Source: Bacteroidetes bacterium B1(2017) (GTDB taxonomy: Bacteria > Bacteroidota > Bacteroidia > UKL13-3). Taken from it: DNA of 64,000 nt. The stretch spans positions 16,761 to 80,760 of the forward strand of contig NKJG01000010.1 in the NCBI GenBank assembly GCA_002256395.1, in the 5' to 3' direction. A program made the translations under genes and the position numbers. Numbering within the stretch: the stretch's first letter is position 1; every line of letters starts with the position of its first letter. This document shows, piece by piece, positions 1-64,000 of the stretch. The notes under the pieces were generated by a model. It was given only the letters and a program-made list of their open reading frames with translations, had not been told where the DNA came from and ran no database searches.

Positions 1-831
1 CTAGATAGTGCCAACAACCTTTTTGTTGGTCAGCAAGGGTATTGTATTAAAGTAATTAAGTATAACAAAAACCAACAAGTAGAAGTTGAACAATGCTATA
101 AAAATAGAACAGAACTCATGAGCTTTACAGGTAAGGTATTTCCACAGGTTACCTATGTATATGCCGACAGCAATTTAGTAGAAGTAAAACGCCTGATAAA
201 TACCGATAGCCTAAAACTCATAGTAGCTTCTCAAATTAAATTTATATACGATAGCTATGGCGACCAAATTGATTGGGAATACTACTATACCGATGGATCA
301 AAAAAACCTGATACCCTAAAATCAAACCTAATTTTGCACATACAAAATTGGATTGCTTCTCATGCCTTATACCCACAAACCTATGAGCCTATACTTTTTG
401 GCTATGTAAAAGAAAGCAGCATTTTAAGTAATAATATAAAAGAAGCCAATAGCGAGAAATATTCCATATACCTAGAGTTCTACTTAAACGACTCTAACAA
501 TGTGAAACAGAAATTTACGGGTGATTTTCAGTTCGACTATCAATATGAGCTCGATGCGATTGCCTATAAAACAGAGCACACAGGCAACTCAACCAATTAC
601 TCGTGGAGCGATAGAGATTTTGACGATTGGAAAGCCATCTATTGCAAAGCTCCCACTGCCGAAGAGCTAAAACAAAAGGAACTCAAAAACAAAGAGCAAA
701 TGGAAAAGACCCTAAGCATCCTTGATGAGGCCCTAAAAGGCGATAACCCCGACATAACAATCTCGGGCGATATGGATAAGAAGACGCTGAGAGAAACGCG
801 GAGAGCCTTGAAGAAGGCAGCGAAGAAATAG
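1..831 (+). CDS. Hypothetical protein, 5'-truncated by the window edge
   Basis: The frame of the listed ORF (118..831) stays open back to base 1 (LDSANNLFVGQQGYCIKVIKYNKNQQVEVEQCYKNRTELMSFTG...), so the true start lies outside the window. Confidence 0.7.
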   Translation, partial: LDSANNLFVGQQGYCIKVIKYNKNQQVEVEQCYKNRTELMSFTGKVFPQVTYVYADSNLVEVKRLINTDSLKLIVASQIKFIYDSYGDQIDWEYYYTDGSKKPDTLKSNLILHIQNWIASHALYPQTYEPILFGYVKESSILSNNIKEANSEKYSIYLEFYLNDSNNVKQKFTGDFQFDYQYELDAIAYKTEHTGNSTNYSWSDRDFDDWKAIYCKAPTAEELKQKELKNKEQMEKTLSILDEALKGDNPDITISGDMDKKTLRETRRALKKAAKK

Positions 832-833
832 AA

Positions 834-922
834 GGCATGGCTTGCCTGCCTCCGCTAAAGCTACGGCAGACAAAGCATGGCATGGCATGGATGTGCGCTG
901 CGCTTACTTAGGCATGGTAAGA
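834..922 (+). repeat. GCATGG-modular intergenic element, copy A
   Basis: aaggcatgg...cctgcctccgctaaagctacggcag...gcatggcatggcatgg...ttaggcatggtaagacc; starts 3 bp after the upstream stop codon. Confidence 0.75.
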
Positions 923-1057
923 CCTGCGGAAGGCAAACGGCCAGAAGCCAGAAGCTAGAAGCCAGTTGCCATTCTTTAGAGGCTGTTGCGGTTTACGTAG
1001 GAAGTTAAATATAGGTGAAAATGGTAGAAAAGAATTAATATTTGTAAACGAAAACAT

Positions 1058-1597
1058 ATGATTGAACTAGACTATACCCTTCAAGAAAACGATTTTTTAG
1101 AATTTCAACTTTACTTTTTTAAGAGTGAAGGAAAATTCAAATCTATACTACTTAAAACATGGATGGTCTTTATGATGTTTGTAGGTGTTTTTATTGGGTT
1201 TTCAATCTGGAAGAATCTTTTTTTTGAGGCAGCAGTTGTGGCAGTAATGTCTATTATTGTTTCCTTTATTCATCCATGGAGGATGAGACGTACGTATAAA
1301 AAAATATTAAAGAAAGACTGCAAAGTTTTTGAAAGCAGATTAAATACTCCCTTTCATTTACTGGTGGATGAAAACCAATTTCATATAAAAAGTATACTTG
1401 GCGATACAAACTTAAATCGAAATCAACTTGCCAAAATTGTAGAAACAGGCACTCATTTCTTTGTTAAATTTAAGTTAGAAGCGGTAATAATTCCTAAGAG
1501 CGGTCTGAGCCAAATAGAACAACTTAGAGCCGACCTAAAACAAGTAGCACTAACGAACCAAATAGAATACAAAGAAGATTTGAATTGGAAATGGTAA
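1058..1597 (+). CDS. YcxB-like membrane protein
   Basis: Two N-terminal TM segments and a C-terminal domain resembling the YcxB family (LNTPFHLLVDENQFHIKSILGDTNLNRNQLAKIVETGTHFFVKF). Confidence 0.6.
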   Translation: MIELDYTLQENDFLEFQLYFFKSEGKFKSILLKTWMVFMMFVGVFIGFSIWKNLFFEAAVVAVMSIIVSFIHPWRMRRTYKKILKKDCKVFESRLNTPFHLLVDENQFHIKSILGDTNLNRNQLAKIVETGTHFFVKFKLEAVIIPKSGLSQIEQLRADLKQVALTNQIEYKEDLNWKW

Positions 1598-1606
1598 TAG
1601 AAAGAA

Positions 1607-1700
1607 GGCATGGCATTGCCTGCCTCCGCTAAAGCTACGGCAGACAAAGCATGGCGTTGCATGGTCGTAAGCTTCGCATACTTAGGCATGGTATGACCTG
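1607..1700 (+). repeat. GCATGG-modular intergenic element, copy B
   Basis: Same module order as copy A: ggcatgg - cctgcctccgctaaagctacggcag hairpin - gcatggcgttgcatgg - cttaggcatggtatgacc. Confidence 0.75.
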
Positions 1701-1712
1701 CGGCGGGGAGTG

Positions 1713-1758
1713 CTTCGACGGGCTCAGCTACCTTGCAGGTCCCTGAGTTTATCGAAGG
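1713..1758. repeat. Dispersed palindromic CTTCGAC...GTCGAAG-type repeat
   Basis: cttcgacgggctcagctaccttgcaggtccctgagtttatcgaagg; arms CTTCGA/TCGAAG and CTCAG/CTGAG. Confidence 0.7.
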
Positions 1759-1969
1759 GTAATTCCTTTCGAAAGAAGATTAACATTTCTTATTCAGTGC
1801 AATCTTCGAAGAATGTTCTTTTCTTTTTCCTTGGATGAAATTTCCTCTAGCGTAACAAATTTTCTAAAAAGGCACAAACAGTATTTTATTTTCAATTAAA
1901 ATTCAACCTCAAAGAAGCATTTTCTTAATTGAAGATTTTGTCACTTTTTTGCTTGCCCAAAAAAATAAT

Positions 1970-1985
1970 CCCGATAGCTATCGGG
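1970..1985. repeat. Perfect 16-bp palindrome CCCGATAGCTATCGGG
   Basis: Read directly; flanked by A-runs. Confidence 0.85.
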
Positions 1986-1989
1986 AAAA

Positions 1990-2016
1990 AAAAAGGGCAC
2001 CAACGGAACCCTTTTT
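1990..2016. terminator. Putative intrinsic terminator hairpin
   Basis: AAAAAGGG-caccaacggaa-CCCTTTTT. Confidence 0.45.
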
Positions 2017-2061
2017 GAGAAAGAGTAAGAGAAACAGAAAGAGGTTTTTTTTTTCTTGCTC

Positions 2062-2090
2062 TTTCTCCTTCTCCTTCTCCTTCTCCTTCT
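2062..2090. repeat. (TTCTCC)n microsatellite
   Basis: tttctccttctccttctccttctccttctc, about five hexamer copies. Confidence 0.8.
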
Positions 2091-2118
2091 CAGCTATTCT
2101 TCTTTAGAAAAACCGCCC

Positions 2119-2281
2119 GACCTATAGCTTTAACGCCAGCAAATGTGAAAGGACTTTTTTGCGGGCCGGCCTGTGCAAGCATACCACGAGCAAGGCCTAT
2201 GTTGAAACAAAATCTGGCCTTGCGGCTTGGTATGCGCTGAGAAAAAGTGCTTTCTACATTTGCCAGTTAAAGCTATGACGT
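2119..2281. repeat. Long imperfect inverted repeat (large hairpin element)
   Basis: TATAGCTTTAAC...AAATGT...GCATACC...GCAAGGCC pairs with GGCCTTGC...GGTATGC...ACATTT...GTTAAAGCTAT. Confidence 0.8.
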
Positions 2282-2493
2282 CTTGATTTTTTGTTTCTTT
2301 TTCATCAAGGAAAAAGAAAAGAACAAATGATGAAGGAAACCATTCTTAAGAGAACAACTTATCAGGAAAGGAAATTATTCTAAGCTTAATAGAAAGAAAA
2401 TAACTCAACATAGAAAAACCTTCATCAATTAAAAAGAAAAGAAAAATCTTATATTCATAGTTTAATTAAAAATCCCAAGCGCAAGCAACAACT

Positions 2494-2820
2494 ATGGTAA
2501 CCCTTGAAACCTTCCGCAAAATTGCCCTTGCATTTCCCGATGCAAGCGAAGAACCTCACTTCGAAAAAACCTCCTTTAGGGTAAAGAAAAAAATCTTCGC
2601 CACCTACGATGCTAAAACAAATAGAGCCTGCCTAAAACTCTCAGAACTACAACAAGACCTCTACTCTATTGCCGCCAAAGAAATTATCTACCCCGTACCC
2701 AACAAATGGGGCAAACAAGGCTGGACTTTAGTAGAATTATCGGCAGTTAAGAGTGTTTTATTTAAAGAAGCAGTAGCAACGGCGTATGAAGAGGTGGCGG
2801 GGAAAGTCGCGGGTCGCTAG
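2494..2820 (+). CDS. MmcQ/YjbR family DNA-binding protein
   Basis: FRKIALAFPDASEEPHFEKTSFRVKKKIFATY ... VPNKWGKQGWTLVEL is typical of the family. Confidence 0.8.
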   Translation: MVTLETFRKIALAFPDASEEPHFEKTSFRVKKKIFATYDAKTNRACLKLSELQQDLYSIAAKEIIYPVPNKWGKQGWTLVELSAVKSVLFKEAVATAYEEVAGKVAGR

Positions 2821-2965
2821 TCGCAGTGGAAGGGGAAGGTCGCTAGTCGCTGGTCGCTGGTAGGCTGGTGAAGGGGAAGGTCGCTGGTCGCTAGTCGGCT
2901 GGTAACTTTTACAAAAAACCCGCGACCAGCGACCAGCGACTCGCGACCTTCTTCACCACCCGCGA
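2806..2965. repeat. GTCGCTGGTCGC repeat cluster with inverted partner
   Basis: ggtcgctagtcgctggtcgctgg (repeated) followed by cgcgaccagcgaccagcgactcgcgacc. Confidence 0.7.
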
Positions 2966-3009
2966 CTTTCTCCCATAAAATTGATTAATATTGCATACAC
3001 AAACAAAAA

Positions 3010-3062
3010 AGCCAGCTGCCAGCTGCCAACTGCCAGAAGCCAGAAGCCAGAAGCTAGCTGCC
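3010..3062. repeat. CCAGAAG/CCAGCTG short-period repeat
   Basis: gccagctgccagctgccaactgccagaagccagaagccagaagctagctgcc. Confidence 0.7.
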
Positions 3063-3079
3063 ATCAACCCATACTCACC

Positions 3080-3409
3080 ATGAAATACACGCTCCTAATC
3101 ATCTCCGCTATTTTAGTATCAAGCTGCTTCTCGGCCAAGATGCTAGCCACTCCTACACAAACAGATTTAGACCGCGTAAATACAAAGTACCCTGCCTACA
3201 ATTTAATGCAAGTAAACGAAGGCAAACGCCTTTACGAAAGCTATTGCGCCGGCTGCCATAAACTAAAAAACCCCGCATCCAAAACCGAAGAACGCTGGAA
3301 AGAAATTGTTCCTAAAATGGTTGTCAAGGCAAAGAAGAAAGATATTGTGATTGATGAAAACTCCCAGGCGCTTATTTTGGAGTACCTTGTTACGATGAGT
3401 AAGAAGTAG
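3080..3409 (+). CDS. Cytochrome c-like lipoprotein
   Basis: Start revised to the ATG at 3080: MKYTLLIISAILVSSC lipobox and YCAGCH (CXXCH) heme motif. The upstream ORF extension is encoded by a repeat. Confidence 0.75.
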   Translation: MKYTLLIISAILVSSCFSAKMLATPTQTDLDRVNTKYPAYNLMQVNEGKRLYESYCAGCHKLKNPASKTEERWKEIVPKMVVKAKKKDIVIDENSQALILEYLVTMSKK

Positions 3410-3972
3410 TGGAAAGCGTGAGGCTTGAAAGCGTGAAGCTTGAGGATGCTTTGCTAGCCGAAGCTTTAGCGAAGGTTAGTGATTTGGCAATTTTCTTGCT
3501 GGTAATTGGCAGTCTTTTGCTTCTTGTTTCATGTGATGAAAACAATACTCATTCTTCCGATAATAGAAATGAACAGAAATCAGATAGCGGAATATTTTTA
3601 TCTCCTAGCCAATTTACGCCCATAACTTTTTTGCAGTCTGTTACACCAAAAACCAAAGTCGACTCGAGTTTAAATACTTTTGTGATATACACTCATTTTC
3701 CAGCAGATTGGGTAAAAGCCTCATATATCGACACCTTACTTACCCTTCTCAACTCGCAACAAAAATGCATGTGTGTGAAGGATCCAATGGGCTCTTATAT
3801 ACCATTTGATAAACAAGCCACTATTGGAGGATATGCGCAACTATTTTTATTATCCTATATTCATAAAACCCCTCTTGATCTTGGGTTGTATTGCTGCCCT
3901 ATTGGGGATAAAAAGGTGATGGAGGAAATTTTGAGGTGGTGGAAGGGAAACAAAAAGGTAACTGGAAATTAG
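3409..3972 (+). CDS. Hypothetical lipoprotein (start uncertain)
   Basis: LAIFLLVIGSLLLLVSC signal/lipobox. The first ~25 aa are encoded by low-complexity/repeat DNA, so the real start may be further downstream. Confidence 0.5.
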   Translation: MESVRLESVKLEDALLAEALAKVSDLAIFLLVIGSLLLLVSCDENNTHSSDNRNEQKSDSGIFLSPSQFTPITFLQSVTPKTKVDSSLNTFVIYTHFPADWVKASYIDTLLTLLNSQQKCMCVKDPMGSYIPFDKQATIGGYAQLFLLSYIHKTPLDLGLYCCPIGDKKVMEEILRWWKGNKKVTGN

Positions 3973-4545
3973 TTTCAGTTGTTTATGGCTGAACCGAAAC
4001 TCTTTTTGAAGGGGGAATTTCTTATTGCTATTTGGCTTTTAATCTAATTTGGGTAAATCTCTTTTTTAGTATCACAATCAGGTTCTTAATTTTTTAGGGT
4101 TAATTTCTTGTGCGTTAAAAAATATCATTTGTGATATATATCAATATTTTATTATGGGAAACCCCTATTTATTGACTTTTTAAATTGTTATGTTTGAAAA
4201 AGCAATCCCCAAGCGCTTAGTGTATTCTCAATAAGTGTATTGCTAGTATAACAACTATGAATATGAAACTATCAAAACCCCTCCTATCACATCTTTACAT
4301 TCCATTATTTCATTTAATTACGAACAAGATGGGTAACTCATATTTACATCATTTTGTCCAGAAGGATTTTTCTAATGAGTTTTTATTAAATATAGCTGGC
4401 CCCCCAACAATCTCTGTTTAAGAGCAGAATTGAAACTAATCTGCACATAATAAAAATTTAATTCGATATAAACGCAGCTATTTATCTCCTTCCACAAAAA
4501 AAGGAAGAATTAATAAATGTAATAGCATAAAATGAACTAGGAAAA

Positions 4546-5271
4546 ATGAGAAATCCGAAATGGCATAGAGATGAAATAATTTTGGCTTTGGATTTATATC
4601 ATGACAAAAACCTGGGGTCAATAGATTCAAGAAATCCAAAGATAATTGAGTTATCAAAACTATTAAATAAACTTCCTATTTTTGACAATAAACCTGATCA
4701 ACAAACATTTCGAAACCCAAATGGAGTGACCCTAAAGCTTTCAAACTTTAAGGCCATTGACCCAAATTATGGTGGGAAAGGCATGAATTCATTTAGTAAA
4801 CTAGATAAGGAGGTTTTTGAAGAATTTAGCTCAGATATTAAATTACTAAATAAGATTGCAAATGAAATAAAGAAAATCTCAACGAATTCAGTGCTCTCGA
4901 AGGAAATAGCAAATATTGAAAACGACGATTTAAGTGAAACAGATAGTGTTAAGGAGGGTCAAGTATTATATAAATTACATAAGGTTAGAGAACGGGATAG
5001 AAAAATAATTGATGCCAAAAAGAAAAGAGTAATAAAAGAAAAAGGTGAACTAAGATGTGAAGCATGCAATTTCAATTTTGAAACAACTTACGGCGAATTG
5101 GGAAAGGGGTATATAGAATGTCACCATTTAATTCCTCTAGCAAACTTTCAAGAAAACAAGGTAACCAAGTTAGAAGATTTGGCATTGCTTTGCTCTAATT
5201 GCCATAGTATGATACATAGGGATTTAAATATTAGTTCAATTATTGAATTTAAGAAATCTATTAAAACTTAA
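4546..5271 (+). CDS. HNH endonuclease
   Basis: RCEACNFNFETTYGELGKGYIECHHLIPLANF...LALLCSNCHSMIHR: HNH core with zinc-binding CxxC pairs. Confidence 0.85.
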   Translation: MRNPKWHRDEIILALDLYHDKNLGSIDSRNPKIIELSKLLNKLPIFDNKPDQQTFRNPNGVTLKLSNFKAIDPNYGGKGMNSFSKLDKEVFEEFSSDIKLLNKIANEIKKISTNSVLSKEIANIENDDLSETDSVKEGQVLYKLHKVRERDRKIIDAKKKRVIKEKGELRCEACNFNFETTYGELGKGYIECHHLIPLANFQENKVTKLEDLALLCSNCHSMIHRDLNISSIIEFKKSIKT

Positions 5272-5515
5272 AAAAATTTATAAATCAAGATTTACTCCCT
5301 CATTAATTGTTTTAATTAGGTGATTTACATATTGATCAAAATTGTAATCGTTAATAAAACAATGATAAGTTATTTTAATAATCCTTTTTATTGTTAAATT
5401 AAAGGTACATTAAATAATTTCAAGGGTTCTTTCATATTTGTAAATTCAAGAATTGCGTGGTAATTTGAAAGGCAAGTTAATTTAAAGATATAAAAAAAAG
5501 GATTAGTTAAAAAAA

Positions 5516-6799
5516 ATGAAATTTATAGATTTGTTTGCGGGCCTAGGCGGATTTCATAAAGCACTGCATGAACTAGGCCATGAATGTGTTTTTGCCAGTG
5601 AATTGAACCCTGCGCTAAGAGAAACATATAAGGTAAATTGGGGTAAAGACATAGCCATTTATGGTGATATAAAAAAAATAGTTCAGGAAACCCCAGAAAT
5701 AATTCCAGCCCATGATATATTATGTGCAGGTTTTCCTTGTCAACCATTTTCCAAAGCAGGTAAACAATTAGGTAGAGATGATGAAAGAGGTACTTTATTC
5801 GATGAAATTGTCAAAATACTTGAATTAAGAAATCCCAAATTTTTCATTTTAGAGAATGTTCGTTTTATTGCAAAACACAACAACGAGGAAACTTGGAACG
5901 CAATGAAAGTTGAATTCCAAAGACTTGGATACCAGGTTGACCATCGAGATTATTCCCCTCACGATTTTGGAATCCCACAACATCGACAAAGAATTTTTAT
6001 TGTTGGGGAATTAGGTAAGTCCGGCTTGAAAAATTTCAGTTTTGACAAAGTAGATTTACATAAGAAAAAAATAGTTGAATTGAATAAATTTATTGGAATT
6101 AACCCTTCTAGTGCAAAGAAAATTCCAAAAGCAAATATAGATTGCATTAATCTTTGGCAAGAATTTATAGATGCACTTCCAAAAGATTTGAAAATTCCAG
6201 GTTTTCCAATTTGGGGAATGGAATTTGGAGCAGACTACCCTTTTGAAGAAAAATATCCATTTTTACTATCAAAAAAAGAGTTAGGAGATTTTAAGGGAAA
6301 CTTTGGGATTTCTTTAAAGGGAATGACTAAAGAGGAGCAATTAGCAAATTTGCCAAGTTATGCGAGGGTTGAAAGTCCATTTCCAAATTGGAAAAAACGA
6401 TATATTAAACAGAATAGATTATTTTTTTTAGAAAATGAAAAATATATAAAAAAAGTTGTCAAAAAAATTTCCGAATTACCTTCACAAAGTTGGCAAAAAT
6501 TGGAATGGAATGTTGGTGATGGTAAAAGGGAAATTGGAAAATATATTTTGCAATTTAGAGCATCTGGAATTAGAGTAAAAAAAGCAGATTACTTTCCATC
6601 ACTTGTTTGTTCAAATACTCAAATTCCAATTATTGGTTGGGAAGGACGCTACCTTTCCAGAAAAGAGGGTCTGAAACTTCAATCCCTTTCAGGATTAAAG
6701 TTACCTTCAAACGATAATGCAGCTTTCAAGGCGCTTGGGAATGCTGTAAATTCAGAAATTGTGAAATTAATTGCAGAAAATTTATTAGCAAACAATTAA
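5516..6799 (+). CDS. DNA (cytosine-5-)-methyltransferase
   Basis: Motifs I FAGLGGF, IV GFPCQPFS, VI ENVRF, VIII QHRQRIFIVG and X GNAVN. Confidence 0.95.
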   Translation: MKFIDLFAGLGGFHKALHELGHECVFASELNPALRETYKVNWGKDIAIYGDIKKIVQETPEIIPAHDILCAGFPCQPFSKAGKQLGRDDERGTLFDEIVKILELRNPKFFILENVRFIAKHNNEETWNAMKVEFQRLGYQVDHRDYSPHDFGIPQHRQRIFIVGELGKSGLKNFSFDKVDLHKKKIVELNKFIGINPSSAKKIPKANIDCINLWQEFIDALPKDLKIPGFPIWGMEFGADYPFEEKYPFLLSKKELGDFKGNFGISLKGMTKEEQLANLPSYARVESPFPNWKKRYIKQNRLFFLENEKYIKKVVKKISELPSQSWQKLEWNVGDGKREIGKYILQFRASGIRVKKADYFPSLVCSNTQIPIIGWEGRYLSRKEGLKLQSLSGLKLPSNDNAAFKALGNAVNSEIVKLIAENLLANN

Positions 6800-6860
6800 A
6801 ACTCTATTTTTTTTTAACAAAAAGGTAAAAATTCTATAATAAAATTAATGGATACATAAA

Positions 6861-8396
6861 ATGGAAAAGCAAAGTAAAGTTAGTATTAGACCAGGAGTTA
6901 GCATATTGACAATGCTTAAACACATTCAATACGACCCTTGGTTTGCACTTGCAGAATTTGTAGATAATGCAATTGATAGTTATCAGAAAAACGGAAAACT
7001 TCTCAAAGAAATTGAAGGAGAAAAATATCAGTTGGAGGTAAGAATTGAATTCAACGATATTGATAATAAAATTACAATAAAAGATAACGCAGCAGGTATA
7101 AATCAGAAAGATTATAACAGAGCTTTTCGTGCTGCTGAAATTCCACCGGACAATTCAGGACTTTCAGAGTTTGGAATGGGAATGAAATCAGCTGCATGTT
7201 GGTTTTCGGATAACTGGTGCGTGAAAACAAGTGCAATCGGTGAAAATGTGGAAAAGACAGTTTCCTTTGACCTTAACAAAATTTTTTATGATAAACTTGA
7301 GGAATTGAACGTAACAACAAAACCTCAAAAAGAAAATGCTCACTATACAACAATTGAATTGACCAGCATCAACAAAATGCCTATCAAAAAGACGAAAGGT
7401 AAAATTAAGGAACATTTGGCAAGCATTTACAGGGACTTTTCAAGAAAAGGCACTTTGAAAATTTATCTTGACGGAGAAATTTTAGAATATAAAGACCCTA
7501 TCATTTTAACAGCACCATTTCCATACGACAGCAAAACGAATCCTATTTATTGGAAAAAAGAAATTGACTTTGACATTGACAAAGGAAAAATGTTTGTTAA
7601 AGGTTTTGTCGGTTTACTTGAATCGCAAGACAGCGGAAAGAATGGTTTTGCTTTATTCAGAAGAGGAAGAGTTATTGAAGGAAGTTGTGATGATGGCTTT
7701 AAACCAACAGAAGTTATGGGAGGAGTCGGAACTAGCGAATGGAAAAGAATTTTTGGCGAACTACACTTGGAAGGATTCAATGTTAGTTTTACTAAGAAGG
7801 GGATCAAATGGGATGAAAATATGGACATCTTTTTAGAATTACTTAAAAAAGATTTGGTATCTTCAAACTTTATCAAACAGGCAAGAGATTATAGAGTTAA
7901 TCCACCCAAAGCGGAATTAAGAAAAGCAGCAGAAGCAGTAGTGAAGGCAACGGCAGATGATATAAGAAATCATGTGCAGCCAATAATGAATGAAATTCGT
8001 TCAACCCCAATATCAGTAAATGAAACAACAGAGTTAACAAAAACAGAAGAAGTTGCAAACAGAGAATTTGAAATTGAATTCAATGATACAAAATGGCTAG
8101 TAACGCTTGAACTTTCTTATGATGATGATATAACCGATTGGATAGAAATAGGAAGCCATGTTTTGAAAAGCAAAAACACAGACAAAATGTTAAGACAGGT
8201 TGGGGTGAGGATGAGTTTGAATCATCCATTTGTAATTCATTTTGCAGGTGCAGACAAAAATAAACTTGAACCAATCTTGCGTATTGCGGCAGCAATAGGA
8301 CTTGCGGAAGAAGCAGCAAGAGAAGTTGGGGTAAAGCAAGCAGGGATAGTAAGAAAAAACTTGAACAAACTATTAACATCCATATCTAAATCATGA
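6861..8396 (+). CDS. GHKL (MORC/MutL-like) ATPase
   Basis: Bergerat-fold motifs: EFVDNAIDS (N box), IKDNAAGI (G1), LSEFGMGMKSAACWFSD (G2). Confidence 0.85.
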   Translation: MEKQSKVSIRPGVSILTMLKHIQYDPWFALAEFVDNAIDSYQKNGKLLKEIEGEKYQLEVRIEFNDIDNKITIKDNAAGINQKDYNRAFRAAEIPPDNSGLSEFGMGMKSAACWFSDNWCVKTSAIGENVEKTVSFDLNKIFYDKLEELNVTTKPQKENAHYTTIELTSINKMPIKKTKGKIKEHLASIYRDFSRKGTLKIYLDGEILEYKDPIILTAPFPYDSKTNPIYWKKEIDFDIDKGKMFVKGFVGLLESQDSGKNGFALFRRGRVIEGSCDDGFKPTEVMGGVGTSEWKRIFGELHLEGFNVSFTKKGIKWDENMDIFLELLKKDLVSSNFIKQARDYRVNPPKAELRKAAEAVVKATADDIRNHVQPIMNEIRSTPISVNETTELTKTEEVANREFEIEFNDTKWLVTLELSYDDDITDWIEIGSHVLKSKNTDKMLRQVGVRMSLNHPFVIHFAGADKNKLEPILRIAAAIGLAEEAAREVGVKQAGIVRKNLNKLLTSISKS

Positions 8397-10546
8397 GTAA
8401 TAATACAGAACATATTAGCATTGATACCACATCCAACAGCGGAAGTTGGCTGCCAACAGTTGGTGATGAAACATTAGCGTTGCTTACTCATTTAGGTCTT
8501 CCTCATAACAGTCAGCAAACCTTGCTAAATGAAACTACAGAAATTTTATCGCAATGTGGTAACACCTCACAAACAACATTCAGCGAAATTGGCCTTGTAT
8601 TCGGTTATGTCCAAAGCGGAAAAACAATGTCTTTTACTACGCTTACAGCGATGGCAAAAGACAACGGCTACCGAATGATAATTATCATAGCAGGTATTTC
8701 AACAAACCTTGTTTCGCAATCTTTTACACGACTTGAAAAAGATTTACGCATTGATGATAGAAACGATATGCAATGGCTTTCTTTCAGAAATCCAAAACGA
8801 AACGAAGCCACAACAAGAAGCCAAATTGAAAGTGCTTTAAGAAATTGGAGTGACCCAACTTATCCAACAGAAGACAAGCAAACAATTCTGATTACTGTAA
8901 TGAAACAAAAAGACCATTTGCCAAATCTATGTGAGCTTTTGCAAACAGTTGATTTAGCTGGTGTTCCAGTGCTGATTATTGATGATGAGGGCGACCAACA
9001 TAGCATGAATAATCAAAACAGAAAAAATTCAAGAACAGGTAACAGAAGAACAAGCACGATTCACAGAAGAATTGTTGAGTTAAGAAATTCAATTCCACAC
9101 CACACATTTATTCAATACACAGCAACACCGCAAGGACCTTTGTTTCAAGACATCATGGATGACCTTTCACCAAAGTTTATTCAGTTGCTTACTCCTGGGC
9201 AGGGCTACACAGGAGGGAAATTATTCTTTGAGGATAGACCACAAACAACGGAAGTAATTGACGACATAGACCCACATCAATTTCCAAACATTCCACCTCA
9301 AAGTTTGATTAATGCATTGATGCTTTTCTTTTTAGGAGTTGTAAAAGGCAAGCCATTAAGAGAAGGAAAAAATCGTTCAATGATGATTCATCCTTCTCAA
9401 CTTACCTTCACTCATGCAGAATATGCAAGGTTCGTAACAAACATTAAAAATCATTTCATCGAAGTGTTGAGTTTGCCAGATGGCAACGCAGACAAAAATG
9501 ATTTGTTAGAACAGTTCAGAGTAGCTTACAACGATTTGCAAGCCACAACAACCGACCTTCCACCATTTGATGAATTGACAGGTGACAGATTACGTCATGC
9601 AATTAGTTCAACAGTTATTCAATCACTAAATTCAACAGGCAACAACAGGACAAGTGTTGAATGGCGAAATTCTTACAGTTGGATTTTAATTGGAGGACAA
9701 GCAATGGACAGAGGATTTACAGTTGAAGGTTTAACCGTTACATACATGCCTAGGAGTGTTGGTGTAGGCAACGCAGACACAATACAACAGCGTGCAAGAT
9801 TCTTTGGTTACAAAATGAATTACATCGGCTATTGCCGAGTTTATCTTGACGGTGATGCAAGAGACCGGTACATAGATTATGTGAGGCATGAAGAAGATAT
9901 GCGAAGGAGATTATCCGAACACAAAAATTCAGGACGGAGTTTGAATGAATGGTATAGAGAAGTTTTCTTGACAAGCGATTTAACTTTAGCAAGACGAGAA
10001 ATTTTTTCGCACAACTTTCAGCGTTCAATTTTTGGTGGCGAGTGGAGTGTAATTAAAATACCACACAACGCACCAAACATTATTGAAAGCAACCAAAATA
10101 CTTTGAGCGATTTTCTTTCAAACAATGAGTTTACAAACTCTGGAAGATTCCCATTAATTCAAAAGCCATTGATTGAAGTTTACAATGAGTTACTTATACA
10201 ATTCCGTTTCAATAGCAATGCAGATGTTGGCGACTACACAGCGTTGCTTTATGTTTTAGAAAAACACTTGAATGAAGTTCCCGAACAAACTTGCACTTTA
10301 TTTTTAATAAGCAGTTTTGAAAACAAACGCTTCCGTTCATTGAATGATAAAAACCAAATTGCTCAATACTTTCAAGGACGAAACGATAGAACAGAAGGTT
10401 TGAGAGATATAAAAGGAACAGGAATTACTTTCCAAATTTATGTTTTTGATTTGGAGCAGGAGAACGGAGAAACATTTAATTCAGTAGTTGGTTTGGCAAC
10501 ATTTATTCCCGAAGAAATTTCAGTTGACCTTATTCGTTGGGCATAA
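8393..10546 (+). CDS. Z1 domain-containing helicase-like ATPase
   Basis: VFGYVQSGKT (Walker A), VLIIDDEGDQHS (Walker B), QYTATPQ, GGQAMDRGFTVEGLTVTYMPR...ADTIQQRARFFGY (motif VI-like). Overlaps the previous gene by 4 nt. Confidence 0.9.
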   Translation: MSNNTEHISIDTTSNSGSWLPTVGDETLALLTHLGLPHNSQQTLLNETTEILSQCGNTSQTTFSEIGLVFGYVQSGKTMSFTTLTAMAKDNGYRMIIIIAGISTNLVSQSFTRLEKDLRIDDRNDMQWLSFRNPKRNEATTRSQIESALRNWSDPTYPTEDKQTILITVMKQKDHLPNLCELLQTVDLAGVPVLIIDDEGDQHSMNNQNRKNSRTGNRRTSTIHRRIVELRNSIPHHTFIQYTATPQGPLFQDIMDDLSPKFIQLLTPGQGYTGGKLFFEDRPQTTEVIDDIDPHQFPNIPPQSLINALMLFFLGVVKGKPLREGKNRSMMIHPSQLTFTHAEYARFVTNIKNHFIEVLSLPDGNADKNDLLEQFRVAYNDLQATTTDLPPFDELTGDRLRHAISSTVIQSLNSTGNNRTSVEWRNSYSWILIGGQAMDRGFTVEGLTVTYMPRSVGVGNADTIQQRARFFGYKMNYIGYCRVYLDGDARDRYIDYVRHEEDMRRRLSEHKNSGRSLNEWYREVFLTSDLTLARREIFSHNFQRSIFGGEWSVIKIPHNAPNIIESNQNTLSDFLSNNEFTNSGRFPLIQKPLIEVYNELLIQFRFNSNADVGDYTALLYVLEKHLNEVPEQTCTLFLISSFENKRFRSLNDKNQIAQYFQGRNDRTEGLRDIKGTGITFQIYVFDLEQENGETFNSVVGLATFIPEEISVDLIRWA

Positions 10547-11529
10547 TGAATTTACTTGAAACCTTTAATACGATAATTGCACCTAAAGAGAGTGATACAT
10601 TTCAGTTCTCTGCTATTCCAATTCCCGGATTTGACAACCACAGAATAGCAAAAGACAAAACCGAAAATCCAACTCTACTTATTTCAGTTTCTAATGAGCA
10701 GCGAAAAATTTTAACTGCAAACTTAAAACTTCAAAATGTTTCTGTGTTGTTTGACATCAAATGCAACATTCAACAAAACGGAAATCTTATTGAAAGAAAT
10801 TTTACAGCAATTTGTTTTGTTGGCAGCGACCATTCACTAAAAAAATATTTTCTAAAACTTTGTTCAGCATTAATTGAAGATTTAGGTAACACACCAACGC
10901 AAGAGGGTGTTAGAAAAGAGATTACCCGTTTCGTAGAGTTGTTTCGTTTAGCAACAGAACCGCAAACGAAAACCATTCAGGGGCTTTGGGCAGAATTATT
11001 TATGATTGCTGAAAGTAAAGAGCCAGCGAACCTTGTAAGGTGTTGGCATTCCATACCTGAAGAAAAATTTGATTTCAACAATGGCGAAGAAAGAATTGAA
11101 GTTAAGAGTTCAGGAAGTGGTTTGCGTATTCACACATTTTCACTTGACCAACTACATTCAATCACTGATACAAGAACAATCATTGCATCCGTATTTGTAA
11201 AACAAGCAAGTTCAGGAAAAAGTATTTTAGATTTGCAAAACGAAATTTCAGACCGACTTGCAGCACAAATTGAATTGATTGAGAAATTGCAAATGCAAGT
11301 TGCAATGACTTTGGGAAAATCAATTAGCGATGCAATGAAAATGAAATTTGATTTTCAGTTAGCAAAAGATTCATTGCGTTTTTACAATGCAGAAGACATT
11401 CCAAAAATTTCATTTAACAATGTTCCATCACTTGTAACAGATGTTCGTTTCAAATCTGACCTCACTGACATTAATATAATTAAACCTGGTGAAATATTAA
11501 GTAATGGGAGACTTTTTATTTCAATTTAA
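10546..11529 (+). CDS. PD-(D/E)XK motif protein (DUF4420-like)
   Basis: WAELFMIAESKEP...ERIEVKSSGSGLRIHTFSLDQL with an ExK core. Start revised to the ATG overlapping the Z1 gene stop (TAATG). Confidence 0.8.
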   Translation: MNLLETFNTIIAPKESDTFQFSAIPIPGFDNHRIAKDKTENPTLLISVSNEQRKILTANLKLQNVSVLFDIKCNIQQNGNLIERNFTAICFVGSDHSLKKYFLKLCSALIEDLGNTPTQEGVRKEITRFVELFRLATEPQTKTIQGLWAELFMIAESKEPANLVRCWHSIPEEKFDFNNGEERIEVKSSGSGLRIHTFSLDQLHSITDTRTIIASVFVKQASSGKSILDLQNEISDRLAAQIELIEKLQMQVAMTLGKSISDAMKMKFDFQLAKDSLRFYNAEDIPKISFNNVPSLVTDVRFKSDLTDINIIKPGEILSNGRLFISI

Positions 11530-11544
11530 TGAAATTTAATTGTT

Positions 11545-11565
11545 TTAACTTTTACAAAAAGTTAA
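11545..11565. terminator. Possible terminator/hairpin between convergent genes
   Basis: TTAACTTTT-aca-AAAAGTTAA, perfect 9-bp stem but AT-rich. Confidence 0.3.
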
Positions 11566-11733
11566 GAATAGATATAGTGCAATATATTGACCATGTAATT
11601 TTAAATAACTTGTGGTTCAAAATTTTAATTTAGGTCAAATAACCTTGGGTTGTATTTTTCACAACCTAATATTAAAAAATACGGAATAGTCCCATATAAT
11701 AAATATTGAAAACAAACCTGTTAAAGCCCTAGC

Positions 11734-12204
11734 CTATAAATTAATCTGATATTGAATTCTTTTGTTCTTAATAATTGCATCTAATTCCTCAATGGTTTGG
11801 AGAGAATAAGATGAACCTTTTTCATTTAGGCTTACAAAGCAAAATCTAAATCTAGCACCTAGTATTTTGCCGAAATTAAATTCATTTTCAGTTGCCCCAA
11901 AGAAAAACCCTTTGGGGTTTTGTGGTAGGTACTTTTTGGTTGTCTTTAATTCAACTAAAATAATATCCTCTAAATAGGTCTTAATAAATTGGGCATCTAT
12001 TACTTTGCCAACCAAATCTGGTATGTAAATTAAATCAAAGGCTTGTAAAAATTTATGTTCTATACCTAATAAATTCAGTAACTCCTTTTTGCTTATCAGG
12101 TCAACCTTAAAAAATCCTGTGTGGTTTTCAATAAGGTAATTAACACCTTCCTTTTCGGTAACATTATTGGATAATGTCAATACAAATGAATGCTTCCTTG
12201 ACAT
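11734..12204 (-). CDS. Putative PD-(D/E)XK restriction endonuclease
   Basis: FDLIYIPD...DIILVELKTTKKYLPQNPKGFFFGATENEF: D...ExK nuclease-like core. Start overlaps the XRE stop by 1 nt. Confidence 0.6.
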   Translation of the reverse strand: MSRKHSFVLTLSNNVTEKEGVNYLIENHTGFFKVDLISKKELLNLLGIEHKFLQAFDLIYIPDLVGKVIDAQFIKTYLEDIILVELKTTKKYLPQNPKGFFFGATENEFNFGKILGARFRFCFVSLNEKGSSYSLQTIEELDAIIKNKRIQYQINL

Positions 12205-12473
12205 TATTCTTCTGCTTTTATTTCGTATTTCTTATACGAATGTTTTGGATTAATTGAAGAGAAATCTAAAAGTTCAGAAACAGTTAATTCAAAAACTTTG
12301 GCAAAAACCGCAATATTGGTAAGTGAAATATTCCTTTCGCCCCTTTCAATCATTCCAATATAGGTTCTATGAAAGCCTGTTAAATTAGAAAGCTTTTCTT
12401 GGCTAATATTTTTTTCAGAACAAAGTTGTTTAATCCTTAGGCCAAACTCTATTATTAAAGCTTCATTAATCAT
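12204..12473 (-). CDS. XRE-family HTH regulator (controller-like)
   Basis: LGLRIKQLCSEKNISQEKLSNLTGFHRTYIGMIERGERNISLTNIAVFAKVFELTVSELLDF-type Cro/C1 HTH. ATG at 12473 preferred over the TTG at 12476. Confidence 0.9.
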   Translation of the reverse strand: MINEALIIEFGLRIKQLCSEKNISQEKLSNLTGFHRTYIGMIERGERNISLTNIAVFAKVFELTVSELLDFSSINPKHSYKKYEIKAEE

Positions 12474-12484
12474 CAAACAAACCT

Positions 12485-12541
12485 ATACACATTGTATGTT
12501 TCGATCAACAGACAATCTGTAGTATTTTATACAATATGTAT
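12485..12541 (-). promoter_or_regulatory. Candidate XRE operator array (three 13-bp dyads)
   Basis: ATACA-CAT-TGTAT (12485-12497), ACAGA-CAA-TCTGT (12508-12520), ATACA-ATA-TGTAT (12529-12541). Confidence 0.6.
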
Positions 12542-12769
12542 CATTTGTTTTTTGACTTAAATTATGTAATTCCTTTTTCAATACCCCCCCCACAAAAAAA
12601 AACACCCTCCATTCCTGAAGAGTGTTTTTTTTTAAAGAAAGTAACAAGAAGAAGGAAACAGAAGGAGAAAGAGAAAGAACTCCCCTCTTCACGCCCTCCG
12701 CATCACGCTTTTACGCCACCAACGCCCAGTGCCCATCCTCCCAACCTCCCTTCCTCCCATCCTCCCCAA

Positions 12770-13573
12770 CTACCTTCTCACAAACGTAAACTTAGCAAGC
12801 TCCTTTCCTTCTTGCGTTTTAGGTGAATAAATAGATTTAGCGTAGGCAATGGCTTTTCTGCACAAAGTTACCATGCCGGTTTCGGGGTGTTTAGATTGCT
12901 CAAGGCGCTTATAGCGCAGGCTAGCCAAATTTTCGCTTTCGCGATGCCACAAAGCAAGCTCTGCATTTAAGCCATCGGCATAGGTTTTAAGAGAGCTTAA
13001 GCTTAGCTCGGGCTCATTGGGTTGGTAAGTGGGTACATGGGCTAAAAACTCAATCAGCTGACAAAACCATTCCACCTTGCGTTCGGCAAACTTTTGGGCA
13101 ATTTTAGGAGCCTTAGGAGCTTCTACTTGGGGCGCATTGGGATCGGGACCAGCGCTTGCATTACCCTCTAGGCTTGGCACCACGCTTGCCTTGTGAGATT
13201 TGCCTACCTTACTTTTAAAGTTATTGGTAATAACTTTAACTTGTTCTAGTGTGCCAGGTTCTAAATCGAGTGCAGTTAAATTTAGTTGAATCTGGCGCAC
13301 TTTTTCATTCAGCTCAAGAAGCATATTGTTCTTGGCTATTTGGTGACTAGCAAACAACGCAGTGGCGGTTTGTATGTCGGATACAAGCTGTTTGTTGAGC
13401 GCCAAATTATCTTTGAGCGCCAGCAAACTTATGCTCGCATTAGAGGGTTTGTAGCTTGAACCGAATGATTCAAGCTTTACAATAAGGCTCTCGGCCTTGG
13501 TCATTTGCATGACGTGATTTGAACTACCAGCAACATTCCTTGCACCAGTCTTTCCGTTTTGATAACTAAGCAT
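12770..13573 (-). CDS. Hypothetical protein
   Basis: Long ORF with plausible composition; no family recognised. Confidence 0.6.
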   Translation of the reverse strand: MLSYQNGKTGARNVAGSSNHVMQMTKAESLIVKLESFGSSYKPSNASISLLALKDNLALNKQLVSDIQTATALFASHQIAKNNMLLELNEKVRQIQLNLTALDLEPGTLEQVKVITNNFKSKVGKSHKASVVPSLEGNASAGPDPNAPQVEAPKAPKIAQKFAERKVEWFCQLIEFLAHVPTYQPNEPELSLSSLKTYADGLNAELALWHRESENLASLRYKRLEQSKHPETGMVTLCRKAIAYAKSIYSPKTQEGKELAKFTFVRR

Positions 13574-13629
13574 GCCACAAAGATTGGGGTTGCCCTAAAC
13601 TTGATTCATAGATAAAATAATTATTTTTT

Positions 13630-13661
13630 TAGATAAATATCTATTCCTCGATATTTATCTA
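13630..13661. promoter_or_regulatory. Perfect 12-bp inverted repeat upstream of the hypothetical gene
   Basis: TAGATAAATATC-tattcctc-GATATTTATCTA. Confidence 0.6.
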
Positions 13662-13850
13662 TAAATGCCGAAACACCTTGTTGGAAGAGGGATTTGGGAG
13701 GTGAGCATTGAGATTTGGGAGTGGAGAAATGGGGTAAAATATCTATAAAATCTATTTTTTGTAGAATAACCCGATCCTAATTTTTGCTTCTTGAATTACC
13801 CAAAACCAGAAAAAGAGATTACACCCTCCAAATTTTGCTCTCATAATCCA

Positions 13851-14208
13851 CTTGCCGAAACTGGAAATCGTCTTGCCGAAATTGGAAATTGTATTGCGGA
13901 TGCTGGAACAAGCATTGTAGACGAAGGAAATGGCATTGCCGATGCTGGAAAAAGCATTGCCGACGATGGAAATGGCCTTGCCGATGCTGGAAATATCCAT
14001 GTCGACCTTGGAACAAGCTCTTGCCGACGATGGAAATGGCCTTGCCGATGTTGGGAATTGTCTTGCCGAAGCTGGAAATCTCGATGTCGACCTTAGAATA
14101 AGCATTGCCGATGCTGGAAATCTCCATGTCGACCTTGGAATAAGCATTGCCGAAGCTGGAAATGGCCTTGCCGATGCTGGAAATCTCCATGTCGACCTTG
14201 GAAAAAGC
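13851..14208. repeat. 21-bp tandem repeat array, 17 units with one 1-bp insertion
   Basis: Units of the type (c/a)ttgccgatgctggaaatggc and catgtcgaccttggaataagc; 17 x 21 + 1 = 358 bp. Confidence 0.9.
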
Positions 14209-14306
14209 CCTGTCTAAGATTCCTTTTCAATAAATGAATCGCATTCTTATCAAGAGTAGTTTTTTAATTCGCACTATAATTAGGGTATGAATAAAACAAT
14301 ACTATT

Positions 14307-14378
14307 CTAATCACCAATCTCAATTCTTTTGTATTTTAAGGGTCTTTTGTTCTTTTGTTTGCAAGTTGCTTAGCCTTT
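14307..14378 (-). pseudogene. Remnant of a T9SS C-terminal domain 3' end
   Basis: Minus strand encodes RLSNLQTKEQKTLKIQKN-stop, identical to the C-terminus of the 15885..20210 protein. Confidence 0.7.
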
Positions 14379-14410
14379 ATGCGAAAAGTATTTGTTCTTT
14401 TAGTGAAGAA

Positions 14411-14484
14411 GGTCGCTGGTCTCTGATGTTTTATGCGTTAGCAAGAGTGACCATTAACCAGCGACCAGCAAACCAGCGACGGCC
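14411..14484. repeat. GTCGCTGGT inverted repeat
   Basis: ggtcgctggt ... accagcgaccagcaaaccagcgac. Confidence 0.6.
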
Positions 14485-14487
14485 TTC

Positions 14488-15888
14488 CTACAGCTTCAAC
14501 ACCCTAAACGTCTTCCCCCATCCTTGGCTGGCATTATACACCCTAACCAAATACACCCCCTGCACACCTTCCAATTGATAATCTATTTGGCTATAGGTGG
14601 TAAAGTGATCTATAACTTGTCCTTGCAGGTTTATAATTTCTACTTCCTTTAAGGTTCCATCGGCATCGGGCTCAAACTTAATTCTAAAATTACCTGTGGT
14701 GGGGTTTGGAAACAATACCATGGAAGGAGCAGTTATGGGCAAGCTGGTGCGGGTAGCAAATTGGGTTCCGCTGCTATCAAACATCATCATAAAAGGGGCA
14801 TCTAAGTAATCATCCTCGGGTGTATCTAATAAAAAGTTGCGCGCCTTGCCATATACTGCTATTACTCGCTCATTCCAAAAGGTGGTAAGCTGCACATCTA
14901 CAAGCGTTTTATCTGGCACTACTTGCAAAGTTTTGTAAGGAACTAAATCTCTAGTATAAAACACCACCTTAGAGTTAACTATGCCTATCCAGCCGTCTCT
15001 AAAGGGTTCAATACTTAATATTCCATCTTTGTTTATAAACCGCTTAAGCAACTTTCCCTGCCAATTGGTTAGAATAATATCTGTTATATATGTATTTCCT
15101 GTTTGGTAAGATCCTCTCAATAAAATATCTCCCGTAACTTTATTGGGTTTAGGGTTAAAATAATCGAGCAAAGGTAATTCGGTTCTAAACGAATCTAATC
15201 TTTGAAGGTCTTTTGAATATTTAAAGATATAAGTAGGTCTTTGAAGGTAGGTAGAATCATTATTAATTGGAACTCCAGATTGAAAAAAAGCATATAACGT
15301 ATCTCCAAAAAACTTTGCAAATAAAAATTCGTCACGTGCGTTTTCATAGCCATATTCTATTGATCGAATTGTTGTAATATTTGTATCAATTATTTTAATA
15401 CAAGCATCCTCATAATTCTTCTTTTTATTTGACATTTTATTACCAATTAATACAAACTGGTCCTTGTATATTAATATATCATTATAAGTTGTAAATAGAG
15501 TTCCAATATCATAATGGTAAATTAATTTACCAGTTGTTGAAAATTTAAATAGAACAGGAGACCATCCTAGGTTTGGATTTACACCAAAAAAATAATATTT
15601 GTAATTATTCTTATAAAAATTAAAGAATTTATGATATCCAAGTGAGTCAGGACTATTATAAAACCACTTATCATTTCCACAGGAATCGTAGGCATGAATT
15701 GTTATGCCATATTCAATAGGAGATACATATTTCCATGTTATAGAAAAAAAATCATTTTCGACTTGGTTAAATATGGCAAAATTAGGTTCCTTATTAGTTC
15801 TATCTATTTGGTATTTATAAAACAAGCATTGCCCACTTACCGTAGGCAATGCTTGTATAAAAAACAATATGCTAATTAGCCATCTCAA
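14488..15888 (-). CDS. T9SS type A sorting domain-containing protein
   Basis: Signal peptide; C-terminal VLFPNPTTGNFRIKF...VEIINLQGQVI...GVYLVRVYNASQGWGKTFRVLKL. Confidence 0.85.
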   Translation of the reverse strand: MRWLISILFFIQALPTVSGQCLFYKYQIDRTNKEPNFAIFNQVENDFFSITWKYVSPIEYGITIHAYDSCGNDKWFYNSPDSLGYHKFFNFYKNNYKYYFFGVNPNLGWSPVLFKFSTTGKLIYHYDIGTLFTTYNDILIYKDQFVLIGNKMSNKKKNYEDACIKIIDTNITTIRSIEYGYENARDEFLFAKFFGDTLYAFFQSGVPINNDSTYLQRPTYIFKYSKDLQRLDSFRTELPLLDYFNPKPNKVTGDILLRGSYQTGNTYITDIILTNWQGKLLKRFINKDGILSIEPFRDGWIGIVNSKVVFYTRDLVPYKTLQVVPDKTLVDVQLTTFWNERVIAVYGKARNFLLDTPEDDYLDAPFMMMFDSSGTQFATRTSLPITAPSMVLFPNPTTGNFRIKFEPDADGTLKEVEIINLQGQVIDHFTTYSQIDYQLEGVQGVYLVRVYNASQGWGKTFRVLKL

Positions 15889-18800
15889 TTCTTTTGTATT
15901 TTAAGTGTCTTTTGTTCTTTTGTTTGCAAGTTGCTTAGCCTTATTAAATAAATGCCCGTTGGTAAGTGACCAATACTAAATTTTTGCTTATTGCCAAGTG
16001 TAGGTATTTCTATAAGTGTTTCGCCTACCAAATTTACTACTTTCAAACTATATAATCCATTTACATCGCCCAATAAGGTTAACTCGTCTTGGGTTGGGTT
16101 GGGCAGCAGGGTTAAATTTATTAGGCCGCGTTTAAGTTGATTCTCAGGACAAGGGAAATACAGGTCTTGCAGTTCGCTTTGTATAATCTCCTCTTTACTT
16201 CTGGCAAAACCCAATGGTATTACTTGCGTGCCTGTATATGCCACAAAATCATATCGGCCACCTTCGGGTAAAAACTTAAAATGAACGGGTTCTACACTAA
16301 ACATATTCTCATCATATAATGCCACAATTGGGTATAAGGTATTGGTATTAATATCTACCAGTGCTATAGAGTCAATAGTACTTGGTGTTTCGTTGCATCC
16401 ACTTATTCCATATTGGCCTTCTACTAAATCTATTTCTGGCGATACCTCGTCTAATAATCCGCCCATTTCAGATTCTACCCAGGCTTTGCAAAAGTATTTG
16501 GCAGGACCAGCTTGGTTCACTTCCATGCTAGCAATGGTTGCCAGTTGATCCAATTCGTGCTGCATTAAACCTCTTTCCAAGGGGTATTTACAGGCTATAT
16601 AAATACCCAAATAGGTTTTCAGGTAGTTTTCAAAATTGCTTTGAGGATTGAGTTCTTGTAGGCTTTGATTGGCTGTTTCATACTCTCCATTTGTTAGCAT
16701 TTCACTAAGGGTAAAATACTTCACCAAAAAGGTATTGGGTATATTTGGCAACCCATAGGCTCTGGCATGCAATTGTTTTAGGTAGAGCTTTTGAAACTCC
16801 AATAGGGCATCGGTACTCGCCGAATCTGTTTCAATTACAGAACCTGTAGAATCAAATACCTCGCAGGGTGGAATAGCTCTTGGTGTAGCATCTATCAAGT
16901 TTAAATTGTTTAGGGCAATGCTTGGCCTTATTTGATTATCAGTGGGTGTACCTATTACATTTATTATTCTAACCTTAGGGTCAAACACAGGCGAGGCTGG
17001 TTTAAATACCCATTTATTAAAAGAAGCTGCTGCCGGAAAAAGCTTATTGGTGCGGTATAGAAGTATGTCTGCCCCTTTGGTTTGAACATTGGTAAACTGA
17101 TTATGGTAAGATCTATCACCAGGAATACCATGGGTTTCGCCCACATTTCTCAATACATGATTTTCTAGCTTAATGCCCCAGCGGCAATTATCCAATGTAT
17201 TGCAACTTAGTTCACTTCCTAAATTCAAGGCATAGCCATAAATTCCAATTCCATTAGAACATAAGTTTAGGGTGACCAAGGTTTGGTTCGAATTTTTTAC
17301 CGCAATACCTCTGCTAAAAGAGTTTACTTTATTGCTAGAGGCAATGGTATTATGGGCTATATGTGGGCCATAACATTGATCTATACTAATAGCGGTGTTT
17401 AATACATTTTCTGCTAAAGAATTGCTTATAGTATTTTCTATAATATCGCATTGAGGGCGAGATAAGTTATAAAAATTCATGAAATTGTACAATTTTGTAT
17501 TTTGCCAATTTAAATAATAATTAATTTGACTATTGGATTGGATTGAATTAAACTTCACCATACTAAAAGCTCCAACATTACTTAAGGCAATGCCTGTTTG
17601 AATATTGCTTATTGCATTATTACTAATAAGCAATTTGCTATAACTTGGTTGGTTTTCTTGGGCAGGTAAGGTGTTTTCAAAAACTTTAATACCAGTAGCT
17701 GTTGGGCCAGAGGCAAAGGCATTATTGGCAATGATTATAGAGGTTCCATTTGTTACAGAGGTATAACTAATATTATTCTCGCAATGAATAATGGCCCGTG
17801 TATGCGAAAAGTTTTGGAAGGTATTTTTATTAAAGGCATTTATTTCATCGCCAATAAGCAGGGTAGATTTTCTATTGTCTTTATAAATAATACTCTCTTG
17901 CCAAATATTATCAAACACACACTTTTGAATGGTAGCATTAACCCCGCCATAATATTTGCTATTGGTTTTGCCATACACTACTATGCCTTGGTTACAATTT
18001 TTAAAACTAGTGTTTGTAATGGCACAGCTACTATACCTAGCTCCAATAATAGGGTAGCTATAAAAACAATCTATCTTATCAAAAATAGCAGCATTATGTA
18101 CATTATAAAAATTAGAATTAAGCACTTCAAAATTAGCATTGGTGGCATCTATACCATTATAGCCTCCTCTAAAAGAACAGTTAAAAAGTTTAAGGATATT
18201 GGCATTTGTTTGAGCTGGTTTATAAGGGTTATTTAAAACAATAGAATGAATGCCATTTACCAAACCTGCATAGGATATTCCTTTTGTTGGATCAAGCAAA
18301 GGTAAATTATGCGAAAAGGTACTGCCCATAATATTAATACCACTTAATGGATAGCTTGTGGGATAGGCATTGCTAATAACAGAGGCAGGCGTATTGGTAA
18401 TTTTTAAATGATATTCATTGGCATCAAAATAACTATACCAACCTATATACAAATTTGAACTTAAATTAGTAGTGCTTATGCCCACCAAGGCATCAAATAT
18501 CTTACTGCCCTTTAATGGATCGGGTTGCGGCGGTGCAATAATGGTAGGTAAATTTTTATCTTTGGCAAACATTTCAAAACTACCATTGCCCAATACCTTT
18601 ACGCCATTCCACATTTGGTTACAATAGCCCTGCAAGGTGGTATTTATTATAACCAGCTTTGCTCCGGGCTGAACCAAAATATCTGTAAACCGTGGCAACT
18701 CAAAGTTAAAATCTCTCAGAATAACGGTGCCCGATTTAACCTCTAACCCCTGTGTAAGCGTAATTAATTCTGTTGATTCTGTCCACGGTAAAGGTGTAAT

Positions 18801-20210
18801 GGCAGTGCCAGCTGTAAGGGTGGTAACAGTAGTGGCTCCAAAGTCAAATGTTACCTTATTGGCATAATAATTTACACTAGGTAACTTTGGATAATAATAC
18901 CCATCCATTTGCTGGGGTAAGGTATGAACCGAATAATTTATCCCATTGGTATTCGTAAAGGTAAAGGGTTGGAAATTCCTTGGATTAGAAATAGCAAACG
19001 ATTGGGTTATACTGCTAGCTGAGCTCGTAAAGGTATATAGGTAATTGCCATCCGAAACATACATTAATCCATCTGATCCCAACTCAATGACTGATCTTCC
19101 AATTTCTGGATTAAGGCCAGATATATAACTTGGGTTAGTGCTACTAATGGGTGTAGCAAGATCTATTTTACCAATAAAATTGCTTGGCTGAGCCATGGCA
19201 ACATCGCCACCAAAAATACTAAATACCAATTTGCCATCGGTGCTAAATTCTAATCCACCAATTTTATGGGTAGTTTGAAGTGCCGTTTGAGAATTATTAT
19301 AATCAAAATACTTATACAGGGTTCCAATGTTTCCGTTTGAACCTATAGGGTAAATAAAGATAAAATTATTGTCGGCTAAGGAAAGGTAATTCCCATTTGG
19401 AGAAACTTCCATTTCACTGGTATAATTATTAAAGTTTGTATTTACTTGGTTAGTTCCAAGCTGAAAGGATGAAATATTGGTTTGTTGCGTGAGGGAGCTA
19501 TTAAGTGTAGATGTTACACCGTTTATAACATACTTATTTAAGGTTCTAAGTGTGATACCTGGATTATTTGCACTAAGAGTATACAGATTATATATACCCA
19601 TTTCACTTGGCTTAGAAATAGCCATGGGAAATTCATTCATCCAAGTAGAGGAAGCAGAAGATTGAATATTAACACCCGCCCAACTAAAGGGTGCTCCATT
19701 ATCCATTAATAAGCTACAATTAGTTGAATTATCCATGCTATTAAAATTAAGCACAATAATTCTTCCACCTACAATTATATGGAACACCCTGCCTTCACAA
19801 TTTTTGAGAAAGGGTACAATGCCAATTTGCTTACCACTATAAACATCCAAGCCAGAATTAAACGGTAGAGCTATTTCCAAATTATTCTTATCAAAAATCT
19901 TTACTCCATCCTTCGAAGAAATTACGTAAAAGAGGATTCTTCCATTTTCATCCGAATAAGAGTTGAACCCAGCCATATTTGTAATTGGAATAGTTGGTCT
20001 TCCATTGGTATTGTTTACCGCACTGGTACTTGGGTTAAACAACACTTGGTTCAAACCGCTAGCATTTGGAAAAAGCCACCTGCTTAATTGCGGACTAGAA
20101 TTAAAGGTGGTAACTTGTTTTGTTTTTCTAACAAAAGTTTGTTGTGCAAATGTGAGTTGCAGGCTCATGAATAAAATGGCCACTTGAGCCATCATTTTGG
20201 GGTACTTCAT
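15885..20210 (-). CDS. Large secreted T9SS type A sorting domain protein, parallel beta-helix-like
   Basis: Start revised to MKYPKMMAQVAILFMSLQLTFAQQ. NAI/N-type right-handed beta-helix-like repeats; C-term LLPNPTQDELTLLGD...GIYLIRLSNLQTKEQKTLKIQKN. Confidence 0.85.
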   Translation of the reverse strand: MKYPKMMAQVAILFMSLQLTFAQQTFVRKTKQVTTFNSSPQLSRWLFPNASGLNQVLFNPSTSAVNNTNGRPTIPITNMAGFNSYSDENGRILFYVISSKDGVKIFDKNNLEIALPFNSGLDVYSGKQIGIVPFLKNCEGRVFHIIVGGRIIVLNFNSMDNSTNCSLLMDNGAPFSWAGVNIQSSASSTWMNEFPMAISKPSEMGIYNLYTLSANNPGITLRTLNKYVINGVTSTLNSSLTQQTNISSFQLGTNQVNTNFNNYTSEMEVSPNGNYLSLADNNFIFIYPIGSNGNIGTLYKYFDYNNSQTALQTTHKIGGLEFSTDGKLVFSIFGGDVAMAQPSNFIGKIDLATPISSTNPSYISGLNPEIGRSVIELGSDGLMYVSDGNYLYTFTSSASSITQSFAISNPRNFQPFTFTNTNGINYSVHTLPQQMDGYYYPKLPSVNYYANKVTFDFGATTVTTLTAGTAITPLPWTESTELITLTQGLEVKSGTVILRDFNFELPRFTDILVQPGAKLVIINTTLQGYCNQMWNGVKVLGNGSFEMFAKDKNLPTIIAPPQPDPLKGSKIFDALVGISTTNLSSNLYIGWYSYFDANEYHLKITNTPASVISNAYPTSYPLSGINIMGSTFSHNLPLLDPTKGISYAGLVNGIHSIVLNNPYKPAQTNANILKLFNCSFRGGYNGIDATNANFEVLNSNFYNVHNAAIFDKIDCFYSYPIIGARYSSCAITNTSFKNCNQGIVVYGKTNSKYYGGVNATIQKCVFDNIWQESIIYKDNRKSTLLIGDEINAFNKNTFQNFSHTRAIIHCENNISYTSVTNGTSIIIANNAFASGPTATGIKVFENTLPAQENQPSYSKLLISNNAISNIQTGIALSNVGAFSMVKFNSIQSNSQINYYLNWQNTKLYNFMNFYNLSRPQCDIIENTISNSLAENVLNTAISIDQCYGPHIAHNTIASSNKVNSFSRGIAVKNSNQTLVTLNLCSNGIGIYGYALNLGSELSCNTLDNCRWGIKLENHVLRNVGETHGIPGDRSYHNQFTNVQTKGADILLYRTNKLFPAAASFNKWVFKPASPVFDPKVRIINVIGTPTDNQIRPSIALNNLNLIDATPRAIPPCEVFDSTGSVIETDSASTDALLEFQKLYLKQLHARAYGLPNIPNTFLVKYFTLSEMLTNGEYETANQSLQELNPQSNFENYLKTYLGIYIACKYPLERGLMQHELDQLATIASMEVNQAGPAKYFCKAWVESEMGGLLDEVSPEIDLVEGQYGISGCNETPSTIDSIALVDINTNTLYPIVALYDENMFSVEPVHFKFLPEGGRYDFVAYTGTQVIPLGFARSKEEIIQSELQDLYFPCPENQLKRGLINLTLLPNPTQDELTLLGDVNGLYSLKVVNLVGETLIEIPTLGNKQKFSIGHLPTGIYLIRLSNLQTKEQKTLKIQKN

Positions 20211-20356
20211 ATATCTATTATTTAAGGTATTTAGGCTATCCGTTTTGGGGAATTCAATAGTATAAAAAGCATAAACAACTGTCAATCACATAATTGATTC
20301 TTATACCTAGAATTATATCTATACCAGAAATTGAATTACCATTCCATTGGTGATTA

Positions 20357-20503
20357 CCCATAAACCCTTCGATAAACTCCGTGACCTTGAAATAAGCGTA
20401 CCTCGCACGCCCATGCTTTAGCGCAGGCAGTAGACTAGCGACAAGTGACCTTCCCCTCAACCCGCGACCAGCGACCTTCTTCCCTACTAGCGACCTTCTT
20501 CAT
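20357..20503. repeat. Composite of decayed intergenic repeats
   Basis: cccttcgataaactccgtgacc (half of the CTTCGA element), cccatgctttagcgcaggcag, gcgaccagcgacc...ctagcgacc. Confidence 0.5.
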
Positions 20504-20550
20504 TGAAAACACCCAAACTTTTCGCATATTTGCCTCCATAACTAAATAGA

Positions 20551-21891
20551 TTGCCTACACTCAGCTCCAAATTCGAACTCAATAAGTTCAATAGCCTTCA
20601 GATATATCAGTTCCTTCGCTTTGGGACCTTCTTTCTGATATCTATTATTTTGGCTAAGGTTACTTATGCTAGGTTTACCTCTGGCTTTGGTACTTTAATA
20701 CTGAGTAAGTATGAGATGCTAATGTTGCTTAGCTCCTCCCTTACCTTCTTCTGGGTTTCGAGTATTACCAATACCCTAATACCTTTCTACCATAGCTCGG
20801 ATGAGGAAAAGCAAAAACGCATTTTGTTTAATGCCTTTGCTATCCTTACTATATTTAGTTTGGTGGCGGCTATTGTTACTACCATTGTAGGTCATGTTAA
20901 ATACCCCAAGGATGCCGATCTGTTTCAGATGTTTGCCCTGGTGGTGTTCTTAAACACGCCCTCCTATATTGCCGATTATATTTTTTACCTCAAGGGCAAA
21001 TACAAATCCTTGCTTATTTGGGGTGTGGTAACCTTTAGTGCGCATATACTTTTATTGTGCTTGCCTATTTACATGCGCCAAACGCTAAACTTGGCCATTA
21101 ATCTTTTGGTTATTTTAAGCTTGGTTAAGTTTAATTATACCATTATTCTGTTGATGAAATATTCTATTATTTCGTTTCATACTAGGCTTATCCAAGAGTT
21201 TATGAAAAAGGTATTGCCTTTTCTATTCTCTATTTTATTGGCGGGCAGTATGGATTATATTAATAGCTATATTGTAGAGTATTATTTCTCGCCTTTAGAT
21301 TTTGCGGTGTTTAGATATGGAGCCAAAGAGCTGCCTATCTTTTTAATTTTGGCCAACTCTTTAAGCAATATCTACAGTGGCGAAATTGCCAATTTTAATA
21401 AGAATAATAACCTGCAAGAAGGCTTGGCTAAGCTTAAGGCAAGCTCTACCAAACTCATGCGATGGTTGTTTCCTTCTACCATTTTGCTCATGCTGGTGAG
21501 TAAGCATTTCTTTGAGCTGGCGTATAACCAAGACTTGGTTCAGGGCTACAAAATATTTAATATTTACCTGTTGCTAATTGTTAGCCGCATGCTCTTTCCA
21601 CAAACGGTGGTTATGGGTTTAATGAAGAATAGAATCTTTTATTTGGTAAGCTCTAATTACCTTATTTTAAACTGTATTCTCTCGTTTTGGTTTATTGGCA
21701 TTTGGGGTATAGAAGGGATTGCCTATGCTACCGTTATTTCCTTTACCGTAGAAAAGCTACTCTTAGTAATCTATTGCAAAATGGAAGGCGTAGATGTTAG
21801 AAAATACACCTCTGTAGGCGAGTATTTACTTTATGCAAGTTTAACTGTGGCCGCTTTCTTCCTGAACCTACATGGTATCATTGGCTTATAA
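20551..21891 (+). CDS. Polysaccharide biosynthesis/flippase-like membrane protein
   Basis: Multi-TM protein with MATE/Wzx-like layout; TTG start. Confidence 0.65.
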   Translation: MPTLSSKFELNKFNSLQIYQFLRFGTFFLISIILAKVTYARFTSGFGTLILSKYEMLMLLSSSLTFFWVSSITNTLIPFYHSSDEEKQKRILFNAFAILTIFSLVAAIVTTIVGHVKYPKDADLFQMFALVVFLNTPSYIADYIFYLKGKYKSLLIWGVVTFSAHILLLCLPIYMRQTLNLAINLLVILSLVKFNYTIILLMKYSIISFHTRLIQEFMKKVLPFLFSILLAGSMDYINSYIVEYYFSPLDFAVFRYGAKELPIFLILANSLSNIYSGEIANFNKNNNLQEGLAKLKASSTKLMRWLFPSTILLMLVSKHFFELAYNQDLVQGYKIFNIYLLLIVSRMLFPQTVVMGLMKNRIFYLVSSNYLILNCILSFWFIGIWGIEGIAYATVISFTVEKLLLVIYCKMEGVDVRKYTSVGEYLLYASLTVAAFFLNLHGIIGL

Positions 21892-21920
21892 AAGGTTTGG
21901 GGTAAAATCATATTTAAAAC

Positions 21921-21963
21921 TGACCTAGGTCATGTTGCTGCTTTGTGTGGCTGGATAAGTTTG
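21921..21963 (+). promoter_or_regulatory. Candidate hmgA promoter with upstream palindromic operator
   Basis: TGACCTAGGTCA (21921-21932), TTG (21935-21937), 18-bp spacer, TAAGTTTG (21956-21963; Bacteroidota -7 consensus TANNTTTG). Confidence 0.55.
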
Positions 21964-21984
21964 TAGAAATCTAATTCTCACCTT

Positions 21985-23160
21985 ATGTCAGTTTATCAAC
22001 AAGCCGGAAAAATACCTAGCAAACGCCATGTAGTATTTCGTCAACCCAATGGTAATTTATACCACGAAGAGCTTTTTGGAACAGAAGGTTTTGCTGGCAC
22101 TTCGTCGCTAGTGTACCACTTGTATCCACCCACTATGGTTAAAGAACATGGTCAGCCTTACTCGGTTCGACCCGAAGTAGCTATAGAAGATAACTTGCAA
22201 GCCAGAAGTTATATGGGCTACCAAGTTGAACCGAATGAAGACTATATTGAAAGTCGTAAAACGCTTTTTATAAATGCCGATATGACAATTGGTATGGCTG
22301 CTCCTAGCAAAAGCCTAACAGAGTATTTCTTTAAAAATGCCGATGCCGATGAAATGATATTTATTCATAAAGGTTCGGGTACTTTAAAAACAATGTATGG
22401 CCATATACCTTTTGAGTATGGCGATTATATTATTATACCTAGGGGTACAGTTTACCAATTGCATTTTACTACCACCGATAATAAATTATTGATAGTAGAA
22501 TCGTTTGGTCCAATTGAAACGCCTACTCGTTATAGAAACAATTATGGTCAGTACCTAGAACACTCTCCATTTTGCGAACGCGATTTTAAATTGCCTAAAG
22601 GATTAGAAACAATTGACCAACAAGGTGAGTTCTTAATTAAGATTAAGAAGCGTGGGTTAATCTATCCATATGTTTACGAAAACCATCCGTTTGATGTGGT
22701 AGGTTGGGATGGCTATTGCTACCCGTATGCTTTCTCTATCTTTAATTTCGAACCTATCACAGGTCGCATACATATGCCGCCTCCAATACACCAAACCTTC
22801 CAAGGCAAGAACTTTGTTATTTGCTCGTTTGTGCCAAGGTTATATGATTACCATCCAGATGCTATTCCAGCTCCATACCACCATAGTAATATAGATAGCG
22901 ATGAGTTATTGTATTACGTAGATGGCGATTTTATGAGCCGTAATAATATCCAAAAAGGACAAATTACCTTACATCCAGGAGGTATCCCACACGGACCACA
23001 CCCGGGTGCTATAGAACGCAGTATTGGCAAAGCTGCCACCAACGAATTGGCGGTTATGATTGACCCTTTTAACCCTGTAAAAATTACCGAGGAAGCAATG
23101 AAGTACGAGCTGCAAGACTACTATCAAAGCTGGGTAACAAAGAAGCCGGTAGACGCTTAG
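21985..23160 (+). CDS. hmgA: Homogentisate 1,2-dioxygenase
   Basis: Full-length homogentisate dioxygenase-like sequence (IHMPPPIHQTFQGKNFVICSFVPRLYDYHPDAIPAPYHHSNIDSDELLYYVDG). Confidence 0.92.
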   Translation: MSVYQQAGKIPSKRHVVFRQPNGNLYHEELFGTEGFAGTSSLVYHLYPPTMVKEHGQPYSVRPEVAIEDNLQARSYMGYQVEPNEDYIESRKTLFINADMTIGMAAPSKSLTEYFFKNADADEMIFIHKGSGTLKTMYGHIPFEYGDYIIIPRGTVYQLHFTTTDNKLLIVESFGPIETPTRYRNNYGQYLEHSPFCERDFKLPKGLETIDQQGEFLIKIKKRGLIYPYVYENHPFDVVGWDGYCYPYAFSIFNFEPITGRIHMPPPIHQTFQGKNFVICSFVPRLYDYHPDAIPAPYHHSNIDSDELLYYVDGDFMSRNNIQKGQITLHPGGIPHGPHPGAIERSIGKAATNELAVMIDPFNPVKITEEAMKYELQDYYQSWVTKKPVDA

Positions 23161-23162
23161 GG

Positions 23163-23234
23163 AAGGCATGGCGTTGCTTGGCATTGCATGGACGGTCTGC
23201 CAAGGCAGACCTAAGGCATGGTAAGACGCTGCGC
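23163..23234 (+). repeat. GCATGG-modular intergenic element, copy C
   Basis: ggcatggcgttgcttggcattgcatgg-acGGTCTGCCaaGGCAGACCtaa-ggcatggtaagacg; begins 2-3 bp after the hmgA stop. Confidence 0.75.
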
Positions 23235-23287
23235 GCGGGGAGGTATACCCACCTACCGTCCCTTATGTCCCTTACAAAAAACGGTAA

Positions 23288-23307
23288 GGACAGGTCGCGA
23301 CCTGTCC
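23288..23307. repeat. Perfect 20-bp palindrome GGACAGGTCGCGACCTGTCC
   Basis: Read directly; between hmgA and hppD. Confidence 0.9.
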
Positions 23308-23342
23308 CTACACATGTGACGAAAACCTAAAAACGAAAAAAA

Positions 23343-24497
23343 ATGTATAACGACTTAACCGAAGTAAAGAACTTTACTTACACTGGTGCCAAAATTTTTG
23401 ATCAGGCACAGGATTTCCTTCCTATTAATGGAACGGATTATGTTGAATTGTATGTGGGAAACGCCAAGCAAGCGGCGCATTTCTACAAAACTGCCTTGGG
23501 TTTCCAAGACCTAGCCTATGCTGGTTTAGAAACGGGTCTTAGAGATAGAACATCGTATGTTTTACAACAAGGTAAAATAAGGTTGGTTCTTACCACTCCG
23601 TTTGATCCAGAAAGTGAAATTGCCCAACACCTACGCATGCATGGCGACGGGGTGAAAGTGATTGCTCTATGGGTGAATGATGCCTATGATGCCTATGAAC
23701 AAACTATTTCACGCGGTGCTAAATCGTATATGGAACCTAAAACGGTTACCGATGCCGATGGTGAAGTGCGCATGAGTGGTATTCATACCTATGGCGAAAC
23801 GGTTCATATTTTTGTGGAGCGTAAAAACTACAAAGGTTTATTCTTACCTGGTTACGAAAAACTAGAAACAGGTTATAACCCTGGCTCAACAGGTTTAAAA
23901 TATGTAGATCATATGGTGGGCAATGTAGAATTGGGAGCCATGAACAAATGGTCGGATTTTTATGCCAACGTAATGGGATTTGCAAACCTAGTAACCTTTG
24001 ACGATAAAGATATTTCTACCGAATATACCGCTCTTATGAGTAAGGTTATGACCAATGGAAATGGCTATATCAAATTCCCTATTAACGAGCCTGCTATTGG
24101 CAAAAAGAAATCGCAAGTAGAAGAGTATTTAGATTTCTATAGAGGTGCGGGCTGCCAGCACATTGCTGTGGCTACAGATGATATAGTATTTACCATTAGC
24201 GAAATGCGCAAACGTGGCGTAGAATTTTTATACGTACCCGGCACTTACTACGATACTGTTTTAGACCGTGTAGGTATTATAGAAGAAGACCTTAATGAGT
24301 TAAAGAAATGGGGTATTATGGTAGATCACGATGAGGAAGGATATTTATTACAAATATTCACCAAACCGGTAGAAGACCGCCCAACCTTATTCTTTGAAAT
24401 TATCCAACGCAAAGGCGCCAAATCATTTGGCAAAGGAAACTTCCAAGCCCTCTTCGAATCCATAGAAGCAGAACAAGCCCGCCGCGGAACGCTTTAA
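23343..24497 (+). CDS. hppD: 4-hydroxyphenylpyruvate dioxygenase
   Basis: FYKTALGFQDLAYAG...DHMVGNV...YLLQIFTKPVEDRPTLFFEIIQRKGAKSFGKGNFQALFESIE. Confidence 0.95.
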   Translation: MYNDLTEVKNFTYTGAKIFDQAQDFLPINGTDYVELYVGNAKQAAHFYKTALGFQDLAYAGLETGLRDRTSYVLQQGKIRLVLTTPFDPESEIAQHLRMHGDGVKVIALWVNDAYDAYEQTISRGAKSYMEPKTVTDADGEVRMSGIHTYGETVHIFVERKNYKGLFLPGYEKLETGYNPGSTGLKYVDHMVGNVELGAMNKWSDFYANVMGFANLVTFDDKDISTEYTALMSKVMTNGNGYIKFPINEPAIGKKKSQVEEYLDFYRGAGCQHIAVATDDIVFTISEMRKRGVEFLYVPGTYYDTVLDRVGIIEEDLNELKKWGIMVDHDEEGYLLQIFTKPVEDRPTLFFEIIQRKGAKSFGKGNFQALFESIEAEQARRGTL

Positions 24498-24498
24498 G

Positions 24499-24598
24499 AA
24501 GCATGGTGTTGTAAGCCGTCGCTATCGCTTTGGCATACAACGCATGGCATAGCATGGACGTACCGCCATGGCGGAACTAAGGCATGGTAAGAGCTTCG
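24499..24598 (+). repeat. GCATGG-modular intergenic element, copy D
   Basis: gcatgg-tgTTGTAagccgtcgctatcgctttggcaTACAAc-gcatggcatagcatgg-acgtaccgccatggcggaactaa-ggcatggtaagagcttcgc. Confidence 0.75.
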
Positions 24599-24650
24599 CA
24601 TTTGGTATGGATAGGTCGCGGCCTGTGCCGTGATGAAAGAATACATAAAC

Positions 24651-24689
24651 AAAAAAAGGCCCTCACGCGCAGCGTAATGGCCTTTTTTT
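24651..24689. terminator. Bidirectional intrinsic terminator between convergent hppD and lipoprotein genes
   Basis: AAAAAAAGGCC...GGCCTTTTTTT. Confidence 0.85.
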
Positions 24690-24696
24690 GTTTTGT

Positions 24697-24828
24697 AGCG
24701 CGAAGCGTCTTACCATGCCCTAGGCCCGCGCCCGCGGACCGCCCATGCATTTTATGCCAAAGCGATAGCGAGGCATAAAATACCATGCGTAATTTGCCAA
24801 GCGATAGCGAAGGCAAATTACACCATGC
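24697..24828 (-). repeat. GCATGG-modular intergenic element, copy E (inverted)
   Basis: gcgcgaagcgtcttaccatgcccta...ATTTTATGCC/GGCATAAAAT and GTAATTTGCC/GGCAAATTAC hairpins...ccatgcc; ends at the lipoprotein stop codon. Confidence 0.8.
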
Positions 24829-24829
24829 C

Positions 24830-25447
24830 TTATTTAGGCAATGCTTTCTTTGTTTGAATAATCACCCTCTCCTGCTCACTCAGTAATTCGAGCAAAGGCT
24901 TAGTGGATGGCAATTTATTAGATTGGTATTTTTGGATACTAGGCAGAGTTAAGCTTATTTTTAGGAGCACGCGTAAGTCTTCCAGCTTTTGCGAATTTGT
25001 TTGGAGTTGGCTTAAGAGTGTTACGTTTCTTAAACATTTAATAGAGTCTTGCAACTCACTTTTTTTGAGTAAGGCAATCACTTGCTCTCTAATTAAACTA
25101 TCGCTAATAGAGTTAGCCATACTACCTGCATCCTCATAATATTGTTGCGACTTTGAATGATAGTCATTAAACTCAGATTCTAATTTAGAGGAAGCTACTT
25201 GTTGATTGGCAAAGTTGGTATTAAGGCTCTCTAAGGATTTATTTTTTGAAGACAATTCAGTATAAATTTCCTCCACCAAATTAGTGTAACCTTTGCCGCT
25301 TCTAAAACTACCATAATCTTCCTCAGCCACCTTCACTAAAGCCTCCGGCTCCAAGGTATCAGATGAGTTACGCAGTGTATCGTTGCTTCCCCCTTTACCA
25401 CATGATACAAAAAATAAAATACAGAGTATATAAAGAATGTTTTTCAT
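24830..25447 (-). CDS. Hypothetical lipoprotein
   Basis: Start revised to MKNILYILCILFFVSCGKGG (lipobox). Confidence 0.7.
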   Translation of the reverse strand: MKNILYILCILFFVSCGKGGSNDTLRNSSDTLEPEALVKVAEEDYGSFRSGKGYTNLVEEIYTELSSKNKSLESLNTNFANQQVASSKLESEFNDYHSKSQQYYEDAGSMANSISDSLIREQVIALLKKSELQDSIKCLRNVTLLSQLQTNSQKLEDLRVLLKISLTLPSIQKYQSNKLPSTKPLLELLSEQERVIIQTKKALPK

Positions 25448-25480
25448 ACAAGCAGCAAGATAGCAAAAAAAGCAGGAAGA

Positions 25481-25545
25481 AGCATGGCGTTGCATGGCAT
25501 AGCATGGGCGGGCGCTGCGCTTCCTTAGGCATGGTAAAAGCTGCG
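25481..25545 (+). repeat. GCATGG-modular intergenic element, copy F
   Basis: agcatggcgttgcatggcatagcatgggcgggcgctgcgcttccttaggcatggtaaaagctgcgc. Confidence 0.75.
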
Positions 25546-25564
25546 CTAAAGAAAGAAAATCTCC

Positions 25565-25604
25565 AAAAAAAAGACCACCACGCTCCGCGTAGTGGTCTTT
25601 TTTT
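25565..25604. terminator. Intrinsic terminator downstream of fbp
   Basis: AAAAAAAAGACCACcACGC-tcc-GCGTaGTGGTCTTTTTTT. Confidence 0.85.
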
Positions 25605-25612
25605 ATTCTGCA

Positions 25613-25745
25613 GCGCAAAGCGTCTTACCATGCCCTAGGCCCGCGCCCGCGGACCGCCCATGCATTTTATGCCAAAGCGATAGCGAGGCATAAAATTCCA
25701 TGCGTAATTTGCCAAGCGATAGCGAAGGCAAATTACACCATGCCT
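25613..25745 (-). repeat. GCATGG-modular intergenic element, copy G (inverted)
   Basis: Nearly identical to copy E; abuts the fbp stop codon. Confidence 0.8.
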
Positions 25746-25749
25746 TCTT

Positions 25750-26745
25750 CTACTTCATAAACTCCAACACCTTATCCACCATGTTTTTCGATCCCATGAT
25801 TACGGGAACGCGTTGGTGAATTTCGGTAGGCTCTACATCTAATACACGCTCTGTGCCTGTAGTAGATTTACCACCTGCTTGCTCGGCTATAAACGACATT
25901 GGAATACACTCAAACATTAAACGCAATTTGCCTTTTGGAGCTTTTGCTGTTGGTGGGTAAATAAACACACCACCTTTTAATAAGTTACGGTGAAAATCTG
26001 CCACCATAGAGCCAATATATCTTGCAGTATACGGACGGTTTGTTGCCTTATCTGTTTCTTTTACCCAGTTTAGGTAATTGGTAACACCTTGAGGAAACTC
26101 ACCTGCATTACCCTCGTTAATAGAATATACTTTTCCATCTTCTGGGGTTTTAATATCGGGGTGACTTAAACAAAACTCGCCAATACTTGGATCGAGTGTA
26201 AAGCCATATACACCCTTACCGGTGCTATATACCAACATGGTTGAAGTACCATAAACTACATAACCTGCAGCAACTAATTTATTACCAGGTTGCAATACAT
26301 CATTTAAGGTTGGTTCGGTACCACTTTCTGTAACCCTGCGGTAAATAGAAAAGATCGTACCAATAGAAACGTTTACATCTATATTACTCGAACCATCTAA
26401 AGGATCAATGCAAATAACATATCTACCATTTTTAGAATAGGCACCCTGCAAAGGAATCATATCATCGTTTTCTTCGCTGGCCATGGCACATACCTCGCCA
26501 CCTTTTTCTAGAGCCCAAATAAAGGTTTCGTTACCAATAATATCTAGTTTCTTAACATCTTCGCCTTGCACATTCACAGAACCATACTCGCCCAAAATTT
26601 GGGTTAAGCCGGCTTTGTTTACCTCTCTACTAATAATTTTTGCGGCAATACCAATATCACGCAATAAGCGCGAAAGCTCGCCTTTGGCATACGGGAAATC
26701 TTGTTGTTTTTCAATAATAAACTGACCGAGTGTAGTAATTGACAT
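25750..26745 (-). CDS. fbp: Class 1 fructose-1,6-bisphosphatase
   Basis: [13 protein letters not shown]...[29 protein letters not shown]. Confidence 0.95.
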
Positions 26746-26823
26746 AGGAGTATAATTTGTGCTGCAAACCTAATATTAATGTAGAATTTACAAAAGAAAA
26801 TAAATACACCCTATGCCAATACC

Positions 26824-29448
26824 TTACTTAAGTAGTTTATGGTAATAGTAGGCACCCTCTGAACCTACTCGTACAATATACACTCCCTTAGGTAAATGCT
26901 GAACCGAAAGCGTTGTTTTACGGCTACCAGTTTGCGCAGGTATTGAGCCCTGTGCCATCTCGCGACCCTGCATATCTATGATAGAATAATTGAGGGCCTT
27001 GCTAAACTGCTCCCCTATTTCTAAAGTTAATTCATCACTTACTGGGTTTGGATAGGCTTTAAAGCTTTGAGCCAAAAGCGCATTTCCGGTGCTGCTAATA
27101 ATGCTATCGGGCACATGAATGAGTTTACAATCTGTAATAGCACATTGGTTGGTAGTATTTAGGATGCTTAAACAAACCGTATAATTACCAATAGCATTAT
27201 AAATATGCATTGGGTTTCTTAAGGTAGAAGAATCGCCATCGCCAAAGCTCCATAAGTATTGAGCGGTAGAGAAATTATAGGCCGTTAAAGGATTAAAAAT
27301 AAATCTAAACCCTGCCCCCATATATAAACTATCGAGGCTTTGATTAAACTTACCTGTGCAGTAGTCGGTGTTTCTATTTATATAAACCAATCGGCAATAG
27401 GTATCGGCACAAAGGGTTTGAACGGTATCTCTAATGCTTAAACAAACTCTATATACACTATCTGCACTTGGATAGGTATGAAATGGATATTTACTTAGGC
27501 TTGTGCCACCATCGCCAAAGCTCCAATTATACAACATATTGGCCGATCCAGGTGTTGAGCTTAAGAAGTGTAAACTTGGACTAGCCGTATAATCAACCGC
27601 AAAATAAGCCACGCAAGCAGGCGAACCTACTAAGAACGAATCGCAAAAGGTTTGAATGCAATAAGGACTTCCATTTCTGTAGGTTGTTAAACATACTGTA
27701 TTAAAACCAATGTTGGCATAGGTATGAGTTGGTTCAAAGGCAGTGCTACCTTGTCCATCGCCAAAGTCCCATAGGTAGGTGGTAATGGTATCGTGTATGC
27801 TTTGGTTTTTAAAGATTAGTCTCATGGGATTAGTTGGATCTACCTGCTTGGTAAAATGCGAATAACAACCCACAGTAAGCGTTTTACAATACACACTTTG
27901 GCAGTTTGTATCTACACTACTCCAAACTCTAAGGCAAACGTTTTTGTTTCCACCTGTGCTAAATATTTTAATAGGGTTAGCGGCATTACTTTCTATGCCT
28001 GAACCAAAATCCCAAGCATAATTAAGTTTTAAGCCATGCGAGAAACTGCCATTAAAGCTAAACTTGTTTGGCTGTGTATTATCTTGGTTAAAATAAAAAT
28101 ACGCTTGGCAGCCTACATGAATGGTATCACACACTTGTGCTACACAGGTATCGTTATTGCGCACGCGTGTTGCCTTTAAACAAACAATATGGTTTCCATA
28201 GGATAAGTCTTTAATTATTGCAAAGGTATTTCCGGCAAGGGTATCATCTATTTTCCATTGATATCTATAAAGGCTATCAAAAGTTAATTGCGGAAAGAAA
28301 CGCAAGCGTGTATTATGAATAGTATCGGCAAACTCTTGGTTAAAATAAGCGCCACATCCTGTTGTATCTCTAATAGTAATGTTTTTGCATATGGTATTAG
28401 TGCAGGTAGTATCAATTAAACTTTTTACCGTTGCACAAACAGTATAGGTAGTAAAATAAGGAAAGAAATGTTGCTTAGGAGTTCCTAATTGTGGAACGGT
28501 ACCATCGCCAAAATTCCAAGATATAGTTACATTGGCAGAGCCACCAGAATACACAAAGTTTATTCCCCTTGGATTATTTATATTAGGAATATTATACGTA
28601 AAATTAGCCACACACGAAGCGCTTACCGTATCTTGTTTGCAAATAATGGTTTCGCACGAATCGTTTATTACATACTTATTTGTTTTAAGGCAAACAGTAT
28701 AAATACCTGGTTTGCTATACAGGTGGAAGGCCGTTTTACCAGTGCCGGTTGTGCTATCGCCATAGGTCCAAGTATAGCTTAAAGTAGTATCTACATTTAA
28801 AGATTGGTAATACCTACCCAAAGCATTGCTAGGCTGCTTAATAATATTAAAATTTGAAATACAATTAGCTTTTGGAATAGAAAAATTTTTACAATACCGC
28901 GTTATGCAGGTATCGGCCCCCGTTATGGTTTTTTTGGTATAACAAATATTGTAAACTCCCTTATGCGGAAAATGAAATCCATAATACCCAAAAACAGTAT
29001 CATTATAGGTCCATACACCAGGCGTGAATTGTGGAACTCCCGCATAATCATGATATCTGAAATCAAACGTCATAGAATCAGAAAGCTGATAACTCCTTAA
29101 ATCTGTAATTTGAAAGCAATTCCAGTAGAAACTCAAATCAACACTGCGGCAAATACTATCCATGCAAAGCGAATCATATACTATTAAGCATACAGTATAA
29201 TTAGCGTTTGCTGCGTAGGTATGGGTTGGGTTCTTAACAGAGGAGTTGGTATTATCGCCAAAACGCCAATAATAAAACTTACCAGTTGTGGGGGTAGACG
29301 AATTGTAAAAGGTAACTTTTTTTGCGTTTATATCCTGAGTAAAGGTAAACGAAGCTGCGCATTGTGCACTAATTGTATGGCTATATAGGGTAGCGCTTAA
29401 AACAAAAAACAAGGCAATAAAGAAATTCTTTTGTACAAGTTTTTTCAT
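26824..29448 (-). CDS. PKD domain-containing T9SS type A sorting domain protein
   Basis: Repeated YxWxFGDGxxS...PxHxY PKD motifs; C-term AYPNPVSDELTLEIG...GVYIVRVGSEGAYYYHKLLK. Confidence 0.9.
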   Translation of the reverse strand: MKKLVQKNFFIALFFVLSATLYSHTISAQCAASFTFTQDINAKKVTFYNSSTPTTGKFYYWRFGDNTNSSVKNPTHTYAANANYTVCLIVYDSLCMDSICRSVDLSFYWNCFQITDLRSYQLSDSMTFDFRYHDYAGVPQFTPGVWTYNDTVFGYYGFHFPHKGVYNICYTKKTITGADTCITRYCKNFSIPKANCISNFNIIKQPSNALGRYYQSLNVDTTLSYTWTYGDSTTGTGKTAFHLYSKPGIYTVCLKTNKYVINDSCETIICKQDTVSASCVANFTYNIPNINNPRGINFVYSGGSANVTISWNFGDGTVPQLGTPKQHFFPYFTTYTVCATVKSLIDTTCTNTICKNITIRDTTGCGAYFNQEFADTIHNTRLRFFPQLTFDSLYRYQWKIDDTLAGNTFAIIKDLSYGNHIVCLKATRVRNNDTCVAQVCDTIHVGCQAYFYFNQDNTQPNKFSFNGSFSHGLKLNYAWDFGSGIESNAANPIKIFSTGGNKNVCLRVWSSVDTNCQSVYCKTLTVGCYSHFTKQVDPTNPMRLIFKNQSIHDTITTYLWDFGDGQGSTAFEPTHTYANIGFNTVCLTTYRNGSPYCIQTFCDSFLVGSPACVAYFAVDYTASPSLHFLSSTPGSANMLYNWSFGDGGTSLSKYPFHTYPSADSVYRVCLSIRDTVQTLCADTYCRLVYINRNTDYCTGKFNQSLDSLYMGAGFRFIFNPLTAYNFSTAQYLWSFGDGDSSTLRNPMHIYNAIGNYTVCLSILNTTNQCAITDCKLIHVPDSIISSTGNALLAQSFKAYPNPVSDELTLEIGEQFSKALNYSIIDMQGREMAQGSIPAQTGSRKTTLSVQHLPKGVYIVRVGSEGAYYYHKLLK

Positions 29449-29475
29449 AGGTAAAGCGGTTAGTGGTTTTACCTA
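29448..29475 (-). promoter_or_regulatory. Start-codon-proximal hairpin in the PKD gene leader
   Basis: TAGGTAAA (29448-29455) / TTTACCTA (29468-29475). Confidence 0.55.
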
Positions 29476-29545
29476 AGATGCAAGTAAATGTAAAATAGTT
29501 GTAAGCAAAAGAGCAATATGCTCTTAATAAACTCTTAAAAGATTA

Positions 29546-30925
29546 TTATTTAAGTAGTTTATGGTAATAGTAGGCACCCTCTGAACCTACTCTTACAATA
29601 TACACTCCCTTAGGTAAATGCTGAACCGACAGCGTTGTTTTACGGCTACCAGTTTGCGCAGGTATTGAGCCCTGTGCCATCTCGCGGCCTTGCATATCTA
29701 TGATAGAATAATTGAGGGCCTTGCTATACTGCTCCCCTATTTCTATTGTTAATTCATCCGAAATAGGGTTTGGATAGGCCCTAAAGTTTGTTTCTAAAAG
29801 ATCTTTTGCAAGGGAACTTGCTAAACTATCTGGAACATATACCGAGTGGCAATCTGTTACCTTGCATGCACTAATAGTATTGAGCACAGATAGGCAAACC
29901 CTATAGGCACCTGCTTTGGTATAAATATGGGTGGGCTCTCGCAAGTTATTAGATGAATCGCCATCTCCAAACGACCATAAATAACTTGCCTTATTGGAGG
30001 AATACGTTGTTTGAGGAACAAAATTAACCTTGTAACCCGGCCCAGAATAAAAGCGATCTTTACTATCTGTAAATTGTGCGGTACAAAATGGAGTACTTTT
30101 ATGATTATAAACCATGCGGCAATATTCATCGGTGCAAAGAGTTTGCAGGGTATCCATAATTTTTAAGCACACCTTATAATTGCTATCTGCCGCATAGGTA
30201 TGAGTAGGATATTTTAAAGAAGAGCTATCGCCATCGCCAAAGGACCAATTGTAAAGCATAGAGCTTGTGCCAGCATGTGTTGGAAAAAACACTGTGGGAG
30301 AATCAAGACTATTCTCCACACCAAAATAAGATATACAATTGGGTGAACCTATTAAGAGCGAATCGCAATAGGTTTCGTAACACAAAAGGCCCATTGAAGT
30401 TGTACGTTTTAAGGTTAAACAAACGGTATAATATCCAAAAGAAGTATAGGTATGTATGGCTTCAAAGGCTCTGCTAGAGCTGCCGTCGCCAAAATCCCAA
30501 GTAAAAACCGTGTTCGAATCGTGGGTGCTTTTATTGCTAAAAAATACTCTGGTGGCAAGGTTTTTATCTACCTTATAGGTATACTGAGCCACACATCCCA
30601 CCCAAATCTTTTGGCAATAGGTATCTTGGCAATTGGTATCTGTGCTACTCCAAACATGCAAACATACTTCATGCTCGCCTGGTGTTTTAAATACCTTAAA
30701 TGTATTAGGACCATAAGCCTCTACACCTTCACCAAAATCCCACTCGTAATTTAAATTTAAGCCCTTCGAACTACTGCCATCAAAACTAAAAATATTTGGT
30801 AGATACCATTCTTGGTTCACACTAAAATTTGCAGCACATTGAGCCTTTGCTATTGGAGCATTTACAAAAAAATAAAAGGTAAAAACCCAATATACATACT
30901 GTACTAAATGGCTAGCTTTTTTCAT
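29546..30925 (-). CDS. PKD domain-containing T9SS type A sorting domain protein (paralog)
   Basis: Start revised to MKKASHLVQYVYWVFTFYFFVNAPIAKAQC. PKD motifs; C-terminus nearly identical to the neighbouring paralog. Confidence 0.9.
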   Translation of the reverse strand: MKKASHLVQYVYWVFTFYFFVNAPIAKAQCAANFSVNQEWYLPNIFSFDGSSSKGLNLNYEWDFGEGVEAYGPNTFKVFKTPGEHEVCLHVWSSTDTNCQDTYCQKIWVGCVAQYTYKVDKNLATRVFFSNKSTHDSNTVFTWDFGDGSSSRAFEAIHTYTSFGYYTVCLTLKRTTSMGLLCYETYCDSLLIGSPNCISYFGVENSLDSPTVFFPTHAGTSSMLYNWSFGDGDSSSLKYPTHTYAADSNYKVCLKIMDTLQTLCTDEYCRMVYNHKSTPFCTAQFTDSKDRFYSGPGYKVNFVPQTTYSSNKASYLWSFGDGDSSNNLREPTHIYTKAGAYRVCLSVLNTISACKVTDCHSVYVPDSLASSLAKDLLETNFRAYPNPISDELTIEIGEQYSKALNYSIIDMQGREMAQGSIPAQTGSRKTTLSVQHLPKGVYIVRVGSEGAYYYHKLLK

Positions 30926-30951
30926 AGGTAAAGCAAGGGCTGTTTTACCTA
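30925..30951 (-). promoter_or_regulatory. Start-codon-proximal hairpin in the PKD paralog leader
   Basis: TAGGTAAA (30925-30932) / TTTACCTA (30944-30951). Confidence 0.55.
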
Positions 30952-31012
30952 AGATGCACAAATAGGAAATTTGGTTGTAAGGGTATTAAAACTAATAAAA
31001 ATAGCAGGTGTA

Positions 31013-31957
31013 TTATTTAAGTCGAACCAAGGTAGCGCCACTACCAAACTGAAGGATATCGGCATCGGTAAAGTTTAGCACCATCTCTGGGTGTTTGCTA
31101 AGGTAGGTTCTAATCTTATTCTTTAAATAGGCATTGCCTACACCATGAATAAAGATTATTTCGGGCATATGATGCACAAAGGCTGCTTCCAAGGTTTTAG
31201 CAAACACATCCATTTGAAAGGCGGTGATGTCTTCGGCAGTGCCATAGCCATTTTGCTTTAAGGCATCGTAATGCAAATCTATAATAGAAGCAGGTTTAGC
31301 TTTAAAATCTATTCCCTTCTCCTCTATTTTCTCGGCAAAATCTTTTGTTTTAAGTTTGGCAAAATCTACCTTTTCTACTTCTTCATCTAACCTAAACACA
31401 TAAGCTTGTTTGTTTAAGAAAGCGCAGTGTTTCCAAAAATTATAAAAGGTTTTGGCATTAAACTGTAAACTTGTTGTTACCGAATTTGCGGTCTTAACCG
31501 TTACACTTTCGTAAGGCAAAATAATAAATTGGTAAGGCAACCATTTATCAAAGCTACTCAAAGTTGTTTTTCCAAGTTGCTTGGTTTCGTCGCGTTCTAG
31601 ATACATACTTTTTTCTAAATGAAACACTGCTTGCTCTTTAGTATATACCAAAATGGTAGCATGCTCACTTAAATTATTATGTACGTGTATGGTTAAATCT
31701 GTTTCGCCAACCCGTTCAAAGGCTAGGAAAATTCCTAAAGGTTGGTTGGTGGCAACTCTAAAAGGCTTTGCAGGTTCGGCCTTTGGATTATTACCCGCCT
31801 TGTCTTCAAACTTTATCTTAACTACTTCCGAGATTAAAACAGGTATCTCAAAATCGCTATCTACGGTAACACCAATTTGATTCTTACCAAGGAGGGACGT
31901 TACAATCCCCTCCATGTTTTCGTTTAAGAATCTTACTTTATCACCGAGTTGTATCAT
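31013..31957 (-). CDS. DUF2027/Smr domain-containing protein (MutS2 C-terminal-like)
   Basis: N-term MIQLGDKVRFLNENMEGIVTSL; C-term Smr-like IIDLHYDAL...IIFIHGVGNAYLKNKIRTYLSKHPEM. Confidence 0.85.
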   Translation of the reverse strand: MIQLGDKVRFLNENMEGIVTSLLGKNQIGVTVDSDFEIPVLISEVVKIKFEDKAGNNPKAEPAKPFRVATNQPLGIFLAFERVGETDLTIHVHNNLSEHATILVYTKEQAVFHLEKSMYLERDETKQLGKTTLSSFDKWLPYQFIILPYESVTVKTANSVTTSLQFNAKTFYNFWKHCAFLNKQAYVFRLDEEVEKVDFAKLKTKDFAEKIEEKGIDFKAKPASIIDLHYDALKQNGYGTAEDITAFQMDVFAKTLEAAFVHHMPEIIFIHGVGNAYLKNKIRTYLSKHPEMVLNFTDADILQFGSGATLVRLK

Positions 31958-32117
31958 ATTTTTTATCCGCCGAAGCTTTAGCGCAGGTGGACCATGTTTT
32001 CGTTTAAGAATCTTACTTTATCACCGAGTTGTATCATATTTTTTATCCGCCGAAGCTTTAGCGCAGGTGGACCATGTTTTCGTTTAAGAATCTTACTTTA
32101 TCACCGAGTTGTATCAT
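31912..32117. repeat. 80-bp tandem repeat (2 full + 1 partial 45-bp copy) including the 5' end of the Smr gene
   Basis: ccatgttttcgtttaagaatcttactttatcaccgagttgtatcat + attttttatccgccgaagctttagcgcaggtgga recurs at 31912, 31992 and 32072. Confidence 0.95.
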
Positions 32118-32119
32118 GT

Positions 32120-33217
32120 TTATACGTTAAACTTAAAATGCATTACGTCGCCGTCTTGCACAATATAGTCTTTTCCTTCCATGCTAAGCTTACCATTTTC
32201 GCGGCAAGCAGCTTCGCTACCAAATTTAAGGTAATCTTCTAAGTGAATTACCTCCGCTTTAATAAAGCCTCTTTCAAAATCGGTATGTATTACACCAGCA
32301 GCTTGAGGAGCTTTAAAACCACGGTCGATAGTCCATGCACGCACTTCTTGCACACCAGCAGTAAAGTAGGTTATTAGGTTCAGCAAATGATAAGCACCAT
32401 GGATTAATTTAGCCACCCCAGATTCTTCCAAACCAAGGTCGCTCAAGAAAGCCTGACGATCTTCGAAACTATCTAAACCAGCAATATCCGCTTCAATAGC
32501 AGCGCTAATAACTAATACTTCTGCCTTTTCGTTCTTTACCGCTTCTTTTACTTTATCTACATGCACATTGCCTTTTACAACGCTGCCTTCATCTACATTA
32601 CATACGTATAATACAGGCTTAAGAGTAAGCAAACATAAGTCGGCCACTTGCTCTAATTCGTCTTCGCTAACTTCTAGTGTACGTGCATTTAAACCGTTCT
32701 CTAAATGATCTTTAAACTTAATTAAAGCCGCTTCTGTTTTCACAGCCGTTTTATCGCCTGTTTTAGCCGCACGAGTTGTTTTAATTAATTTCTTTTCTAT
32801 AGAATCAATATCCTTCAACTGTAGCTCCGTATCAATTACATCCTTATCGCGCAACGGGTTAACGCTACCATCTACGTGTATAATATTATCGTCTTCAAAG
32901 CAACGCAATACATGAATAATAGCATCGGTTTCTCTAATATTACCCAAGAACTGGTTACCCAATCCTTCGCCTTTACTAGCGCCTTTTACTAAACCAGCAA
33001 TATCTACAATCTCAATAGTGGTAGGCACCAAACGATTAGGCTTTACAAATTCGGCCAATTTATTTAAGCGAATATCGGGAACGGTAATCACCCCAACATT
33101 TGGCTCAATAGTACAAAAAGGAAAGTTTGCAGCTTGCGCTTTTGCATTACTTAAGCAATTAAATAAGGTTGATTTTCCAACATTGGGCAAGCCCACGATT
33201 CCGCATTGTAAAGCCAT
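32120..33217 (-). CDS. ychF: Redox-regulated ATPase YchF
   Basis: MALQCGIVGLPNVGKSTLFNCLSNAKAQAANFPFCTIEPNVG; C-terminal TGS-like domain. Confidence 0.97.
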   Translation of the reverse strand: MALQCGIVGLPNVGKSTLFNCLSNAKAQAANFPFCTIEPNVGVITVPDIRLNKLAEFVKPNRLVPTTIEIVDIAGLVKGASKGEGLGNQFLGNIRETDAIIHVLRCFEDDNIIHVDGSVNPLRDKDVIDTELQLKDIDSIEKKLIKTTRAAKTGDKTAVKTEAALIKFKDHLENGLNARTLEVSEDELEQVADLCLLTLKPVLYVCNVDEGSVVKGNVHVDKVKEAVKNEKAEVLVISAAIEADIAGLDSFEDRQAFLSDLGLEESGVAKLIHGAYHLLNLITYFTAGVQEVRAWTIDRGFKAPQAAGVIHTDFERGFIKAEVIHLEDYLKFGSEAACRENGKLSMEGKDYIVQDGDVMHFKFNV

Positions 33218-33237
33218 ATTTTTTTATCTGTGTTTTC

Positions 33238-34653
33238 TTACGATTTAATAAACTGTTTCATATCTGAGATTAACTTTTCGGCTAAAGAATTAGCAGTTGT
33301 TTCACTCACACTTTCGGCATAAATTCTAATAATAGGTTCGGTATTAGAACGGCGTAAATGCACCCATTCTTTATCAAACTCTATTTTCAAGCCATCTACT
33401 TCATTAATGGGTTGCTTTTTGTATTTATCTTTCACCTGTTTTAAAAGCGAATCAATATTAATCTCTGGAGTTAATTCAATTTTCTTTTTAGCAATGGTAT
33501 AATCGGGGTAGCTTTCTCTTAGCATAGAGCAAATTTTGCCATACTTAGCCAAGTGCGATAAAAACAACGCAATACCTACCAATGAATCTCTACCATAATG
33601 TAATTCAGGGAAAATTACACCCCCATTACCTTCGCCACCAATAACGGCATTGGTATCTTTCATCATCTTTACTACGTTTACCTCACCTACTGCACTCGCT
33701 TGGTAAACACCACCGTTTTTCTCGGTAATATCTCTAAGCGCACGAGTAGAAGATAAATTAGAAACCGTATTTTTAGCATAGCCTAAGCGCGCTAATTTTT
33801 CTTCGGAAGAATTTTTCAATACATAATCGGCAATAGATACCAAGGTATATTCTTCGCCAAACATACTTCCATCTTCACTCACCAATGCCAAACGATCAAC
33901 ATCTGGATCAACCACAATACCTAAATCGGCACCACTGCGCTTCACCTCGCCCGAAATGGCTGTTAAGTTTTCTGGCAATGGCTCTGGGTTATGAGGGAAT
34001 TTTCCATCGGGTGTGCAATATATTTCTACAATATCATTCACACCTAACGCTTTTAATAACATTGGAACGGCAATACCACCTGTAGAATTAACGGCATCAA
34101 CTACTATTTTAAAGTTCTTTTCTTTAATGGCTTTGGTATCCACTAAATCAATAGCTAAAATAGCATCAATATGTTTTTGGATATAGGTATTGTCTTCTTT
34201 ACGTTTACCTAATTTGTCCACTTCGGCAAATTCAATTTTATCGCTATCGGCTACAGAAAGAACTTCCTTGCCAAATTCATCCGAAATAAACTCACCTTTA
34301 TTATTTAACAATTTAAGAGCATTCCATTGCTTAGGGTTATGGCTAGCCGTTAAGATAATACCACCTTGAGCGCCTTCCATAACTACAGCCATTTCTACGG
34401 TTGGGGTGGTGCTTAAACCTAAGTCTATTACATCAATACCCAATCCCATTAAGGTTCCGCAAACTAAGGAGTTCACCATTTCGCCCGAAATACGAGCATC
34501 TCTACCTACCACTATTTTACATGTTGGCTGGTTTTGCTTCATGAGATAACCAAAAGAAGCAGTAAATTTAACAATATCTGTTGGGGTTAATGCATCACCG
34601 GCCTTTCCGCCAATAGTACCTCTAATACCTGAAATTGATTTTATAAGCGTCAA
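33238..34653 (-). CDS. glmM: Phosphoglucosamine mutase
   Basis: GGIILTASHNPKQWNALK active-site Ser loop; VDPDVDRLAL; RRSNTEPIIRIYAES. Confidence 0.9.
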   Translation of the reverse strand: MTLIKSISGIRGTIGGKAGDALTPTDIVKFTASFGYLMKQNQPTCKIVVGRDARISGEMVNSLVCGTLMGLGIDVIDLGLSTTPTVEMAVVMEGAQGGIILTASHNPKQWNALKLLNNKGEFISDEFGKEVLSVADSDKIEFAEVDKLGKRKEDNTYIQKHIDAILAIDLVDTKAIKEKNFKIVVDAVNSTGGIAVPMLLKALGVNDIVEIYCTPDGKFPHNPEPLPENLTAISGEVKRSGADLGIVVDPDVDRLALVSEDGSMFGEEYTLVSIADYVLKNSSEEKLARLGYAKNTVSNLSSTRALRDITEKNGGVYQASAVGEVNVVKMMKDTNAVIGGEGNGGVIFPELHYGRDSLVGIALFLSHLAKYGKICSMLRESYPDYTIAKKKIELTPEINIDSLLKQVKDKYKKQPINEVDGLKIEFDKEWVHLRRSNTEPIIRIYAESVSETTANSLAEKLISDMKQFIKS

Positions 34654-34799
34654 AATAGAATGTTTTTAGGGCTGCAAAAATAGGCTTCCCACACTTAATT
34701 TTATGGCTAACTTATTAAATAGGTCTTAAAATTCTCATTACTAAGAAGTTTAAATCAAAAAGCACTAGCTTATCCACAGCTTGCCTACTTTACAAGGCA

Positions 34800-36506
34800 C
34801 TAGAAATCGTAATTTCTGTAATTGATATTCAGCCTAATACCTAAAGAGATATAGGCCGTTGTACTATTAAAAAGGCTCAACTCAGACCGCGTGCTTCTGA
34901 ACCCAAGTTTGGCATCTAAGTACAAATTATGCATGGGCATATAGCTCGCCAATACATCGGCCATAAGCAATTTGGTTTCAATTCCTTGGCCAATATAGTT
35001 TCCGTAATCGCCAGAGCTCTTATACCTGTAGCTTAAACGAATGTCTTTTCCAAAATTGCTGCCATTGGTATCATTGCCATACAAGGCAAAAAGGAGTTTT
35101 CCTGTAATATTTAGTCGGTTATACGGTTGATACCTCACAATACCAATGGCTTCATAAAAATTGGCTCCCAAAGGATGAGCCATAGGTTGCCTAAAATTAT
35201 CAAAGGATTGGGCCGCATTATAACTGGTATACATAAATGGGCGCGAAATATTTACCTCGCCCTGTAAATCAAAATTCTGTATGCCTGCTACATCTATATA
35301 TTTTAAGCCAGTTTGTAGGGCATATTTATTTCCCCACCAACCATTTCTAGCCAGTAATTCTTTTAAAACAAATTCGGAAATTACCATTTGGCCATACCAT
35401 TGAAAGTGTTTCTTGAAATTGTATTTATAGGTAACTCCAATAATTGCCTTATCGGTACTGTTTAATCCGTTTTCAATAGATTTATAAAAAATTATTGGAT
35501 TGAGGTAATTGGGCTCAAAGCCGGTATTGGTATAGCCACTATCGCGTTTAAACAAAATGGTCTCGAACATGCCTATATTAAAGTTCTTCCCAAGGTTTAA
35601 ACTCAGCATATGAGTGGCCATATAATGTCTTGGTTGTATTTGGTAAACGTTATTCTGAGGATTGCGTAATTCGCTCCAAATATTGGTATAGTTCATTTTC
35701 CAAATACGAGTATTAAGTCTAAGTGTTAAATACTCTGGGTGCATATCGCCCAAAACAAATGTTCTATAGCCATCGCCAATAAAATTCTTTACATGGCCAA
35801 ATTGTAAATCCATGTATTTATTCAGCGAACCCGTTACATAGGCACTCGATAGAAAATAGTTTAATTGACCAGGAGATTCTTTAATAAAATTAGTATACGG
35901 CAAGGTGCTATCTCTTTGTAGATTTTCGCCCACCCAACTTTGAGGTCTATAAATTTCGTCGCTTACCTGGGTATAAAAGCCAATATTTTGCCCCACATTC
36001 CCTCTAATTTCAATTCCTCTATTATTTAGTAAGGAAGCCTTGCCTTTGTAAGTATCGCTGCTAACTTGATAATATAAAACAGGGTTTACCACTAAGTTAA
36101 AATCTTTTACCTGGGCACTATAAAAGGCTGCCTTGCGGGTATACAAAGTATTTCTAAAGCTATGTTGCGATTTGGTCTGCTCGCTGCTACTCCACTCAAA
36201 ATTATCGTTAATTAAGTAGCTCATATTAAAATAATCTTGGCCCGATAAGCCAACCTTGTTTACTGGAAAGCTATCCACATAGGTAGCAATTGCCATGCGC
36301 CTATAGCTTTTGGTAGTAGAATGAAAATAATCGTTGGCAAACTCTCCAGATTTAATCTCTAACCTGTCTAATATATGGTTGCTAGCCCCTCCATAAGGTA
36401 TATAAGTATGCTGAGCCAAGGCATTGTTAACCCAAAAGCTTAGCATAAGCACGGCTATTAATTTTGCGAATTGGTTTGGGTTGCTATTGGTCATTTGATT
36501 GGTCAA
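34800..36506 (-). CDS. Outer-membrane/secreted beta-rich protein (RemB/Wzi-like?)
   Basis: Signal peptide, long beta-rich sequence ending in an aromatic residue (NYRNYDF); family assignment tentative. Confidence 0.45.
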   Translation of the reverse strand: MTNQMTNSNPNQFAKLIAVLMLSFWVNNALAQHTYIPYGGASNHILDRLEIKSGEFANDYFHSTTKSYRRMAIATYVDSFPVNKVGLSGQDYFNMSYLINDNFEWSSSEQTKSQHSFRNTLYTRKAAFYSAQVKDFNLVVNPVLYYQVSSDTYKGKASLLNNRGIEIRGNVGQNIGFYTQVSDEIYRPQSWVGENLQRDSTLPYTNFIKESPGQLNYFLSSAYVTGSLNKYMDLQFGHVKNFIGDGYRTFVLGDMHPEYLTLRLNTRIWKMNYTNIWSELRNPQNNVYQIQPRHYMATHMLSLNLGKNFNIGMFETILFKRDSGYTNTGFEPNYLNPIIFYKSIENGLNSTDKAIIGVTYKYNFKKHFQWYGQMVISEFVLKELLARNGWWGNKYALQTGLKYIDVAGIQNFDLQGEVNISRPFMYTSYNAAQSFDNFRQPMAHPLGANFYEAIGIVRYQPYNRLNITGKLLFALYGNDTNGSNFGKDIRLSYRYKSSGDYGNYIGQGIETKLLMADVLASYMPMHNLYLDAKLGFRSTRSELSLFNSTTAYISLGIRLNINYRNYDF

Positions 36507-36539
36507 ACAAAAATGTGCTAATAAAATGTATTTGCCAAG

Positions 36540-37481
36540 CTATTCTAGTTCTGAACCAAAATCGTGGAAATCTGCTAGTGGTGGCTCACCCAAGGCGTAG
36601 AGAATTTTCAATATTTCTTTTTGCTTGGCCGTTTTATTTAACTTTTCGTACGACGAAGCTAAATTGCGGAGGATGCGTTTAACAATATCTAGGTTTGAAC
36701 AAGGCACGAGAAAATCTTGTTTAGCCTCAATATGTATTTGCTGTAGAAACTGCTCTAAGTTTGATTTGGTAAAGATAGCACCGCCATTAAAGGCATTTAT
36801 ATAAAACAGAATTTTGCCGCTTTGGTTCAGCCATTCTTCTATTTCATTAAACTTCATCTCTACATTGCTCTTGCCAAATTCTTCCATGTAGGCCAACACA
36901 AAATGTTGCGGAAGATTAACTCCAAACACAGGAATATTTAATTTTTGAGCCACCAAAATATACACTGTTGCTAGCAAAATTGGGTTTCCCTTTTTGCTCT
37001 CCAACACTTGATTAATAAAGGAGTTCGACGGATCGTGGTAATTATCTACATTGCCTTTAAAGCCATGTACTTGGTATAGGATATAATTTATGATGCGTAC
37101 TTTTTCGTAGGGACTTAATTCATAATTCATTTCCAACCATACATCTAGCCTAAGCTTTTCTATGGTATTAATTAAATTCTGTTTGTTATATTCTGGAAAC
37201 CTATATTTAGTAATTAGGTAAACACCCTCTAACAAATCTTGCTCCTTAGAATTGTACCAAACTAAAAACTCTTCGAATAGCGCATTGTATTGAAGCTTAT
37301 GAATAATATTCTCTAAACGCTGTTGGTGCACCATATCTTTAAGCTCGCCCCACTCCTCTTCTAAGAAAGGAATTACCTGGGTGCCTAAAGAAAGTAAACG
37401 CTCCTCAATATGACTAAATACCTCTGGATCGTCATCGTCTAACAAAACAACTAGTGATCTTAATTCAGACTCGTTCATCAA
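36540..37481 (-). CDS. SirB1-type transglutaminase-like protein
   Basis: NYHDPSNSFINQVLESKKGNPILLATVYILVAQKLNIPVFGVNLPQHFVLAY. Confidence 0.75.
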   Translation of the reverse strand: MMNESELRSLVVLLDDDDPEVFSHIEERLLSLGTQVIPFLEEEWGELKDMVHQQRLENIIHKLQYNALFEEFLVWYNSKEQDLLEGVYLITKYRFPEYNKQNLINTIEKLRLDVWLEMNYELSPYEKVRIINYILYQVHGFKGNVDNYHDPSNSFINQVLESKKGNPILLATVYILVAQKLNIPVFGVNLPQHFVLAYMEEFGKSNVEMKFNEIEEWLNQSGKILFYINAFNGGAIFTKSNLEQFLQQIHIEAKQDFLVPCSNLDIVKRILRNLASSYEKLNKTAKQKEILKILYALGEPPLADFHDFGSELE

Positions 37482-37525
37482 GATTATGCTACTAAGTGGT
37501 TTTTACAATTTGGTTCGAACCAAAA

Positions 37526-39910
37526 CTATTTCTTAACTTTTTTGGCTGCTGTTTTTTTGGCTGCTGTTTTCTTTGCAGGAGTTTTTGCTGCAACTACCTT
37601 TTTTGCTGCCGTTTTCTTGCTAGCAGGTTTTGCTTCTGCTTCAATTATTTTAGCAACAACCTCGTAAGTTAGTTCTTCTACTTTAGTTGTTTTTGGCAAG
37701 CGATAATTATCTCTTCCCTTAGCAATATAAGGACCCCAACGGCCATTTAATATTTTTACCTCGGCATCCTCTTCAAAGGTTTTCAATAATTTATTGGCAT
37801 CCGAAATACGTTTGCCTTCAATTAATTCAACCGCTCTATCAAACTCTATGGCAAAAACATCATCTGTTTTTGGTATGCTAATAAACTTGCTATCGTGCAT
37901 TAAATAAGGGCCGAACCTACCAATGGCAGCTTTAATATCTTTCCCTTCAAAATTTCCCACCACGCGAGGTAATTTAAATAAATCTAAAGCCTCTTCTAGT
38001 GTTATGGTTTCGGTTAATTGGCCTGCACGTAAACTGGCATATTTTGGTTTTAAAGCCTCATCATCGCTATTATCTCCAATTTGTGCAAACGGACCATATC
38101 TGCCCACTTTTACATAGACTGTTTTGCCCGTTTCTGGATCAATACCAATGGTACGCTCTGCATTTTGGCGCTCTGCGTTTTCGCTAGTATTTGTTACAGT
38201 GGCATGGAAAGGACCGTAGAATTTTTCAATCATTTTATTCCAAACCAATTGGCCTCTGGCAATTTTATCAAACTCTTCCTCTACGCTAGCGGTAAAGTTA
38301 AAGTCCATAATTTGCTCAAAGTGTTTGCTCAAGAAATCGGTTACAATCATTCCAATATCGCTTGGGAATAACTTCGATTTTTCGCTAGCAAATTTCTCTG
38401 TTCTATCTTCTCTAGAAATAACTTGTTTCTCTAAAGTTAACTGAACAAAATTACGCTCTTTACCCTCTCTATCTTCCTTAACCACATAGCCTCTCTTTTG
38501 AATCGTACTAATAGTTGGTGCATAGGTAGAAGGACGACCAATACCAAGCTCTTCTAAGCGTTTAACCAAACTTGCCTCAGTATATCTAGGAGCAGGACGA
38601 GTAAAGCGCTCAGTAGCCTGAATTTGGTTCAGTACCAATTGCTCGCCAACAGCTAAAGGAGGTAACATTTTGCTACCTTCATCCTCTTGATCGTCATCTG
38701 TACTTTCTAAGTATACCTTTAAAAAACCATCAAATTTTAAAACCTCACCGGTTGCCACTAATTGTTCTGTAACGCCATCAATAGCAATGGTAGCAATGGT
38801 TTTTTCTATTTGCGCCTTAGCCATTTGAGAGGCAATAGCACGCTTATAAATTAGGTCGTATAATCTTTTTTCTTGAGGAGTACCTTCTATTTCTACATTC
38901 TCAAAATAGGTAGGACGTATAGCCTCATGCGCCTCTTGAGCACTATCATTCTTGGTAGTATAGCGCATTGGGCGACTATATTTCTCGCCAAAGTTTGAGC
39001 TAATATAGTTTTGAGCACTAGCGATAGCCAATTCAGAAAGGTTCACGCTATCGGTACGCATGTAGGTAATTAACCCGTTTTCGTAAAGCTTTTGGGCAAT
39101 ACTCATGGTTATACTTACACCATACCCCATTTTTCTACTTGCCTCTTGTTGCAAGGTAGAGGTAGTAAACGGCGGAGCTGGAGATTTTTCGCTAGGCTTA
39201 ACTTCTAGGTTTTTAATAGTAAAATTGGCACCTACACATTTTTCAAGAAATGCCTTTGCTTCTGCTTCGGTTTCAAAACGTTTGCCTAATTCGGCCTCCA
39301 TTTGTTTGCCACCTACATTAAAGCGGGCAATTACTCTAAAAGCCGAAGAATAGTTAAAGTTATTTATTTCGCGTTCCCTATCTACAATTAATCTAACAGC
39401 TACAGATTGCACCCTGCCTGCACTTAAATTACCCTTTACTTTTTTCCATAAAACAGGAGATAATTCAAAACCCACCAATCTATCTAACACACGTCGAGCC
39501 TGTTGCGCATCAACCAAGTTTTTATCTATACCTCTAGGGTTATCAATAGCTTTTAAAATAGCAGGCTTGGTAATTTCGTGGAATACAATTCGTCTGGTTT
39601 TCTTTTCGTCTAAATTTAGTACTTCGCTTAGGTGCCAGCTAATGGCTTCCCCCTCGCGGTCCTCATCGGAAGCTAACCAAACCAAATCGGCATCTTTAGA
39701 AAGCTTCTTTAATTCGGCTACGATGGCCTTTTTATCATCGCTTACCTCGTAATTAGGTTTAAAATTCCCTTTCACATCAATGGCATCATCGCCTTTGGCA
39801 AGATCACGTATATGTCCAAAGCAACTCTTAACTGTGAAATCTTTTCCCAAAAACTTCTCAATGGTTTTTGCCTTGGCAGGCGACTCAACTATAACTAAAT
39901 TCTTACTCAT
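37526..39910 (-). CDS. topA: DNA topoisomerase I
   Basis: MSKNLVIVESPAKAKTIEKFLGKDFTVKSCFGHIRDL; ITYMRTDSVNLS; Lys/Ala-rich C-tail. Confidence 0.97.
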   Translation of the reverse strand: MSKNLVIVESPAKAKTIEKFLGKDFTVKSCFGHIRDLAKGDDAIDVKGNFKPNYEVSDDKKAIVAELKKLSKDADLVWLASDEDREGEAISWHLSEVLNLDEKKTRRIVFHEITKPAILKAIDNPRGIDKNLVDAQQARRVLDRLVGFELSPVLWKKVKGNLSAGRVQSVAVRLIVDREREINNFNYSSAFRVIARFNVGGKQMEAELGKRFETEAEAKAFLEKCVGANFTIKNLEVKPSEKSPAPPFTTSTLQQEASRKMGYGVSITMSIAQKLYENGLITYMRTDSVNLSELAIASAQNYISSNFGEKYSRPMRYTTKNDSAQEAHEAIRPTYFENVEIEGTPQEKRLYDLIYKRAIASQMAKAQIEKTIATIAIDGVTEQLVATGEVLKFDGFLKVYLESTDDDQEDEGSKMLPPLAVGEQLVLNQIQATERFTRPAPRYTEASLVKRLEELGIGRPSTYAPTISTIQKRGYVVKEDREGKERNFVQLTLEKQVISREDRTEKFASEKSKLFPSDIGMIVTDFLSKHFEQIMDFNFTASVEEEFDKIARGQLVWNKMIEKFYGPFHATVTNTSENAERQNAERTIGIDPETGKTVYVKVGRYGPFAQIGDNSDDEALKPKYASLRAGQLTETITLEEALDLFKLPRVVGNFEGKDIKAAIGRFGPYLMHDSKFISIPKTDDVFAIEFDRAVELIEGKRISDANKLLKTFEEDAEVKILNGRWGPYIAKGRDNYRLPKTTKVEELTYEVVAKIIEAEAKPASKKTAAKKVVAAKTPAKKTAAKKTAAKKVKK

Positions 39911-40005
39911 CTTTTCTTTTTCTCAAATTTTTAAGCGTTTCAATACACTATTAAAACATAAAAATTGCGGGCACAATATCCGAAATACAAATGTTAAAAA
40001 AAACA

Positions 40006-40032
40006 AAAAGCCGCTGAGAGGCGGCTTTTTGT
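40006..40032 (-). terminator. Intrinsic terminator downstream of the M43 protease gene
   Basis: AAAAAGCCGC-tgaga-GGCGGCTTTTT. Confidence 0.8.
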
Positions 40033-40047
40033 GGTGTTTTAGGCTCT

Positions 40048-41883
40048 TTATTCTACCAACAACTTGTGAACAAATAGGCCTTCAGGTGTTTTCACTTCAA
40101 TAAGGTAAAGTCCTGAATTCATATCTTTTACATTGAAACTAAGTTCGTGTTTACCTACCGCGAAATTATTTTTTACTAATTCTTTCATAATTTTACCTTG
40201 TAGGTCTAAAATACTGATTTCTATCTCTCTATTTTCCTTGTTTTCAAACGAAATGGTTGAATTATCGTTGCTTGGGTTAGGAAAAACATTGAAATTAATG
40301 GCCTGTTTTAACTGCTCAGAAATTCCAACTGGTTCAGAAATAGCAAACTCATCTATAAAAATATTATTGCCACGTAGAGATAGTAATTCAAAACGCACTT
40401 TACAATTTGTATAGGTTTTGTATCCGCTTAAATCTATCGTAAATCTTTTCCATTGTGTGGCCGTTGGAGTAAAAGGCGAAGTACCAATTGAACCTGCTGT
40501 TTCCATTTCGGTAGACGTTAAGGTTCTTATTAAAACCTCAGAACGTCCGTGGCTATTGGATATATAAATTCTAAGTTTATCGCTACTAGCGGTTGTACGT
40601 TTTCCATAGGCTACATAAAAGCTCATGGTTGGAGTACTAAGTGTAGTAATATCAATACTTGGAGAGGTAAAGGCATTTCTAACATTGGTTCTCCAGGTTT
40701 TACTATTTTGAGCCGAGATACAACCAGAACCTGATGCTCCAACTGCATTGTTAGCTTGCCAACCACTATCGCCAGGACATGTATAGTTTTCTAAGCCCCA
40801 ACCTGTACCTGCTAAGCTAGCTACATTAAATCCAAATTGGTAAGGAGCTTTAACGCTTGAAGGAGTTAATGTTTTATAAGTACCATCGGCATTTAAACCG
40901 GCAGCGCTAATATTGGTTGCCGAGAAAATGTTTGCACGGTAATTGGTAAGTATTTGATCAGCTCTCGTTTTTTGACCATTGGTATACATGTTCATACAGG
41001 TACCATCGCTGTAATCCATATAGTTCTTAATTTGATCGGGCATATCTGGAACATCATTGGTACATGAGTTTTTATTGCTTACACAACCATAATTTGCCGC
41101 AGCAACTGGAGGCGTATCACAAACCTGATCGCCTTGGCTAGCACAATTAGAACTAGTTCCACCCACACAACCGCCTTGGAAAGTATGATATAAGCCAATC
41201 CAATGTCCACCTTCGTGGGTTAAGGTTCTACCTGCTTGGGCAATTTCGGCAGCTTCAATGGCACCACATTGCGAGTAAAGGGCCATAATTCCATCGGTAC
41301 TGGTTTGAGAATTTAATTGGAACGGAAACTGAGCATAGCCCAAAATTGTTCCAGGATCACCCGTAGTATTTTGGATACTATTTACCACCCAAACATTAAA
41401 ATATTTGCGGGCATCCCAATAGCTTAAAGCCTTTTGAGCATCGCGAGCATTATCGGTTCCTAAATTGTAAATTCTATTTACACCATTTGTTGGAAAACCA
41501 TTTGGATCAAACTGAGCCAACCTAAATTCTATTTGCATATCCGTTGCCAATGGATCAGTGCTTGAACCACCATTGGTTCCTGCAATTTTTCTAAAATCTT
41601 CGTTCAAAACACGAATGGCATCGTTGATCTGTGTTTGCGAAATATTTTCGAACCCATATTTATGAATTACATGAAATACAACAGGGATATATTTTGTGGT
41701 AATGGCCTTTTGTAAAATTGGCAAACGTGCCATGTTATTGGCCAAATCTTCCTGCAATTTAAGCTCAGGATGGTTCTTTAAGCTTTCAACATAAACTTCG
41801 TCTGTGGCACACGGCACAATCGATTGTGATTTTGAAACAACAGAAAAAAGAGCCAAGCCCGCAACTAACAATAATTTCTTCAT
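40048..41883 (-). CDS. Secreted M43-family zinc metalloprotease with T9SS sorting domain
   Basis: LTHEGGHWIGLYHTF (HExxHxxGxxH); C-term FNVFPNPSNDNSTISFE...GLYLIEVKTPEGLFVHKLLVE. Confidence 0.9.
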   Translation of the reverse strand: MKKLLLVAGLALFSVVSKSQSIVPCATDEVYVESLKNHPELKLQEDLANNMARLPILQKAITTKYIPVVFHVIHKYGFENISQTQINDAIRVLNEDFRKIAGTNGGSSTDPLATDMQIEFRLAQFDPNGFPTNGVNRIYNLGTDNARDAQKALSYWDARKYFNVWVVNSIQNTTGDPGTILGYAQFPFQLNSQTSTDGIMALYSQCGAIEAAEIAQAGRTLTHEGGHWIGLYHTFQGGCVGGTSSNCASQGDQVCDTPPVAAANYGCVSNKNSCTNDVPDMPDQIKNYMDYSDGTCMNMYTNGQKTRADQILTNYRANIFSATNISAAGLNADGTYKTLTPSSVKAPYQFGFNVASLAGTGWGLENYTCPGDSGWQANNAVGASGSGCISAQNSKTWRTNVRNAFTSPSIDITTLSTPTMSFYVAYGKRTTASSDKLRIYISNSHGRSEVLIRTLTSTEMETAGSIGTSPFTPTATQWKRFTIDLSGYKTYTNCKVRFELLSLRGNNIFIDEFAISEPVGISEQLKQAINFNVFPNPSNDNSTISFENKENREIEISILDLQGKIMKELVKNNFAVGKHELSFNVKDMNSGLYLIEVKTPEGLFVHKLLVE

Positions 41884-41927
41884 TCGGTAATGTGTAAAGG
41901 ATTTGTATTGCCCTTATAACAGCAATA

Positions 41928-43019
41928 TTAGGCAAAAGGTTGCATATTAAGCATAGCATTGCGCAAGTAATGATCTACCAGCACCATAGCCGCCATTGCC
42001 TCCACTATTGGCACAGCGCGTGGCAACACACAGGCATCGTGTCTTCCTGCAATGGTAAATTTTACCGCTTCGTGACTGGTACTTACACTTTCTTGAGGCT
42101 GCAAAATAGAAGCTACAGGCTTAAAGGCCACTTTAAAATAAATGTCCTCGCCATTTGAAATACCTCCTTGTATGCCTCCACTATGATTTGTTTTGGTATG
42201 AATAGTTCCTTCATTATCTTCAAACACATCGTTGTGTTGGCTACCTTTTAATTTGGTTCCTGCAAAGCCCGAACCTAAATCGAAACCCTTCACCGCATTT
42301 ATGCTAAACATGGCCTTTGCTAAATCGGCATTTAATTTATCAAACACGGGGCTGCCCCAGCCTATGGGAACATGTTTTATGACGCAGGAAATAGTACCAC
42401 CAAGAGTATCGCCAGTAGCTTGGGCAACTTCTATGGCCTCCATCATGGTCTTTGCCGTGTTTGGTTCAGGGCAACGTATGGCATTGCTTTCGGTTTGATC
42501 CAAATCGAGTTGCGTGTAGGCTTGGTTTAATTCAATGGTATGCACTTGCGAAACATAAGCTTGAATGCTAATACCTAATTTTTGCAAAATCATTTTGGCA
42601 AAAGCTCCCGCTAATACGCGCGCCACAGTTTCTCTAGCCGATTGCCTTCCTCCTCCTCTATGATCACGAATACCATATTTTTCTTGGTAGGTAAAATCGG
42701 CATGCGAAGGACGATAAATATCTTTTAACGAATCGTAATCACTCGATTTTGCATCCTTATTTCGAACCATAATACAAATGGGAGTTCCAAGAGTTTTACC
42801 TTCAAACACACCACTTAAAATTTCAAATTCTTCGGCTTCGTTTCTACTAGTGGTAAGTTTACTTTGCCCCGGTTTACGGCGCTGCAAATCTTTGTTTATT
42901 AACTCAAAATCAACGGGCATGTTTGGCAAACAGCCATCAATAACAACACCAATAGCTGGTCCATGACTTTCGCCAAAGCTGGTGCAAGAGAATGCTTTTC
43001 CAAAGGTATTGCCGTTCAT
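41928..43019 (-). CDS. aroC: Chorismate synthase
   Basis: GKAFSCTSFGESHGPAIGVVIDGCLP; RPSHADFTYQEKYGIRDHRGGGRQSARET. Confidence 0.97.
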   Translation of the reverse strand: MNGNTFGKAFSCTSFGESHGPAIGVVIDGCLPNMPVDFELINKDLQRRKPGQSKLTTSRNEAEEFEILSGVFEGKTLGTPICIMVRNKDAKSSDYDSLKDIYRPSHADFTYQEKYGIRDHRGGGRQSARETVARVLAGAFAKMILQKLGISIQAYVSQVHTIELNQAYTQLDLDQTESNAIRCPEPNTAKTMMEAIEVAQATGDTLGGTISCVIKHVPIGWGSPVFDKLNADLAKAMFSINAVKGFDLGSGFAGTKLKGSQHNDVFEDNEGTIHTKTNHSGGIQGGISNGEDIYFKVAFKPVASILQPQESVSTSHEAVKFTIAGRHDACVLPRAVPIVEAMAAMVLVDHYLRNAMLNMQPFA

Positions 43020-43028
43020 GTTGAGGAT

Positions 43029-43577
43029 TTAATTATCGGTTTCGCTAACAGGTGCGCTTAATTTTCCTTTGGCAAAATCGGCCGCAAAATCTACAAATAC
43101 TTTATAGGCCTGTGTAAAGGTAAATTTATTATCGCCTGTGCGCTCAACTATATTACGACGGCCAAGCGTACGCATAAAATCTCTGCGCGATTCGTTGCTT
43201 CTTAATTGATTGTTTGAGGCAATTAATTCGGCATAGGCACTATTCTCAAAATAGGCATCAATTTTCTCATGCTCAAACTCGGCATATTGAATTTCTTCTA
43301 AGAAATTCTTTCCATCTTTATCTAATTCATAGCAAAGTATGGCAAAGAAAATACAGATGTCGCGACTTAATTGCTCGGCGGTTTCATAACTTAATAAAAA
43401 GGCATAATCGCTTTTTACTTCTAGTGCGTATCCAAAACTTTCTTTAAAGAACTTTTCAAAGAAAGCGGCATTGTCTTTTAGCGAAACAAAACGTTGGTCG
43501 CTAGCCAAAATAAACTTCCCATTCATGAGATCGTTTACAAGGTCTTTATGATATCTAGGAAATTCCATAACGGGCAA
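43029..43577 (-). CDS. MukE/MksE/JetB-like condensin accessory protein
   Basis: Small winged-helix-like protein (DFMRTLGRRNIVERTGDNKFTFTQAYKVFVDFA) translationally coupled to the SMC and kleisin-like genes; context-based. Confidence 0.5.
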   Translation of the reverse strand: MPVMEFPRYHKDLVNDLMNGKFILASDQRFVSLKDNAAFFEKFFKESFGYALEVKSDYAFLLSYETAEQLSRDICIFFAILCYELDKDGKNFLEEIQYAEFEHEKIDAYFENSAYAELIASNNQLRSNESRRDFMRTLGRRNIVERTGDNKFTFTQAYKVFVDFAADFAKGKLSAPVSETDN

Positions 43578-44751
43578 TTTTTAATTTGGGTACTCGAAGG
43601 GTCATGTTGCTGGTATTAATCAACTGACGATCGTCTTTACTAGCTAATTCAATGCTTATGCCATCTTCAAACAAGAGAGCGGTTAAGGCAAAGAACTTAT
43701 CGGTTTCAATTTTTTCGTAATCGCTACGTAGGGTCAAACCGCACCACTCAAAGAAACTATCTAATGGCAATTGATCCATCATCCGTGCTTTGTATAAATC
43801 TTTATTAAAAACCCACTTATCGCTCAGCATGGTTGGGTCTTCTAAGAAAATGGTTTCATCAATCGCAAATTGTTCTAAGTACTCTTTTGCGTTTAAGTAC
43901 ATATCATTACTATACGGGTAGGTTCGCTCTACCTTAAACACCTTAGGCAATGGCGCTCTATGCGGTTGTTTTAAGAACTCTATCCAACCCGTAAGTATTA
44001 TAGACTCGGTACGTATGCGTTCAATTAATGGCAATAATTCATTGGTTAGCATTTTTGATTGGCGCAATAAATCGTCGTTGGTTTGAACCAAAAAGGTATA
44101 GAGCTTTTCAAATTGCAAACGAATTAATTCGTCCTCAAAATTTAACCTACGAACGTTAACATAATTAGAGATATCAAACAATTTGTTGGTAATAGATTCA
44201 ACATGATTGATATCTAAAATATTATTCAAAGGTGTAATGTAGTAATCAATCCAAAAGCTGGCTTTGCGCACTTTCTCTTGGTAATCGAGCTTTTCTACAT
44301 TTGATTTTAACTCGCGTGTTTCATTTAATAAGCGAATGGTATTTTTCTCAACCGCCTCGCTAAACTCTTTTATCTCGTTGTATAAATCGCCTATGCGCTG
44401 ACCCAAGATGAGTTTATCTTTAGAGATGCCCTCGCGAATTTTTCGAAACAATACCGAAATAGATTGCTCATATTTCTGAATGGTTTCGGGCAATAGCGGG
44501 CGAAACTCATTTAAGATAAATTCAAATAATTTGTAGTATGTATCTCTAAACTCGTAATCGTCGCCCAGTTTGCGAATAATTTTATAATCGAGTAATTGAG
44601 GCAAAATTTCTTCGCCACGCTCCTTCATAATTTCTTGAAGGCGTTCTTTTCTAATCAAGCCATCGCTGGTTTGAATATCAAATAAATCTTTCAGGCTATC
44701 AAAATATCCAGCCAGAAAGTTGAGTATGGTTTTTGGTTCTGCTTTGCTCAT
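43555..44751 (-). CDS. MukF/MksF/JetA-like kleisin protein
   Basis: Helical protein with N-terminal wHTH-like region between SMC-like and MukE-like genes; context-based. Confidence 0.5.
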   Translation of the reverse strand: MSKAEPKTILNFLAGYFDSLKDLFDIQTSDGLIRKERLQEIMKERGEEILPQLLDYKIIRKLGDDYEFRDTYYKLFEFILNEFRPLLPETIQKYEQSISVLFRKIREGISKDKLILGQRIGDLYNEIKEFSEAVEKNTIRLLNETRELKSNVEKLDYQEKVRKASFWIDYYITPLNNILDINHVESITNKLFDISNYVNVRRLNFEDELIRLQFEKLYTFLVQTNDDLLRQSKMLTNELLPLIERIRTESIILTGWIEFLKQPHRAPLPKVFKVERTYPYSNDMYLNAKEYLEQFAIDETIFLEDPTMLSDKWVFNKDLYKARMMDQLPLDSFFEWCGLTLRSDYEKIETDKFFALTALLFEDGISIELASKDDRQLINTSNMTLRVPKLKIARYGIS

Positions 44752-44763
44752 TTCAACCTCCCA

Positions 44764-47412
44764 TTAATTAGCACTTGCATTACGTTCGCCATACATGGCA
44801 TTTACTTTTTCGTTGATATTAATTTTGCCTGCATTTGGATAGATAAAATAGTATTTACCAAAGCCTGCTACAGCATCTGGCGCAGCAAAAATTGGAATAA
44901 AATTATGCTCCTTGCAGAACCTTACTAACTCAGGCCTATTTTGTTTATCAATAGTGGCTACCTCATCAATAAATAAGGCAATTCTATTTTCATCATCAAA
45001 AATGGCCAAGCGATTAATAATGGTCATAATAATAATCAAACGAATCATTTTATCTGTTCCATCCGATTCTATTTGCTCATTTAAATCAACACGCTTGCTT
45101 ACTCCTTTGCGAGTAAGATGAAGGGTAATATCAAATAAATCATCAAACTCAATTTTCTTACCCGAATCTAAGTAAGCATCCAATACTTTTAAGTTCTCTG
45201 AATGATCAAACTCAAACATTAATTGTCCGCGCACCGCTTGAATTTGGCTAATCTTTTTCACTTCATCTACCAATCTCTTATTGTCTTCTAACTCTATGGT
45301 AAGCGATTCAATATCCGAGATTTTTGCTTGCGATAATTTGGTATTAAACTTATTATAAACAAACTCTTTAAACTCATCGTAACGCTTTAACAAAGTATAG
45401 GCAGGGTTTGCAAATTGAGCCGAGATATTTTCTAATAAACTCGAAATAGAACGTTCTTTATCATCAATTAAAGCAATCTCTTCTTCAACGTATTTTATAA
45501 AGTCCATTTCATCGGCAAAGGTGCTTTGTAATTTATCACGCAACTTCTCAAACAACTTGTCTTTACTGGCTTTTAGCTCATGTCTATCGGCCATATTAAT
45601 TTGTACTTTTTTGTATAAATTATCTAAGTCGTCTTGCGATTCAAACTCCTCTCCTACCAAACCATAAGTATCTAAGGTTTGTTTGTATTCTTGAAGCTCT
45701 CTAATTCTACGCTCGCGTTTATCTTTATCTACAATTAAGTCTTGAACCTCCAGTTGGCGCTTCGCAATATCCTTTGCTAACTTAGCTTGTTCGGCTTCAA
45801 TTTTTTGCTTCTCTTCGTTTAGAGTTTGAAGGTCTTGTTTTAATTTATCAATGGCCTTAATTAAAGTTGGCTTCGATTTAATCTTTTGAATCTTCAGTTT
45901 AATCCCTTCAATTTCGGCATTAATAGCCTGTAGCTCTAGCGTTGATTTTTCTAGGTCTTTGGCAACTTCATACAAAGCTTCTTGGCTCTTTAATTCTGTT
46001 TTGGCGCCTGCCAATTCATCCTTAATTTCTTCAACTGATTTAAAATCTTCAAAATGAATATTCTTGGATAAATCTATTTCACCATCAAAAATCTTAAGCT
46101 TTTCAGAAACCTTGTGAATAGCTTTTAAAACTTGATCGCCAGGTAAGCTCTTAACTTGTTCGCTTAAAATGCCATTTAGCATTTTGCGATTTTCCATATT
46201 GCCCGAGATTTTATTAATTAATAAATCGCCATAGTTTTTAACTTGGTTTTCGTATCTCACAACGCTGTCGCGCAATTGGGCAATGCGGTTATCAATCATG
46301 CGGCTATTCAATTTCTGAATCTCCACCATGGTAATTCTAGATTCTATTTCCTTACGTTTTTGATCGTAATTCTCTAAGCTCTCGTTTAGCAACTCAATAG
46401 GGTCAAACGAATTAATTACCTTAATTTCTATTTCTTTTTCATTAAGCAATTCGGCCTTGCTATTTATTTCGGTCTCCTTGTTTCCAATTTTTCGGTCAAA
46501 ATCGGCCTTTTGCGGAATTAAGTTCTCGTTTATCTCTGTATTAATGCGTGCAATATTTTGATTGCGTTCAGCCAACTGACTTTGCAGAGTAGGGAGTGTG
46601 CTTTCGTAATTTGCATTAAAGGCATAAAAGAATTGGTGAATAATTCTTGCCTTCGCATTGTATTGGCTTACTACTTCTCTAAACTCATCAAACTCATTCT
46701 TCACCGATTTAAGGTTACGAATTTCATTGTTAATTTTCCTTAAATCAATGATATCTTTCTTATTCTTTTGCGAGAAATTTAAGACTTCATTTTCCCTGTT
46801 ATCGGCAACAATTAAAGCTTCCTTCAGGTTTTTGTTGGTAATTAGTTTGGTATTAATTAGGTATCTGTAGATGCGAGAAAAGTTATTGCTTAAACCTTCT
46901 GTTTTCACATTATCATCTAACCATACTACGCCATTATTTCTGCGGCCACGTTGGTAAACGGTATTAAATACTTCGCGCTTATCTTTAAATGGAATAAACT
47001 CCACTCCGTCTTTCGCCAAAGCCTCTTGAACCTCGTCAAACTTTAGGAGTTTCTTATTTTCATCTACAAAATAATGCTCTTTGTATTCGGTATTAAAACG
47101 GTAATACTCTAGCTCCGAATCGCCATTACGTTTAACTAAAATGCAGTAGTATGATTTCTTAAAAATCTCAAATACTATATAGCTTTGATTTGGGTTTGGA
47201 AAATAATGGTGTAAGGTTTCTTTATCGCCTCTACGCTGACCACTAAAGGTCATTTTGTTTCCATCAATAATAAAAAGGAAATTAAGGGCATAAATAAGGG
47301 TACTCTTCCCAATATTGTTAGGCCCAACTAGTTGCAGGCTATCACAATCATTAAGTCGAATCTCTGCCTTACCATAAACTTTTGAATTTAAAATGGTTAG
47401 TGAAGTTAACAT
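44764..47412 (-). CDS. MukB/MksB/JetC-like SMC-family ATPase
   Basis: N-term LQLVGPNNIGKSTLIYALNFLF (Walker A), long coiled coil, C-term RIALFIDEVATIDKQNRPEL (Walker B). Confidence 0.75.
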   Translation of the reverse strand: MLTSLTILNSKVYGKAEIRLNDCDSLQLVGPNNIGKSTLIYALNFLFIIDGNKMTFSGQRRGDKETLHHYFPNPNQSYIVFEIFKKSYYCILVKRNGDSELEYYRFNTEYKEHYFVDENKKLLKFDEVQEALAKDGVEFIPFKDKREVFNTVYQRGRRNNGVVWLDDNVKTEGLSNNFSRIYRYLINTKLITNKNLKEALIVADNRENEVLNFSQKNKKDIIDLRKINNEIRNLKSVKNEFDEFREVVSQYNAKARIIHQFFYAFNANYESTLPTLQSQLAERNQNIARINTEINENLIPQKADFDRKIGNKETEINSKAELLNEKEIEIKVINSFDPIELLNESLENYDQKRKEIESRITMVEIQKLNSRMIDNRIAQLRDSVVRYENQVKNYGDLLINKISGNMENRKMLNGILSEQVKSLPGDQVLKAIHKVSEKLKIFDGEIDLSKNIHFEDFKSVEEIKDELAGAKTELKSQEALYEVAKDLEKSTLELQAINAEIEGIKLKIQKIKSKPTLIKAIDKLKQDLQTLNEEKQKIEAEQAKLAKDIAKRQLEVQDLIVDKDKRERRIRELQEYKQTLDTYGLVGEEFESQDDLDNLYKKVQINMADRHELKASKDKLFEKLRDKLQSTFADEMDFIKYVEEEIALIDDKERSISSLLENISAQFANPAYTLLKRYDEFKEFVYNKFNTKLSQAKISDIESLTIELEDNKRLVDEVKKISQIQAVRGQLMFEFDHSENLKVLDAYLDSGKKIEFDDLFDITLHLTRKGVSKRVDLNEQIESDGTDKMIRLIIIMTIINRLAIFDDENRIALFIDEVATIDKQNRPELVRFCKEHNFIPIFAAPDAVAGFGKYYFIYPNAGKININEKVNAMYGERNASAN

Positions 47413-47499
47413 GCTTCTGTCTCAGATTTAATGAGGCAAAATACATATCAAAAGGCACAAGAAACCCACAAAGAATTGACATTTGGGAAATACTGGCAG

Positions 47500-47582
47500 C
47501 TGGCTTCTGGCTCCTAGCAGCTGGCAAAAAGTTATCTACCTTCCAAGAGCCAGAGGCCAGTAGCCAGAAGCCAGAAGCGGCC
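47500..47582. repeat. CCAGAAG-family inverted repeat
   Basis: ggcagctggcttctggctcc ... gccagaggccagtagccagaagccagaagcggcc. Confidence 0.65.
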
Positions 47583-47592
47583 TTTAGGCCTA

Positions 47593-48996
47593 TTAATTAA
47601 TTCCTCTAAACAAGCGGTTCCAACGTACTTTTTTAATTGGATTGGTGGCAAATTTATCCCAACTCATCCAAACAAATAAGGCTTTACCAACAATATTGGT
47701 TTCAGGCACAAAGCCCCAGAACCTACTATCGGCGCTATTATGACGGTTATCGCCCATCATAAAATAGTAATTGTATTTAAACGTATAGCTTGTAATTTCG
47801 GCTCCACCTAAATAGAACTTTCCATTTTCCATTTTAAAATCAGGGTTATTTTCATAAACCATAATTGCCCTGCCATATAAATAATAATGGAGGCTATCTA
47901 ATTTAATGGTGGCGCCAGCTTTAGGAACATAAACGGCCCCAAAATTATCTGCGTTCCACTTTAACTTATCATAATACGGGAAAATACGAGGGTCTCTTCC
48001 ACCTTGTGAATACCTGAATGAATCAACCTTTAAAATTTTAGGGTCGTTTCTTAAACGTTCGGCAATTTTGGTTGAGGCAGGATAAACAAAAATCATCCCA
48101 TCATCATGCACATTCTCCACCATATCATTGATATTGATATCGTATTGAGCTAGATATTTCGTAAACTTTGGTTCATCAATTCTACCTGTGCCATCAACAA
48201 AATAGCTTTGATCAAACTTCAACACATAGCCGTATTGCATATTAACAGGCTTGTCGGCTAAAATTCCATTAACGTATACATCTCCTTCTACAACTTGTAT
48301 GCTATCTCCAGCTATGGCTAAACAGCGCTTGATATAGTTTTCCTTTTTATCAAAAGGTCGGCCATCTTCATATGGGTAATTAAATACCACCACATCGTTA
48401 TTCTTTACCTCTGTTAAGGCAGGCAAACGCTTATAGGGCATTTGCATAAAGCTTAAGTAACTAGGTGTTGAATCGGTTAAAGGCAAAACATTATGCGAAA
48501 AAGGAAACGATAAAGGGGTTACAGGTAACCTTGTTCCGTAATGAAATTTACTTACAAATAAGAAATCACCTACTAATAACGATTTCTCCATAGAAGGTGT
48601 AGGAATGGTATAGGCTTCTATAAAGTATGAACGTATTACCGTAGCGGCAAGGGTGGCAAACCATAAGGCATCTGCCCATTCATACACCATGGCATTATCT
48701 GGCTTATCAACTATTCTAACAAGAGACAAAACAAATAAGGCACAATAAATAAATGGAGAAACTATAAATGCAAGAATTCTGGTAAAGTAAAGTACAATTA
48801 AGGCACAACCATAAACTACATTAAGTAATGCCATGCCAATGCTTGAACCAGCACTTAAATAAAAACCAAAGATGAGTATATTTAATAAGCACCAAACGCC
48901 TACAATTATCCATTGACTGCGGCTAAATTCTTTTGGACTTTTATAATAATAATCGAAGGTAGATTTAAGGTTAAAGCCTGATGATTTCTGTTGCAT
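47593..48996 (-). CDS. lepB: Signal peptidase I (large Bacteroidota type)
   Basis: [55 protein letters not shown]. Confidence 0.93.
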
Positions 48997-49085
48997 AATT
49001 TTTTATGAATGTAACGCAAAGTAATGCGTACAAGTTTAGTATAAATGTAATTTTGTAATAAGCGGCAAGTGAAAAGAATGAAAGG

Positions 49086-49844
49086 TTATTTTATAATCTC
49101 ATCTAAATTTAAGATGTCGTCCATGGTATAAATTCCTTTCTTACCAATAATCCATTCGGCAGCTAATAGCGCTCCTTTAGCAAAACCATATCTAGATTTT
49201 GCATCATGAATAATTTCAATGCTATCAATTACCGATTCGTATTTTACTCTATGAATTCCGGTAACATCACCTTCTCTGTAACTTTCAATTAAAAGTTCAT
49301 GGGGTTTTACGCTTTGCGAAGGTTGATCCTTGCCAAAAATTAAACGCTCGCGAATGGCTGTTTTATCAGGCATCTCGTCCATTATATGTTTGGCTAAACT
49401 TAAAGCAGTACCACTTGGATGATCCTTTTTTGCGGTATGATGAACTTCTTCAATCATTACATCATACGAATCGAAATGGGCCATCATAGAGGCTAAAATT
49501 TTATTCATTTTATAGAATAAATTTACGCCAATACTAAAGTTTGTGCTATGCACTAAAGCCTGACCTTCGGCAAGGCATTTGGCCTTAATTTCATCAAATT
49601 GATCATACCAACCGGTGGTTCCAACTACAATGGGTATTTGGGCTTCAAAACATTTTAGGATATTATCTACAGCAGCAGTGGGCATGCTAAAATCAATGGC
49701 AACATCCACATTTTTTAAACTTACTGGCATAAAATCGTAAGCGTTTTCAAGGTTTACCTTGTAAACAATTTCATGGCCCTTTGAGACAGCAATTTTTTCA
49801 ATAGCCATTCCCATTTTACCATATCCTAATAATGCAATCTTCAT
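49086..49844 (-). CDS. dapB: 4-hydroxy-tetrahydrodipicolinate reductase
   Basis: MKIALLGYGKMGMAIEK; EEVHHTAKKDHPSGTALSLA. Confidence 0.95.
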   Translation of the reverse strand: MKIALLGYGKMGMAIEKIAVSKGHEIVYKVNLENAYDFMPVSLKNVDVAIDFSMPTAAVDNILKCFEAQIPIVVGTTGWYDQFDEIKAKCLAEGQALVHSTNFSIGVNLFYKMNKILASMMAHFDSYDVMIEEVHHTAKKDHPSGTALSLAKHIMDEMPDKTAIRERLIFGKDQPSQSVKPHELLIESYREGDVTGIHRVKYESVIDSIEIIHDAKSRYGFAKGALLAAEWIIGKKGIYTMDDILNLDEIIK

Positions 49845-49988
49845 GCGGTGTGTATGAGTTTATTCAGAATCAAAAACCAAAAATCAAATTCTGTTCGTCC
49901 ATTTGGTTCGAACCTAATAAAAGTAAGGGTAAATTTAGATGTTTCAAAAAAAAATATCAAAAAGGCTCAAAAAATCACCGTAAACTGG

Positions 49989-50552
49989 CTAAAACCTGAA
50001 CTTAAGGTTAATTCCAGTGCTATATCCAGTATACGAATAGCGATAGTCGGGTGTTATTTTTAGGGAAAGTTTATCACTCACATCAAATTCTTGCAAATGT
50101 GCATCCACAGCGGCATCAACCAAATTAAACACGTACCAACCAGCCAATCCAATAGCAGATAAATCTCTTGATTTGCGGTAACTTTCACGCAGGGTATAGA
50201 GCATTTCTTCTGGCACATTGGCATATTCTAGATTGGTAATGGGTTGCCCATTTATGCTTTGAATATAAGATGCACGCACATCGCCATACAACTGATTATA
50301 GAAAATAAAAGAGTAGGTTAATGCTCCAAAACCAACATAAATAACCGGCACCTTCCAATAGCTCTTATTATAAATTTGTCCGCCACCAGGAATAATGGAA
50401 TATAAGGTAGCCTTTTTTACATGGCTCATTTCCTTCTTTTGATTTGGGGTAACCAACTCAGTGGGCTTCTTTTCTGGATTGGCTTGCTGCGCACTAGCAG
50501 AAGGGCCAAACAGAAATAGCACAGACAAAAATAAGAGGGTGTTTTTTATCAC
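49989..50552 (-). CDS. DUF5683 domain-containing protein
   Basis: KKATLYSIIPGGGQIYNKSYWKVPVIYVGFG; position between parB and dapB. Confidence 0.75.
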   Translation of the reverse strand: MIKNTLLFLSVLFLFGPSASAQQANPEKKPTELVTPNQKKEMSHVKKATLYSIIPGGGQIYNKSYWKVPVIYVGFGALTYSFIFYNQLYGDVRASYIQSINGQPITNLEYANVPEEMLYTLRESYRKSRDLSAIGLAGWYVFNLVDAAVDAHLQEFDVSDKLSLKITPDYRYSYTGYSTGINLKFRF

Positions 50553-51445
50553 AATAAATCGATGATACGTTTTAAATCTTGTTGTGATTTAAATGGAATA
50601 CTTACCATACCTCTGCCGCGTTCATCGGCTTTAATTTTAACTTTGGTATCTAATTTCCCACTTAAGGTTTTTTGATATTCAACAAAACCTGTAGGCAATT
50701 CGGCCTTCTTTTTGGCTGGAATAACAGGTTTGCTTTCGTCGTCTTTTCTTTCGTGAGCAGCTCTTACCAAGTTTTCTACTTCTCTTACAGATAAGCCTTC
50801 TTCAAGCATTGTTGTAAACAAATACTGTTGCTCATCGGCATTATCAATATTAATAATGGCTCTGGCATGACCCATTGTAATTTGAGCATCTCTAATGGCG
50901 GCCTGAATATTATCTGGCAACTTCATTAAGCGCAAATAATTATTAACGGTAGAACGGTTTTTTCCAACGCGCTCTCCCAATTGCTCTTGGTTCAGGCTAC
51001 ACTCATCTACCAAACGCTTATAACTAAATGCAATTTCCATGGCATTTAATTCTTCACGTTGAATATTTTCAATTAGCGCCATTTCCAACATTCCTTGGTC
51101 ATCGGCCAAACGAATAAAGGCAGGAATATTGGTTAAACCAGCAATTCTTGCAGCACGCGTTCTGCGTTCACCACTAATAATTTGGTAGCTATCGTATCCT
51201 AATTTTCGAACAGTAATTGGTTGAATAATACCATGAACTTTTATGGATTCTGCTAATTCATTTAAAGCCTCTTCTTCAAACTCCTCACGCGGTTGGAACG
51301 GGTTGGCTTGAACCTGGCTAATTGGAATTTCACTAATAGAGTGTAATGGCTTCGATTCGGTTGCCGTAATATCTGTGCTTGCATTTTCAAGCAAGGCGCT
51401 TAAACCTCTTCCTAGGGCGTTTCTTTTATTGGTAGGTGTACTCAT
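50549..51445 (-). CDS. parB: Chromosome partitioning protein ParB
   Basis: RNALGRGLSALLEN; IQANPFQPR-like; GERRTRAARIAGL; HTH LNQEQLGERVGKNRSTVNNYLRLMKLP. Confidence 0.95.
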   Translation of the reverse strand: MSTPTNKRNALGRGLSALLENASTDITATESKPLHSISEIPISQVQANPFQPREEFEEEALNELAESIKVHGIIQPITVRKLGYDSYQIISGERRTRAARIAGLTNIPAFIRLADDQGMLEMALIENIQREELNAMEIAFSYKRLVDECSLNQEQLGERVGKNRSTVNNYLRLMKLPDNIQAAIRDAQITMGHARAIINIDNADEQQYLFTTMLEEGLSVREVENLVRAAHERKDDESKPVIPAKKKAELPTGFVEYQKTLSGKLDTKVKIKADERGRGMVSIPFKSQQDLKRIIDLL

Positions 51446-51470
51446 CTCTTCTTCTCTTTCTATTCTTCAA

Positions 51471-52277
51471 TTAATTTAATTCGTGATTCGATTCCATCAT
51501 ACTGGTTTTTGTTAAACCATTTTTATGTAGCAATTCTTTGGCCAAGTTTAAATAATTAACTGCGCCTTTGCTTTCGGCATCATGAGTAATAACGGCAACT
51601 CCAAAGCTAGGTGCTTCGCTAAGTTTGGTATTACGTTGGATAATGGTATCAAAAACTAAATCTTGGAAGTGCATTTTAACCTCCTCTACCACCTGGTTGC
51701 TCAATCGCAAACGCATGTCGTACATGGTTAATAACAATCCTTCAATTTGTAATTCTGTATTTAAATTGGTTTGAATAATTTTAACGGTATTCAATAATTT
51801 TCCTAAACCTTCCAAGGCAAAATACTCGCATTGAACCGGAATGATTACTGAATCGCTAGCCACTAATGAATTGGTGGTAATTAAACCTAAGGAAGGCGAA
51901 CAGTCTATGATCACAAAATCATAGTTGCCTTTAATTTTTTCCATCGCGTGGCGCATAATACGCTCACGATTTGGTACATTAATCAATTCAATTTCGGCAC
52001 CAACTAAATCAATGTTCGAAGGCAGAATATCTAGGTAGGCGAAATCGGTTTTAATAATGGCATCTTTTGCAGGCACCTCATTTACCAATACTTCATACAA
52101 ACCGGTACGCACATCCTTTGGGTCGAAACCTAAACCAGATGTGGTATTGGCCTGAGGATCGGCATCAATAACCAAGGTTTTAAACTCAAGTACAGCTAAG
52201 CTAGCTGCAAGATTAATAGCGGTAGTGGTTTTACCTACTCCCCCTTTTTGATTTACAATTGATATTGTTTTACCCAT
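51471..52277 (-). CDS. parA: Chromosome partitioning ATPase ParA/Soj
   Basis: MGKTISIVNQKGGVGKTTTAINLAASLA; start revised to 52277. Confidence 0.96.
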   Translation of the reverse strand: MGKTISIVNQKGGVGKTTTAINLAASLAVLEFKTLVIDADPQANTTSGLGFDPKDVRTGLYEVLVNEVPAKDAIIKTDFAYLDILPSNIDLVGAEIELINVPNRERIMRHAMEKIKGNYDFVIIDCSPSLGLITTNSLVASDSVIIPVQCEYFALEGLGKLLNTVKIIQTNLNTELQIEGLLLTMYDMRLRLSNQVVEEVKMHFQDLVFDTIIQRNTKLSEAPSFGVAVITHDAESKGAVNYLNLAKELLHKNGLTKTSMMESNHELN

Positions 52278-52281
52278 TTCT

Positions 52282-52962
52282 TTAGATGGTGAATTGCTCA
52301 CCAATTTTTAATAATTTCAAATTTATTTGCTTCTCGGCAAACGCCGCTATCGCTTTCTCGTGATCAATTTTTATTAATCCAAACGTATCGTAATGGATTC
52401 CTATTACCTGCTTACAGTTTAAAAAGCTAGCAGCCATTGCAGCATCTTCCATACCCATGGTAAAATTATCGCCAATAGGCAATAAAGCCCAGTCTATTTG
52501 GTGCATTTCGGCCAATACTCTCATTTCTTGAGTTAAGGCTGTATCTCCGCTATAATACACGTTTATCGAATCTGTTTCTAGCAAATAACCTGCTGCCACT
52601 CCACCGTATGATCCATCGTCGAAACTGCTGCTATGAGCGGCATAAGTCATTTTTATACTGCCAAACTCAAACACTTTTTTACCTCCTAGGTTCATGGGAT
52701 GAACATGGGTATGGCCTTGTTTTATTAGCCAATTAGTTAGTTCAAACGAGCCAATTACAAGGGCTTTGGTCTTTTTAGCTAAATAAACCAAATCACCAAT
52801 ATGATCGCCATGTGCATGAGAAACTAAGATATAATCGGCCTCTATAGCGTCTATATTTATTTCTTTGGCCAATGGGTTGCCACTAATAAAAGGATCGAAA
52901 AGCAATTGCTTTCCAGAAACCTTTATAGTAAAACAAGAATGACCAAAAAATTGTATCTCCAT
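52282..52962 (-). CDS. Metal-dependent hydrolase (MBL fold, UPF0173-like)
   Basis: MEIQFFGHSCFTIKVSGKQLLFDPFISGNP; SHAHGDHIGD; start revised to 52962. Confidence 0.85.
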   Translation of the reverse strand: MEIQFFGHSCFTIKVSGKQLLFDPFISGNPLAKEINIDAIEADYILVSHAHGDHIGDLVYLAKKTKALVIGSFELTNWLIKQGHTHVHPMNLGGKKVFEFGSIKMTYAAHSSSFDDGSYGGVAAGYLLETDSINVYYSGDTALTQEMRVLAEMHQIDWALLPIGDNFTMGMEDAAMAASFLNCKQVIGIHYDTFGLIKIDHEKAIAAFAEKQINLKLLKIGEQFTI

Positions 52963-53128
52963 AATTCCGTGAAACACTTAAACCTGTTGCGTGAAACAAA
53001 TTTTGTGCTTTTCAAATAACGAAATTGAAAGTGGCAACTAATACACCACGTATCCACATAGGTGTTGATTACTTTTTGCGCTGATTTATTGACTCTTGCA
53101 ATATATTTTTGTCAATGTCGAAAAAAAA

Positions 53129-54355
53129 TCAGGCATGAGCTGCTAATAGTAAATCTATGTCTTTCTGATAGATACTTAATCGTTTGCCTAAATGTTTATG
53201 GGTTAGGTTTCCTCTATAAATATACACTCCATTCCTCACTTCTGGGTTGGCATATAAGAATTCCGCTAAATTTTTCGAATCGGCAATTCTCAATAAAAGC
53301 GGCGTAATAATATTACTAAGGGCATAACTCGCGGTTCGGCAAACATTACTGGTAATATTCGGAACGCAATAATGAATTACTCCATGTTTTACAAAGGTTG
53401 GTTTAGAATGAGAGGTAATTTCGGAAGTTTCAAAAACTCCGCCTTGGTCTATGCTTATATCCAAAATAACGCTTGATTCTTTCATGGTAGAAACCAGTTC
53501 TTCGCTAACAATAACCGGACTTCGCCCTTCTTCGCTTCTAATACACCCAATGGCTACATCGGCATTTTGAAGAGCTTTTTGCAATATTTTAGGATGAATA
53601 AGAGAGGTGAAAACATTTTGACCCACATTGCTTTGAAGCCTACGAAGCTTAGCCAAAGAATGGTCAAACACCTTTATGGTAGCGCCTTTTCCAAGAGCTG
53701 CTTTGGCGGCATATTCACCTACGGTGCCCGCTCCAATTATAACTATTTCGGTAGGTGGAATTCCAGAAACGCCACCCAACATTTCGCCTTTTCCTCCCCC
53801 ACTAATGCTTAACAAATCGGAGGCAATACCTATGGCAGTAATACCTGCAATTTCGCTCAAACTTCTAACTATAGGAAAAATGCCATCTTGATCTTTTAAA
53901 TATTCAAAGGCAATGGCATTTATTTTTTTCTGCATCAAACTCCTAATATAGGGTTCAGATTTTGCACCATGTTGAAGGGCAGAAATAAGCAATTTATCAG
54001 GGCTAAGCAATAGAACCTCTTCTGGTGTAGGAGGTTCAACCTTTACCACCACATCGGCTTTAAATACCTCGTTTTTATCGTAACAAATTTTGGCACCCGC
54101 CTCACTGTATTCTTTATCGGTAAATTTTGCTTCTTTACCAGCATTGGTTTCTATCCAAACTTCGTTGCCATTATTTACCAATTGCTGAACCGAGGAAGGC
54201 GTGAGTGAAATGCGATGTTCTTGTAAGGTGCATTCTTTGGGAATACCAATAAACAAAGTCTTGTGCGGATGATTAACTTCTAATAAAGCCTCTTTGGGTT
54301 GCAAACTAGCTTGCTTAGCAAGATCACTAAATCCAAAAGATGAGTTTTCGGCCAT
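53129..54355 (-). CDS. ald: Alanine dehydrogenase
   Basis: IGIPKECTLQEHRISLTPSSV; VIIGAGTVGEYAAKAALGKGATIKVFD; start revised to MAENSSF. Confidence 0.85.
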   Translation of the reverse strand: MAENSSFGFSDLAKQASLQPKEALLEVNHPHKTLFIGIPKECTLQEHRISLTPSSVQQLVNNGNEVWIETNAGKEAKFTDKEYSEAGAKICYDKNEVFKADVVVKVEPPTPEEVLLLSPDKLLISALQHGAKSEPYIRSLMQKKINAIAFEYLKDQDGIFPIVRSLSEIAGITAIGIASDLLSISGGGKGEMLGGVSGIPPTEIVIIGAGTVGEYAAKAALGKGATIKVFDHSLAKLRRLQSNVGQNVFTSLIHPKILQKALQNADVAIGCIRSEEGRSPVIVSEELVSTMKESSVILDISIDQGGVFETSEITSHSKPTFVKHGVIHYCVPNITSNVCRTASYALSNIITPLLLRIADSKNLAEFLYANPEVRNGVYIYRGNLTHKHLGKRLSIYQKDIDLLLAAHA

Positions 54356-54426
54356 AATAAGTATATTGAGTGAACCCAAATATAGGGCTATTAATTAACA
54401 ATTCACAATCAATTTTTTGCCTACCC

Positions 54427-54852
54427 CTAGTAAACAAAATGAATTTCTCTGGCATCCCCATGAAGGTCTATCTTAAACAGATGATGCGGTTCTTTAGTAA
54501 GTAATTCCTCAATTTTTTCGGGCCATTCTATAATACAAATGGCTCCACTATCAAAATACTCTTCGTATCCTAAATCGTAGACTTCTTCCAGATCTTTAAT
54601 CCGGTAAAAATCGAAATGGTAAACGATATCGCCCGAGGCACACGTGTATTCATTAACAATAGAAAAACTTGGACTGGAAATTTCTGAAACAACTCCTAAT
54701 TGTTTGCACAAATGAGTTATGAGCGTGGTTTTACCGGCACCCATACTTCCATCAAAACACCATATTTTATGTGTATTTGCAGCCTGTATTACCCATGCTG
54801 CAGCAAGGTTCAATTGGTTTAAAGAATACCTAAATGAAGAGGCATTAGGCAT
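54427..54852 (-). CDS. tsaE: tRNA threonylcarbamoyladenosine biosynthesis ATPase TsaE
   Basis: GSMGAGKTTLITHLCKQLG; YHFDFYRI; IEWPEKI. Confidence 0.93.
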   Translation of the reverse strand: MPNASSFRYSLNQLNLAAAWVIQAANTHKIWCFDGSMGAGKTTLITHLCKQLGVVSEISSPSFSIVNEYTCASGDIVYHFDFYRIKDLEEVYDLGYEEYFDSGAICIIEWPEKIEELLTKEPHHLFKIDLHGDAREIHFVY

Positions 54853-56023
54853 GTCTTCTTCTGCTCAATTCTTTTTGAACCAAACTTAATTCGCGGCCAG
54901 CTGCGCCTTGAACACTGGTATTCTCTTGAGCTCTTCTAAACAAATACGGAAGCACGGCTTTTACAGGTCCGTAAGGCAAATATTTAGCTACATTATACCC
55001 AGCATTTCCTAAGTTATAACTTAAGTGATCACTCATACCAAATAATTGAGAGAAGTATATGCGTTCATCATTTGGTTCAATACCATGTTCTTTCATTAAC
55101 TCACTTAAGAAGGTACAACTATCTTCGTTATGGGTACCCGCACAAATAGAGGTGATGTCAATATTTTGAAGGCAGATTCTTAAGCCTTCATTATAATCTC
55201 TATCACTGGCAGCTTTGTTTGGTTGAATAGGATCAAGATACCCCATTTCTTTTGCTCTTAAACTTTCTTTTTCCATATAGGCGCCACGCACTAGTTTAAC
55301 ACCATAGAAATAGCCATTATCTTTTGCCTGTTGAATAGATTTTTGAAGGTAATCTATCCTATCATGACGATAAAATTGAATGGTATTGTAAACAATAGCT
55401 CTGTCTTTGTTAAACAATTGCATCATACCTGTTACTAGTCCATCAATGGTATTTTGAATCCAAGTTTCTTCAGCATCAATAAACAACCTAACATTCGCGT
55501 CAAATGCAGCTTGGCAAATAGAACGTATGCGACGTTTTACTTGGTCAAATTCATTCATTTCGGCATCCGACAATGGTTGATTGGTATTTACTTTTTCGAG
55601 CAATGCTAAACGAGCAACACCTGTAACTTTAAACACACTAAAAGGAATAGCCACATTTCCCTTTGCCTTCTCAATGGTTTTAATTATCTCTTTAGCGGTT
55701 ACCTCAAAAACCTCTTCTTTTTCTTCGCCTTCAACCGAATAATCTAATATGGTACCCACATTAAATTTGTGCATTAGTTGAATGTTTGCTTCACAATCTT
55801 CAATGTTTTCGCCGCCGCAAAATTGGTGGAATACTGTTTTTTTGATGATACCTTTAATAGGCAATCCAATATTAAAGCATATATCAACCATTTTTGGTCC
55901 GGCCTGAACCAACCAATTGTAGCTAATTGCTTTAAATAACATATAGGAATTTCGCAGCTCTTTGTTGGATTTCGATTGAAATGCAATTTGCGTATTTGAA
56001 AAGTCAATTGATGAGTGATTCAT
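54845..56023 (-). CDS. Proline dehydrogenase
   Basis: GVKLVRGAYMEKESLRAKEMGYLDPIQPNKAASDRDYNEGLR; RRAQENTSVQGAAGREL. Confidence 0.92.
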   Translation of the reverse strand: MNHSSIDFSNTQIAFQSKSNKELRNSYMLFKAISYNWLVQAGPKMVDICFNIGLPIKGIIKKTVFHQFCGGENIEDCEANIQLMHKFNVGTILDYSVEGEEKEEVFEVTAKEIIKTIEKAKGNVAIPFSVFKVTGVARLALLEKVNTNQPLSDAEMNEFDQVKRRIRSICQAAFDANVRLFIDAEETWIQNTIDGLVTGMMQLFNKDRAIVYNTIQFYRHDRIDYLQKSIQQAKDNGYFYGVKLVRGAYMEKESLRAKEMGYLDPIQPNKAASDRDYNEGLRICLQNIDITSICAGTHNEDSCTFLSELMKEHGIEPNDERIYFSQLFGMSDHLSYNLGNAGYNVAKYLPYGPVKAVLPYLFRRAQENTSVQGAAGRELSLVQKELSRRRHA

Positions 56024-56102
56024 ACTTTGATAGCTTTTTAAATTGTTGAAGCCAAATTATAGAGTAAATTTGCTCGACAAAAGTATAATTATAAGGGGGT
56101 TC

Positions 56103-57158
56103 ATGAAAGAAATTATTCAAAAAGATTACGAAATTTTTTTGGGGGATGAAATCCTTGAGAAACTCGCTGAAATACTGATAAATAAGGAATATTCAAAAAT
56201 CTTTGTTTTAATGGATTCTAACACGCACAAGCATTGTTGGCCCATTGTAAGTCCGTATTTAGTGAATACAGAAATCATCGTTATCCCTGCTGGTGAGGCA
56301 AATAAAACTATTCAATATGCCGAAATGGTTTGGGAGAAGTTTCAAGCTCACTTTGCCGATAGAAGTGCCGTTTTACTAAACTTAGGAGGTGGAGTGATTA
56401 CTGATTTAGGCGGTTTTTGTGCGGCTACTTATAAGCGAGGAATCGATTTTATCAATATCCCCACTACCCTACTTTCTATGGTTGATGCCAGTATTGGCGG
56501 CAAATTGGGAGTTGATTTTAAATCTTATAAGAATGTAATTGGCGTATTTAAACACCCAAAATATATCTTTATTAACCCCGGCTTTTTGGCAACATTGCCC
56601 GAGGAAGAAAAAAGAAATGGCTTAGCGGAAGTTTGTAAACATGCCTTAATTGAAGATAAAGCCCTGTTTGAAAAACTGGCAAAAACCACTACCTACGATT
56701 GGGGAAAAAGTGGTGCTATGATTTTTCAGTCGTTGAAGATTAAAGTGGCCATTGTAAAAAAAGATCCTTTTGAAAAAGATATTCGTAAGGCTTTAAACTT
56801 TGGACATACCATTGGCCATGCCATTGAAACAAGTTCTTTATTACACGATAAAACGCCCTTAAAACATGGCGAGGCTATTGCCATTGGAATGATTTGTGAA
56901 GCCTTTATTAGTAAATCTATTCAAGGTTTATCTAATTCTGAGTTTAAAAGCATTTGTGATTATTTTAGCACACGGTTCCCAAAATACAAGGGTAAATTAA
57001 TTGCAGCTGAATTAATTGTATTGATGAAAAACGACAAGAAGAACAGAGAAGGCTTAATTAATTTTACGCTCCTTAAAAAAATTGGGAAGGTAAAACTAGA
57101 TGTGAATTGCCATGATGAACTAATTGAAAAATCATTAGAATTTTATAAGTCGTTATAG
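56103..57158 (+). CDS. aroB: 3-dehydroquinate synthase
   Basis: NLGGGVITDLGGFCAATYKRGIDFINIPTTLLSMVDASIGGK; start revised to the ATG at 56103. Confidence 0.96.
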   Translation: MKEIIQKDYEIFLGDEILEKLAEILINKEYSKIFVLMDSNTHKHCWPIVSPYLVNTEIIVIPAGEANKTIQYAEMVWEKFQAHFADRSAVLLNLGGGVITDLGGFCAATYKRGIDFINIPTTLLSMVDASIGGKLGVDFKSYKNVIGVFKHPKYIFINPGFLATLPEEEKRNGLAEVCKHALIEDKALFEKLAKTTTYDWGKSGAMIFQSLKIKVAIVKKDPFEKDIRKALNFGHTIGHAIETSSLLHDKTPLKHGEAIAIGMICEAFISKSIQGLSNSEFKSICDYFSTRFPKYKGKLIAAELIVLMKNDKKNREGLINFTLLKKIGKVKLDVNCHDELIEKSLEFYKSL

Positions 57159-57160
57159 GC

Positions 57161-58441
57161 ATGGCAGCATATTTAATAGAATCGAATGAGTCTAATTTAA
57201 TAGCAAACATTCAATTACCTGCCTCTAAAAGTATAAGTAACCGTGCCTTAATTTTAAATAAGGTATACGCTCAAATTACAGGTAAGTCAATACTCTTAAC
57301 TAATTTATCAGAGGCCGAGGATACCAAACTAATGATGGCTGCTTTGGATCAAACCGAAGCTACCATTAACGTTGAAAATGCAGGAACTTGTTTGCGTTTT
57401 TTAAGTGCCTATTTTGCAGCCACCCCAGGATGTAAGATAACCTTAACGGGCAATGAAAGAATGCTGCAACGCCCCATTTTACCATTGGTTGAGGCCTTAA
57501 AAAACTTAGGAGCTTCAATTAGCTATGTAGACCAAGACGGATGTTTACCAATATCTATTGAAGGCACAAAATTGAGTGGAGGAACTATTGAAATAGATGC
57601 CTCTCAATCGAGCCAGTTTAGCTCTGCTCTTATGATGATTGCTCCATTAATGAAGGACCCTTTAAGCATTCAATTAAAGGGCGAAATTGTGAGCAAAAAC
57701 TACCTTGATTTAACCCATAAAATGCTTGGCGATTTTGGGTTTGAAAGTACCATTTCAAGTGATCATACAAGTATATCTGTATCTCAAGCATCTAAGAAAA
57801 TAGAATTAGATTCTTATACCATTGAAGCCGATTGGAGCAGTGCTGCTTTCTTTTACGAAGCTGCCCTACTAGCAGATAAAGCCGATATTTTATTAGAAGC
57901 TTTAAGTTTAAATTCGGTTCAGGGCGATGTGGTATTAGCCAACTATATGAATGAACTTGGAATCAGAAGCCTTCAAAAAGAAAAGGGTGTATACCTAACT
58001 AAATCTAAGGAATATGCAGGTTCAAACCATTCCATAGATTTTACCGATTGCCCAGATTTGGCGCCTGCAATTGTATGTGCCACAGCAGGAATTTTTCTTC
58101 CGTTTACCGCAAATGGAATTGGCAGTTTAGCCTTTAAAGAAAGCGATAGAATTGATGCACTTGCCAATGGTTTAAAGAAACTAAACTTTAAGGTAGAGTC
58201 GAGCAAAGCAGAACTAAAACACGATGGCTTGCAACATTCTTTTTACGAAAATAAAGTGATAGAAACCCACGAAGACCATAGAATTACCATGGCCTTTGCT
58301 ATGCTTGCCATACTCCAATCAAATGTGGTGCTAAGTGAAATTCAGTCGGTGCAAAAATCGTTTCCAAACTTTTGGATAGAAGCCGCTAAGCTGGGTATAA
58401 AAGTAAGGCAAACAAAGGCTCAGAAAAAAGAGCAGCACTAA
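57161..58441 (+). CDS. aroA: 3-phosphoshikimate 1-carboxyvinyltransferase
   Basis: LPASKSISNRALIL; NAGTCLRFL; ESDRIDALANGLKKL; DHRITMAFAM. Confidence 0.95.
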   Translation: MAAYLIESNESNLIANIQLPASKSISNRALILNKVYAQITGKSILLTNLSEAEDTKLMMAALDQTEATINVENAGTCLRFLSAYFAATPGCKITLTGNERMLQRPILPLVEALKNLGASISYVDQDGCLPISIEGTKLSGGTIEIDASQSSQFSSALMMIAPLMKDPLSIQLKGEIVSKNYLDLTHKMLGDFGFESTISSDHTSISVSQASKKIELDSYTIEADWSSAAFFYEAALLADKADILLEALSLNSVQGDVVLANYMNELGIRSLQKEKGVYLTKSKEYAGSNHSIDFTDCPDLAPAIVCATAGIFLPFTANGIGSLAFKESDRIDALANGLKKLNFKVESSKAELKHDGLQHSFYENKVIETHEDHRITMAFAMLAILQSNVVLSEIQSVQKSFPNFWIEAAKLGIKVRQTKAQKKEQH

Positions 58442-58505
58442 GTTTTACCAACTTGAGATGGCTACCTAGCTATTGATTTTTTGAATCAATAAACTATCTT
58501 GTAGG

Positions 58506-59774
58506 ATGCAATTTAGCAAACGACAATTTATAAAATTAGCAGCCATGGGCGCCTTCTGGCCTTTTGAGAGCAAAAGTAAAAGCATATTGGACGTGTTTGA
58601 AAAGCCCAATTTCAATGCTCCCTTTACGGGTAATTGGGATGAAATTAGAAGTCATTATGTATTAAAAAAAGACTATATAAATCTTGAAAATGGATATTAT
58701 AGCATCCTAGCTCAACCCATATTGGAAGCCTATTTAGAGGATATTCGCAAGGTAAATTTAGAGGGCTCTTATTATATGCGTACGGTTCAATTTGAAAATA
58801 AGTTGAACACAAAAAAACGTTTGGCTCAGTATTTAGGTTGCGAACCAGAAGAGTTAATTATTACACGCAATACAACAGAATCGTTAGATACTATTATTTC
58901 GGGCAAAGACTGGAAACCGGGTGATGAAGCCATAATGGCCCAACAAGATTATGGAAGCATGTTGGATATGTTTAAACAACAAGCCCAACGCTATGGACTA
59001 GTAAATAAACTGATTTCTATCCCTATTGACCCAAAAACAGATGAAGAAATTGTTGACTTATATGCGCAAGAAATTACTCCAAAAACGCGTTTAATTATGG
59101 TATGCCAAATGATTAATATAAGTGGACAGATACTGCCTATTAAAAAGATTTGTGAGATGGCTCATAGCAGAGGCGTTAAAGTTATGGTGGATGGTGCGCA
59201 TGCGGTTTCGCATATCAATTTTAAAATTTCGGAGCTTGGCTGCGATTATTATGGAAGTAGTCTCCACAAATGGTTGGGTTGCCCTTTAGGCGCTGGAATA
59301 TTGTATGTAAGTAAAGAAAACATAGAACCACTTTGGCCAATTTATGGCGAGTATAGTGTTGAGAAATCAGATATTTCTAAATTAAACCATACGGGCACAC
59401 ATCCTGTGGCAACAGATATTGCCATTAACCATGCCCTTGATTATGCTATTTGGTTAGGTATTGAGCAAAAAGAAAAGCGCTTAAGGTATTTGCAAAATTA
59501 TTGGATGGATAAGCTAAGAGATCAAAAGAATATTATCTTAAACACACCTCTTGATAAAAGCAGAAGTTGCGGCATTGGCAATGTGAAAGTTTTTGGCTTA
59601 GGATCAACAGAACTAGCCAAAATTTTGCTGAACCAATACAAGATTTGGACGGTTGCCATAAACACTGCAAATATTCATGGAATAAGAGTTACCCCACATC
59701 TTTACACAACAGAAAAGGAATTGGATACGTTTGTAAGTGCAATGATTGAAATTAGTAAAGTACAAAATCGTTAA
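58506..59774 (+). CDS. Class V aminotransferase-fold PLP enzyme
   Basis: TRNTTESLDTIISG; VMVDGAHAVSHINF; YYGSSLHKWLGCPLGAGILYV (PLP Lys). Confidence 0.88.
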   Translation: MQFSKRQFIKLAAMGAFWPFESKSKSILDVFEKPNFNAPFTGNWDEIRSHYVLKKDYINLENGYYSILAQPILEAYLEDIRKVNLEGSYYMRTVQFENKLNTKKRLAQYLGCEPEELIITRNTTESLDTIISGKDWKPGDEAIMAQQDYGSMLDMFKQQAQRYGLVNKLISIPIDPKTDEEIVDLYAQEITPKTRLIMVCQMINISGQILPIKKICEMAHSRGVKVMVDGAHAVSHINFKISELGCDYYGSSLHKWLGCPLGAGILYVSKENIEPLWPIYGEYSVEKSDISKLNHTGTHPVATDIAINHALDYAIWLGIEQKEKRLRYLQNYWMDKLRDQKNIILNTPLDKSRSCGIGNVKVFGLGSTELAKILLNQYKIWTVAINTANIHGIRVTPHLYTTEKELDTFVSAMIEISKVQNR

Positions 59775-59805
59775 ACCAAGAAGTATTCCATTACTTTAGC
59801 AACCT

Positions 59806-61794
59806 ATGTTCCTAAAAAAAGTTAAACCAAGGTTTGTTCTAAAACCTATCCTACTCCTATGTATTCTGCTAGTTTTGGGAAATAGTACGAAAGTAATAGC
59901 TCAACAAAAATTAGATTTACCAGAACTTATACCCTTTAAAGAAGAAGGATTTTGGGGTTATAAAAATGTAAGCGGACAAACAATAATCCAGGCAAAATAT
60001 GAGCATGCCCCCTTCTTTACTAATGATAAGGCCTTAGTAGATATTAGGCTCGAAGGAATTACGTATTGTGGGGTTATTTTTAAAACAGGAAAGCCTTTAT
60101 TACCCGTATCATTTGAATTGGTTCAAAACGTGTATTCCTCTAGAAATAATGGAGCCCCACCGCATCCAAAATTAGACCAAAAAGCCTGCGCATACGTGGT
60201 AATGGATAACACCAGAAACAGCAATAACAAAGGCCTTTTAGATACCTATGGAAACGAAATATTGCCACCCAATTTTGAGACCATTACCCTTTTGAGTTTA
60301 CAAAACGAAAACAATACTACCCTGTATTGTTTTGAGGTAACAAGTATCCTTAACAATATAGTATATACCGCTCTCTATTCAAACGAAGGCAAGTGTATGA
60401 GTAATATGGTAAATTTAGAAGGTGCAAATTTTAGTGCGCAATTAAAGCCTGGATTTTTTAGAGATAATGAGAATAGAATAATTGACTCAAGCGGTACCAT
60501 TAGTCAAGTTGCCTTTTTGCCCGGATTAGGCTTCTCTAGCCATCCAGCTCATGAGTATCATATTTTGGCTTACGACAAAAACTCGTCCTATAAAGTTGGC
60601 ATTTATGATTTAAAAGAAAAGAAACTTTTGTTTCCAATTAAGTATAAAAATCTAAAATCGTTTGGGGATGGATTTATCACTGTGTACCTGGTAAACCCTA
60701 AAACTTATAAGGAAGATCAATTGCTTTACAACAAGGCATTCAAATTTATTGACACCCTAAATAAAGGCAATGAAATTAGAGACTATTATGGAAACCTTGT
60801 AGTGAATAGTTGTGGCCAGGTTTTTAACAAAAATTACCAATGCATATTTGAATTTAAGGATAATAAAGACCTCAGGATAGAATATAATCAGGGCTCGGGT
60901 TCATTTTATGCCTATAACTACAAACAGCATAAAGCAATGCTTATAGATAGCAATGGAACACTTAAAGCACAATGCGATATACCCGACTATGGCTTAGAAA
61001 AAAACTCAGACTTACGGTCGTATTTAACACATGGAATTAGGAATGAAAAAAATATAGAAAAATGTGTGGCCAATTTTAAGTTACTCTATACCCCTGTTAA
61101 GAAACAAAATGAGTACCATAGGGGCGAAGTTTCATTGGATGGAAGAACCAGTTATTTTTTGTATGAAGGGAAAGTGATTGTTGAAAAAACAGAACTAGCA
61201 AAAGACTATATCTTTGTGGAGCACTATAAGGAAAACTCTTTTTTTAATACCTTTAACCATACTCCAATTGCATCCAGGATAAATTTGCCCTTTAAATTTG
61301 TGATAGATAACACCTACATGTTTGGCAGTAATTCAATGGCGGTAGAGGTGTATTATAGGGTAAATAAAGATGGAAGCTGTGAGCCAGCGTCAGAATCTGA
61401 ATTGCAGTTAATAAACGAAAGATCGAATATCAAAAATCCAGAGCCGAGTGCTTATAATGCGTGTGAGGAATGTCCACCTAGGCAAAAACCACTTGGGTAC
61501 CATAAATGGTATTATGCTTGGCATACCAATTCAACTACAAATATTCCTTTGCCCACCTTGGTGCCACAAGCCAATCCTTCGTCTATAAGTTTTTCAGACA
61601 ACGACCAAGTATTTGTTAATGACGATACCCGCGTTGTATTTGACACAAAGGAGTTTGGAAAAAACACCTATTTAGGCCCCACCCCCTTTTATAATTTATT
61701 TGCGGTTTACACCAAAAAGGGCGGCTTGCAAGGCTATATTATTAAAGACTTATCTGAGGAAACAAAAAGGTTTACGATGGGGTATTTTCATTAG
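59806..61794 (+). CDS. WG repeat-like secreted protein
   Basis: Signal peptide; IPFKEEGFWGYKNVSGQTIIQAKYEHAPFFTNDKALV. Confidence 0.65.
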   Translation: MFLKKVKPRFVLKPILLLCILLVLGNSTKVIAQQKLDLPELIPFKEEGFWGYKNVSGQTIIQAKYEHAPFFTNDKALVDIRLEGITYCGVIFKTGKPLLPVSFELVQNVYSSRNNGAPPHPKLDQKACAYVVMDNTRNSNNKGLLDTYGNEILPPNFETITLLSLQNENNTTLYCFEVTSILNNIVYTALYSNEGKCMSNMVNLEGANFSAQLKPGFFRDNENRIIDSSGTISQVAFLPGLGFSSHPAHEYHILAYDKNSSYKVGIYDLKEKKLLFPIKYKNLKSFGDGFITVYLVNPKTYKEDQLLYNKAFKFIDTLNKGNEIRDYYGNLVVNSCGQVFNKNYQCIFEFKDNKDLRIEYNQGSGSFYAYNYKQHKAMLIDSNGTLKAQCDIPDYGLEKNSDLRSYLTHGIRNEKNIEKCVANFKLLYTPVKKQNEYHRGEVSLDGRTSYFLYEGKVIVEKTELAKDYIFVEHYKENSFFNTFNHTPIASRINLPFKFVIDNTYMFGSNSMAVEVYYRVNKDGSCEPASESELQLINERSNIKNPEPSAYNACEECPPRQKPLGYHKWYYAWHTNSTTNIPLPTLVPQANPSSISFSDNDQVFVNDDTRVVFDTKEFGKNTYLGPTPFYNLFAVYTKKGGLQGYIIKDLSEETKRFTMGYFH

Positions 61795-61849
61795 GTAAAC
61801 CATTGGAAAAAGTATCCAATATTTAATTTTTCTATTTAGAATTTGTAGT

Positions 61850-62329
61850 ATGAAAGAATTTATAATGTATCTTTTTTTAGTAAGCATTTCACTTAATGTA
61901 AAAGGACAAAATTCAAAGAAAATTGTCTTAAGTCCATTGCCAACTAAAAATGAAAATACCTTAGACAAAGAAACTTCAATCACATTTTTGGAACAAGAAG
62001 CAGATAGCATTTTAAATTTAATTTCGAATAAAGATATTTCCGTGTTTTTATCATTAAGTGATGAAAAATATGTTACAGTATTGATTGAATTAAATGGAAC
62101 GCCTTATTTATTAAAAGAAATTTCAAAAGAGTACTATCCAATTCTTTTATCATATTTCCAAAATAAGGAAAAGGACTGGATGGCGTGCGCCATTCTTATT
62201 TCAACATTAGACATATCATCTGGCCAATCAAGTTCTTACATTGAACAACAAGATTTATGGCGAAACAATAGATTGGAAGAAGATTTTTTTAGGATTTATT
62301 TTTTAATACATCCAACTTTCAAAGAGTAG
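61850..62329 (+). CDS. Hypothetical secreted protein
   Basis: ORF with an N-terminal signal-like segment. Confidence 0.5.
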   Translation: MKEFIMYLFLVSISLNVKGQNSKKIVLSPLPTKNENTLDKETSITFLEQEADSILNLISNKDISVFLSLSDEKYVTVLIELNGTPYLLKEISKEYYPILLSYFQNKEKDWMACAILISTLDISSGQSSSYIEQQDLWRNNRLEEDFFRIYFLIHPTFKE

Positions 62330-62423
62330 AAAAAGCTCCAATATTCCGCACCACTGTTTGCCTTTCTTATTCACGTGGATGGCACATTTGCTGGAACTAG
62401 AAGATTTACCACATTTACCATTG

Positions 62424-63077
62424 TTACTCAAGAAATATAAATCCCATTTCCAAATTTGCATTTTTTGAAAGAAGGTTTTTCACTTCTATATAATTTCTAC
62501 TTTCAACTGTTATTGGATTATCTGGTCCTAGCATGCCTCCAACCACAATGCAGCTTAGGAATTCAAGAGCTAATTCTTTATTCATTAAAACTATTCCATT
62601 ATCGTTTGAACCGACTCTTATTTTTTCCAACATATTTATGTCTAAGGAAGCATTAAAAAGTTGTTTATAAACGATTGAATTTTCAATCATAACTTTTGAC
62701 AAAGATTTTGAAATTGGCAGATACGGTTCCATATACCAAAATTCAGTAAATATTGGAGAACAGTATTTGTAAAACATACATTCCTTTAAAGAATCAACAT
62801 CAAATTGCGTAACAGATTCTTTCTTCAATAATCTATCTAATTTTCTCTTTTGAATATCGACGATTTCATCAAAATTAAAGACGTCAAAATATAAATCATA
62901 TACATTTCTATATGAAAGGCTAGTATTAGCAATTGGCTCAGCAAAATCACTCTTCAAAATTGAATAATCTTCAATGCCCAATGAATTATACTTAACCAGA
63001 AACTCTTTATAAGCCATTCTATCTATTAAATAGAATCTTACTGACTCCTTTTCCAACTTTAAATAGCTTTGATTCAT
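62424..63077 (-). CDS. Hypothetical protein
   Basis: ORF; start revised to MNQSYLKLEKESVRFY. Confidence 0.5.
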   Translation of the reverse strand: MNQSYLKLEKESVRFYLIDRMAYKEFLVKYNSLGIEDYSILKSDFAEPIANTSLSYRNVYDLYFDVFNFDEIVDIQKRKLDRLLKKESVTQFDVDSLKECMFYKYCSPIFTEFWYMEPYLPISKSLSKVMIENSIVYKQLFNASLDINMLEKIRVGSNDNGIVLMNKELALEFLSCIVVGGMLGPDNPITVESRNYIEVKNLLSKNANLEMGFIFLE

Positions 63078-63133
63078 AAAATAATAAAAGTAAACAATAT
63101 TACTACTAAAGCTATTACAGGGCAAAATCCAAT

Positions 63134-63817
63134 CTAAAAAGATAAACCAACATTTAAGCAAATTGCTTTTCTAAATCCGCTACCCGAAATTGGGTAATAA
63201 TAATATTCATGAATTTGTTGTTGTTGCATTTTATATCCAAGAGTAGCAACAAGGGCAATATTTTCAGATAGGTAATTTCTAAATCCTACGGATGGGTTAA
63301 TTATAAAACCATCATTACCAAGATCTCTATAGGCCCTATTTATTAAAAATGAATACCCAGCATTTAATACTAGTAATCCACTAAACTTACCCTCAGTTGT
63401 AGCAATTCGAGCATCTAAGGTAACTGGAGCCAGGGTAAATAGATCATAAATATCCAATCCACACCCAACACCCATAGAAAAATAATAATTAAATTGATAA
63501 CCGTTTACGGTTCTAATATTCAAAGAGCTTCTAGTATCACTAATTAAAAAATTATTGACTTTTATTTTCCCTACACTAATACTCGCCCCTATTTCAGTAA
63601 TATTAATAAAACCAGAGTATTTAAAGCCAGTTTCATTGAATGGAAATTTAGTATTTAGAATATTGGAGATATGAGAAGGTTTTGGAATTTGTTCAAAATT
63701 ACCAACTAATTTAGGAAACACGCAAGTATCAATTGAACCAATTTTTGGGAGTGAACCATTTGCATGAGGCAAATTATAGGCAAAAAACAATACAAGGCAA
63801 AAATAATACAAACGCAT
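63134..63817 (-). CDS. Putative outer-membrane beta-barrel protein
   Basis: Signal peptide, alternating beta pattern, C-terminal ...ICLNVGLSF. Confidence 0.55.
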   Translation of the reverse strand: MRLYYFCLVLFFAYNLPHANGSLPKIGSIDTCVFPKLVGNFEQIPKPSHISNILNTKFPFNETGFKYSGFINITEIGASISVGKIKVNNFLISDTRSSLNIRTVNGYQFNYYFSMGVGCGLDIYDLFTLAPVTLDARIATTEGKFSGLLVLNAGYSFLINRAYRDLGNDGFIINPSVGFRNYLSENIALVATLGYKMQQQQIHEYYYYPISGSGFRKAICLNVGLSF

Positions 63818-63860
63818 ATAGCAAAACTAAGATAAACTAAGTAAAAATAGGGCAAAAAAA

Positions 63861-63884
63861 AAGCCCTCACTTGCGTGAAGGCTT
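63861..63884 (-). terminator. Terminator downstream of 5S rRNA
   Basis: AAGCCcTCAC-ttgc-GTGAaGGCTT with adjacent A/T runs. Confidence 0.85.
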
Positions 63885-63892
63885 TTAAGAAT

Positions 63893-64000
63893 CTGGCAAC
63901 GACATACTTTCCCAGGTATTACCCAAGTATCATCTGCGCTGATGGGCTTAACTACTCTGTTCGGAAAGGGAAGAGGTGGACACCATCGCTAAAGTCACCA
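63893..64000 (-). rRNA. rrf: 5S ribosomal RNA (may extend slightly past the window)
   Basis: Minus strand TGGTGACTTTAGCGATGGTGTCCACCTCTTCCCTTTCCGAACAGAGTAGTTAAGCCCATCAGCGCAGATGATACTTGGGTAATACCTGGGAAAGTATGTCGTTGCCAG. Confidence 0.95.

Follow-up and report, generated by a model that had tools for sequence, protein, structure and literature searches.

Among the closest described systems, REP sequences often lie less than 20 bp from 3′ ends, occur as inverted dimers and may supply TAG stops (PMC3733652), and BOX elements are modular, with constant ends and optional inner modules (PMC3049150). The first-pass annotation of the window (the whole stretch of 64,000 nucleotides analysed here) described a family of intergenic elements built on the word GCATGG and knew of no named family with this layout; that nothing known resembles it is not supported, given the position, inversion and TAG supply of REPs and the modularity of BOX. 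The seven copies that it placed, A to G, are real, all lying at or within a few nucleotides of where it had put them (Table 1). GGCATGG occurs 20 times in the window against 5.9 expected, and none of 100 shuffles was as high.

Table 1. Copies of the GCATGG element and neighbouring terminator-like hairpins in the window (gene calls from our own script; words of copies E and G are on the minus strand)
Feature	Position	Strand	Words	Slots and ends	Surroundings
Copy A	834..928 (tail to 928/929)	+	835, 875, (880), 885, 912	cassette in slot 1, 841-874; slot-3 palindrome 891-909; tail TAAGACCTGCGG	begins 2 nt past stop of gene 118-831 (+)
Copy B	1607..1703	+	1608, 1649, 1659, 1686	cassette in slot 1; slot-3 palindrome GTAAGCTTCGCATAC; end word GGCATGGTATGA	begins 9 nt past stop of gene 1058-1597 (+)
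Copy C	23165..23227	+	23166, 23176 (GCTTGG), 23186, 23216	without cassette; slot-3 palindrome GGTCTGCCAAGGCAGACC	begins 4 nt past stop of 21985-23160 (+; homogentisate-dioxygenase-like)
Copy D	24501..24598	+	24501, 24542, 24552, 24582	cassette in slot 1; slot-3 palindrome GTACCGCCATGGCGGAAC	begins 2-3 nt past stop of 23343-24497 (+; HPPD-like glyoxalase-family dioxygenase); tail-to-tail with E
Bidirectional terminator-like hairpin	24651..24690	.			between D and E
Copy E	24699..24829	-	24828, 24788, 24748, 24718	two cassettes (slots 1, 2); slot-3 palindrome GGTCCGCGGGCGCGGGCC	begins at stop of 24830-25447 (-)
Copy F	25482..25545	+	25482, 25492, 25502, 25529	without cassette; end word GGCATGGTAAAA	not at a stop; ~34 nt upstream of start codon of gene 24830-25447 (-); tail-to-tail with G
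Bidirectional terminator-like hairpin	25565..25604	.			between F and G
Copy G	25614..25744	-	25743, 25703, 25663, 25633	two cassettes; slot-3 palindrome same as E	begins 5 nt past stop of 25750-26745 (-; fructose-1,6-bisphosphatase)

Four words and three slots

The source assembly (G000; 5.50 Mb, 225 contigs) comes from a lake bacterium and is the single genome of its species. GCATGGN4GCATGG, with at most one mismatch, gave 95 matches in this genome against 2 for the reversed control, and GGCATGGTAAGA gave 27 against 1. Stretches around the matches were extracted and their words chained by script into 54 candidate chains, which left 50 copies once low scores and duplicates were dropped. The family thus counted has about 50 copies across its own assembly, with conserved edges and unique flanks, and these are defined by GCATGG patterns, a definition that misses diverged copies.

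Exactly four GCATGG words are present in 40 of the 50 copies; seven copies have three words, and three of these seven carry a degenerate first word, GCAGGG, upstream. The gaps between word starts are (10,10,27) in 21 copies and (41,10,27) in 7, the others being minor variants such as (40,40,30). The copy at C137:22574 stands apart, with eight words in 10-nt steps and without a slot-3 palindrome. The consensus reads RRRRAAG-GCATGG-slot1-GCATGG-slot2-GCATGG-rCG-palindrome-TTAG-GCATGG-TAAGACCTKCGG. Slots 1 and 2 each hold, between constant words, either a 4-nt joint (CGTT 22, TGTT 13, CATA 12, CATT 8) or a hairpin cassette of ~34 nt. Slot 3 is nearly always a 15-18-nt palindrome, preceded by rCG and followed by TTAG, TTGG or CTAAG. 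The words are better conserved than the joints. In the flanks, conservation covers a purine run from -7 to -1 and the tail TAAGACCTKCGG to about +17, with weak purines to +24, so that the purine run and the tail mark the limits of the unit; a further tail, CCTKCGG, and the purine-rich 5′ edge recur in most genome copies.

The modular order reported by the first-pass annotation holds genome-wide, as does the swapping of modules around constant GCATGG joints, slots 1 and 2 being filled by joint or cassette across the 50 copies. The cassette, by contrast, is not obligatory (it gives way to plain 4-nt joints in C and F and is doubled in E and G), the 'short G+C segment' is present but is itself the slot-3 palindrome, and the start and terminal words are less constant than described: copies D and F start with AAGCATGG instead of GGCATGG, B ends in TATGA and F in TAAAA. 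Copies A and B are 90% identical across 88 nt.

Most cassettes, a few degenerate ones apart, share one fold shape, in which the CATG of one word pairs with the CATG of the next, followed by an arm of ~10 bp and a GC-N4-GC inner loop. Among copies the arms vary yet remain largely complementary; GTTGCCTGCC, GTAATTTGCC, ATTTTATGCC, GTAGAGTGCC and ATAGTTTGCC are all matched by such a partner. In slot 3, pair 10-22 is UA in 17 and GC in 11 of 32 aligned copies of the 27-gap class, and the covariation score among eight copies of the 30-gap class is 0.357 against 0.146 when shuffled. After the slot-3 palindrome comes TTAGGCATGGTAAGA, not at once the T run that would complete a G+C hairpin as an intrinsic terminator; separate terminator-like hairpins lie downstream of the element in several copies. 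An open reading frame through the element was considered and rejected, as an ATG frame runs to the slot-3 TAG in some gap classes and is out of frame in others.

Two direct repeats of 184 bp (24651-24834 and 25566-25749), each comprising terminator and element, are 93% identical and flank a 205-aa gene with no Pfam match, which relatives lack between HPPD and FBPase. Despite the 93% identity, the terminator stems of the two blocks differ on both arms, a pattern compatible with either selection or template switching.

Placement at stop codons

Of the 50 copies, 28 start between -12 and +13 nt from a same-strand stop (27 counted by the placement script plus copy G, 5 nt from its own stop), where random intergenic placement in random orientation gives 2.2% (p = 9e-32). 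None of the 50 is reversed at a stop, and no tail lies within 15 nt of a convergent stop. The first-pass annotation had placed the proximal word near a stop in fixed orientation in most copies; this describes six of the seven window copies, which begin 0-9 nt past a same-strand stop, but not F, and genome-wide the orientation stands while adjacency to stops is a majority and not a rule. Several of the copies off same-strand stops are inverted-pair partners near promoters (F is one), and several others are unpaired and away from any stop. An ordinary degraded REP or MITE, showing neither stop nor orientation bias and no modular swapping, is clearly not what the genome-wide copies represent.

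In five copies the element itself supplies an in-frame TAG stop, giving C-termini SMA*, GMA* or GMV*. A YRTA first joint, the rarer joint type, is found in all five TAG-supplying copies and in 5 of the 45 others (p = 1.2e-4; the second count was made by eye). Several orthologues of a glycosyltransferase end in CMETL* or alike and the protein here ends in CMKESMA*, from which it follows that the native C-terminus and stop have given way to those of the element. For an amino acid permease, the orthologues are too distant to reveal the ancestral stop.

Within 400 bp of one another, nine tail-to-tail pairs and two tandem pairs were found by script and no head-to-head pair; a tenth tail-to-tail pair (C9:582012/582145) was found by eye. 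Several tail-to-tail pairs enclose a terminator-like hairpin. The upstream genes that were scanned are functionally unrelated chromosomal genes, as expected of a spreading repeat and not of a regulon, and no transposase or integrase is among them. Integron-like gene cassettes were rejected on the same count, and also as core syntenic genes, HPPD and FBPase, are among those at D, E, F and G.

Distribution and origin

The family was found only in G000 among 198 genomes searched, with 58 matches to the strict pattern there; by pattern search, it is absent from 18 congeners and about 180 other relatives. Single strict-pattern matches in G017 (a congener; a different tandem), G117 (only two words) and G163 are the exceptions. 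A pattern scan of a collection of genome contigs, own genome excluded, gave no match, and one viral-contig match (n = 1) was taken as chance since the multi-word architecture is absent from it. In the retrieved relatives, the stop of the HPPD and FBPase orthologues is followed by a short spacer and often by a terminator, with no element; at the place of the 24651-24690 hairpin, relatives have a terminator without GCATGG elements. The element-free orthologous sites and the absence in relatives therefore argue for arrival and spread within one lineage.

The 50 copies sit on six contigs, 49 of them on five, and a 390-kb contig (C187) has none. The assembly has 7% estimated contamination and, at 5.5 Mb, exceeds the 1.7-4.3 Mb of its congeners. 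Given this large size, the contamination and the uneven placement of copies, it may be a mixture of two organisms.

We favour, with moderate confidence, a short interspersed repeat that is specific to this lineage, belongs to the REP/BIME/BOX kind and reached its roughly 50 sites by being copied whole. The unit would have been copied mostly to the few nucleotides around a stop codon, upstream of the terminator of the gene. It would spread as a non-autonomous mobile repeat, through some enzyme acting in trans; movement as such we infer. Neutral insertion alone fails to explain the exclusive orientation at stops, and both position and direction may reflect a strand-specific target preference together with selection against insertion elsewhere. 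As 3′-UTR RNA, the element would have at most a mild effect, as a barrier to 3′ exonucleases or as a supply of stops.

The search for a mobiliser and for insertion marks gave little. Seven Y1 transposase matches were found in the genome, and no GCATGG element lies within their 3-kb loci, which removes a RAYT as the obvious mobiliser. Two of these Y1 (RAYT-like) genes (L031, L034) adjoin palindrome arrays of their own, CAAGGGCCTGAAGGCCCTTG and ACCCCNCTGGGGT, which are probably REPs unrelated to the GCATGG family. Terminal inverted repeats are absent, the ends RRRRAAGGCATGG and GGCATGGTAAGACCTKCGG not being inverse complements. The shared flank word averages 5.22 against 4.87 in shuffles, a value reached by 5 of 200 shuffles, and there is no clear target duplication.

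The main rival to a dispersed repeat remains a selected RNA element of the 3′ UTR, in which neighbouring CATG words pair to close hairpins, the chain shields or controls the 3′ ends of mRNAs and an RNA-binding protein possibly reads GCAUGG. The fixed orientation and position after stops, the copies lying between stop and terminator at several sites, and the complementary changes in slot 3 and in the cassettes all speak for such a role. Folding of whole copies is nevertheless unremarkable (z from -2.5 to +1.4), at least seven copies lie upstream of promoters or off stops, and the element is found in one species only, beside genes of no common function. Arm complementarity is indecisive between RNA and DNA roles, because selection can make it and so can template switching in DNA, which can yield complementary arm changes without selection (PMC8794818). 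We therefore caution against taking complementary changes in hairpin arms as proof of RNA function, and consider the 3′-UTR role unlikely on balance.

Less probable still is an array acting at the DNA level, whose GCATGG words, at steps of ~10 bp (one helical turn), would bind a nucleoid or domain protein at gene ends and bracket intergenic regions. BIMEs serve as binding sites for host proteins in enterobacteria (PMC2817692), and the word steps of 10, 27-31 and 40-41 nt, the bracketing of intergenic regions by tail-to-tail pairs and the conservation of words over joints are in keeping with such an array; against it, the 27-nt steps break the phase, there is no candidate protein and the only ~50 copies are unevenly spread. 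A short-tandem-repeat (STRR-like) array grown by slippage and not by unit dispersal is very improbable, even with the eight-word copy at C137:22574, the two different tandem arrays of other words that two sister genomes carry just past one orthologous stop (L172, L178) and the other tandem words after a stop at 2821-2960 of the window, because slippage cannot make, at dispersed sites, a palindrome slot, a fixed word number (four in 40 of the 50 copies) and a conserved tail that is not itself repeated.

The cassette of the GCATGG family resembles a hairpin family found across the genus. The hairpin core GCCGAAGCTTTAGCG reaches 21 exact copies in a sister species, and in sister species the cores have complementary arms and are set among other tandem words: GAATTAC/T heptamers in G001 and GTTTGCTTTGCA-like words in G013. 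The core recurs, with variable but complementary arms, at loci L182-L193 and at 3457-3476, 31969-31988 and 32049-32068 of the window. It is conceivable, if doubtful, that the genus holds a general system of modular repeats targeting 3′ ends, with a shared core, arms free to vary but complementary, tandem words peculiar to each species, and an enzyme able to recognise the 3′ ends of genes and to insert the repeats directionally at stops. The top 3′ word of G013, GGTTTGAACC, was rejected as a 3′-specific equivalent, being a palindrome iterated genome-wide and also inside genes.

Other repeats were observed alongside. In the window, tandem STRR-like words (GGTCGCTAGTCGCTGG, GCCAGAAGCCAGAAG) come after either a stop codon or a copy of the element at 2821-2960, 933-972, 3011-3064 and 47493-47581. 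An 80-bp unit lies in tandem at 31912-32151 (two identical copies and one partial, 69%), between genes 31013-31957 (-) and 32120-33217 (-), and 21-bp tandem repeats at 13809-14232 overlap ORFs 13752-14147 (-) and 13819-14190 (-). The nearly palindromic 14-mer TCGGTTTGAACCAA is highly iterated, with 609 copies in one 4.1-Mb congener, 225-257 in three other congeners and 24 in G000 (reversed control 0-1), and almost none outside the genus. It lies within genes as well as between them (in G013, e.g. L194-L213), in which it is like a HIP1-type motif.

The dispersed-repeat reading would make the family a clear-cut natural example of a short repeat that spread within one species, with almost exclusive position and direction at stops, where it sometimes takes over the stop codon itself. 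As near relatives have element-free sites, each locus offers a test of how the element affects mRNA ends and of how its target is chosen.

Comparison with known repeat families

A comparison with Rfam 15 at gathering score, proposed in the first-pass annotation, matched only a 5S rRNA in the window and left the element without a family. No published match was found in the literature: literal strings led to unrelated fields only, and searches for comparable repeats to the families named here.

The REP/BIME/REPIN families of the GTAG and CGTC superfamilies (PMC3733652, PMC3116915, PMC2817692) are likewise dispersed, intergenic short palindromes in inverted pairs, with complementary stem variation and an abundance that differs among related strains or species. 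Like REPs and REPINs, GCATGG copies are intergenic, near the 3′ ends of ORFs and found as inverted doublets. The GTAG tag is absent from the family consensus on both strands. Read on the minus strand, many copies have CGTCC after the slot-3 palindrome, with the A/T of the tag varying (A, T, G); set against the yardstick of a CGTC-type REP, an 8-9-bp stem starting with A/T pairs and a 4-5-nt loop, the first C is paired, the loops are 3-4 nt and the first stem pairs are G-C. The GCATGG family differs from REP/BIME/REPIN in its fixed scaffold of four direct words and three slots, in being strictly one-way at stops and in that it is not associated with the Y1 (RAYT-like) genes of the genome, at least two of which adjoin other palindrome families. 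The element is REP-like in behaviour, but membership among REPs fails on the GTAG tag and on RAYT association, and membership among MITEs on inverted ends.

Outside the REPs, BOX of Streptococcus pneumoniae (PMC3049150) is alike in architecture, with constant end modules and optional inner modules, hairpins and a range of few related species. BOX, however, has a variable number of boxB modules, terminal inverted repeats and target duplications, whereas the GCATGG family has a word number nearly fixed at four and ends that are not inverted. SPRITEs of S. pneumoniae (PMC3049150) are likewise enriched near the 3′ ends of coding sequences, but are AT-rich and terminator-like (an 18-bp duplex plus a U tract); the GCATGG element lacks a T run, and at several sites a terminator distinct from it follows downstream.

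In the Bacteroidota, Porphyromonas gingivalis has BrickBuilt (PMC4596501), likewise an intergenic element specific to one species, in which direct repeats stand between a leader and a tail. BrickBuilt is a MITE whose tandem units measure 23 nt and whose ends are inverted, and it lies 49-591 nt from genes; the GCATGG words, by contrast, are 6 nt long and stepped by 10 nt, hairpin slots are set among them, and the majority of copies are found no more than 13 nt from a stop. The TAACTGA repeats of the Beggiatoaceae (PMC4679880), also present in some Bacteroidetes, are short intergenic direct words tied to a codon landmark, but they lie just upstream of start codons as plain heptamer arrays without hairpin slots or tail. 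What is unusual in the GCATGG family is the fixed four-word scaffold together with its one-way orientation at stops.

Follow-up and report, generated by a model that had tools for sequence, protein, structure and literature searches.

Among the intergenic repeats of this genome we identified a modular family of about 50 copies in which the two arms of an internal hairpin, H1, change from copy to copy and nevertheless match each other. This covariation is real and statistically firm, and it accompanies a defined architecture, placement between genes and a restriction to one lineage. In the best reading, the family is new and lineage-specific but of a known kind, being organised like the REP and BOX repeats that lie between genes. 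With modest confidence, we consider it probable that the H1 arms of these modular elements are kept complementary mainly by template switching during replication, a cause that we prefer and that is inferred from the way in which the arms differ.

Each element comprises, in order, a purine run, GCATGG units, a terminal hairpin (H2), GGCATGG and TAAGACCTGCGG, with the family consensus RRRRAAG-GCATGG-slot-GCATGG-slot-GCATGG-H2-(A/G)-GCATGG-TAAGACC-TGCGG. The slots separating the GCATGG units are filled either by a 4-nt spacer, YRTW, or by the 34-35-nt hairpin H1, and about one to seven of them lie between the conserved head and tail of an element. The conserved stretch begins about 7 nt ahead of the first GCATGG and fades some 12 nt past the last. 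In most copies H1 reads YRTWNNNNGCC-[NNCGCTNNNGCTNN]-GGCNNNNWAY, the pair adjoining the GCATGG unit following the spacer (TGTT...AAC, TATT...AAT, TGTA...TAC or CATA...TAT), whereas H2 exhibits mainly 21-, 23- and 24-nt forms. One copy (L042:10575-10650) consists of 10-nt GCATGGYRTT units only, without a hairpin, and lies beside an inverted copy with two hairpins. The 50 elements analysed were parsed from forty stretches of the genome (5.5 Mb in 225 contigs, estimated contamination 7%), one spurious cluster being excluded. BLAST returned 64 places across the genome with the region of elements D and E as query and 48 with element A, and the pattern GCATGG-N(3-33)-GCATGG has 140 matches in the whole genome, compared with 5-31 in relatives of the same family.

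Seven copies, A to G, are located in the window, that is, the whole 64-kb stretch of DNA that was analysed, and all the stem sequences named in the original prediction are present there. Element A (835-929, plus strand; H1 841-874, H2 891-911) lies 3 nt after a TAG stop, and element B (1608-1703, plus strand; H1 1614-1648, H2 1665-1685) lies 10 nt after a TAA stop. Their H1 stems, CTGCC[TCCGCTAAAGCTAC]GGCAG, follow the expected rule of a different stem around a similar loop. Element D (24494-24599, plus strand), 3 nt after the hppD stop (TAA 24495-24497), comprises a head GCATGG at 24501, H1 at 24507-24541, GCATGG at 24542, a CATA spacer, GCATGG at 24552, H2 at 24558-24581, GCATGG at 24582-24587 and the tail TAAGAGCTTCGC. 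Its H1, TGTTGTAAGCC[GTCGCTATCGCTTT]GGCATACAAC, shows a single A-A mismatch, so that the stem is spelled TTGTAaGCC[GTCGCTATCGCTTT]GGCaTACAA. Element E (24701-24828, minus strand), 1 nt after the stop of a minus-strand ORF ending at 24830, carries two H1 hairpins, H1a at 24789-24822 (TGTAATTTGCC[TTCGCTATCGCTT]GGCAAATTAC) and H1b at 24749-24782 (TATTTTATGCC[TCGCTATCGCTTT]GGCATAAAAT), followed by H2 at 24719-24742 and a tail to 24701. The stems alone, GTAATTTGCC[TTCGCTATCGCTT]GGCAAATTAC and ATTTTATGCC[TCGCTATCGCTTT]GGCATAAAAT, are both free of mismatches. Element G (25616-25743, minus strand), 6 nt after the fbp stop, likewise has two H1, with the same stems as in E, an H2 and a tail, and belongs to a 184-nt repeat with 93% identity to E. 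Elements D, E and G thus display differing yet complementary stems around a common CGCTNNNGCT core, as had been described.

Element C (23166-23233, plus strand), located 5 nt after the hmgA TAG stop, is the exception and lacks the shared loop. C has decamer spacers and no H1, and its hairpin, GGTCTGCC-AA-GGCAGACC (23192-23215, plus strand), is the terminal module H2 in its 24-nt form with a 2-nt loop; the earlier list of stems therefore merged two modules. Element F (25482-25546, plus strand) also contains decamer spacers only (CGTT, CATA) and a 21-nt H2, and its head lies 34 nt upstream of an ATG on the opposite strand. Between the tails of D and E, the sequence and fold of the gap reveal a terminator-like hairpin (24651-24689, A7 GGCC...GGCC T7; no strand assigned). 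This hairpin and a second one at about 25566-25605 are both inside the 184-nt repeat (93% identical overall), with stems GGCC and GACCACC, respectively, each self-complementary. The pair is possibly another case of arm rewriting.

The covariation of the H1 arms was measured on 16 distinct H1 cassettes. Paired cells amount to 93.1%, compared with 77.0 +/- 2.0 after shuffling, double-sided changes number 26 compared with 7.3, and the covariation score is 0.423 compared with 0.116 +/- 0.028, a value reached in 0 of 500 shuffles. When partners were slid by one to three columns, the score was at most 0.12 and pairing went down to 27-50%. Shuffling of whole right arms among 14 distinct arm pairs gave 99 expected Watson-Crick pairs, whereas 129 of 140 are observed (P<=5e-5). 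A GCC...GGC filter was used to gather the cassettes, so that the three innermost pairs are uninformative and the signal lies in the outer seven. Paired changes are also seen in H2, where pair 4/16 of the 21-nt form is G-C in 11 copies, T-A in 14, G-T in 1 and unpaired in 3 (n=29), and where 61 of 64 cells of the 24-nt form are paired. Because covariation among the copies is strong, the absence of covariation that would have spoken against the original prediction was not observed.

The distribution of mismatches gives an indication of how the arms come to match. Six of the seven H1 copies with at least three arm differences are mismatch-free, whereas seven of the eight copies with the common arm are mismatched (Fisher P=0.01, for 15 copies, with the three-difference cut set post hoc and kinship among copies ignored by the statistics). 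Such divergent arms without mismatches fit one-step arm copying better than stepwise compensation. In addition, the copy at C202:317202 combines perfect arms with a loop in inverted orientation (GAAGCTTTAGCGAA), and its left arm, CATAGCATG, has the sequence of an array. During replication, a template switch between the two arms of a hairpin would copy one arm onto the other; a single step could replace several base pairs at once and would occasionally invert the loop, and the conserved GCC-[NNCGCTNNNGCTNN]-GGC core would be the part that persists. Template switching has been described as homogenising arms, producing several compensatory changes at once and inverting loops (PMC8794818, PMC8604942). 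We prefer it because the multi-base replacement of arms by perfect ones and the inverted loop match its predictions, and the mechanism most likely acts on DNA. The hairpins of those studies resemble the present ones in both of these features, but they were inferred on single-locus phylogenies, whereas the present case comes from comparing paralogous copies within a single genome.

The copies are fitted into intergenic space. By script, 31 of the 50 heads adjoin a stop codon on the same strand (-18 to +12 nt). Two of them had been misplaced by a chance GCTTGG/GCAGGG upstream and lie, by eye, at about +1 and +26; after correction, 30 heads are within -11 to +12 nt of such a stop codon, the genes being simple ORF calls. 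In five cases the upstream gene terminates within the element, at a TAG in the first spacer 11 nt past the element's start. Among the other 19 heads, fifteen face an opposite-strand start codon at 14-106 nt. The adjoining genes are ordinary ones, such as hmgA, hppD, fbp, alaS, polA, RF3 and Tex, and also include Por secretion tails and TonB receptors. Ten inverted tail-to-tail pairs are observed, compared with 0.07 expected from a rough gene-pair estimate. Elements less than 5 kb apart are more alike than others (P=0.006), and 184 nt are common to E and G (93% identity), which indicates that local copying occurs. In contrast, convergent partners are not more alike (P=0.59), so simple recent copying of one partner does not account for the inverted pairs.

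The location of many copies after stop codons raises the possibility of a role in the 3' UTR, where the hairpins might, for instance, block 3'-5' exonucleases or be bound by a protein; compensatory substitutions would then account for the stem changes, and the loop would serve for recognition. About 30 of the 50 copies start at the stop codon of a same-strand gene and would be expected to be transcribed with that gene, H1 covariation is strong, and a few cells look like intermediates (a G-U at pair 8/41 in C137:255895 and a C-A at pair 12/37). Under selection on RNA, the sense strand should fold better than random, G-U intermediates should occur and the loop should keep a single orientation. 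The sense strands of E and D do fold somewhat better than shuffled sequences (z of -2.4 and -1.8), but those of A, B and F do not (-0.6, -0.5 and +1.7), and E folds better in antisense (-3.8) than in sense. The non-Watson-Crick cells of all 16 H1 copies comprise 8 C-A, 2 A-A, 2 T-C and 2 G-U, that is, no excess of sense-strand G-U over C-A; the C-A cells come largely from copies of one arm type and therefore represent few independent events. Furthermore, 15 copies are located ahead of gene starts in antisense orientation, at least three of these being, to judge from the neighbouring genes, between divergent genes, and one H1 loop is inverted (C202:317202). A search of the window against Rfam at the gathering score matched 5S rRNA only, with no match for the element. 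A sense RNA structure is at most putative, and a strict 3'-UTR RNA element is rejected, as more than one third of the copies lie elsewhere than behind a stop codon on their own strand. We therefore regard RNA selection as an unlikely main cause, which may contribute as well since many copies are sense-oriented in putative 3' UTRs. Of the two readings offered originally, selection on structure or a copying mechanism, the second is the better supported, RNA selection lacking a clear sense-strand signal.

Wholesale differences between arms could also reflect independent insertion. In that case ready-made hairpins, each with its own stem, would have entered the GCATGG arrays separately, and there would be no covariation by descent. 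One slot can indeed carry either a 4-nt spacer or H1, and hairpins that stand alone, with the H1 core but other complementary arms, are present in several same-genus genomes and in one other genome of the family. However, 13 of the 14 strict-core matches in the genome itself lie inside GCATGG elements, which leaves no visible donor pool, and the base of the arms carries on the sequence of the array spacer, a match not expected of a ready-made insert. This explanation appears rather improbable.

The hairpins that stand alone in genomes of this genus and family obey the same arm-matching rule, with 45 of 54 outer pairs formed compared with 26 after shuffling (P<=5e-5). The H1 core is rare in the phylum, its exact form being found in 6 of 297 genomes, including the one studied here. 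The full GCATGG element was not found in the 63 other genomes of the family that were searched, and the two same-genus matches among them, of 27-29 nt, cover the H1 core only. In nine same-genus genomes with hppD homologues 89-92% identical, no element was seen alongside the gene in the flanks covered, which for some loci were partial, and the intergenic sequence there is too diverged to mark an insertion point or a target duplication. The exact tail pattern gave three chance matches in genome contigs of unrelated organisms, and a literature search by loop sequence yielded no relevant paper. It is conceivable, albeit with low probability, that a minimal mobile hairpin core, GCC-NNCGCTNNNGCTNN-GGC, spreads through the genus, its arms being copied from the landing flank and only the loop being inherited. 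Within the window, an 80-nt tandem repeat at gene starts (31912-32151, 2.7 copies) has a hairpin, TCCGCC-GAAGCTTTAGCGCA-GGTGGA, whose core resembles that of H1.

Classical REP-RAYT mobilisation, in which a Y1 tyrosine transposase of the genome itself would move the GCATGG repeats, is very improbable. The search for a REP-associated transposase elsewhere in the genome, as had been suggested, did return six Y1_Tnp matches, and the tail-to-tail pairs and the placement at stop codons resemble those of REPs. However, these six loci contain isolated hexamers only and no GCATGG array. Three of them do show REP-like repeats, but of other kinds, namely GGGCCTGAAGGCCC in long tandem at L071 (G000:C44:109905), GCTCCATAGGAGC at L073 (C113:207129) and GCCCTGAAAGGGC at L074 (C137:973702), for which reason RAYT mobilisation was rejected. 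A Pfam scan of 29 ORFs adjoining elements revealed no transposase family, and the hairpin foot has no GTAG/CGTC tag, the conserved flanks being RRRRAAG-GCATGG and GGCATGG-TAAGACC. The three different repeats at Y1 loci suggest several REP systems in one assembly. The window also contains GTCGCTGGTCGCTAGTCGC-type 7-mers arrayed in both direct and inverted orientation (2793-2967 and 20434-20508) and arrays of GCCAGAAGC / GCCAGCTGCC 7-mers, some in inverted pairs (933-972, 2997-3064 and 47493-47581). Integron attC sites keep their structure while their stem sequence varies and lie directly after stop codons, both of which recall the present elements, but they are ruled out by context, the GCATGG family adjoining ordinary chromosomal genes on both strands with no cassette arrays recognised, and by the absence, by eye, of an R-box motif (GTTRRRY/RYYYAAC).

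The closest known systems are the REP and BOX families. REPs are found less than 20 bp away from the 3' end of ORFs and provide TAG stops (PMC3733652). Like REP/BIME elements, the GCATGG family consists of short, lineage-restricted intergenic palindromes in many copies, located less than 20 nt after stop codons, often supplying the TAG, with opposite-orientation pairs and complementary stem changes; about 30 of the 50 heads and the 10 tail-to-tail pairs conform to this placement. Unlike them, it has several hairpins per unit and 10-nt repeats, exhibits neither GTAG nor CGTC, and has no transposase found beside it. The pneumococcal BOX element (boxA-boxB(n)-boxC), which encodes 36 stop codons, is modular (PMC3049150), and the GCATGG family shares with it fixed ends and a variable number of internal modules, a position between genes, an enrichment between convergent genes and the ability to provide the upstream gene with its stop codon. 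It differs in organism and, by description, in sequence, and its internal module is a 4-nt spacer or a hairpin with varying, still paired arms. The placement of the family is therefore not new, as published REP families lie equally near ORF ends and likewise donate TAG stops, and BOX elements are similarly modular and donate stop codons.

If the mobile-core reading were true, this would be a mobile element that inherits just its loop. More generally, covariation is usually taken as proof of a functional RNA, whereas the matching arms, the occasional loop inversion and the lack of a clear sense-strand signal in this family suggest that the cause is mutational. Since a single genome offers many paralogous hairpins, the family could, together with a few sister strains, be used to gauge how often template switching yields covariation without RNA selection.
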